From Acidobacteriota bacterium (GTDB lineage: Bacteria; Acidobacteriota; Vicinamibacteria; Vicinamibacterales; CAVVIG01), in NCBI GenBank assembly GCA_017883165.1, contig JADGOC010000029.1, positions 1-32,168 on the forward strand: a stretch of 32,168 nucleotides of DNA, in the 5' to 3' direction. This document shows positions 1 to 32,168 of this stretch, in pieces. The position numbers were made by a program, and so were the translations under genes. How positions within the stretch are numbered: position 1 is the stretch's first letter; each line of letters opens with the position of its first letter. The notes beneath the pieces were generated by a model that was not told the DNA's origin, ran no database searches, and worked only from the letters and a program-made list of their open reading frames with translations.

Positions 1-1
1 G

Positions 2-388
2 ATCGGCGGCGGCACGGCCTCGTCGCTGTCGTATCTCGGCACCTGGGCGTCGCAGACGCTGACGACGCTGCCGTCGGTGTCCACGTGCGGAAATCTTCAG
101 TGGAACGTGACCAGCCAGACTGCGTCGGCGCTGTCCGGCACCTTCTCCGCCGTGTGCGCCGGCAACCTCACGGTGTCGGGCACGGCGTCCGGACAGCTCA
201 ACGGCACGACGATTCCGATGACGGCGAGCGGCTCGGCCACGGTCCCCGGGTTCCCTGTGGCCTGCGCGTTTTCCCTGGTCGGCACGGGCCACGTCCAGAG
301 CGACAATTCGATTCAAATCGACTATTCGGGAACGACGTGCGCCGGTCCGATGCAGGGCACCGAGACATTGCATCGCGCGGTGGGTTGA
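2..388 (+). CDS. C-terminal part of an unknown, probably exported protein (5' end outside window)
   Basis: The frame is open from the first bases of the window and ends at TGA 386-388, leaving about 128 residues. An internal GTG at 77 is available as a start, but the open frame upstream of it reads as the same kind of protein, so I treat the gene as truncated by the window edge. The visible part is rich in Ser, Thr, Gly and Ala, has alternating beta-like stretches and four cysteines, and has almost no charged residues. This composition is typical of secreted or surface beta-sandwich proteins. I recognise no family or catalytic motif. It converges on the aldolase gene across a 48-bp gap (389-436) in which I see no terminator. 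Confidence 0.6.
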   Translation: MGGGTASSLSYLGTWASQTLTTLPSVSTCGNLQWNVTSQTASALSGTFSAVCAGNLTVSGTASGQLNGTTIPMTASGSATVPGFPVACAFSLVGTGHVQSDNSIQIDYSGTTCAGPMQGTETLHRAVG

Positions 389-436
389 GGAACGACAAGC
401 CGGCGATCGATCCAACCTGGTAGCCCGGGCGAGGCG

Positions 437-1489
<1,053 letters not shown>

Positions 1490-1496
1490 CGCTTGT

Positions 1497-1502
1497 ATTC
1501 TA
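1497..1502 (-). promoter_or_regulatory. Candidate -10 element (TAGAAT) of a leaderless promoter for fbaB
   Basis: On the minus strand TAGAAT is followed by 7 nt and then the fbaB ATG at 1489, so transcription would begin at or next to the start codon. Its first three bases are the TAG stop codon of thiI. The same hexamer and spacing occur before hpnC (5708-5713). I see no convincing -35 element. Confidence 0.5.
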
Positions 1503-2663
1503 GCTCGGAAATCTGAACTCCTCCACCGCCGCCCCGGCGACCGCGGCGTCGACCATCGCGGCGATCGGCAGGGCGCCTTCCGCGCGCTCGATCTCCTCGC
1601 GCCGGGCGCGCGTGGCCGGATGGCGCGGCGTGAACAGCTGGCAGCAATCCTGGTCGGGAATAATCGAAATCGCATACGTGCCCAGACGCTCGGCCTGTTC
1701 CGTGATCTCGTCCTTGTCCATCCCCACGAGCGGCCTCAGGATCTCCAGCGTGGTCGCGTCCGCGATGCTCGTCATGTTTTCGAGCGTTTGCGACGCCACC
1801 TGGCCGATCACTTCGCCGGTGACGAGCGCCCGCGCGCGCCAGCTGCGCGCCAGCTTCTCCGCGATCCGCATCATCAGGCGCCGGTATACGACCACGCGCA
1901 GCTCGGCGGGAACCGCGAGCAGCACCTGCTGCTGCAGCTCACCGAAGGGCACGAGCACGAGGCGCGATCGGAGCTGATAGGTCGTGAGCAGCGCGGCGAT
2001 CTCGCGGACTTTTTCCTGCGACGCACGCGAGAGAATGGGATAACTGTGAAAGTGGACGAACAGCACCGAACAGCCGCGGCGCATCATCCGGTACGCCGCC
2101 ACGGGCGAATCTATCCCGCCCGACAGGAGACACGCCACGCGCCCGCCGGTGCCGGACGGCAGGCCGCCGGCGCCCGGCTCTTTGCCGAAGTAGTAGAACG
2201 CGTGGTCGGGCATCATCTCGAGATGAATCGTCAGCGCGGCGCCCACGAGATCGACGTGCCAGCCTTTCGCCTCCTTGATGCGGCCGCCGACCTCCCGCTC
2301 GATTTGCGGCGAGGTGAGCGGAAAGCGCTTGTCCGAGCGCCGCGCCCGCACGCGAAATGATGCGGGCTCGATGTCACCCAGGTCGGCGAGGATTGCCGAC
2401 GCCAGCTCGTCGAAATCATGCGAGGCGCGGCCGGCGAACGAAAAGTTCGCGATGCCGAACACGCGCCGCACGCGGTCGCGCACGTCCTCCCACCCGCTAT
2501 CGGACTCGAGCTCGATCTCGATCCGGCCCATCACCGACCGAATCGACGTCACGCGCAAATCCGCCAGCGCCGCGCGCAGGTTGCGTACGAGCAGCTTGAC
2601 GAACCACGGGCGGTTCTTCCCCTTGAGCGCGAGTTCCTTGTAGTGGACGACGATGCTGTTCAT
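1500..2663 (-). CDS. thiI: tRNA 4-thiouridine synthase ThiI, without a rhodanese domain
   Basis: ThiI adenylates U8 of tRNA and inserts sulfur; in some bacteria it also supplies sulfur for the thiamine thiazole. The 387 residues show an N-terminal ferredoxin-like/THUMP region (about 1-165), a PP-loop ATP site SGGIDS at 181-186, and a C-terminal region ending with Cys340-Cys341 in DQDCCQLF. That site corresponds to the catalytic cysteine region of the family. Enteric ThiI is about 100 residues longer because of a C-terminal rhodanese domain. That domain is absent here, as in Bacillus-type ThiI, so another sulfur donor must be used. The ATG overlaps the hpnE stop as ATGA (2660-2663), implying translational coupling with the squalene genes. 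I see no functional reason for that pairing. Confidence 0.93.
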
Positions 2664-3997
2664 TTGGTCATGACTGCGTGCGCCGCGAGGTGGCCGCTTC
2701 GCACCGCGCTCTCGATCGTAGCGGGCAGGCCGGTGTCGATCCAGTCGCCCGCGAGGAAGAGGCCTCGGACCGGCGTGGCGGTCGCCGGCCGCGCGGGCTG
2801 CCCGGGCGCCAGCGAGAATGTCGCGCGCGGCTCGCGGATCACGGTCGCCCGCACGAGCTTCGCGGGGCGTACCGCCGGGAGCGCATCGAGCAGCTCATCA
2901 TGCGCGCGCGCGATCAGCGCGTCGTTCTCCAGGTGCACGAGCGGCGAGGCGCCGCTCGCCACCAGCGACAGATGGGACGCGTCGCCGCCGAACACCGTCC
3001 GCTTGTCGAAGACCCATTGCATCGCGCGCCCCGGCAAGCCGACAAACGGCTCGTCCATCACCTGACGGTCGAACCAGAGATTGACGGTGACCATCGGCGA
3101 CGACTCCATGCGCCGGGCCCGATCGAGGGTCGGCTCGAGCGCCGGCACGCGGCCTTCAATGAGATCCGGCAGCGCGAACCACGGCACCGCCGAGATCACC
3201 GTGTCGATGTCCCAGCGCTCGCCCGCCGCATCGACCGACAGCACGGCGTCCCCTTCGGCGCGGATTTTCGCGGTGGTGCCCGTGCGAACCGATCCGCCGC
3301 GCGCTTCGATGTAAAGGCGCGCCGGCTCCGCGTACATCTGGTGCAGTGGTTTGGTCGGCAACGCGATCGCCGCCGCCCTGGGGTCGGCGCCGAACATCTC
3401 CGCCAGCACGCGCGCAAACACGGGCGCAGCAGCCTGACCGATCGGCTGGTTCAGCGCGGCGAGCGCCAGCGGTTCCCACAGCATCTCGCGCAGACGCGGG
3501 GTCTGTCCGTTGTGCATCAGCCAGCGCTCGACCGTCTCGCCAGGCGACGCGGCCAGCGCGTGCGCGCCGGGCTCGAGCGCGCGCCGCGCGATCCGCAGCG
3601 GCGCGGCCATCCGCAGAATCGACCAGCGATCCGCCCAGCCGAGCGCGTTCCAGTCCATGACGCCCGCCAGCAGATGCAGCGGCGGCGGCAGCGCCGGGCA
3701 CACGAGGCGCGGTCGCCGGCCCGCACGATCGATCATCGTCACGCCGAGGTTCGGCTGCAGGCTGACGTGCCGGTCGGCGCCGATCTCGCGAAGAAACGCG
3801 AACGTCTCGGTATAGCAGCCCAGGAGCACGTGCTGGCCGTTGTCGACGAGCTCGCCGGTCTCGCGGTCGGCAAACGCGGTGGCGCGGCCGCCCAGACGCG
3901 ATCGCGCTTCGAGCACGAGCACGCGCGCACCTTCGCGCGTCAACCGCACCGCCGCGCTCAATCCGGCGAAGCCGGCGCCGACGATGACTACGTCCAT
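2660..3997 (-). CDS. hpnE: Hydroxysqualene dehydroxylase HpnE (squalene-associated FAD-dependent desaturase)
   Basis: Known HpnE proteins reduce hydroxysqualene to squalene, the last step of the HpnCDE route to hopanoid precursors. The protein starts with the dinucleotide-binding motif VVIVGAGFAGLSAA, followed by an acidic LEARSRLGGRATAF segment typical of amine oxidase/phytoene-desaturase folds. It ends with the FAD-binding motif GLFLAGDWIDTGLPATIESA, in which the GDW and TGLPATIE residues are characteristic. I chose ATG 3997 (445 residues), which overlaps the hpnD end by 10 bp. A GTG six bases upstream (4003) is the alternative. The order hpnC-hpnD-hpnE, with overlapping or abutting ends, marks one operon and confirms the assignment. 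Confidence 0.94.
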   Translation of the reverse strand: MDVVIVGAGFAGLSAAVRLTREGARVLVLEARSRLGGRATAFADRETGELVDNGQHVLLGCYTETFAFLREIGADRHVSLQPNLGVTMIDRAGRRPRLVCPALPPPLHLLAGVMDWNALGWADRWSILRMAAPLRIARRALEPGAHALAASPGETVERWLMHNGQTPRLREMLWEPLALAALNQPIGQAAAPVFARVLAEMFGADPRAAAIALPTKPLHQMYAEPARLYIEARGGSVRTGTTAKIRAEGDAVLSVDAAGERWDIDTVISAVPWFALPDLIEGRVPALEPTLDRARRMESSPMVTVNLWFDRQVMDEPFVGLPGRAMQWVFDKRTVFGGDASHLSLVASGASPLVHLENDALIARAHDELLDALPAVRPAKLVRATVIREPRATFSLAPGQPARPATATPVRGLFLAGDWIDTGLPATIESAVRSGHLAAHAVMTK

Positions 3998-4803
3998 AGC
4001 CACTGCTTCAGGGCAATCAGCGCCTGCCGCGGGCGCGGCACCCGGGTCCGCGTCGTGAAGACGTCGTAGCCGTTGCGCTCGATCCGCGTCAGCGTTTCGA
4101 AATAGACGGCGCGCATGATTTCGGCCGCGGCGAGCCGTTTGCGGTCTTCAGGCGGCACGAACGCCGCCGCCTTCTGGTAGAACTCGCGCGCGCGGCGGCA
4201 CTCGAAGGCCATCAGCGACCGGACCGGCTCGGTCACCGCTCCGCGCGCGAGATCATCAACCGTGCAGCCGCAGGCGCGCAGATCGTCGAGCGGGAGATAC
4301 ACGCGTCCCCGCGCCAGATCGTCTTTGACGTCGCGCAGGATATTGGTCAACTGGAGGGCCACGCCGAGGTGCAGCGCGTAGTCGCGCGCCTGCTCGTCGC
4401 GGCAGCCGAACACCTTGATGCAGATCAGGCCGACGGCCGACGCCACGCGCCGGCAGTACTCGAACAGATCCCCGAAGGTCTGGTACCGGGTCGTATCGAG
4501 ATCCATCGCCACGCCGTCGATGACGTCCTCGAACGCCTGCCGGGGCAGGTCGAACGGCGCGATGAACGGCTGAAGCCGGCGTCCCTGCGCTGTCTCCGGC
4601 GTGCCGCCCTCGAATGCCCGCGCGAGGTCCGCGCGCCAGAACGCGACCGCGGCGCGGCCGGTCGGCAGGCCGGGCGTCGCCGCCGCTTCTTCATCCACCG
4701 CATCGTCGACCGCGCGGCAGAAATCCCAGACGGCGATGATCGCCTGACGCTGGGCCGCCGGCAGCACGAGAAACGAGTAATAGAAACTGGTCTTGCGGGC
4801 CAT
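3988..4803 (-). CDS. hpnD: Presqualene diphosphate synthase HpnD
   Basis: Condenses two farnesyl diphosphates into presqualene diphosphate. The 271 residues form a single trans-isoprenyl-diphosphate synthase (squalene/phytoene synthase) domain. The first Mg-binding aspartate motif is at 33-38 (DDAVDE). The second region is around 151-170 (QLTNILRDVKDDLARGRVYL), with the Asn/Arg/Asp pattern expected for the second metal site. The start ATG 4803 directly abuts the hpnC stop codon (4804-4806), so the two are almost certainly co-translated. Sequence alone does not separate HpnD from HpnC absolutely. This copy has the NILRDVKDD motif of HpnD, whereas its neighbour has the NFWQDFGRD variant. Confidence 0.94.
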   Translation of the reverse strand: MARKTSFYYSFLVLPAAQRQAIIAVWDFCRAVDDAVDEEAAATPGLPTGRAAVAFWRADLARAFEGGTPETAQGRRLQPFIAPFDLPRQAFEDVIDGVAMDLDTTRYQTFGDLFEYCRRVASAVGLICIKVFGCRDEQARDYALHLGVALQLTNILRDVKDDLARGRVYLPLDDLRACGCTVDDLARGAVTEPVRSLMAFECRRAREFYQKAAAFVPPEDRKRLAAAEIMRAVYFETLTRIERNGYDVFTTRTRVPRPRQALIALKQWLWT

Positions 4804-5700
4804 TTACGATCGCGCGCGCATCCAGCGGGCCGCGCGCCACACGAGCGCCGGCACATCAGCGGCCCCGAGCGTGGGGCGCCGATCGAGCAGGCGCGGCTCG
4901 TCGCGCTCGACGCGCTCGAGAATTCTGGTTCCGCCGAGCCACGTGAACCGCAACTCGAGACGGAGACGGCCGCGCACGCCGTCGCAGACCGCGCGGCCGC
5001 CGGCAAACAGCGGCCGCGTGAGCTCGATGCATCGTGCCATGGCCCGCATCCACGCCGGCGTCATGCGGCCGCCGTCCAGATCCGCTTCGACGGCTCCGCA
5101 CGACGCCCAGATCTCGCGCGGCACATAGAGACGTCCCGCGCGCCAGTCGCGTCCGAAGTCCTGCCAGAAGTTGGTCAACTGCAGCGCCGTGCAGAACGCA
5201 TCGGACGATCGATCGAGCGACTCGTCGCGGTAGCCGGCGATCCGCAGCACGAGGCGGCCGATGGGATTGGCTGAACGGCGGCAGTAATCGAGCACGTCAC
5301 TCCACGAATCGTAGCGCGGCGTCATGGTATCCTGACCGAACGCGCTCAGGAGATCGTCAAACAGCGACACCGGCAGGTCGAGCGTTCTGATCGAGTGGCC
5401 CAGTGCGGCGACGATCAGCCCCTCGCGATCGCCGAGCGCCGATGCGCCGCCGCTCCCGTTCGCCGCGCCGTGCAGCCGATCCTGCCAGGCGCGCAGGCGC
5501 GCCAGGCGCTCGGCGGCCGGCGCCGCGCCTTCGTCGGCGATGTCGTCGGCGACGCGTGCAAACGCATACACCGCGGCGACATGCGGACGCATCGCAGGCG
5601 GCAGCAGCCGCGACGCGACCGGAAAGTTTTCGTAATGCGAGCGGGCCAGCGCTTCGCACGCCTCGTAGGCGCGCGCGAGCGGCTCGGGCCAGAGGGACAC
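4804..5700 (-). CDS. hpnC: Hydroxysqualene synthase HpnC
   Basis: Converts presqualene diphosphate to hydroxysqualene, between HpnD and HpnE. The 298-residue squalene/phytoene synthase fold has its first aspartate motif at 52-57 (DDIADE) and a second region reading QLTNFWQDFGRDWRAGRLYV, the HpnC-type variant. The start is GTG 5700, which gives the expected N-terminus just before the first helix. There is no Shine-Dalgarno, but TAGAAT lies 7 nt upstream. It is the first gene of the hpnC-D-E-thiI run and diverges from an unknown membrane gene only 14 bp away, so any promoter must overlap the neighbour's coding sequence. No squalene-hopene cyclase gene is in the window. Confidence 0.93.
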   Translation of the reverse strand: MSLWPEPLARAYEACEALARSHYENFPVASRLLPPAMRPHVAAVYAFARVADDIADEGAAPAAERLARLRAWQDRLHGAANGSGGASALGDREGLIVAALGHSIRTLDLPVSLFDDLLSAFGQDTMTPRYDSWSDVLDYCRRSANPIGRLVLRIAGYRDESLDRSSDAFCTALQLTNFWQDFGRDWRAGRLYVPREIWASCGAVEADLDGGRMTPAWMRAMARCIELTRPLFAGGRAVCDGVRGRLRLELRFTWLGGTRILERVERDEPRLLDRRPTLGAADVPALVWRAARWMRARS

Positions 5701-5707
5701 GACCGCA

Positions 5708-5713
5708 ATTCTA
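5708..5713 (-). promoter_or_regulatory. Candidate -10 element (TAGAAT) of a leaderless promoter for hpnC
   Basis: TAGAAT on the minus strand, five of six matches to TATAAT, is followed by 7 nt and the GTG start at 5700. It lies inside the 14-bp gap between the divergent start codons 5700 and 5715. No Shine-Dalgarno could fit, which supports a leaderless message. Confidence 0.5.
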
Positions 5714-5714
5714 C

Positions 5715-6233
5715 ATGCGTGACGTTCTCGCCGCCGTGATGGCCGTCGTCCTCCTGCTCGTCGCGGGCAGCCTCGCGACCACGCTGCACGAGTTCCGGCG
5801 GCGGCGGCACCGGGCCCGCGACGCGGAGCGGGCGCTCGGGCGGACGCCCATCGCGGAGATCCCGGCCGAAGACGATCTTGTGCTGTTCAGCGAGGACGCG
5901 GGCTTCTTTTACTATGGCGCGCGCTCGATCGACAAAGACCTGATCGTGGCCGCGCGCGTGCTGATCAATGGGACGCCGATCGCGGCATACGTCTCGACGC
6001 GGGTGGATGCGCGCTCGGCCGCGCCGGCGACCAGCTTCGAGGATCGTCCAGAGGGCATCGCCCACGATCGCTGGGACGTGGCGATCGAGACCAACGGCGG
6101 CACGACGCTGGTGGAATGCGGGGCGATTCGAGAACGCGTGTCGCAGGAGTTGGCGCGCGCCGTATTCGACGCCGTCAAACAGGACATCGAACGACGAGAC
6201 TACCACTCGGTTTCGGCAGCGCCCGCGCGGTGA
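5715..6233 (+). CDS. Unknown single-pass membrane-anchored protein
   Basis: The protein has 172 residues and an N-terminal hydrophobic segment at about 4-24 (AAVMAVVLLLVAGSLATTL). A very basic stretch (EFRRRRHRARDAER) follows directly, then a soluble domain with alternating hydrophobic strands (DLVLFSEDAGFFYYGAR, LIVAARVLINGTPIAAYVS). ATG 5715 is chosen because the hydrophobic segment begins there; the open frame upstream is a shadow of hpnC. I do not recognise the family and assign no function. The positively charged flank after the membrane helix suggests a cytoplasmic C-terminal domain by the positive-inside rule. The 3' end overlaps the convergent adenosyltransferase gene by 34 bp. The start is 14 bp from the hpnC start and no ribosome binding site is visible. 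Confidence 0.72.
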   Translation: MRDVLAAVMAVVLLLVAGSLATTLHEFRRRRHRARDAERALGRTPIAEIPAEDDLVLFSEDAGFFYYGARSIDKDLIVAARVLINGTPIAAYVSTRVDARSAAPATSFEDRPEGIAHDRWDVAIETNGGTTLVECGAIRERVSQELARAVFDAVKQDIERRDYHSVSAAPAR

Positions 6234-6736
6234 TTCACGGCGCGCGCCAGGACGAACAGCAGGTCGGACAGCCGGTTCACGTACCGCACCAGGACCGCAT
6301 CGACGGGCGGCTGCAGCGCGACCATGCGGCGCTCCGCGCGGCGGCACACCGTGCGCGCGACGTGCAGCGCGGCGCCCGCCGGCGAACCGCCCGCGAGGAT
6401 GAACCGCCGAAGCGGCGGCAGGTCGGCCTCCAGCCGATCGATCACCTGCTCAAGCCGGGCGACGTCGTTGTCGCCGAGCGCCGCCTTCGTCACGCGGTCG
6501 GTGATCTTGTCGGCCGGATCGGCGAGTTGCGCGCCGAGCGCGAAGAGATCGCGCTGGAGCTGCACGATCTCGGCGTCGAGGTCGTCATCGAGGCGTGAGG
6601 CGCGCGCAAGACCGAGCCACGCGTTCAGCTCGTCGACTTCACCATAGGCGTCCACGCGGCTGTCGCTCTTGCTGACCCGCGTGCCGTCGAAGAGCGACGT
6701 CTCGCCGGCGTCGCCCGTGCGCGTGTAGAGTTTCAC
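6200..6736 (-). CDS. ATP:cob(I)alamin adenosyltransferase, PduO/MMAB type
   Basis: Transfers the adenosyl group of ATP to cob(I)alamin to make adenosylcobalamin for B12-dependent enzymes. The 178 residues match the PduO-type family throughout: the N-terminal ATP-binding YTRTGDAGETSLFDG, the GEVDELNAWLG helix, FILAGGSPAGAALHVARTVC with its Arg-rich continuation, and the C-terminal YVNRLSDLLFVLAR with the conserved Arg/Asn/Asp cluster. The start is GTG 6736. A perfect TATAAT lies 8 nt upstream, so the transcript is probably leaderless. No cobalamin biosynthesis or B12-dependent mutase gene is adjacent, so the context does not show which enzyme it serves. The 3' end overlaps the convergent membrane-protein gene. 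Confidence 0.94.
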   Translation of the reverse strand: MKLYTRTGDAGETSLFDGTRVSKSDSRVDAYGEVDELNAWLGLARASRLDDDLDAEIVQLQRDLFALGAQLADPADKITDRVTKAALGDNDVARLEQVIDRLEADLPPLRRFILAGGSPAGAALHVARTVCRRAERRMVALQPPVDAVLVRYVNRLSDLLFVLARAVNHRAGAAETEW

Positions 6737-6744
6737 TAGGCCGG

Positions 6745-6750
6745 ATTATA
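6745..6750 (-). promoter_or_regulatory. Consensus -10 (TATAAT) for the adenosyltransferase gene, leaderless
   Basis: A perfect TATAAT on the minus strand ends 8 nt before GTG 6736, within the 18-bp gap between the adenosyltransferase and mutY starts. Initiation about 7 nt downstream of the -10 would fall at the start codon. The complementary strand reads ATTATA and could also help divergent initiation toward mutY, but no good TANNNT fits mutY at the usual distance. Confidence 0.55.
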
Positions 6751-6754
6751 CGAG

Positions 6755-7462
6755 ATGCCCGCAAAGCGGACCGCGACAAAACCCAAAGCCACGCCGCTGC
6801 CGAAGCCGCCCGATCGCCGGCGCTTCAGGACGCGGCTCCTGACGTGGTACCGGCGTCACGGGCGCGATCTGCCGTGGCGGACGACCGACGACCCGTACCA
6901 CATCCTCGTCTCGGAGATCATGCTGCAGCAGACGCAGGTCGACCGCGTCCTGCCCAAGTACGCGGAGTGGCTGGAGAAATACCCGTCCTTCGGCGCGCTG
7001 GCCGCCGCGCCCGAGCACGAGGTGACGCGGACGTGGTATCCGCTCGGCTACAACATTCGGCCGAAACGTCTACAGTCGATCGCGCGCGAAGCGGTCGCCC
7101 ACTATGGCGGCGCGCTGCCGTCGGATGAAGCGACGCTGCTCTCCTTCAAAGGCATCGGCGCCTACACGGCGGGCGCAATCCGCAGCTTCGCGTTCGGCGA
7201 GCGCGCGGCGATTCTCGACACCAACGTCGCCCGGGTCCTCTTTCGCGTGTTCGTCGGCAAGGGCGATCCGAAGAGCCACGCGATGAAGCGCCATCTCTGG
7301 ACGCTGTCGGCCACGCTGGTCCCCATGCGCCACGTCTTCGATTTCAACCAGGCGCTAATGGATTTCGGCGCGATGATCTGCGTCGCGCGCAATCCGAAGT
7401 GCCCCGTCTGCCCGATGGCCAAGAACTGCCGCGCGTTCCCGTTCGACCCCGCGGCGAAATGA
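6755..7462 (+). CDS. mutY: A/G-specific adenine DNA glycosylase, short MutY form
   Basis: Removes adenine mispaired with 8-oxoguanine. The 235 residues carry the HhH-GPD core with SEIMLQQTQV (catalytic Glu54 and the QQT signature), a helix-hairpin-helix FKGIGAYTAGAIRS at about 131-144, the catalytic Asp155 in AAILDTNVARV, and an iron-sulfur loop Cys209-X6-Cys216-X2-Cys219-X5-Cys225. The N-terminal 20 residues are Lys/Pro-rich. Most MutY proteins are about 350 residues, with a C-terminal MutT-like domain that recognises 8-oxoG. That domain is missing, and the next gene, overlapping by 4 bp, encodes a free MutT. Glycosylase identity is firm. Substrate range without the C-terminal domain is uncertain. 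Confidence 0.9.
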   Translation: MPAKRTATKPKATPLPKPPDRRRFRTRLLTWYRRHGRDLPWRTTDDPYHILVSEIMLQQTQVDRVLPKYAEWLEKYPSFGALAAAPEHEVTRTWYPLGYNIRPKRLQSIAREAVAHYGGALPSDEATLLSFKGIGAYTAGAIRSFAFGERAAILDTNVARVLFRVFVGKGDPKSHAMKRHLWTLSATLVPMRHVFDFNQALMDFGAMICVARNPKCPVCPMAKNCRAFPFDPAAK

Positions 7463-7845
7463 GGACGATCGTCGTGACGGCCGCCGTCATCGAGGAGAAC
7501 GATCGGTTCCTTGTCACGCGGCGCCAGCGCGGCGTGCATCTCGAAGGCTACTGGGAGTTCCCCGGCGGCAAGTGCGAGGCCGGCGAAGATCACGCAGCGT
7601 GTCTGGCGCGCGAGCTGCGCGAAGAGCTCGCCGTCGAGGCGCGCGTCGGCGAGGAACTACTCGCGACGACCCACGCCTACGCGGATCGCGAGATCGAGAT
7701 CCACTTCATCCGCTGCGACATCGCGGGCGATCCAGCGCCGCAGCTCGGCCAGGACATGCGGTGGATCGCGCGCGCCGATCTCGCGCAGTTCGCATTCCCG
7801 CCCGCCGACGTCGACGTCATCCGATTACTGACCAACAAACGGTAG
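7459..7845 (+). CDS. MutT-type Nudix hydrolase (8-oxo-dGTP diphosphatase-like)
   Basis: Expected to hydrolyse oxidised nucleoside triphosphates such as 8-oxo-dGTP. The 128-residue protein has a Nudix box from about residue 34 that fits GX5EX7REUXEE (G-KCEAG-E, then a REL-REE core), with all the metal-binding glutamates present. The preceding EGYWEFPGGK is typical of MutT. ATG 7459 overlaps the mutY stop as ATGA, so the two GO-system activities are translationally coupled. An upstream in-frame start at 7399 is rejected because that segment is the mutY iron-sulfur region out of frame. The 3' end overlaps the convergent ygfZ gene by 21 bp. The box is intact, so this is an active enzyme rather than a detached MutY recognition domain, although it could also interact with MutY. 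Confidence 0.9.
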   Translation: MRTIVVTAAVIEENDRFLVTRRQRGVHLEGYWEFPGGKCEAGEDHAACLARELREELAVEARVGEELLATTHAYADREIEIHFIRCDIAGDPAPQLGQDMRWIARADLAQFAFPPADVDVIRLLTNKR

Positions 7846-8844
7846 CGGCGCGATGATCGCGCGCACGCCGTCAACGGCGACCGTCGTTCCCACCGCGAGA
7901 AAATCGCGGTGCAGATAAGCGAGCGCGATCGGACGGCCGAGCGCGGGCGACAGCGCGCTGCTCGTGACGCGCCCGATCTCCCGGTCCTCGACGCGCACGT
8001 CCGCCCCCGGCGCCGGCGCCAACTCGCCCTCGAAGACGAGGCCGACCAGTTTCCGCGCCACACGGCCGTGGCCTCGGTGCAGCACGCGGATGATGACCTC
8101 CTGGCCGACATAGCAGCCCTTCGTGAGGCTGATCGCCCGCGATTCGATGCCGGCCTCGAGCGGAATCGTCTCTTCGTCCATGTCGATCCCGAATCTCGGC
8201 ACGCCCGCCTCGATCCGAATCGCTTCCGCCGTGTCGGCGTCCAGATCGACGACGCCGTTGGCCGCGAGCGCGGACGCGAACGCCGCGGCGTGCGGCCGCT
8301 CCACGTACACGTCGAAGCCGGGCTCGCCGGTGTCGGCGATGCGCGTCACGATCGCGGGCTCACCGGCGAAACGCGCGCGCAGATTCGCGTGCTCGATCAA
8401 CCCGGACAACCTCGCCAGCCCCGCGAGGCCGTCGATCGCCACATCGTCGAGCGACGCGCCGAGCGCGGCGGCGGCGCCGGGGCCGATGATTGCCATCTGC
8501 GCGAAGGTCTCCGTCACGTCGCCGAGCTGCACGTCCTCGGTGAACACGAACTGCTCCAGTTTGGCCAGGACGGTGTCCTTCACCGCCAACGGCATCGACA
8601 GCAGCATCACATCGCCGAGCTCATAGACGAACAGGTCGGCGATCATCCGCCCCTGCGCGGTGAGGTAGCAGGCGTAGCACCCGAAGCCACTCTTGATGGC
8701 AACGATGTCGTTGGTCAGCAAACCCTGCAGATACGACGCCCGGTCGGCGCCGGAGACGACGATGCGGCCGCGAGCTGAGCGGTCGATGCGCGCCGCCGAA
8801 TGGCGCGCGGCCTGATAGAGAAGCGCGGAAGCGGTGGAAACCAT
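7825..8844 (-). CDS. ygfZ: YgfZ/GcvT-type folate-binding protein (iron-sulfur enzyme maintenance)
   Basis: YgfZ (IBA57-like) proteins bind tetrahydrofolate and help assemble or repair certain Fe-S enzymes. The 339-residue protein has a GcvT-like N-terminal fold (GADRASYLQGLLTNDI at about 32-47, CYACYLTAQGRMIADLFVY) and the diagnostic signature KGCYVGQE at 242-249 containing the conserved cysteine Cys244. The open frame extends upstream to 9219, but that part is antisense to the hydrolase. ATG 8844 is the natural start and lies 18 bp from the divergent hydrolase start. MutY next door is an Fe-S protein, but I would not infer a link from one neighbour. Confidence 0.92.
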   Translation of the reverse strand: MVSTASALLYQAARHSAARIDRSARGRIVVSGADRASYLQGLLTNDIVAIKSGFGCYACYLTAQGRMIADLFVYELGDVMLLSMPLAVKDTVLAKLEQFVFTEDVQLGDVTETFAQMAIIGPGAAAALGASLDDVAIDGLAGLARLSGLIEHANLRARFAGEPAIVTRIADTGEPGFDVYVERPHAAAFASALAANGVVDLDADTAEAIRIEAGVPRFGIDMDEETIPLEAGIESRAISLTKGCYVGQEVIIRVLHRGHGRVARKLVGLVFEGELAPAPGADVRVEDREIGRVTSSALSPALGRPIALAYLHRDFLAVGTTVAVDGVRAIIAPLPFVGQ

Positions 8845-8849
8845 GATGT

Positions 8850-8855
8850 TATGCT
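8850..8855 (+). promoter_or_regulatory. Candidate -10 (TATGCT) of a leaderless promoter for the exported hydrolase
   Basis: TATGCT is followed by 7 nt and the ATG at 8863, in the 18-bp gap between divergent genes. It matches the TANNNT-N7-start pattern seen elsewhere in the window. Only four of six bases match TATAAT, so it is weak on its own and gains support from the recurrence. Confidence 0.38.
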
Positions 8856-8862
8856 GACGGGT

Positions 8863-10539
8863 ATGGCCTTGCTTCATTCTATCCGCGCGGGAGCGGCCGC
8901 GGTCGCGGTCCTCATGCCGGCGATCGCCGGCGCCCAGGTGACGCCGCCGCCCGTCATGATACCGGCCGCCTCGAGCTTCACCATCTTCTTCAAGGCCGTG
9001 CCGATCGGCAGCGAGCAGATCGCGCTGACGCGAAGCGCTGACGGCTGGACGATCACCAGCTCCGGCCGCATGGGCGCGCCGATCGACGTCGTTGCGCGCC
9101 ACGTGCAGGTGCGGTATACGGACGACTGGAAACCGATCGAGGTGACGATTGACGCGACGGTGAACGGCCAGACGCTGTCGGTCCAGACCATCGTCACCGG
9201 CGCCACCGCGCAGACCCACGTCGTCCGGGCCGGCCAGTCCGCGGACAGGACGGACCCGATTCCAGCTGACGCCGTGCTGCTGCCGAGCCCCTTCTGGGGA
9301 CCGTTCGAAGCGGTGGCCGCACGATTGAAGACGGCTGCGTCAGGGTCGACGATTCAGGCGTTCGCCGGATCGTCGTCGTACGCGATCAAGGTGGGCGACG
9401 GAGCGGCCGAACAGATTCAGACGGCCACGCGGCTCATAGACGCGCGCCGCACACGCGTGACGCTCCTCACGCCGAGCATGCCGATTGACGCGGATATCTG
9501 GATCGACGAGACCGGACGTTTGCTGCGGATCACGATCCCGGCGCAGAACATCGACGTCGTCCGCGAGGACATCGCATCGGTCGCCGCGCGGCGGGTCACG
9601 ATTTCTCGGCCGAACGACGAAGCGGTCAAGATTCCCGCGAACGGATTCTCGCTGGCGGGTACGCTGTCGAAACCGGCGAGCACGAAGGACAAAACGCTGC
9701 CGGTCGTGATCCTGGTCGGCGGCTCGGGCCCGACCGACCGCGATGAGACCGTCTTCAACGTCCCGGTCTTCGGCCAGCTCGCCGGCGCGCTTGCCGACGC
9801 GGGCTATGCCGTGCTGCGCTACGACAAGCGCGGGATCGGCCAGAGCGGCGGCCGCGCCGAAGCGGCGACGCTCGCCGACTACGCCGACGATCTGCGCGCC
9901 GCCGTGAAGTTCATGTACGAGCGGAAAGACGTGGACCAGAGGAAGCTGGCCATCCTCGGGCACAGCGAAGGCGGATGGGTGTCGATGCTGGTGGCGGCGA
10001 AAGACAAGCACATCGCCGCGCTCGTGCTCGTCGCGACGATCGGCGTCACGGGCGCCGAGCTGAACATGGAACAGGTGACGCACGCGCTCGATCGAGCGAA
10101 GAGGACCGACGCCGAGCGCCAGACCACGCTCGATCTGCAGAAACAGATTCAGACGGCGGTGCTGACCGGCAAAGGCTGGGACGCGATTCCGCCCATATAT
10201 CGCAAGCAGGCGGACACGCCATGGTTTCAGAGCTTCCTGGCGTTCGATCCGGCGAAGGTGATGCCTGGCGTCCGTCAGCCGATCCTGGTGGTGCAGGGCA
10301 TGCTCGACACGCAGGTGCCGCCGCCCAACGCCGACCGGCTCGACGCGCTGGCGCGCGCGCGCAAGAACGCTCCGATGGTCGAGGTGGTGAAGGTGCCGGG
10401 AATCAACCACCTCCTGCTGCCGGCGACGACCGGCGAGTTCGACGAATACAGCACGCTCACCGGCAAACGTGTGAGTCCGGAAGTGACCACCGCAGTCGCG
10501 GCCTGGCTGCAGAAAGCGTTCGCCGCGCCGCGGCCATGA
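8863..10539 (+). CDS. Exported alpha/beta hydrolase with an N-terminal beta-rich domain
   Basis: The protein has 558 residues from ATG 8863. Upstream in-frame starts at 8800 and 8851 are rejected because ATG 8863 begins a clean signal peptide (hydrophobic ARAGAAAVAVLM-like core, AGA-Q cleavage region near residue 25). Residues of about 30-250 form a beta-rich domain of unknown role. From about 260 an alpha/beta-hydrolase domain follows, with the VILVGGSGPTDRD oxyanion region, nucleophile Ser368 in GHSEGG, a candidate acid in GMLDTQVPPP and a candidate His in GINHLLLPA. This resembles periplasmic dienelactone-hydrolase/prolyl-peptidase-like esterases annotated simply as alpha/beta hydrolase. 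The substrate is unknown. The stop overlaps the following PLP enzyme start by 4 bp. Confidence 0.88.
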   Translation: MALLHSIRAGAAAVAVLMPAIAGAQVTPPPVMIPAASSFTIFFKAVPIGSEQIALTRSADGWTITSSGRMGAPIDVVARHVQVRYTDDWKPIEVTIDATVNGQTLSVQTIVTGATAQTHVVRAGQSADRTDPIPADAVLLPSPFWGPFEAVAARLKTAASGSTIQAFAGSSSYAIKVGDGAAEQIQTATRLIDARRTRVTLLTPSMPIDADIWIDETGRLLRITIPAQNIDVVREDIASVAARRVTISRPNDEAVKIPANGFSLAGTLSKPASTKDKTLPVVILVGGSGPTDRDETVFNVPVFGQLAGALADAGYAVLRYDKRGIGQSGGRAEAATLADYADDLRAAVKFMYERKDVDQRKLAILGHSEGGWVSMLVAAKDKHIAALVLVATIGVTGAELNMEQVTHALDRAKRTDAERQTTLDLQKQIQTAVLTGKGWDAIPPIYRKQADTPWFQSFLAFDPAKVMPGVRQPILVVQGMLDTQVPPPNADRLDALARARKNAPMVEVVKVPGINHLLLPATTGEFDEYSTLTGKRVSPEVTTAVAAWLQKAFAAPRP

Positions 10540-11915
10540 CCGACAGCCTGGCTCGCGCGCTCGATATCGCGCGCGAGTACGCCGCCCGGCGGACACATGG
10601 ACCGGTCTGGCCAACCGCGACGCTCCAGGCGCTGCGCGCCGCGCTCGGCGGGCCGCTTCCACACGATCCGATCGATCCCGCCGAGGTCATCGTCGCACTG
10701 GCCCAGGCCGCCGGTCCCGGCATCGTCGCTACCACCGGACCCCGATACTTCGGCTTCGTCACGGGCGGCGCGCTGCCGGCCGCGGTCGCCGCCGATTGGC
10801 TGACGGCGGTATGGGATCAACCCGCGAGCTTGTACGTGCTCTCGCCTGCCGCCTCAGTCGTCGAAGAAGTCGCCGGGGGGTGGCTGCTCGACCTGCTCGG
10901 GCTGCCGCAGGCGGCGAGCGTCGGCTTCGTCACCGGCTGCCACATGGCGAACTTCACGGCGCTGGCGGCGGCGCGGCACGAGATGTTGCGCCGCGCCGGC
11001 TGGGACGTTGAAGACGATGGCCTCACGGGCGCGCCCGCGCTTCGTGTCCTCGTCGGCAACGAGGTGCACGTGTCAGTGCTGGGCGCACTGCGACTGCTGG
11101 GCATCGGCTCGCGAGAAGTCGTGCGGGTCGCCGCGGACTCACAAGGGCGCATGCGGCCGGATGCGCTCGACGTGGCGATGGGGGACGGACCGACCATCGT
11201 CTGCGCGCAGGCGGGCAACGTGAACACGGGCGCGTTCGATCCGCTGGACGACATCGCCGCCATCACGCGGCGCCGCGGCGCGTGGCTTCACGTCGACGGC
11301 GCGTTCGGGCTGTGGGCATCAGCCAGCGCGGCGCTCAGGCATCACACGCGCGGCGTGGACCGAGCCGACTCGTGGGCGACCGATGCGCACAAGTGGCTCA
11401 ACGTGCCGTACGACTCGGGCCTCGTGTTCGTCGCGAACCCGGCGGCGCATCGCGCCGCCATGAGCTTGAGCGCTGAATATCTGATCCGCACGCCGAATGA
11501 GCCGCGCGAGCCGATGGACTGGACGCCGGAAGCGTCGCGGCGCGCGCGCGGATTCGCTGTCTATGCCGCGCTCCGATCGCTCGGCCGCCGCGGCGTCGAG
11601 GATCTCCTGGATCGCTGCTGCCGCCTCGCGCGGCGCTTCGCCGACCGCCTGCGCGCCGACTCGGGCATCGAGATTCTCAACGACGTCGTGCTCAATCAGG
11701 TGCTCGTGCGCGCCAAGCCGGCATCGGGCGACGCCGACGCCGCCACCCGCGCCGCGCTTGCGCGTGTCCAAGCTGAACGCATCTGCTGGCTCGGCGGGAC
11801 GCGCTGGCACGGCATGGACGCCATGCGCATCTCCGTGTCGAACTGGTCGACGACGGACGAGGACGTCGATCGATCGGCGGAATCAATTATCCGCGCGACG
11901 TCATTCGTCTCGTAA
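10536..11915 (+). CDS. PLP-dependent group II decarboxylase (aromatic-L-amino-acid decarboxylase-like)
   Basis: The 459-residue fold-type I PLP enzyme belongs to the pyridoxal-dependent decarboxylase family, which decarboxylates amino acids such as aromatic residues or glutamate. The Schiff-base lysine is Lys286 in TDAHKWLNVPYDSG, preceded by the HVDGAFG segment (Asp254, which should contact the pyridine nitrogen). His178 in EVHVS is placed to stack on the cofactor. FVTGCHMANFTALAAAR at about 131-147 is the phosphate-binding region. I cannot tell the substrate; family members also include aldolases and aminotransferases. ATG 10536 overlaps the hydrolase stop as ATGA, so the pair is translationally coupled. 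The downstream gene converges and the 25-bp gap is filled by a hairpin. Confidence 0.88.
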   Translation: MTDSLARALDIAREYAARRTHGPVWPTATLQALRAALGGPLPHDPIDPAEVIVALAQAAGPGIVATTGPRYFGFVTGGALPAAVAADWLTAVWDQPASLYVLSPAASVVEEVAGGWLLDLLGLPQAASVGFVTGCHMANFTALAAARHEMLRRAGWDVEDDGLTGAPALRVLVGNEVHVSVLGALRLLGIGSREVVRVAADSQGRMRPDALDVAMGDGPTIVCAQAGNVNTGAFDPLDDIAAITRRRGAWLHVDGAFGLWASASAALRHHTRGVDRADSWATDAHKWLNVPYDSGLVFVANPAAHRAAMSLSAEYLIRTPNEPREPMDWTPEASRRARGFAVYAALRSLGRRGVEDLLDRCCRLARRFADRLRADSGIEILNDVVLNQVLVRAKPASGDADAATRAALARVQAERICWLGGTRWHGMDAMRISVSNWSTTDEDVDRSAESIIRATSFVS

Positions 11916-11916
11916 G

Positions 11917-11940
11917 GCCGCCGCGGGATGACGCGGCGGC
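11917..11940. terminator. GC-rich hairpin between convergent genes, candidate bidirectional terminator
   Basis: GCCGCCGCG (11917-11925) and CGCGGCGGC (11932-11940) form a perfect 9-bp stem with a 6-nt loop. It starts one base after the decarboxylase stop codon and ends one base before the convergent zinc-finger gene's stop codon. There is no U-tract on either side, so classic intrinsic termination is not shown. Alternating GC-rich sequence gives chance hairpins, but the placement fits. Confidence 0.45.
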
Positions 11941-12477
11941 TCAGGCAGCCCGGCCATCCATGAAATCGCGGCAGATGCGCACGCACTCGCTGCAGATGTT
12001 GGCGGCCGGCCCGATGGCGAGCGCTCTCTCTCGATGGCTTCGCTTGTTGCAGAAGCTGCAGCGTTCTTTCGCACCGTCCGGGGCACGTCGCAACGTGCCG
12101 GTCCCCCACGCGTCATCCAGCGCGGCACTCGCGAGCTCGAGGCAGGCGTCGCAAATATACACGTTCGGCCCCGCGACGAGCTTCGAGACCTCGCTCGCGG
12201 GGCGGTCGCACCATGTGCACACCGCGTCGCGTCTGGCGTTTCGCGTCCGCCACACGCGCCGCCACCAACTGCCGCCGGACGCGTGCACGATCTGCTGCAC
12301 GCGCTGGTGGCTGAACGAGAGTGCTTCGGCGATTTCCCGAAGAGAGGCGCCCGCCAGATGGAGCCTCCGAATCGCCGCGTGGTACTCCCCGCGAGCCAAC
12401 AACGCACGGCGCTCGCCTTCCGCGAGCTCCGCGCCCGCGGCCTTTGCCTTGTCCAGGAGCTCCTGGTTCAGCGTCAT
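11941..12477 (-). CDS. HTH protein with two ClpX-type C4 zinc-binding domains
   Basis: The protein has 178 residues. Residues 1-35 are charged and helical. About 40-66 is a helix-turn-helix of the AGASLREIAEALSFSHQRVQQI type (resembling sigma-region-4 or homeodomain-like HTHs). Two ClpX zinc-binding domains follow: Cys87-X2-Cys90-X18-Cys109-X2-Cys112 and Cys140-X2-Cys143-X18-Cys162-X2-Cys165. The spacing and the AGPNVYICDACLEL / GPAANICSECVRIC segments match the ClpX N-terminal finger, which in ClpX dimerises and docks substrates and adaptors. No AAA+ domain is present. I infer a DNA-binding regulator, possibly autoregulated, because its promoter carries two identical operators. The fingers could dimerise it or recruit partners. 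A ribosome site (GGAG, about 9 nt upstream) supports ATG 12477. Confidence 0.85.
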   Translation of the reverse strand: MTLNQELLDKAKAAGAELAEGERRALLARGEYHAAIRRLHLAGASLREIAEALSFSHQRVQQIVHASGGSWWRRVWRTRNARRDAVCTWCDRPASEVSKLVAGPNVYICDACLELASAALDDAWGTGTLRRAPDGAKERCSFCNKRSHRERALAIGPAANICSECVRICRDFMDGRAA

Positions 12478-12492
12478 GGGCGATCTCCAATC

Positions 12493-12509
12493 GTCTATCG
12501 TGAATAGAC
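12493..12509. promoter_or_regulatory. Operator copy 1, GTCTA-N7-TAGAC
   Basis: This 17-bp inverted repeat has half-sites GTCTA (12493-12497) and TAGAC (12505-12509), with the symmetry extending one further base pair inward. It lies immediately downstream of the -10 of the minus-strand promoter, over the expected transcription start. The same arrangement is repeated at 12516-12532, 23 bp away centre to centre. A repressor bound here would block initiation. Confidence 0.72.
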
Positions 12510-12538
12510 AATATAGTCTACCTATACTAGACGATCAA
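12510..12538 (-). promoter_or_regulatory. Sigma-70-type promoter of the HTH/zinc-finger gene
   Basis: On the minus strand the -35 is TTGATC (12538-12533), the spacer is exactly 17 bp, and the -10 is TATATT (12515-12510, five of six matches). The predicted start lies near 12503, giving a leader of roughly 25 nt with a GGAG Shine-Dalgarno before ATG 12477. The promoter begins only 9 bp beyond the stop of the upstream ADOP permease gene. Confidence 0.68.
12516..12532. promoter_or_regulatory. Operator copy 2, GTCTA-N7-TAGAC, filling the promoter spacer
   Basis: Half-sites GTCTA (12516-12520) and TAGAC (12528-12532) are identical to operator 1. The 17 bp of this operator coincide base for base with the spacer between the -35 and -10 hexamers. 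A protein bound here would cover the RNA polymerase site. The 23-bp centre-to-centre distance from copy 1 is close to two helical turns, so two dimers could bind on nearly the same face. Confidence 0.72.
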
Positions 12539-12547
12539 GTCACCCTC

Positions 12548-15025
12548 TTATTCCTCTCTCAGGGCCGCCGCGGGATTGAGCGACAGGCCCTGCCGCGCCG
12601 CCACGACGCACGCGGCGAGGCCGATGGCTCCCATCAGGACGGCCGTCGCCGCAATCACGATCGGGTCGTGGGCGCTGACCTCGAACAGCAGGCCGCCGGC
12701 CAGCGTGCCGATTCCCAGCGCCCCGCCGATCCCGGCGGCGACGCCAACCGCCACCGGCGCGAAGCCCTGGCGGACGACCAGGCCGAGCGCCTGTGACGGT
12801 TTTGCGCCGAGCGCCGCGCGGATGTTCATCTCGCGGCGGCGGCGCGACACGCCGTATGCGGTCACCGCGTACACGCCCACTATCGCGATGAGGAGCGCCA
12901 CGGCGCTGAAGGCGGTGAAGAGCGTCGTCTGATATCGACGGCCGCCCAGGGCGTCGTCCACGAGCTGCTTCATCGGGCGGGCGTTGGCGATCGCGATCTC
13001 GGGATCGACGCGCCAGACGGCCTGCCGGACCCCTCCGGTGAGCGCCGCGGGGTCGCCGGCGGTGTGAATCACGATTGACGCCCGCGTCCGGCTTCGGTAC
13101 GAGTACGGCACGTACACCATCATGGCGGGCAGGTGTTCCAGGTCCGAGGGCCGGCCGTCGGGCACGACGCCGACGATTTCGAACGGCTTTTCTTCCGGAT
13201 CGCCGCGCCTGAACTGGCGCCCAATCGGATCGACGCCCGGCCACAGCCTCGCGGCGACCCGGTCGGACACGACCGCAGGCGTCGTCGCGCGCGTCGCATC
13301 GAGGTCGGCGGCGGCCAGCGAGCGGCCGCGGCGAATCGGAATCGACAGCGTTTCGAAGAACGCTGGGCCGACGAAGCGGTAGTTCGCGAGCGGCAGATCC
13401 GCGCTGATCTCTTTCCGCTCCTTCGGCAGAATCGCGTCGACCCACGACTCGCCGGTGAGCGGCAGGTTCGAGATCCACGAAGCGGTCTCGACGCCCGGCA
13501 GTGCGCGCACGCGATCGAGAATCGCGTCGTAGGCGCGCGTGCGCGGCTCGATAGCCGCGTAGCGCGCGCCGGGCAGCGTCACGTCCACGGCGAGCACGTG
13601 ATCCACGGCAAAGCCGCGATCGACCTCCATGACGCGGGCGAAGCTCTTGGCGAGCAGCAGCGTCACCGCCAGCAGCGTCACCGACAACGCCACTTGGGTC
13701 GCGAGCAGCGCCGCGCGCGTGCGCATTCCGCCGCGGTCGCTCGTGGTGGCGAGCCCGCCGGCCCGAAGCGACTGCTGCAGGCTGCCGCCGGCGCCCGCGC
13801 CGCCTACGAGACGCCACGCCGGCACGAGCGCGACGAGCAGCGCGGTGGCGATCGACACACCGGCCGCGAACGCGAGCACGCGCAGGTTCAGACTGACCTC
13901 GTCGACGCGCGGCAAGCCGACGGGCGCCGTGCGCACGAACAGCGCGAGCGCCGCATATGCCACCAGCAACCCGCAGGCGCCTCCGGCCAACGCCAGCGCG
14001 CCCTGCTCGATCACCAGGCGCGAGATCAGCCTGGCGCGGCTGGCGCCGAGCGCGACGCGCACCGCCGCGTCGCGCGCCCGAGCCAGCGTGCGCGTCAGCG
14101 ACAAATTCGCGAGGTTGGCGCACGCCATGAGCAGCACCGCGACGATCGCGCCAAGCAGCAGCATGAGGCCACGGCGCGCCTGGCCGACCACCGCCTCGAT
14201 GAGCGGAACGACTCTCGCCTTCAGTCCCGGCTCGTGGGTCAGCGTCGCGGCGATGTCGGTCTGCAACACGTTGAGCTCGGCGAGCGATTGTTCGAGGGAG
14301 GTTCCGGATGCAAGCCTGCCGAGAACGACGTAGTTGTACTCGCCGCTCGCCGAGTACTGCTCCGGATCGATCCGCAGCGGCACGAACGCGTCGGGAGCCG
14401 AGGCGTGACTGACGAGGCCGCCGAGATCGTCACCCTCAGGGAAGCGGAACCCCGGTTCCAGCACACCGACAACGGTGCGAGGGGTGCCACCGAGCGTGAC
14501 GGCCCGTCCCAACACGCCCGGATCGCCCCCGAACCGCTGACGCCACAGCCGGTCGGTCAATACGATCACCGGTTCGCGGTTCTTCTGTTCGTCCTCCACG
14601 CGCAGCGTGCGTCCGAGCGCGGCGCCGGCGCCCAGCGCGTCAAACAGATTCCCGGTGGTGATGACGACTTCCAGCTGCAGCGGCTCGCCGGCGCCGGTCA
14701 GCGTCTCGGGCCGCCCCTCCAGTTCGACGAGCTGCTCGAAAGACCGCGATCGCGCGCGCCACGCGGCGAAGTGCCGCGGGTTCGCCGGCAGCGACGGATA
14801 GAGATGCGTGAGCCCCGGGACGATTTCCTGGACGACCACCAACCGCTGCGATTCGCGGTAGGCGAGCGGGCGCAGCAGGACGCCATCGACAATCGAGAAC
14901 ACGGCGGTCGTCGCGCCAATCGTCAGCGCGAGTGTGAGGACGACGGTCGCGGCATACGCCGGATCGCGCCGGAGGGTCTTGAGCGCGTCGCGCAAGTCGA
15001 ATGTGAGGCCGTACATGGTCGGCAT
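12548..15025 (-). CDS. ADOP-type ABC transporter permease (duplicated FtsX/MacB-like)
   Basis: The 825 residues have the architecture of acidobacterial duplicated orphan permeases: an N-terminal RDALKTLRRDPAYAATVVLT helix, a first MacB-like periplasmic domain (about 50-260), and an FtsX domain with several helices (about 280-420). A second periplasmic core (about 470-690) and a second FtsX domain (about 710-820) follow. The TAVFSIVDGVLLRPLAY and ALGASRARLI segments are hallmarks. The family has no fused ATPase, and its cargo is unknown. ATG 15025 is chosen; ATG 15016 is an alternative. It lies 27 bp downstream of the adaptor-permease-permease run, so it probably belongs to the same transcript. 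Confidence 0.9.
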   Translation of the reverse strand: MPTMYGLTFDLRDALKTLRRDPAYAATVVLTLALTIGATTAVFSIVDGVLLRPLAYRESQRLVVVQEIVPGLTHLYPSLPANPRHFAAWRARSRSFEQLVELEGRPETLTGAGEPLQLEVVITTGNLFDALGAGAALGRTLRVEDEQKNREPVIVLTDRLWRQRFGGDPGVLGRAVTLGGTPRTVVGVLEPGFRFPEGDDLGGLVSHASAPDAFVPLRIDPEQYSASGEYNYVVLGRLASGTSLEQSLAELNVLQTDIAATLTHEPGLKARVVPLIEAVVGQARRGLMLLLGAIVAVLLMACANLANLSLTRTLARARDAAVRVALGASRARLISRLVIEQGALALAGGACGLLVAYAALALFVRTAPVGLPRVDEVSLNLRVLAFAAGVSIATALLVALVPAWRLVGGAGAGGSLQQSLRAGGLATTSDRGGMRTRAALLATQVALSVTLLAVTLLLAKSFARVMEVDRGFAVDHVLAVDVTLPGARYAAIEPRTRAYDAILDRVRALPGVETASWISNLPLTGESWVDAILPKERKEISADLPLANYRFVGPAFFETLSIPIRRGRSLAAADLDATRATTPAVVSDRVAARLWPGVDPIGRQFRRGDPEEKPFEIVGVVPDGRPSDLEHLPAMMVYVPYSYRSRTRASIVIHTAGDPAALTGGVRQAVWRVDPEIAIANARPMKQLVDDALGGRRYQTTLFTAFSAVALLIAIVGVYAVTAYGVSRRRREMNIRAALGAKPSQALGLVVRQGFAPVAVGVAAGIGGALGIGTLAGGLLFEVSAHDPIVIAATAVLMGAIGLAACVVAARQGLSLNPAAALREE

Positions 15026-15052
15026 GTTAGACGGACGAAACGGACGGGCGGT

Positions 15053-16321
15053 TTACTCGTACCGCAGGGCTTCGATCGGATCGAGCCGCGACGCCTTCAG
15101 GGCCGGCAGGAACCCGCTGATCAGGCCGACGATCATCAGGATGATCGACGAGATCGCGATGAGCTGCAGCGACAGCACCAGGTGAATGTCGGTCACGCGG
15201 CTTCCATCGTCGAGCAGCTCGGCGAGAAACGGCCGGGGACTCAGCAGCCAGACCAGGCCGTACGACACGGCGATGCCGATCGCGCCTCCGGTAAACGTGG
15301 TCGCCAGCCCTTCGAGCAGGAACTGCAGCAGGATCTCGCGCCGGCGCGCGCCGAGCGCCAGCCGCACGCCAATCTCGCGCGTCCGCTCCTGCACGTTCAC
15401 GAACATGATGTTCATGATGCCGACGCCGCCGATGGCCAGCGTCAGCACGCCGATGAAGGTGAGCACAATCTTCAGGCCGCCGACGATGCCGTCGGTGATC
15501 TCGTTGGTCTTCTCGGAGCCGAACATGTTGACGGCGCGCTCGTCGCTCGCGTCGTAGCGATAGCGCTTCGCGAGCAGCTCGCGGACCTGGCGCGTCGCCT
15601 TGGGTTCGAGCATCGGCGACACAGCCTGCCACACGAAGGTGGCGACGTAGCGATTGTCGACGAGCCCGCCCATCGTCGTCCACGGAATGAAGACGCAATA
15701 CTTGTCGGGGCGGTTGTAGTTGGAGAGCTGGACCTTCTCTTCCATCACGCCGACGATCTCGAACGGCTGGCCGCCGACCCGAATCGTTTCGCCGACCGGC
15801 GGGATCGCGCCGAAGAGCTTGCGCTGGACTTCGCTGCCGATGAACGCGACGCGGCGGCGCAGGCGGATGTCCTCTTCCTCGAGAAAGCGGCCGCCGGCTT
15901 GCGGCTTCTCGCTCCGCATCGTGCCGTACGATGCAGACACGCCCCGGACGAGATGGCTCGACTGCTTGTTGCCGTACACGATCGGGAAGTCCTGCATGAA
16001 CTCGGGGCTGACGTTCTTCACGAGCGGCAGCTCGCCGATGGCGACGACGTCGGCGGCGGTGACACGCACGCGCTTGCCCGCCCGCTCGCCGCCCGCCTGC
16101 AGGCTCGTCTGCCCGGGCCACGAGATGACCGTGCCGTCGGAAAAGGCGCCTCGGAAACCGGCGTCGAGCGCGCCTCGGAAACCGTTGCCGTACGCGAGCA
16201 GCACCACGACCGAGATGATGCCCCACGAGATGCCGAGCATCGACAGCGCCGCACGGAACCAATGGTGGTACAGGCCGTAGCAGGCTTCCCGCACGATCTC
16301 GAGAGGGATGGCCCACCGCAT
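15053..16321 (-). CDS. MacB-like ABC transporter permease (second of a tandem pair)
   Basis: The 422 residues comprise an N-terminal membrane helix (about 22-45, ALSMLGISWGIISVVVLLAYG), a MacB periplasmic core domain (about 50-270), and a C-terminal FtsX domain with three helices. The conserved LTLAIGGVGIMNIMFVNVQERTREIGVRLALGARR segment (about 298-330, two parts) is present, and the C-terminus ends PALKASRLDPIEALRYE. Such permeases power tripartite export (MacAB-TolC or Lol-like) only with a separate ATPase. Start ATG 16321 follows the stop of the first permease by one base. The shared TSLQAGGERAG motif shows that the two are paralogues. No ATPase domain is present in this protein. Confidence 0.91.
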   Translation of the reverse strand: MRWAIPLEIVREACYGLYHHWFRAALSMLGISWGIISVVVLLAYGNGFRGALDAGFRGAFSDGTVISWPGQTSLQAGGERAGKRVRVTAADVVAIGELPLVKNVSPEFMQDFPIVYGNKQSSHLVRGVSASYGTMRSEKPQAGGRFLEEEDIRLRRRVAFIGSEVQRKLFGAIPPVGETIRVGGQPFEIVGVMEEKVQLSNYNRPDKYCVFIPWTTMGGLVDNRYVATFVWQAVSPMLEPKATRQVRELLAKRYRYDASDERAVNMFGSEKTNEITDGIVGGLKIVLTFIGVLTLAIGGVGIMNIMFVNVQERTREIGVRLALGARRREILLQFLLEGLATTFTGGAIGIAVSYGLVWLLSPRPFLAELLDDGSRVTDIHLVLSLQLIAISSIILMIVGLISGFLPALKASRLDPIEALRYE

Positions 16322-16322
16322 C

Positions 16323-17618
16323 TCACATCTCGAACCGCAGCGCCTCGACCGGCGGGAGCTCCGCCGCGCGGCGCGCGGGATAGGTCGACGTGACGATGCC
16401 GATGGCGACGAGCGTCAGCAGCGAGAACACGCCCGCCTGCCACGAGAGCACCATGCCCGAGAATCGATCCGGCATCGGCGCCAGATTCACGAGCCAGCAC
16501 AAGCCGAGCGCGACGAGCATGCCGGCGCCGCCGCTCAGCATCGTCAGGAAGAATCCTTCCAGGAAAAATTGACGCTGGATGTGGCCCGTCGTCGCCCCAA
16601 GCGCCTTTCTGACGCCGATCTCGCGCGTCCGCTCCTTGACGGCGACGAGCATGATGTTCATCACGCCGATGCCGCCGAGGGCGAGCGTGACGATCCCGAC
16701 GATCGTGAAGAACTGCTTCATATGGCTGATCATGCGCCCGAACATCAGCGTGTTCAGCGACGTGTCCCACATCGCGATCGCCTGCTTGTCGACCGGATCG
16801 AAGCCATGGCGCCTGGCGAGAATGCCGCGGACGTTTATTTCGAGCGGCCAGTCGATGTCCTCGATGCGGCCGGTGCGATCGTTCAACACGCTCGGTAGCT
16901 GATCGGCCACCCAGTCCTTCGGCGTCACGATGATGTCCGAGAGCGTACCGGGCGCGGCGTCGCGCCGCGGCAGATCGCGCGTCATCGCTGCAAAGGGCAC
17001 GAAAATCTTGCTGTTGTCGGGTCCGCTGTAGTTGCTGTCCTGCTTCTTCTTCCGGATCTTGCCGACGACGGTGTACGGCATGCCGTTGAGCGTCACCGTC
17101 TCGCCGAGCGCCGACCGCTTGCCGAACAACTGTTCGCACACGTCGAAGCCGACGATCGCGACGCGCGCCACCTGCTGCTCGTCCTGCCACGCGAAGTTGC
17201 GGCCGTATTCGAGCTCGATCGTGCGGATCTCCTGATACTGCGGTTCGACGCCCGACACGCGTGCCGTCGCGGAGTTGTACGCGCTCTTCACCTTCACCGC
17301 GCCGCGCTCGAGCTCCGGGCTGACGACGGCCACCATCGACGACTCGGCGGCAATCGCACGGGCGTCGTCGAGCGTCAGCTCGATTTCTCGGCCGGCGCGC
17401 TCGCCGCCGGCCTGCAGGCTCGTGCGGCCGCCCCAGACGATGCCGATGTTCTTCCCGAGCTCGAGCAGCACCTTGTCGTTGCCGCGCCGGAAGCCTTCGC
17501 CGGTGGCCGACAGCACGACGACCGAGATCATGCCCCACAGGATCCCGAACATCGTCAGACAGCTGCGCAGCTTGTTGGCGCGGAGATTCTGGAGGGACTG
17601 AAGAATGGCTTCTTTCAC
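16323..17618 (-). CDS. MacB-like ABC transporter permease (first of a tandem pair)
   Basis: The 431 residues have the same fold as the next gene: an N-terminal helix (LTMFGILWGMISVVVLSATG), a periplasmic core with TSLQAGGERAG, and a C-terminal FtsX domain with GIGVMNIMLVAVKERTREIG followed by VRKALGATT. The end is ARRAAELPPVEALRFEM. ATG 17618 overlaps the adaptor stop by 4 bp (17615-17618), so it is translationally coupled. The probable role is the membrane part of an efflux or lipoprotein/peptide exporter with the HlyD-like adaptor. Substrate unknown; partner ATPase not in the window. Confidence 0.91.
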   Translation of the reverse strand: MKEAILQSLQNLRANKLRSCLTMFGILWGMISVVVLSATGEGFRRGNDKVLLELGKNIGIVWGGRTSLQAGGERAGREIELTLDDARAIAAESSMVAVVSPELERGAVKVKSAYNSATARVSGVEPQYQEIRTIELEYGRNFAWQDEQQVARVAIVGFDVCEQLFGKRSALGETVTLNGMPYTVVGKIRKKKQDSNYSGPDNSKIFVPFAAMTRDLPRRDAAPGTLSDIIVTPKDWVADQLPSVLNDRTGRIEDIDWPLEINVRGILARRHGFDPVDKQAIAMWDTSLNTLMFGRMISHMKQFFTIVGIVTLALGGIGVMNIMLVAVKERTREIGVRKALGATTGHIQRQFFLEGFFLTMLSGGAGMLVALGLCWLVNLAPMPDRFSGMVLSWQAGVFSLLTLVAIGIVTSTYPARRAAELPPVEALRFEM

Positions 17619-18820
17619 GAGGGTAGAACCACTCGATCGCCGGGCTTGAGACCCTCCAGAATCTGAATCTTCGTGCCGTTGCCGACACCCAGCTTGACCG
17701 CCGTCTTGCTGCGACCCGTCTTGGTGCCGGGCGCCGCGAGATCGACGAACGCGCGCTTCTGCGAGTCGTAGGTGACCGCCGCTTCGGGAATGATGATCGA
17801 GTTGGCCAGCTCCTCGAGGACGATCTCGGCGTTCGCCGTCATGTTGGCCTTGAGCTCGCGCCCGGGGTTGTCGATCGACACCTTCACTTCGAAGTTGGTG
17901 ACGTTGTCCTTCTCGACGCCCATCGGCGAGATCTGCGTGACCTTGCCGTTGAACGTCTTGTCCTTGAACGTTTCGACGTGAATGCGCGCGGGCTGGCCGA
18001 GACGGACGTGGCCGATGTCGGCCTCGTCGACCTTGCCGCGTACGAACACCTGATCGATGTTGCCGAGCGTCATCACGAGCGTCGCGTTCGCGCCCAAGTT
18101 GAGAATAGATGACACGGGGCTGCCCAGTTCGACGTCGCGCGTCAGTACCGTGCCGCGGATCGGCGCGCGGATCGTGGCGTTCGCGACGTCTTCCGCCGCG
18201 CGGTCAGCCGCCGCCTTCGCCTGCGCCACCTGGGCGCGCGACTCGGAGACCTTCGCCTGGCTGATCGCGAGCTGCGACTGCGCGGCGCGCTTGCGGTTCT
18301 CAGCGACGTCCACCGCGCTGTGCGCGTCGTCGAGCGCCGACTGCGCGATCAGTTTCTGCTCGAAGAGCGACTGGGCGCGCAGGTACGCGCGGCGCGCGAA
18401 CTCGGCGTCGGGGCCTTCGGCTTCGACGATGTTCTTCTTGAGCTGCGCCTCGGCGCCTTCGAGCGAGGCGCGGGCCGCTTCGAGATTCGCCTGGGCGCCG
18501 CGCAACGCCGCCATCAATTGTTCCTTGTCGAGCTCGACCAGCACGTCACCTTCGTTGACGACCGTGTCGACGTCCACGTGAAGCACGTTGATGAGGCCGT
18601 TGGCCTTCGACTTGATCTCGACTTTGGTGATCGGCTCGACCTTGCCGGTGGCGACGACCGAGCGGACCATCGTGCCGCGCTCGACGACCGCGATACGCGC
18701 CGGATCGATCTCAGCCGACGCGCCCCTGAGCGTGACCAGTCCATATGCGCCAATCGCCAACACCGCGCAGATTGCGCCGATGACGAGCCACTTCCGGGAT
18801 TTCTTCAATCCAGCACCCAT
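17615..18820 (-). CDS. Periplasmic adaptor (HlyD/MacA-type membrane fusion protein)
   Basis: The 401 residues start at ATG 18820, chosen over an in-frame GTG at 18838 because GGGGGAG lies about 9 nt before the ATG. The N-terminal transmembrane anchor is SRKWLVIGAICAVLAIGAYG-like (about 9-27). The order continues with a first barrel-sandwich half (VVATGKVEPITKVEIKS), a long alpha-helical hairpin (about 100-210), the second barrel-sandwich half (IRAPIRGTVLTRDVELG), a beta-barrel, and a membrane-proximal domain ending GLKPGDRVVLPS. Such adaptors join inner-membrane MacB or RND pumps to outer-membrane channels. It is the first gene of the adaptor-permease-permease-ADOP run and diverges from the FHA gene across 103 bp. 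Confidence 0.92.
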   Translation of the reverse strand: MGAGLKKSRKWLVIGAICAVLAIGAYGLVTLRGASAEIDPARIAVVERGTMVRSVVATGKVEPITKVEIKSKANGLINVLHVDVDTVVNEGDVLVELDKEQLMAALRGAQANLEAARASLEGAEAQLKKNIVEAEGPDAEFARRAYLRAQSLFEQKLIAQSALDDAHSAVDVAENRKRAAQSQLAISQAKVSESRAQVAQAKAAADRAAEDVANATIRAPIRGTVLTRDVELGSPVSSILNLGANATLVMTLGNIDQVFVRGKVDEADIGHVRLGQPARIHVETFKDKTFNGKVTQISPMGVEKDNVTNFEVKVSIDNPGRELKANMTANAEIVLEELANSIIIPEAAVTYDSQKRAFVDLAAPGTKTGRSKTAVKLGVGNGTKIQILEGLKPGDRVVLPS

Positions 18821-18876
18821 GACGGACTTCTCCCCCACCCGAAACTACGTCAACCCATGAGAATATGTTCAAAAAA

Positions 18877-18908
18877 GCGACGAAACGCGTGGACGGGGCG
18901 ACGAAACG
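18877..18908. repeat. Two direct copies of GCGACGAAACG, 21 bp apart
   Basis: The 11-mer occurs at 18877-18887 and 18898-18908, with a start-to-start distance of 21 bp, or two helical turns. It lies in the 103-bp region (18821-18923) between the divergent adaptor and FHA genes, and the second copy directly precedes the candidate -10 of the FHA gene. This looks like a tandem binding site for an activator or repressor. No regulator is identified. Confidence 0.45.
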
Positions 18909-18909
18909 T

Positions 18910-18915
18910 TAAGAT
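18910..18915 (+). promoter_or_regulatory. Candidate -10 (TAAGAT) of a leaderless promoter for the FHA gene
   Basis: TAAGAT is followed by 8 nt and ATG 18924. No Shine-Dalgarno is present in those bases. The two direct repeats end two bases upstream of this hexamer, where an activator near the -35 would sit. Confidence 0.42.
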
Positions 18916-18923
18916 ACGGCGCC

Positions 18924-19220
18924 ATGTGGATTCTGCGGAGCTCCGAGCCGGACGGCTCGCTCACGTTCCGGCTCGGGCCGGGCGCGATCAAGACCGTCGG
19001 ACGCGCCTCCCGCGCCGACTTCATCATCGACGCGGCGCTCGTCTCACGCCTGCACTGCCGCCTCGAAGCAGGCAACGAGCGGCTCGACGTCGTCGACCTG
19101 GAAAGCACCAACGGCACGTTCGTCAACGACGCGCGTGTGGTCGATCGCGCGAAGGTGGCGGAAGGCGACCGGTTGCGCGTCGGCCGCGTCGAGTTGACGG
19201 TGACACGAGACGACGATTAG
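18924..19220 (+). CDS. Stand-alone FHA domain protein
   Basis: The 98 residues make a single forkhead-associated domain, which binds phosphothreonine peptides. The conserved residues are all present: Gly26-Arg27, Ser41 and His44 in VSRLHCRLE, and Ser61-Thr62-Asn63-Gly64-Thr65 with Asn68. There is no additional domain or signal peptide, so it is a cytoplasmic phospho-reader or adaptor. The kinase at 21217-23784 makes a local phospho-Thr partnership conceivable but unproven. The gene ends one base before the convergent hydrolase stop. It is divergent from the transporter operon and shares its regulatory region. Confidence 0.9.
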   Translation: MWILRSSEPDGSLTFRLGPGAIKTVGRASRADFIIDAALVSRLHCRLEAGNERLDVVDLESTNGTFVNDARVVDRAKVAEGDRLRVGRVELTVTRDDD

Positions 19221-19221
19221 T

Positions 19222-19866
19222 TCATGTCGTGAGGAGAAACGGGTTGGTGCGGCGCTCCTGGCCAATTGTCGTGCTGGGGCCGTGGCCTGGGTGCACCACG
19301 GCGTCATCGCCGAACGCAAACAGCACGGTCCGGATCGAGCGAATGAGCGTGTCGTGATCGCCGCCCGGCAGGTCGGTGCGGCCGATCGAGCCGGCAAACA
19401 GCGTATCGCCGACAAACAACTGATCGCCTGCGGTGCCCGTCTTGCCAATCTGCAGGCAGACGCCTCCAGGACAGTGGCCTGGCGTGTGATGCGGCCGCGC
19501 GTCGTATCGGCCGAACGTGATCGCCTGGCCGGCGGTATAGAAGATGTCCGGCGGCGGCGGCGCGTCGATGCGAAAACCGAACATCTCCGCCTGTTGGGCG
19601 GCGGCCTCGTACAGAAAGAGGTCATTTGGGTGCAGGTAGACGGGAACGCCGAGCGCACGCTTCGCCGCGCCGACGCCCGTCACGTGATCGACATGCGCGT
19701 GCGTCAGCAGAATGTGCCGGATCGTCAGCTTGCCGCGTTCGGCAAAGGCGAGCAGCCCGTCGACCTCATCGCCCGGATCGATGAGCACCGCCTCACGCGT
19801 GACCTCACAGCCGACGACGAAGCCATTCTTAAAGAACGGGCCGACTGCCTGCGTCTCGATTATCAT
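19222..19866 (-). CDS. Metallo-beta-lactamase-fold hydrolase (glyoxalase II-like)
   Basis: The 214 residues contain the dinuclear-metal motif THAHVDH at 55-61 (His56, His58, Asp60, His61). The remaining ligands are His131 in HTPGHCPGG, Asp154 in VGDTLFAGSIGRTDLPGGD, and His195 in VHPGHGP. The SIGRTDLPGGD segment is characteristic of the YcbL/GloB-like group usually annotated as hydroxyacylglutathione hydrolase. It lacks the larger C-terminal substrate-binding domain of classical glyoxalase II, so the real thioester substrate is uncertain. ATG 19866 begins the first strand. It is divergent from the receiver gene across 41 bp, in which I could not identify a convincing promoter. Confidence 0.9.
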   Translation of the reverse strand: MIIETQAVGPFFKNGFVVGCEVTREAVLIDPGDEVDGLLAFAERGKLTIRHILLTHAHVDHVTGVGAAKRALGVPVYLHPNDLFLYEAAAQQAEMFGFRIDAPPPPDIFYTAGQAITFGRYDARPHHTPGHCPGGVCLQIGKTGTAGDQLFVGDTLFAGSIGRTDLPGGDHDTLIRSIRTVLFAFGDDAVVHPGHGPSTTIGQERRTNPFLLTT

Positions 19867-19907
19867 TCTCTTACACGGGCGACCTTCCGCTCAGTGGACG
19901 TTCACCA

Positions 19908-20258
19908 ATGATCATAGCCATTCTCGACGATCTCATGTTCACATCCAAGATCAAGACGGCGGCCAATCAGCTTGGCGTGGCGGTCACCTTCGCGCGATCG
20001 TCGGCGGCGGCGTTGGCCGAAATGCGAAAAAGCGCGCCCTCGCTCGTGATCTTCGACCTCAACAATCCTCGCACCGATCCGCTCGGCACGGTGAGCGCGA
20101 TGAAGAGCGACCCCGGACTGTCGACCATCCCGACGCTCGGGTTTGCCTCGCACGTGCAGACCGACGTCATCGACGCGGCGCGAAAGGCCGGCATCGACGA
20201 GGTGCTGGCGCGGTCGGCGTTCACGATGCAGCTCGGAGAGATTCTCCAGCGCCGATGA
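19908..20258 (+). CDS. Single-domain receiver (CheY-like) protein, slightly atypical
   Basis: The 116-residue beta/alpha protein has the receiver layout: acidic pair Asp7-Asp8 after strand 1 (AILDD), candidate phospho-acceptor Asp50 after strand 3 (LVIFDLNNPRTDPLG), and Ser81 after strand 4 (LGFASH). Where the switch lysine should follow strand 5 there is Arg102 (VLARSAF). There is no output domain. The Lys-to-Arg change suggests altered or absent phosphorylation, though some family members tolerate it. ATG 19908 is used; no ribosome site is visible. The stop overlaps the threonine dehydratase start as ATGA, an odd pairing of signalling and catabolic genes. Confidence 0.75.
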   Translation: MIIAILDDLMFTSKIKTAANQLGVAVTFARSSAAALAEMRKSAPSLVIFDLNNPRTDPLGTVSAMKSDPGLSTIPTLGFASHVQTDVIDAARKAGIDEVLARSAFTMQLGEILQRR

Positions 20259-21220
20259 CGCTCATCGACGTCTTTCGTGCGCGCCGCCGGATCGCGCCGT
20301 ACATCCGGCGCACGCCGCTCATCTCGTCGGCGTGGCTCTCCGAGCTCGCGCGCGGCGTCGTGTCGCTGAAGCTCGAATCGCTTCAGCTTTCCAATTCCTT
20401 CAAGTCGCGCGGCGCATTCAACGCGGTGATCGCGCGCCTCGAGCGCGGGAGCGCAGCGCCGGCTCGTCTCGTGACCGCCTCGGCCGGCAATCATGGCCGC
20501 GCCCTCGCGGCGGCGGCTGAAATCTTCCGGCTGCCGCTCGTCGTGTTCACGCCCGTCGACGCGCCTCGCAGCAAGGTGGCCGCCATCAGGCGGCACGGCG
20601 CGGAGCTTCGCGCGGAGGGACGCGACTACGACGACGCCGAGCGGCTCGCAAAAGCGTTCGCGGCCGAGACCGGCGCCGAGTTCATTTCGCCGTACAACGA
20701 CGCCGACGTCATCGCCGGCGCCGCGACGATCGCGCTCGAGATCGCGGAAGACGATGGCGACATCAATGTGATCGTCGTGCCGATCGGCGGCGGCGGGCTG
20801 ATCAGCGGCATCGCGGCAGCAACGAAGGCGATCGACCCGGACATCGAAATCGTCGGGGTGGAGGTCGAAGCGTCGTGCGCGTTTCAGACGAGCGTGCGCG
20901 CCGGACACCTCGTCCCGATCGTGCCCGGGCCGACGCTCGCGGACGGATTGGGCGGCAATCCCGACCCCGACACGATCACGTTCGGTTTGATTCAGCAGCT
21001 CGTCGATCGGATTGTCACGGTCAGCGAAGAGGATCTGGCGTCGGCGATCGTCGGCCTGGTGGAATCGGAGCATCTCATCGCGGAAGGGGCCGGCGCGGCT
21101 GCCGTCGCGGCGCTTGTCGGCCAGCGCATCGACGTCGCCGGCCGGCGCGTCGGCGTCATCGTCTCTGGCGCGAACATCGATCGGCAGCCTCTGGCGGAAT
21201 TGATCGCGCGGTCCGTCTAA
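20255..21220 (+). CDS. Threonine/serine dehydratase-like PLP enzyme (fold type II, no ACT domain)
   Basis: Probably deaminates L-threonine or L-serine to the 2-oxoacid; serine racemase and hydroxyaspartate dehydratase share the fold. The 321 residues show PLP lysine Lys50 in LSNSFKSRGAFNAV, the substrate-carboxylate loop TASAGNHGRAL, and the phosphate-binding loop VPIGGGGLISG. The C-terminus reads EGAGAAAVAAL...VIVSGANID. There is no C-terminal ACT regulatory domain, so this is the catabolic/short form rather than IlvA. ATG 20255 is chosen; the much longer open frame upstream is spurious. The stop overlaps the convergent kinase stop by 4 bp. Confidence 0.88.
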   Translation: MTLIDVFRARRRIAPYIRRTPLISSAWLSELARGVVSLKLESLQLSNSFKSRGAFNAVIARLERGSAAPARLVTASAGNHGRALAAAAEIFRLPLVVFTPVDAPRSKVAAIRRHGAELRAEGRDYDDAERLAKAFAAETGAEFISPYNDADVIAGAATIALEIAEDDGDINVIVVPIGGGGLISGIAAATKAIDPDIEIVGVEVEASCAFQTSVRAGHLVPIVPGPTLADGLGGNPDPDTITFGLIQQLVDRIVTVSEEDLASAIVGLVESEHLIAEGAGAAAVAALVGQRIDVAGRRVGVIVSGANIDRQPLAELIARSV

Positions 21221-23784
21221 AGAAGACCGGCGAGCGCGGATTCGGCGACGGCTCTGAGACGCGCGTACGCGGCGTCGAGATGCTGGCGCGCCGCCACCAC
21301 CGCCGGCTTGTCGACGATGCCGAGAAATGGATACACGCCGCTTTGGAGCGTCATGCGGCCGGTCTCCCCAAACACTTCGAGCGTCCAGTACCGCAGGAGA
21401 CTCTCGTCGGACGCGATGCGGTCGAGCACGGCCGCCAGCCCAGGCGCGTCGCCCATCGCGGCTTCTGCCGTCGCGCCGCAGCGCGCGTCGGGTGGCGCTG
21501 CCGCCGCGTCGCGCGCCGCACGAAGAATCGGGTCGGCGAGCTGATGCGCCGCGACGGTCTGACCGTGCTCGAGCCGCAGGCCCCCGGCAATCGCGCGTTC
21601 TTCGCACGATGTCTGGGCCCGCTCGATCATTCGTGACGCCTCTCGAAACGCCTCGTCGCTGCGGCCGGCCGTACGCAGGACTCTCATGTACAACGGCCAT
21701 ATCGGGGCGGGCATCGTGGTCGATTGAAGCGTGCGAATGGCCGGGATCGCGCGGTCGAAGCGATGTGCGTAGACGTCAATCAGGATTCGCCATACGTCTC
21801 GCAGGCTGCCGCCGCCCGGGCCGACGGCCGCGGCACTCAGGCGGTCCAACTCGCGCCGCGCGTCGTCCCACCGACCCGCGATGACGTACGTCGCGGAAAT
21901 GTCGGCATGGCTGATCTCGAGTCGCGGATCGATCTCGAGCGACCGGCGATAAGAGCGGGTGGCGAGATCCGGATCGACGTCCATGATCTGATCGCCGATC
22001 TGATGGTACGCCTCGGCGAACGTTGGATCGATCTCGATGGCGCGCCGCATGTAGCCGAGGGCCTGCGACAACGAATCGGCTGCCAGGCCCATCGCGATAT
22101 TCGCCTGCGGAAGATCAGGATCGAGCTGATACGCGCGTGCGGCGACTTCCTTCCGCCGTTGACGGCGCGCCAGGTCGTCCGGCTTACCGCCGAACGCCGT
22201 CTCGAGATGCAGCGCCTCGGCCAGGCCGGCAAACGCTTCGGCCAGTCCGGCATCGGCGGCAATCGCCTCGTCGTACAGCTTGATCGCCTCGGGCAGACGC
22301 CGCTCGGCGGTCGCTTGCCGTCCGCGGAGATAGAGCTCGTAGGCGCGCTGATCGACGAGACGCGACGCCGTCCGTTCGCTGGCGGCGGTCGGCTGCAGCT
22401 TCACCCGCAATGCCTGGGCCACTTCGCCGGCGACCTGCGCCTGCACCGCAAAAATATCTTTGACGTCTCGCGTGTATTGCCCCGTCCAGATTTCCACGTT
22501 GTCGCGCGGGTCGGTCAGCTCGAGCGTGATCTTGACCTGACCGGCCAGCGGGCGCACCGAACCGGTCAGGACCACAGCAGCGCCCAGCTCATTCGCGACG
22601 TCTCGCGGTGACCGATCCCGATACGCGCGCGTGGCCGACCGGCCGAGCACTCTCAGGCCGGGCGTTTGTCCCAGACGCGTGATGAGATCCTCGGTGAGGC
22701 CGTCGGCAAAGAACTGCTGGCTCGCGTCCGCGCCGGCGAGCTCGAGCGGTATGACGGCGATGATCGGCGCCGGCGTCGCGGCCATCGAGCGATCCCACGC
22801 GCGCGAGATCGCCGCGCGCTGCCACCACGCCGCGGCTCCGATCGCCGCCAGGATGATCAGCGCGGCGATCCACGGGCCGGCGCGGCGCCGCCTGGGCGCG
22901 AACGCCGACACACGCGCCGTCGGCTCGCTCGCGTCGCTTCGCACGTCGAGAATCGCGCTGATCGCACGCAGCTCGGCGGCGAACGTCGCGGCCGAGTCGT
23001 ACCGCCCGTCGAGGCTCTTGGCGAGCGCCTTTGCGACGACGGCGTCGATCTCGGGCGGCAGCGATCGGTTGACGGCGCTCGGCGCCGGCGCCGGCGCCTG
23101 GACGATCTGCAGCGCGAGAGCCGTCGGCGTCGCGCCCGTGAACGGCAGCCGTCCCGTGAGCATCTCGAACAGGACGATGCCGAGCGAGAAAATGTCCGTT
23201 CGGTGATCGACCGTTTCACCGAGCGCCTGCTCGGGAGACATGTACGCCACCGTCCCGAGCGTCGTGCCGGCGCTCGTCGCCAGCATGGTGGCGGCCGCTT
23301 CGCGCTCGACGCCGCCGCCGGTCCACGTGGCGAGCCCGAAGTCGAGAACCTTCGCCGCCCCCTTCGGCGTCACCATGATGTTCGCCGGCTTGATGTCGCG
23401 GTGGACGATCCCTTCGGTGTGCGCTTCGGCGAGGGCGTCTGCGATCTGCGTGGCCAGATCGATCGCGCGACGGGAATTGAGCGGCCGACCGGAGATCGCG
23501 GTCTTCAGCGTCTCGCCCGGAACGAATTCGAACACGAGAAAGATGTGTCCCTGCTCTTCACCGATCTCGTAGAGCGCGGCGATGTTGGGATGCGAGAGCG
23601 CGGCAGTCGCGCGTGCTTCACGGACGAACCGCTCGCGCCGCTCGGGAACGTCGGCCACGTCAGCCGGGAGCACCTTGATGGCGACCGTCCGGCCCAGGCG
23701 CGTGTCGCGGGCGCGATAGACTTCGCCCATCCCGCCCGCCCCGATGCGGTCGAGGATTTTGTACTGTCCCAGGGTGTCGAGCAT
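21217..23784 (-). CDS. Membrane-spanning Ser/Thr protein kinase with TolB-like and TPR sensor region
   Basis: The protein has 855 residues. The PknB-type kinase domain (about 8-275) has glycine-rich loop GAGGMGEVY, Lys37 in VAIKVL, catalytic HRDIKPAN at 128-135, DFG at 148-150 and GTVAYMSPEQ. All catalytic residues are intact. One transmembrane helix lies at about 304-321 (PWIAALIILAAIGAAAWW), so the kinase is cytoplasmic. The outside part starts with a TolB-amino-terminal-like domain (about 340-470: ADGLTEDLITRLGQ, VVLTGSVRPLAGQVKITLEL, FAVQAQVAGEVAQAL). TPR-like helices continue to the end. This architecture is common in Acidobacteria; the signal is unknown. The start ATG 23784 lies 11 nt after a consensus TATAAT in a palindrome shared with the divergent MFS gene. 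Confidence 0.93.
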   Translation of the reverse strand: MLDTLGQYKILDRIGAGGMGEVYRARDTRLGRTVAIKVLPADVADVPERRERFVREARATAALSHPNIAALYEIGEEQGHIFLVFEFVPGETLKTAISGRPLNSRRAIDLATQIADALAEAHTEGIVHRDIKPANIMVTPKGAAKVLDFGLATWTGGGVEREAAATMLATSAGTTLGTVAYMSPEQALGETVDHRTDIFSLGIVLFEMLTGRLPFTGATPTALALQIVQAPAPAPSAVNRSLPPEIDAVVAKALAKSLDGRYDSAATFAAELRAISAILDVRSDASEPTARVSAFAPRRRRAGPWIAALIILAAIGAAAWWQRAAISRAWDRSMAATPAPIIAVIPLELAGADASQQFFADGLTEDLITRLGQTPGLRVLGRSATRAYRDRSPRDVANELGAAVVLTGSVRPLAGQVKITLELTDPRDNVEIWTGQYTRDVKDIFAVQAQVAGEVAQALRVKLQPTAASERTASRLVDQRAYELYLRGRQATAERRLPEAIKLYDEAIAADAGLAEAFAGLAEALHLETAFGGKPDDLARRQRRKEVAARAYQLDPDLPQANIAMGLAADSLSQALGYMRRAIEIDPTFAEAYHQIGDQIMDVDPDLATRSYRRSLEIDPRLEISHADISATYVIAGRWDDARRELDRLSAAAVGPGGGSLRDVWRILIDVYAHRFDRAIPAIRTLQSTTMPAPIWPLYMRVLRTAGRSDEAFREASRMIERAQTSCEERAIAGGLRLEHGQTVAAHQLADPILRAARDAAAAPPDARCGATAEAAMGDAPGLAAVLDRIASDESLLRYWTLEVFGETGRMTLQSGVYPFLGIVDKPAVVAARQHLDAAYARLRAVAESALAGLL

Positions 23785-23791
23785 GAAACGA

Positions 23792-23807
23792 GACGATTAT
23801 AATCGTC
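23792..23807. promoter_or_regulatory. 16-bp perfect palindrome carrying a -10 on both strands
   Basis: GACGATTATAATCGTC is fully self-complementary. It contains TATAAT on the plus strand (23798-23803, toward the MFS gene) and TATAAT on the minus strand (23801-23796, toward the kinase). The minus -10 is 11 nt before the kinase ATG, and the plus -10 is 29 nt before the MFS TTG. I found no good -35 hexamers in either direction. The palindrome could also be a repressor site. Confidence 0.6.
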
Positions 23808-23832
23808 CAGCCAAAGACGGACGCCCGTTTCG

Positions 23833-25167
23833 TTGAATCCTTACCTCTCGCTCCTCCGGTCGAATCGCAACTTCCGGCTTCTTTTCATCGGCCAAACCAT
23901 CTCGCAGCTCGGCGACTGGTTCAATGCCGTCGCCGTCTTCGCGCTGCTGCTCGATCTGACCGGGTCGGCGACCGCCGTCGCCTGGATGCTGATCGTGCAG
24001 ATTCTGCCGATTGCGATCGTCGGGCCGATGGCCGGCGTCGTGGTCGACCGTGTGGACCGGCGCCGCCTGATGATCGCGACGGATCTGGTGCGCGGAGGCC
24101 TCATCCTTGGACTCCTCTTCATCCGCAGCGCCGACCAGGTGTGGATCGCGTACGTCGTCATGGCGCTGACGGTGTCGGCGTCCGCGTTCTTCGAGCCGGC
24201 CCGCATGGCGATCATTCCGAGCATCACGACCGCCGAGGAGCTGCTGCCCGCGAACGCCTTGTCGAGCGCGATGTGGTCCGCGATGCTGGCGGTCGGCGCG
24301 TCGCTTGGCGGGATCGTCGCGGCGGTGGCGGGTCGAAACGTCGCCTTCGCGATCAACGCCGCGTCGTTCTTCGCATCGGCGTACTTCATCGCGCGGACCC
24401 ACTATGTGCCGGATCCGTCAGCGGCGCCGCCGCCCACCGCTCGCGGGCTCGCGGCCGTGACCGGCGTCACCGACCTCATCGAAGGCTTCGGCTACGTGCG
24501 GCGTCACGCGCACGTCGCGGCGCTGATGTTCGTGAAAGCGGGCTGGGGTCTGGCTGGCGGCGTCCTCCTGCTGCTCACAATCTTCGGCCAGCGGATATTC
24601 CCCGTCGGCGGAAGCACGGCCGCCGGCATCGGGGTCCTGTACGGCGCGCGCGGAATTGGCGCCGGCCTCGGGCCGATCGCGTTGCGCTGGATTCTTGGAC
24701 AGAAGCCGCGCACCCTCAGACGCACCATCGGTCCCGCGTACTTCATGGTCGGCGTGTTCTACGTGGCGCTCGCCTTGGCGCCCACGTTATTTCTCGCGGC
24801 GCTTGCGGTGGCATTCGCACACTTCGGCGGAGCGATTCTCTGGGTCTTCAGCACGGTGCTGCTGCAGCTGGAGGTGCCCGATCGATTCCGCGGACGTGTG
24901 TTTGCCGCAGAGCTCGCGCTCGTCGCGCTCACGACGTCGCTGTCGAGTTACTGGACGGGATACGCGCTCGATCGCGCCGGCTGGTCGCCGCGGACGCTCG
25001 CGTTCGTTCTTGGCGTGCTCTTCTGCGTCCCGGGAATGCTCTGGCTGCTCGTCCAGTCGCGATGGCGCGCGCCCGCCGGGGAACCTGAAAAGCCTGAAGA
25101 GCCTCTCGCGCCTTCCGATCAGACGGCGGCGGGAGACGAGGAAGTACTCAAAGGGCGGATCGGCTAG
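23833..25167 (+). CDS. MFS transporter (DHA3/enterobactin-exporter-like)
   Basis: The 444-residue integral membrane protein has about 12 hydrophobic segments. It begins NPYLSLLRSNRNFRLLFIGQ, followed by QLGDWFNAVAVFALLL, as in MFS_3/DHA3 exporters, with the loop motif DRVDRRRLMI after helix 2-3. The C-terminal tail is charged and cytoplasmic (EKPEEPLAPSDQ). Such proteins export drugs or siderophores by proton antiport; the substrate here is not evident. TTG 23833 is the only start that includes the conserved N-terminus. No Shine-Dalgarno is seen. The end overlaps the convergent small gene by 20 bp. It is divergent from the kinase, with a shared symmetric promoter. Confidence 0.88.
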   Translation: MNPYLSLLRSNRNFRLLFIGQTISQLGDWFNAVAVFALLLDLTGSATAVAWMLIVQILPIAIVGPMAGVVVDRVDRRRLMIATDLVRGGLILGLLFIRSADQVWIAYVVMALTVSASAFFEPARMAIIPSITTAEELLPANALSSAMWSAMLAVGASLGGIVAAVAGRNVAFAINAASFFASAYFIARTHYVPDPSAAPPPTARGLAAVTGVTDLIEGFGYVRRHAHVAALMFVKAGWGLAGGVLLLLTIFGQRIFPVGGSTAAGIGVLYGARGIGAGLGPIALRWILGQKPRTLRRTIGPAYFMVGVFYVALALAPTLFLAALAVAFAHFGGAILWVFSTVLLQLEVPDRFRGRVFAAELALVALTTSLSSYWTGYALDRAGWSPRTLAFVLGVLFCVPGMLWLLVQSRWRAPAGEPEKPEEPLAPSDQTAAGDEEVLKGRIG

Positions 25168-25411
25168 CGCGGAGCTCTTCCATCGCGCTTTGTACGAGCT
25201 GCTTCGCATCGTCGAGCTGCTCGAGCACGAGCGCGATGTCCATTTTCGGTTGGCCGGGAAAGCGCTCGGAGCGGCAATAGATGCCGTGCTGGCCGACGAG
25301 CGCGAGCGAGTCGGTGAGCAGGTCGAGCGCGACCGCGAGGCGCCCGCGTGCGGGGCCCATCATGGTTTCGTGACGCTCGAGCGAATCGCGATGTTTGTCC
25401 AACACGGACAT
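25148..25411 (-). CDS. Small helical protein of unknown function
   Basis: The 87 residues are rich in Leu, Ala, Glu, Arg and Asp, predicted mainly helical, with two Leu-rich amphipathic stretches (GRLAVALDLLTDSLALVG and MDIALVLEQLDDAKQLVQ). A short loop, GIYCRSERFPGQPKM, lies between them. There is no signal peptide and only one cysteine. ATG 25411 lies only 3 bp after the SDR stop codon, so it is probably the second gene of that transcript. Residue composition and the tight spacing argue that it is real despite the 20-bp overlap with the MFS gene. I recognise no family. Confidence 0.65.
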   Translation of the reverse strand: MSVLDKHRDSLERHETMMGPARGRLAVALDLLTDSLALVGQHGIYCRSERFPGQPKMDIALVLEQLDDAKQLVQSAMEELRASRSAL

Positions 25412-25414
25412 GAA

Positions 25415-26134
25415 TTACTTTCTCGGCTTCGACGGCCGCAGCTCCACGCGGCTGGCGAGGCTTCTCGGATTCTGCTGCAGCAGATCGCGCACGACTTCGG
25501 CGACGTCTTCGGGTGCGGTCTTCCAGTCGGCGCCCTTCGCCTCGTCGCCTCCCGCGAATTCCGTCGCGACCGAACCGGGCATCACGTAGCTCACGCGGAT
25601 GTTGTCGTAGCGAACCTCCTGCATCAGTGCTTCGCTGAACGCGTTCAGTCCCGCTTTCGACGCGCAATACGCCGCGGCCGTGGTGAAGGAGTTCTTCCCG
25701 GCGAGACTGCTGATGTTGATAATCGTACCGCCGCCGCGGCGGCGCAAGTGCGGAATGGCCGCGTGGCAGACGTGAAAGACGCCCGTGAGGTTGGTGTCGA
25801 TCACTTCGGACCACTGCTCCGGCGACATGTCCACCACGTTGGCGAAGATGCCGACGCCGGCGTTGTTGATCACGATGTCGAGCCCGCCGAACCGCGCGAC
25901 AACGGCGGCAAGAGCGCGCTCGACGTCCTCGTAGCGGCGGACGTCAGCCTTGAGCGTTTCAACCGAGGCCGGCCCCTCGGCTTCAATCAACGGCCGCGCC
26001 GCCGACAAGTGCGCGTCGCTTTTGCCGGTGATCGCGACCTGCGCGCCTTCCAAGACGAGGGCGCGCGCAATCGCAAGACCGATGCCGCGCGATCCGCCGG
26101 TGACGAATGCGACTTTCCCCCTGAGTGATCCCAT
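25415..26134 (-). CDS. Short-chain dehydrogenase/reductase (SDR)
   Basis: The 239 residues are a classical SDR: cofactor motif TGGSRGIG at 12-19, NNAGVG at 90-95, Asn115, catalytic Ser143 region (IINISS), and Tyr156-X3-Lys160 (YCASK). It uses NAD(P)H to reduce or oxidise a carbonyl/alcohol. The Arg/Lys content after strand 2 (GKSDAHL) is not decisive for cofactor choice, and the substrate is unknown. ATG 26134 is chosen over 26152 because it begins the family N-terminus (MGSLRGKVAFVTGG) and sits 6 nt after TATTGT, a candidate leaderless -10. The small unknown gene follows after 3 bp. Confidence 0.92.
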   Translation of the reverse strand: MGSLRGKVAFVTGGSRGIGLAIARALVLEGAQVAITGKSDAHLSAARPLIEAEGPASVETLKADVRRYEDVERALAAVVARFGGLDIVINNAGVGIFANVVDMSPEQWSEVIDTNLTGVFHVCHAAIPHLRRRGGGTIINISSLAGKNSFTTAAAYCASKAGLNAFSEALMQEVRYDNIRVSYVMPGSVATEFAGGDEAKGADWKTAPEDVAEVVRDLLQQNPRSLASRVELRPSKPRK

Positions 26135-26139
26135 GAAGT

Positions 26140-26146
26140 TACAATA
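26140..26146. promoter_or_regulatory. Overlapping divergent -10 elements for the SDR and MDH-like genes
   Basis: Plus strand: TACAAT (26140-26145, five of six matches) lies 9 nt before ATG 26155. Minus strand: TATTGT (26146-26141) lies 6 nt before ATG 26134. The two hexamers share five base pairs in a 20-bp gap, so one site would drive both genes with little or no leader. Confidence 0.5.
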
Positions 26147-26154
26147 CCCCACAC

Positions 26155-26997
26155 ATGCAGGCGGTCGCCATCATTGGTGCGGGCGAGATTGGCGGCGCCC
26201 TGGCGCACGTCCTCGCGCGCCGAGACGTGGTCGGCGAGATCCGTCTCATCGATGAGTCGGGCCGTGTGGCCGCCGGCAAGGCGCTCGATATCGCCCAGGC
26301 CGCACCGGTCGAGCTGTTTGCAACACAGATGTCGGGCTCGACCGACATCTCGACCGCGGCCGGCGCGGCGATCGTCGTGATCGCGGATCGCATGGGCGGC
26401 GGCGAGTGGAGCGGCGAAGACGGATTGATGCTGGTCAGGCGCCTCGTGCAGATGGCATCCGGCGCGGTCCTGCTGTGTGCAGGCGCCTCGCAGCGCGAGC
26501 TCGTCGAGCGCGGGGTGCGAGAGCTGGGCATCGCCCGCACGCGGCTCTTCGGATCGGCGCCTGAAGCGCTCGTCGCTGCGGCGCGCGCCATCGTCGCCCT
26601 CGAAACGCAGGGGTCGCCACGCGATGTCGCACTCTCGCTCCTCGGCGTGCCGCCGACTCACATCGTGTTGCCGTGGGATGATGCGACGATCGGAGGGTTC
26701 GCGGCCACGCGCGCCCTCGGGGAGCCGGCGCGCCGGCGCATCGACGCCCGCCTGCCGGCGCTCTGGCCACCGGGTCCGTACGCGCTTGCGGCGGCCGCCT
26801 CGAAAGTGATCGAAGCGATGGCTGGCGGTTCACGACAGCGCGCGACCTGCTTTGTCGCGCCAGACGATGCGGCCGGGCGGCGGATGCGAGCGGCGGCGTT
26901 GCCTGTCCGCCTGGGCCCGAGCGGTATCGCGGGCGTCGTCCTGCCGTCGCTGAACGTGCACGACCGCGTCGCACTGGACAACGCGATGCTGCTGTGA
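26155..26997 (+). CDS. Malate/lactate dehydrogenase-like protein lacking catalytic residues
   Basis: The 280 residues follow the LDH/MDH plan: Rossmann motif VAIIGAGEIGGALAHVLA, then LIDESGRVAAGKALDIAQAAPV, a very typical MDH strand-2/helix segment. Later parts diverge. The mobile loop that should bring substrate arginines reads RMGGGEWSGEDGL, the NPVD-type motif reads LLCAGASQREL, the Asp of the DSAR-type helix is replaced (APEALVAAAR), and the catalytic His of the G-G-H-G-type motif is absent (LGVPPTHIVLPWDD). It is also shorter than the usual ~310 residues. NAD binding looks possible, but dehydrogenase activity on malate or lactate does not. It is probably a repurposed paralogue. ATG 26155 is used. 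Confidence 0.8.
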   Translation: MQAVAIIGAGEIGGALAHVLARRDVVGEIRLIDESGRVAAGKALDIAQAAPVELFATQMSGSTDISTAAGAAIVVIADRMGGGEWSGEDGLMLVRRLVQMASGAVLLCAGASQRELVERGVRELGIARTRLFGSAPEALVAAARAIVALETQGSPRDVALSLLGVPPTHIVLPWDDATIGGFAATRALGEPARRRIDARLPALWPPGPYALAAAASKVIEAMAGGSRQRATCFVAPDDAAGRRMRAAALPVRLGPSGIAGVVLPSLNVHDRVALDNAMLL

Positions 26998-27016
26998 AGG
27001 AATAACGTGTTGTGTT

Positions 27017-27640
27017 CTACATGCCGTAAGCCGGCCGATGCAGCGTGAGGCCGCCGGCAAAATCGGTGAGTTGCTTGCGCAGAATCAACCGCCCGCGGTG
27101 CAGCCGCGATTTCAGCGTCTGATCCTTCACGCGCAGCATCGCGCTCGCCTCTTCGGTCGACAGGCCGTGAATGTCGCGCAGCATCACCGGCGCGCGATAG
27201 ATCGCCGGCAGCGCCAGAATCGCGCGAAACACCCGCCGCCGGAGCTCGCGGCGCAGCACGTGCTCGTCGGCCATGTCCGACCAGTCCGCCACATCGAGCG
27301 GCGGTGGCGCGCTTATCTCCTGACCCTCGGGCGTGACCGCTTGACGCTCCTCGTCCTGAGGACGCTGGCGTCCCGTGCGCAGACGCGACATCGCCGCGTT
27401 GAACGTGATCCGATAGATCCACGATGAGAGCGCGGCGTCGCCGCGAAACGCATCGATCTTCCGGTACACCTTGAACAGCACGTCCTGGGTGACCTCTTCC
27501 GCGTCCTCTTTGTTTCTCAGATACCGGAAGGCGAGCTGGTAGATCTTCGACCCGTATTCGGTGGCGAGATCGGCCACCGCCCGCTCATCTCCGGCCTGCA
27601 ACCGCGCCAGCAGCGCCGCTTCGCTCGTGAAGTCCCGCAT
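27017..27640 (-). CDS. ECF-type RNA polymerase sigma factor
   Basis: The 207 residues have sigma region 2 (about 8-75: LAFRYLRNKEDAEEVTQDVLFKVYRKI in parts, with WIYRITFNAAMSRLR) and sigma region 4 (about 130-190: LPAIYRAPVMLRDIHGLS, TEEASAMLRVKDQTLKSRLHRGR). They are joined by an acidic Pro-rich linker without region 3. It should direct RNA polymerase to a stress or envelope regulon. ECF sigma genes are commonly followed by an anti-sigma gene. Here the downstream neighbour converges, so none is linked. ATG 27640 has a GAGG about 8 nt upstream. The 108-bp upstream region (27641-27748) is unusually AT-rich for this window and contains a candidate promoter. Confidence 0.92.
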   Translation of the reverse strand: MRDFTSEAALLARLQAGDERAVADLATEYGSKIYQLAFRYLRNKEDAEEVTQDVLFKVYRKIDAFRGDAALSSWIYRITFNAAMSRLRTGRQRPQDEERQAVTPEGQEISAPPPLDVADWSDMADEHVLRRELRRRVFRAILALPAIYRAPVMLRDIHGLSTEEASAMLRVKDQTLKSRLHRGRLILRKQLTDFAGGLTLHRPAYGM

Positions 27641-27717
27641 GAGATGTCCTCTCGTTGCGGATGAAAACCCCGGGGGCGGCCGGAATATTCCACACGTGAA
27701 CTAGTTCTGGTAAGGTA

Positions 27718-27747
27718 TTTATATACAGATAGTTACGTGATGGTCAG
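27718..27747 (-). promoter_or_regulatory. Candidate promoter for the ECF sigma gene
   Basis: On the minus strand TATAAA (27723-27718, five of six) is preceded at 18 bp by CTGACC (27747-27742, four of six to TTGACA). It would give a leader of about 70 nt. Palindromes GAACTAGTTC (27698-27707) and GGAATATTCC (27682-27691) lie in that leader and could be regulator sites. The -35 lies in the loop of the hairpin 27726-27755. Confidence 0.35.
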
Positions 27748-27755
27748 ACTATCTG
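27726..27755. terminator. Hairpin at the end of the DUF5808-like gene (candidate terminator or operator)
   Basis: CAGATAGT (27726-27733) pairs perfectly with ACTATCTG (27748-27755) across a 14-nt loop. It overlaps the last codons of the minus-strand membrane-protein gene (stop 27751-27749). The bases after the stem on the minus strand are AT-rich (TATATAAATACC) but not a clean U-run, so termination is possible rather than demonstrated. Confidence 0.35.
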
Positions 27756-28492
27756 AGCAATAGACCCATGATGACCGTCGGCGCCACGATCCCCACTGTC
27801 AGGATGGCACCGAGCAGCACCACCGCGACCGGGCGGCCGAAGTTGAGCGTCCAGCGCGATCCCGTGCGGGTGGGAACAAAGAGCGCCGGGTCGGCGGCAT
27901 TGCTGTAGAGCTGGCCGAATCGCCAGTGCTCGGCCACGAACGCGGGCGCCGGCGGCCGGCCAAGCCGCTTCTCCGCGCGCAATCCGACGATGATCGACAG
28001 CACGATGCCGGCGGCCGTGATTGCGGTGTACGGACCGCCAAGCTGCGCGCGGCCGCTGTGCCACATCATGACGAGCGCGACGCCGGCGTACGCCTGGAAC
28101 GCCACCCAGATGAACGCCACGAGCGCCACGGCTTCAGCGGCCGTGGATGCGGCGACGACATCCGCGGCGGTCTTGTCGTCCTCGCTGTGCGACCGCCACA
28201 GCAGCAGCGTGCCGACGCCGCCGAAAATCAGCGCGAGCGCCACCTGCACCAGGGCGGGCATGAACACGCGCGCGTAGGTTTTGTACTGCCAGCCGTTGGC
28301 GCTCTGCCCGCTGCCGAAGCGCAGCCGCCCAAACGACACCGGCCCGAAATGGACCGGCAGGAGCGAGGGGAGCGACGGGTACGCGGCGGCGAGAAACGTC
28401 ACGCTGAAGGCGATGATCGCGAGCGTGCCGCCGATCGCCAGCCGCGTCAGCAGCGTGGGACGAACGAGCCGGAGGGGGGATCGAGAGATCAC
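27749..28492 (-). CDS. Integral membrane protein, DUF1648/DUF5808-like
   Basis: The 247 residues start at GTG 28492, which overlaps the lipB stop as GTGA; the longer open frame upstream is a shadow of lipB. Hydrophobic segments lie at about 14-38, 73-98, 113-142, 152-168 and 220-245. The YPSLPSLLPVHFG stretch resembles DUF1648 (usually a P-x-H-W/F-like motif). The later LYSNAADPALFVPTRTGS plus WTLNFGRP resembles DUF5808, where a DPALFVPKR..G.GWTLNFAR pattern is typical. These families include SdpI-like immunity and signalling proteins, but the function of this member is not known. Its position after lipB seems operonic rather than functional. Confidence 0.78.
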   Translation of the reverse strand: MISRSPLRLVRPTLLTRLAIGGTLAIIAFSVTFLAAAYPSLPSLLPVHFGPVSFGRLRFGSGQSANGWQYKTYARVFMPALVQVALALIFGGVGTLLLWRSHSEDDKTAADVVAASTAAEAVALVAFIWVAFQAYAGVALVMMWHSGRAQLGGPYTAITAAGIVLSIIVGLRAEKRLGRPPAPAFVAEHWRFGQLYSNAADPALFVPTRTGSRWTLNFGRPVAVVLLGAILTVGIVAPTVIMGLLLR

Positions 28493-29184
28493 GACACCTC
28501 TGTTATCGGCGTCGCTGCCACCGAGGATAAGGGCTCCCGCTCGAACACGGCGCAGAAATGGGCGACGATGCGATCTTCGACCTCCCGGCGGTCGATCGCC
28601 CGGCCGACGAGCGTCTCGAGCGAGGCCACGCCGCGATCGGCGATGCCGCACGGCACGATCAGCTTGAAGTAGTCCAGGTCCGTCGCGGCGTTGAAGGCGA
28701 AGCCGTGGCTGGTGATCCAGCGCGAGATGCGCACGCCGATGGCCGCCAGCTTGGCGTGGAATTCGGGGCCGGCCCACACGCCGGTCAGCCCGGCCACGCG
28801 GCGCGCGTCGACGCCGTAGTCGGCCGCCGTGCGAATCAGCACCTCTTCGAGGTCGCGGACGTAGCGGTGCACGTCGCAGCGATCGGGCGCGAGATCGATG
28901 ATCGGGTATCCGACAATCTGGCCGGGGCCGTGGTAGGTGATGTCGCCGCCGCGCCCGGTTTCGTGGACCTCGATCCCGCGCGCGCTCAGCGCCTCGAGCG
29001 GCTCGAGGATGTGCGACCGCCCGCCATCGCCGCGGACGCCGAGCGTGAGCACATGCGGGTGTTCGACGAGGAGCAGCAGATCGCCTACGCGCCGGGCGCG
29101 CCGATCCTCGACGAGGGCGCGCTGAAGCGCCAGCGCGTCGGCGTACGGCACGAGACCCAGACGCCGCACCTCCAGTGGGGTCAC
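28489..29184 (-). CDS. lipB: Octanoyltransferase LipB
   Basis: Transfers octanoyl from acyl carrier protein to lipoyl domains, the first step of lipoate assembly. The 231 residues contain the signature RGGDITYHGPGQIVGYPI at 78-95, Lys145 in AKLAAIGVRI, and the acyl-accepting Cys179 in VPCGI, all intact, and ISRWITSHGFAFN. The start is GTG 29184, overlapping the E2 stop as GTGA. Coupling to the E2 gene fits, because the E2 lipoyl domain is its substrate. LipA (lipoyl synthase) is not in the window. Confidence 0.95.
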   Translation of the reverse strand: MTPLEVRRLGLVPYADALALQRALVEDRRARRVGDLLLLVEHPHVLTLGVRGDGGRSHILEPLEALSARGIEVHETGRGGDITYHGPGQIVGYPIIDLAPDRCDVHRYVRDLEEVLIRTAADYGVDARRVAGLTGVWAGPEFHAKLAAIGVRISRWITSHGFAFNAATDLDYFKLIVPCGIADRGVASLETLVGRAIDRREVEDRIVAHFCAVFEREPLSSVAATPITEVS

Positions 29185-30479
29185 GCCTGAGCGGGATCCC
29201 AGTTCTCGAGCGCGCGTTTCACGTGCGACATGTATTCATCGGCGATGACGCCGTCGATCAACCGGTGGTCGTAGCCGAGCGTCAGATACGCCATCGGCCG
29301 GATCGCGATCGCATCGTCGATCACCACGGCACGCTTTTCGATGTTGCCGACCCCGAGAATCGCGACCTGCGGCTGGTTGATGATCGGCGTGCCGAACAAG
29401 GCGCCAAAGACGCCGGGGTTCGTGATCGTGAAGGTGCCGCCCGTCACCTCGTCAGGCTTCAATTGCTTGCTGCGCGCGCGCGCGGCGAGATCCGCGATCG
29501 CTTTGCTCAACCCCAGCAGATTCCGCTCGCCGGCGTTCTTCACGACCGGCACGATGAGCCCCCAGTCGAGCGCGACGGCGATCCCGACGTTGATGTCCTT
29601 GTGATACACGACGTTCTCGCCGTCGATGGACGCGTTGACGATCGGCACGTCGCGCAGCGCGTCAACGGCGGCCTTGACGATGAAGGACAGGTAGGTGAGC
29701 TTCACGCCGGCGCGCTCGTACTCGGCTTTCTTCGCCTGGCGGATCTGGGCGATGCGGCCGAAGTTCACTTCGAACACCGAGTGCACGTGTGCCGATGTCC
29801 GCCGGCTCACGATCATGTGCTCGGCGATCTTCTTGCGCATCACCGACATCTTCTCGACACGATCGGATGCGCCTGGCTTGAACGGTGGCGCCGCCGGCTT
29901 CTGCGCCGCCGGCTGCCGTCCCTCCTGCCCCTCCCGCCGTTCCTGCCCGTTCTGTCCTGCCACGTAAGCCAGGATGTCTTCCTTGGTCACCCTGCCCGCG
30001 ATGCCGCTCCCCTGAATGTGCGAGATGTCGACGTTGTGCTCCTGTGCGATCTTGCGCACGAGCGGCGAGGAACGCTGACGGATGGCGTCTTCGGTCGTGG
30101 GGGATGCGGCTTGTCCCGCCGAAGCGCCCTGAGCCGCCGCGGGCGCGGAGGCGGGCGCCCCATCGCCTTGCGCCGACGGCTTGGGTGGTTGCGCCGGCTT
30201 CGCATCGGCCGCCATCGGCTCTTTCGCGGCAACGGCTTCGCCGGCCTGACCGATCACGGCGACGACACTGTTGACAGCGACCGTCTCGCCTTCCTTGACC
30301 CGGATCTCGGACACGACGCCAGCGGCGGGCGAGGGAATCTCCGCGTCCACCTTGTCGGTGGAGATCTCGAACAGCGGCTCGTCGCGATCGACCTTGTCGC
30401 CGACTTTCTTGATCCAGCGAACGATCGTGCCTTCCGCGATCGACTCGCCCATTTGCGGCATCACGACATCGGTTGGCAT
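29181..30479 (-). CDS. 2-oxoacid dehydrogenase E2 component (dihydrolipoamide acyltransferase)
   Basis: Core of a 2-oxoacid dehydrogenase complex. The 432 residues have one lipoyl domain (about 2-76, Lys43 in EISTDKVDAEIPSP) and a Pro/Ala-rich flexible linker (about 80-130). A peripheral-subunit-binding domain follows (about 137-172, VRKIAQEHNVDISHIQGSG and GRVTKEDIL), then a second linker and the catalytic domain (about 205-432). Active-site His405 and Asp409 lie in YDHRLIDG. Whether it serves oxoglutarate, pyruvate or branched-chain oxoacids cannot be fixed from the sequence, and no E1 gene is visible. AGAGGAA before ATG 30479 is a good ribosome site. It lies downstream of lpdA, separated by a large inverted repeat, and overlaps lipB. 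Confidence 0.93.
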   Translation of the reverse strand: MPTDVVMPQMGESIAEGTIVRWIKKVGDKVDRDEPLFEISTDKVDAEIPSPAAGVVSEIRVKEGETVAVNSVVAVIGQAGEAVAAKEPMAADAKPAQPPKPSAQGDGAPASAPAAAQGASAGQAASPTTEDAIRQRSSPLVRKIAQEHNVDISHIQGSGIAGRVTKEDILAYVAGQNGQERREGQEGRQPAAQKPAAPPFKPGASDRVEKMSVMRKKIAEHMIVSRRTSAHVHSVFEVNFGRIAQIRQAKKAEYERAGVKLTYLSFIVKAAVDALRDVPIVNASIDGENVVYHKDINVGIAVALDWGLIVPVVKNAGERNLLGLSKAIADLAARARSKQLKPDEVTGGTFTITNPGVFGALFGTPIINQPQVAILGVGNIEKRAVVIDDAIAIRPMAYLTLGYDHRLIDGVIADEYMSHVKRALENWDPAQA

Positions 30480-30490
30480 AAGGTTCCTCT

Positions 30491-30576
30491 GGGGGGTCGG
30501 GAGCCTTTTTCAGTTTTTGCCCTGTGCACGGCTGTGGACGGGCATGGCAAAAACTGAAAAAGGCTCCCGACCCCCC
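30491..30576. repeat. Perfect 31-bp inverted repeat between lpdA and the E2 gene
   Basis: Left arm 30491-30521 and right arm 30546-30576 are exact reverse complements, with a 24-nt spacer (30522-30545). The arms begin with a G-run/C-run, then TCGGGAGCC, then T- and A-rich stretches. The right arm comes within 3 bp of the lpdA stop codon (30579-30581). The left arm ends 11 bp before the E2 start, next to its ribosome site. In lpdA-E2 mRNA it would form one very stable hairpin. It looks like a REP- or MITE-type palindromic unit inserted between cistrons, possibly acting as an attenuator or RNA-stability element. Confidence 0.85.
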
Positions 30577-30578
30577 CC

Positions 30579-32006
30579 CTACGAGTGTATCGCGGCGCCA
30601 TGCGCCGCATGCGCCGCCTCCCCCACCGCCTCCGCCATCGTCGGATGCGCGTGGACCGTGCGAATCAGCTCCTCGACCGTGCACTCCAGGCGCAGCGCGA
30701 GCGTGGCCTCGGCCACGAGCTCGGTCGACCGCAGCCCGATCATGTGCACGCCGAGCACCTCATCGTATTGCTTGTCGGCGACGATCTTGACGAACCCGTC
30801 CGTTTCGCCCGCCATCTTGGCGCGGCCCAGCACGCCAAAGGGGAACGTGCCGATGCGCACGTCGTAGCCGCGCTCCTTGGCTTCAGCTTCGGTGAGCCCA
30901 ACGCTGCCGATTTCCGGATCGCAGTAGGTGCAGCCAGGCACGTGGTCATAGTTGAGCGCGCGCACCTCCTGCCCCGCGATCCGCTCCGCGGCGATGATGC
31001 CTTCCGCCGACGATACGTGCGCAAGCTGCGGATGGCCCGGCCAGCCGAGCGTAATCACGTCGCCGATGGCGGAGATGCCGGGAACATTTGTTTTGTATTG
31101 CGCGTCGACCTTGATGTAGCCCTTCTCGAGCTGAAGCCCGACGCGCTCGGCCTCGAGGCCAGCCGTCACCGGGCCGCGGCCGGTGGCGACGAGCAGATAG
31201 TCGGCGCGGAACTTTTCGGTCGCGCCGCCGGCGAGCTGGGCCTCGATGTCCACGCCGTCGCCGCGGACCGTGGCGCTCGTCACCCGCGCGCCCGTGTGCG
31301 ACGTGATGCCCTGCTTGCGGAACGACTTCTCGAGCTCGGCCGACACCGCCTCGTCTTCCACCGGCACGAGACGCGGAAGCAGCTCGAGAATCGTCACGTC
31401 GCTGCCGAAGCTCCTAAAGATAGATGCGAACTCGACGCCCACCGCCCCCGCGCCCATGATGGCCATCGCCTTGGGCACTTCGCGCAGGCCGATCGCCTCG
31501 TCGCTCGTGATGATGCGCTTGCGATCGATCTCGATGCCGGGCACGCTTCGCGGCGCGGATCCTGTCGCCACGATGATGTCCTTGCGCGCGCGCAAGGTCT
31601 GCTTGTCGCCCTCGAACACATCAATCGTCAAGGGTCCGCCGGGTGCACCCGTCAGCCGCGCGGTGCCTTTGATCCAGTCAATCTTGTTTTTCTTGAACAG
31701 GAACTCGACGCCCTTCGAGAGGCCCGTGACAATCCGGTCCTTGCGCGTCTGGACCTGCGCCATGTCGATGCCCGGCGTGCCCACCCCGGTAATGCCCCAC
31801 TCTTTCGCGTGCTGCGCCACCTTCAGCGAGTGCGCGTGCTCGAGCAGCGCCTTGGTCGGGATGCAGCCCCACAGCAGGCAGGTGCCGCCGAGCGCTTTCT
31901 GCTTTTCGACGACGGCGACCTTCAGCCCGAGCTGCGCGGCGCGGATGGCGGCAACGTAGCCGCCGGTGCCGGCGCCGACGACGACGACGTCATACTCGTT
32001 TGGCAC
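30579..32006 (-). CDS. lpdA: Dihydrolipoamide dehydrogenase (E3)
   Basis: FAD/NAD disulfide oxidoreductase that reoxidises dihydrolipoamide in 2-oxoacid dehydrogenase or glycine cleavage complexes. The 475 residues contain FAD motif VVVVGAGTGGYVAAIRAAQLG, the redox disulfide Cys43-X4-Cys48 in GGTCLLWGCIPTK, an NAD-binding MGAGAVGVEFASIF, and a second FAD motif around ISAIGDVITLGWPGHPQLAH. The dimer-interface C-terminus has the active-site HAHPTMAEAVGEA. The start is GTG 32006, with GAGG about 6 nt upstream. It is followed by the E2 gene in the same direction, and E2, lipB and lpdA form a consistent lipoate module. Confidence 0.95.
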   Translation of the reverse strand: MPNEYDVVVVGAGTGGYVAAIRAAQLGLKVAVVEKQKALGGTCLLWGCIPTKALLEHAHSLKVAQHAKEWGITGVGTPGIDMAQVQTRKDRIVTGLSKGVEFLFKKNKIDWIKGTARLTGAPGGPLTIDVFEGDKQTLRARKDIIVATGSAPRSVPGIEIDRKRIITSDEAIGLREVPKAMAIMGAGAVGVEFASIFRSFGSDVTILELLPRLVPVEDEAVSAELEKSFRKQGITSHTGARVTSATVRGDGVDIEAQLAGGATEKFRADYLLVATGRGPVTAGLEAERVGLQLEKGYIKVDAQYKTNVPGISAIGDVITLGWPGHPQLAHVSSAEGIIAAERIAGQEVRALNYDHVPGCTYCDPEIGSVGLTEAEAKERGYDVRIGTFPFGVLGRAKMAGETDGFVKIVADKQYDEVLGVHMIGLRSTELVAEATLALRLECTVEELIRTVHAHPTMAEAVGEAAHAAHGAAIHS

Positions 32007-32032
32007 GGTCCCTCAGCGCGAGTGTACTGTCG

Positions 32033-32167
32033 TCACCGCTTCAAAGACGACAAGGGAACAAAGTGCGTGGTGGCTTCCTGGCGCGCCGGAGAAGGCTGAC
32101 CCGCGTCGGCCCCGCCCGACGCGGGGTCGGGCGGCTCGAGACGGGCCACGCGCACGCGGAGCTGTCC
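32033..32167 (-). CDS. Possible C-terminal end of an upstream gene (partial)
   Basis: From the window edge an open minus-strand frame runs to TGA 32033-32035 and encodes 44 residues ending HFVPLSSLKR, with strongly GC-biased third codon positions like the confirmed genes. It would end 26 bp before the lpdA start, consistent with an operon member. The piece is Pro/Ala-rich and has no recognisable motif. A CCCGCGTCGG / CCGACGCGGG hairpin (32100-32125) lies inside it and could be chance in GC-rich coding DNA. The call is tentative. Confidence 0.4.
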   Translation of the reverse strand, partial: GQLRVRVARLEPPDPASGGADAGQPSPARQEATTHFVPLSSLKR

Positions 32168-32168
32168 G

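What the first reader, a model, noticed from the sequence alone, without database searches (positions are those of the whole stretch)
12493..12538. Two identical operators interlocked with a promoter; one is exactly the 17-bp spacer
Seen: on the minus strand the order is TTGATC, then the 17-bp repeat GTCTA-N7-TAGAC, then TATATT, then a second GTCTA-N7-TAGAC, then a leader with GGAG and the start of the HTH/zinc-finger gene. The half-sites are identical in both copies, while the two 7-bp centres differ, so the half-sites appear to be under selection. Inference: this is a tightly repressed, probably autoregulated promoter, with the encoded HTH protein as the obvious candidate binder. A BlaI/PadR-type regulator elsewhere is the alternative.
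Basis: partly seen in the sequence, partly recalled or inferred. Interest (0 to 1): 0.7.

Follow-up and report, generated by a model that had tools for sequence, protein, structure and literature searches.

The report
Paired operators of a self-repressing zinc-finger regulator
A small bacterial gene for a DNA-binding, zinc-finger protein carries two identical switch sites laid exactly over its own promoter; the same pair sits before every relative of the gene that we found, and before many unrelated toxin-antitoxin genes whose antitoxin has a similar DNA-reading helix, so it is very probably the protein's own off-switch.

Summary
On the minus strand, TTGATC - GTCTAGTATAGGTAGAC - TATATT - GTCTATTCACGATAGAC lies before a 178-aa gene (HTH plus two ClpX-type zinc fingers). 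These are the only two exact GTCTA-N7-TAGAC sites in the 4.24-Mb genome. All five full-length orthologues found (four genera, three families, two classes of one phylum) carry the pair at the same place: 19 of 20 half-sites are exact, while the 7-bp centres are random (98% versus 26% pairwise identity). Neighbouring genes differ, and no sampled genome without the gene has the pair. The site travels with the gene, so the encoded protein is the best candidate binder: an autorepressor that blocks RNA polymerase. New here: many HicA-HicB toxin-antitoxin promoters of Actinobacteria and their phages carry the same operator, often paired at 24 bp and filling the -35/-10 spacer, when HicB ends in an HTH of the same type (S-[H/F]-Q-R). 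Operator and HTH thus go together across unrelated protein architectures. The motif alone is not diagnostic: a BlaI-type, an XRE-type and several TetR genes elsewhere also have it or something close. Binding, repression, the signal read by the zinc fingers and other targets are untested.

The parts
12533..12538 (-). -35-like hexamer TTGATC
   Evidence: TTGACT in two orthologues, not conserved in two others
12516..12532 (-). Operator 1, GTCTAGTATAGGTAGAC, equal to the 17-bp promoter spacer
   Evidence: conserved in five of five orthologues
12510..12515 (-). -10-like hexamer TATATT, also the linker between the operators
   Evidence: TATATT, TAATAT or ATATTGT in orthologues
12493..12509 (-). Operator 2, GTCTATTCACGATAGAC, covering the expected transcription start
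   Evidence: conserved in five of five orthologues
12485..12488 (-). Shine-Dalgarno-like GGAG
11941..12477 (-). Gene for the 178-aa HTH plus two ClpX-type zinc fingers protein, probable autorepressor
12283..12375 (-). HTH region, residues 35-65, with recognition-helix motif SHQRVQQ
   Evidence: Pfam matches below cut-off; profile match to HicB HTHs
12115..12222 (-). First ClpX-type zinc finger
   Evidence: PF06689 over cut-off
11956..12063 (-). Second ClpX-type zinc finger
   Evidence: PF06689 over cut-off

Best explanation
The two sites are operators of the protein encoded just downstream. Its HTH (S-H-Q-R-V) reads GTCTA half-sites; a dimer binds each GTCTA-N7-TAGAC palindrome, and two dimers sit side by side at 23-bp centre spacing, one over the -35/-10 spacer and one over the transcription start, so RNA polymerase cannot bind and the gene represses itself. 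The tandem ClpX-type zinc fingers probably give dimer or tetramer contacts and may sense zinc or oxidation, or bind a Clp substrate or adaptor, to release repression. Shown by sequence: the sites, their uniqueness, their conservation with the gene, and the link between this HTH type and this motif in HicB operons. Inferred: binding, repression, stoichiometry. Speculative: the signal.
For: The pair is exact and unique in its genome. Five of five full-length orthologues (52-59% identity) carry it 2-16 bp before their ATG, with half-sites 98% and centres 26% identical. The double site is absent from all sampled genomes of the class (193) and phylum (297) that lack the gene. Neighbouring genes differ. 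The position over spacer, -10 and start fits repression. Independent support: among 17 HicAB loci fetched by protein similarity, 8 have GTCTA-N5..7-TAGAC within 120 bp of the first gene, top of all 1024 five-mers, with the next at 2; their HicB HTH matches the window's HTH by profile (98.4% probability). In C. glyciniphilum (TTGACA-[17-bp site]-TAGCAT) and C. bovis (TTGACA-[17-bp site]-TATAGT) the operator is again exactly the spacer.
Against: No binding data. HTH assignments are below Pfam cut-offs. The same pair occurs before a BlaI-type gene (L086) and beside XRE-type and other phage genes without this HTH, so the motif does not by itself identify the binder. HicB relatives were sought from a locus first found through the motif (L057), although the 17 counted loci were picked by protein similarity alone. 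Not all HicBs with a QR helix have the exact site (Gordonia phages have TCTA-N6-TAGA; Rhodococcus phage E3 none). In the HTH profile comparison one HicB row (CryoANT) was cut at the wrong place.
Confidence: 0.85

Rival explanations
1. Another regulator of the cell (BlaI, TetR, PadR or XRE type) binds the pair and controls this gene; the encoded protein acts elsewhere.
For: A BlaI gene in a viral contig has the same pair, an XRE gene lies beside one, and TetR-like genes of relatives have single GTCTAAC-N3-GTTAGAC sites.
Against: No other exact or paired site in the genome, not even before a regulator's own gene; neither own-genome BlaI gene has the motif upstream, and one has another palindrome. 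The pair follows this gene through four genera with different neighbours.
Confidence: 0.1
2. The protein binds its sites as an activator, or as a repressor whose main targets are other genes with degenerate sites, autoregulation being secondary.
For: Seventeen one-mismatch single sites exist in the genome, and the function of the gene is unknown.
Against: Those single sites are fewer than the reversed control pattern gives (17 against 90). Operators on the spacer and start fit repression, not activation.
Confidence: 0.12
3. The repeats act as RNA or DNA hairpins (attenuator, origin iterons) rather than protein sites.
For: Each is an inverted repeat, and iteron-like arrays of the motif exist in viral contigs.
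Against: Five-bp arms with 7-bp loops are weak hairpins; centres are random and spacing fixed; operator 1 lies upstream of the expected start, so it is not transcribed; orthologues have exactly two copies on the promoter.
Confidence: 0.02

Closest known systems
HicB antitoxins of Actinobacteria and their phages that end in an S-[H/F]-Q-R helix (for example M. branderi plasmid, mycobacteriophages Phrann and IdentityCrisis, C. glyciniphilum plasmid)
   Same: Same HTH type by profile; same GTCTA-N6/7-TAGAC operators, often paired at 23-24 bp and lying in the -35/-10 spacer of their own operon.
   Different: HicB has an N-terminal HicB-like domain and a HicA toxin partner; the window protein has an N-terminal HTH, two ClpX-type zinc fingers and no partner gene.
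ClpX zinc-binding domain (PF06689; PDB 2DS5-2DS8)
   Same: Both zinc fingers match by sequence; Foldseek probability 1.0 and rmsd 0.6-0.8 over 36 residues. In ClpX it is a dimerisation and substrate or adaptor-binding domain (PMC7804408 and its references).
   Different: No AAA+ ATPase; two copies in one chain fused to an HTH.
Sigma-70 region 4 HTH
   Same: Weak matches of the window HTH to Sigma70_r4 and TIGR02937 and of a HicB HTH to FliA_WhiG; the half-site TAGAC differs by one base from the -35 core TTGAC.
   Different: All below family cut-offs; no other sigma regions. A likeness only.
BlaI/MecI penicillinase repressors (PF03965)
   Same: One viral-contig member has the same paired site.
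   Different: No zinc fingers; the window protein does not match PF03965, and an own-genome BlaI gene has another palindrome.
Y. pestis HicB3 with two operators BS1 and BS2, BS2 over the -10 box
   Same: Two palindromic operators at the promoter, self-repression (review PMC11594946).
   Different: 15-bp sites; that review's passages describe no GTCTA operator and list only proteobacterial and streptococcal HicBs as shown to bind DNA.

Membership tests
Autoregulated HTH repressor with tandem palindromic operators | Palindromic sites overlapping the gene's own promoter | tested here: met
Autoregulated HTH repressor with tandem palindromic operators | Sites conserved with the gene across genomes | tested here: met
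   Five of five orthologues, half-sites 98% versus centres 26% identity
Autoregulated HTH repressor with tandem palindromic operators | The encoded protein binds the sites and represses | not testable with these tools
   Needs EMSA and a reporter assay
ClpX C4-type zinc finger proteins (PF06689) | Score over the curated cut-off | tested here: met
   81.6 bits against 27, two stretches; fold match
ClpX | AAA+ ATPase domain | tested here: not met
   178 aa with zinc fingers only; a separate 418-aa frame with the zinc finger, probably the true ClpX, is at G000:C26
HicB antitoxin | HicB-like N-terminal domain and adjacent hicA | tested here: not met
   No such domain; no hicA-like gene noticed next to the orthologues in the ORF lists
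HicB antitoxin, S-[H/F]-Q-R subgroup | HTH type and operator | tested here: met
   Profile match 98.4%, same operator
BlaI/MecI | PF03965 domain | tested here: not met
   No match for the window protein
Sigma-70 region 4 | Score over the Pfam cut-off | tested here: not met
   16.8 bits against 24.1
PadR | PadR domain in the protein | tested here: not met
   No PadR match in Pfam; PadR genes elsewhere in the genome were not searched

The most novel reading that the evidence does not exclude
An HTH plus its paired GTCTA-N7-TAGAC operator is a movable regulatory cassette, shared between HicB antitoxins and a stand-alone regulator in which two ClpX-type zinc fingers replace the antitoxin part; the zinc fingers sense the clients or adaptors that ClpX binds (or zinc or oxidation), making this a self-limiting sensor tied to ClpXP proteolysis.
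Probability: 0.2. Interest if true: 0.65.

Novelty: new variant of a known kind. Interest (0 to 1): 0.45.

Why it matters
It gives an uncharacterised protein family (HTH plus two ClpX zinc fingers) a concrete, testable DNA target, and links one recognition-helix type to one operator across unrelated proteins, including many HicAB toxin-antitoxin systems of actinobacterial plasmids and phages, whose operators were not described in the papers found here. That would let targets of such HTHs be predicted from sequence.

Tried and rejected
Regulon search: no second exact site and no second paired site with up to 3 mismatches in the own genome; the one-mismatch single sites are fewer than the control pattern gives and were not pursued. 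Single GTCTA-N7-TAGAC sites in relatives: four are GTCTAAC-N3-GTTAGAC, at least three of them before TetR-like genes, and the rest look like chance or belong to other genes, so they were not counted. A zinc-finger protein of Streptomyces with the HTH at the other end (L072) has no such site. Weaker ClpX-like hits in other phyla (L046-L051) are ClpX itself or fragments and have no site. Viral contigs: the pair also occurs before a phage primase, near an XRE gene, before a BlaI gene and in iteron-like arrays; only L057/L060 and L093 have the QR-type HicB. A control double palindrome of another sequence (CATGT/ACATG) hit only one contig, against 17 contigs for the two GTCTA patterns. Literature: no paper found with this operator or protein architecture; the library holds open-licence papers only, and DNA-string searches there are crude. 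Structure search gave confident hits only for the zinc finger, not for the HTH.

Full report
Observation. The minus strand reads TTGATC-GTCTAGTATAGGTAGAC-TATATT-GTCTATTCACGATAGAC-GATTGGAGATCGCCC-ATG. Both 17-bp sites are exact GTCTA-N7-TAGAC; the first equals the spacer of the only promoter-like match in the region, and the second would cover the transcription start. In the window only these two match even with one mismatch allowed (0.11 expected), and they are the only exact matches in the 4.24-Mb genome.

The gene. Window 12477-11941 encodes 178 aa: a weak HTH (HTH_38, HTH_23, Sigma70_r4, all under their cut-offs) and two strong ClpX C4 zinc fingers. An AlphaFold model from three orthologues (mean pLDDT 76) has helices at 32-41, 46-53 and 57-66, consistent with a tri-helical HTH, and a zinc finger that Foldseek matches to ClpX ZBD structures at 0.6-0.8 A. 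The ZBD of ClpX is a dimerisation domain that also binds substrates and adaptors (PMC7804408 and its references).

Orthologues. Full-length relatives are rare: G011 (59% identity), G091 (56%), G376 (54%) and G487 (52%), found in scans of 193 genomes of the class and 396 of the phylum. All four have the pair directly before the gene. On the sense strand: G011 CGAATT-GTCTATTTGCAATAGAC-TAATAT-GTCTATATGCTGTAGAC; G091 CCGCAT-GTCTAGACATGGTAGAC-ATATTGT-GTCTATGATGACTAGAC; G376 TTGACT-GTCTATACCGTATGGAC-TAATAT-GTCTATGTACTATAGAC; G487 TTGACT-GTCTATATTAAATAGAC-TATATT-GTCTAGTATATTTAGAC. Over the five, half-sites are 98% pairwise identical (196/200) and centres 26% (37/140), the chance level. The inner N7 spacing never varies; the linker is 6 or 7. 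The double-site scans gave no match in any sampled genome without the gene. Those scans missed G091 (7-bp linker) and G376 (one mismatch); their sites were read directly.

Context. Upstream lie a MacB/FtsX-type permease (window), and in the others different genes: a nucleotidyltransferase-like frame further up in G011, a radical-SAM-like gene in G091, a kinase-like gene in G487 (G376). These last names come from reading the ORFs, not from a search. No neighbour recurs. The conserved unit is the operator pair plus this one gene, which points to autoregulation.

A second line of evidence. Scanning IMG/VR for the double site returned, among others, a HicA-HicB-like operon (L057/L060) whose HicB ends in IPLRDVGRLLGISFQRAHQLV, much like the window's ASLREIAEALSFSHQRVQQIV. 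Relatives of such HicBs were then fetched by protein similarity from plasmids and phages. Many carry the same operator before hicA, in pairs or with a degenerate partner: M. branderi, C. glyciniphilum, C. bovis, R. fascians, Paenarthrobacter, Phrann, IdentityCrisis, and with N5 prophiGD102-1. Ranking all 1024 five-mers X for X-N5..7-revcomp(X) in the 120 bp before the first gene puts GTCTA first with 8 of 17 loci, the next having 2 (the C. bovis start was placed by hand because its hicA is not annotated). A further viral contig, L093, has TTGACT-[site]-TATAGT before a HicA toxin (PF07927) with an S-H-Q-R HicB. HicBs whose helix differs (Clavibacter, Arthrobacter ZXY-2, Xeno) lack the site. Gordonia phage HicBs with S-F-Q-R have the shortened TCTA-N6-TAGA, and Rhodococcus phage E3 has none. 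Profile comparison of the two HTH groups gives 98.4% probability over 38 columns (one HicB row was mis-cut, and the segments were chosen around the QR motif).

Mechanism. Shown: sites, conservation, uniqueness, promoter overlap, HTH-operator association. Inferred: a dimer on each palindrome (half-site centres 12 bp apart), two dimers side by side (site centres 23-24 bp), steric block of RNA polymerase. Not known: what relieves repression, and whether there are other targets. The tandem ZBDs suggest oligomerisation and a sensory or Clp-related role; that part is speculation.

Limits. The motif is not exclusive: a BlaI gene in L086 (PF03965, 1.7e-22), an XRE gene region (L059), phage arrays, and single-site TetR-like genes have it or something close. 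In the own genome this does not rescue the BlaI rival, because neither BlaI gene shows the motif. PadR genes were not examined. No experiment was possible.

Verdict. The finding is real and its interpretation well supported: a conventional autoregulation mechanism in an apparently undescribed regulator family, with an unexpected link to HicB antitoxins.

Noticed in passing
L061 736-775, L066 759-799, L067 699-739, L064 781-796, L068 784-799, L076 333-372, L079 328-367, L093 5475-5514: HicA-HicB operons of Actinobacteria, their phages and a viral contig share GTCTA-N6/7-TAGAC operators, several as pairs at 24 bp, often exactly between -35 and -10; not described in the papers found.
   Followed up: partly
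L086 459-499: A BlaI/MecI-family gene in a viral contig is preceded by the same paired operator, with 24 bp between centres: the same motif with an unrelated regulator.
   Followed up: partly
L056 4743-4800 and L058 3724-3780: Phage intergenic region before a primase-like gene with a run of GTCTA/TAGAC palindromes; binder unknown.
   Followed up: no
L003, L004, L006, L010 at 1501-1517: Relatives of the window's genome have GTCTAAC-N3-GTTAGAC beside a second palindrome like TGAACAGTGTTCA, before TetR-like genes: probably the operator of that TetR family.
   Followed up: no
L101 upstream of 669 (G000:C160): One of the own genome's BlaI genes has CTAAGTACTAAATAATTAGTAG just before its start, a likely BlaI operator.
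   Followed up: no
window 12548-15025: The gene upstream of the operator is a MacB/FtsX-type permease on the same strand that ends only about 10 bp before the -35 hexamer.
   Followed up: no
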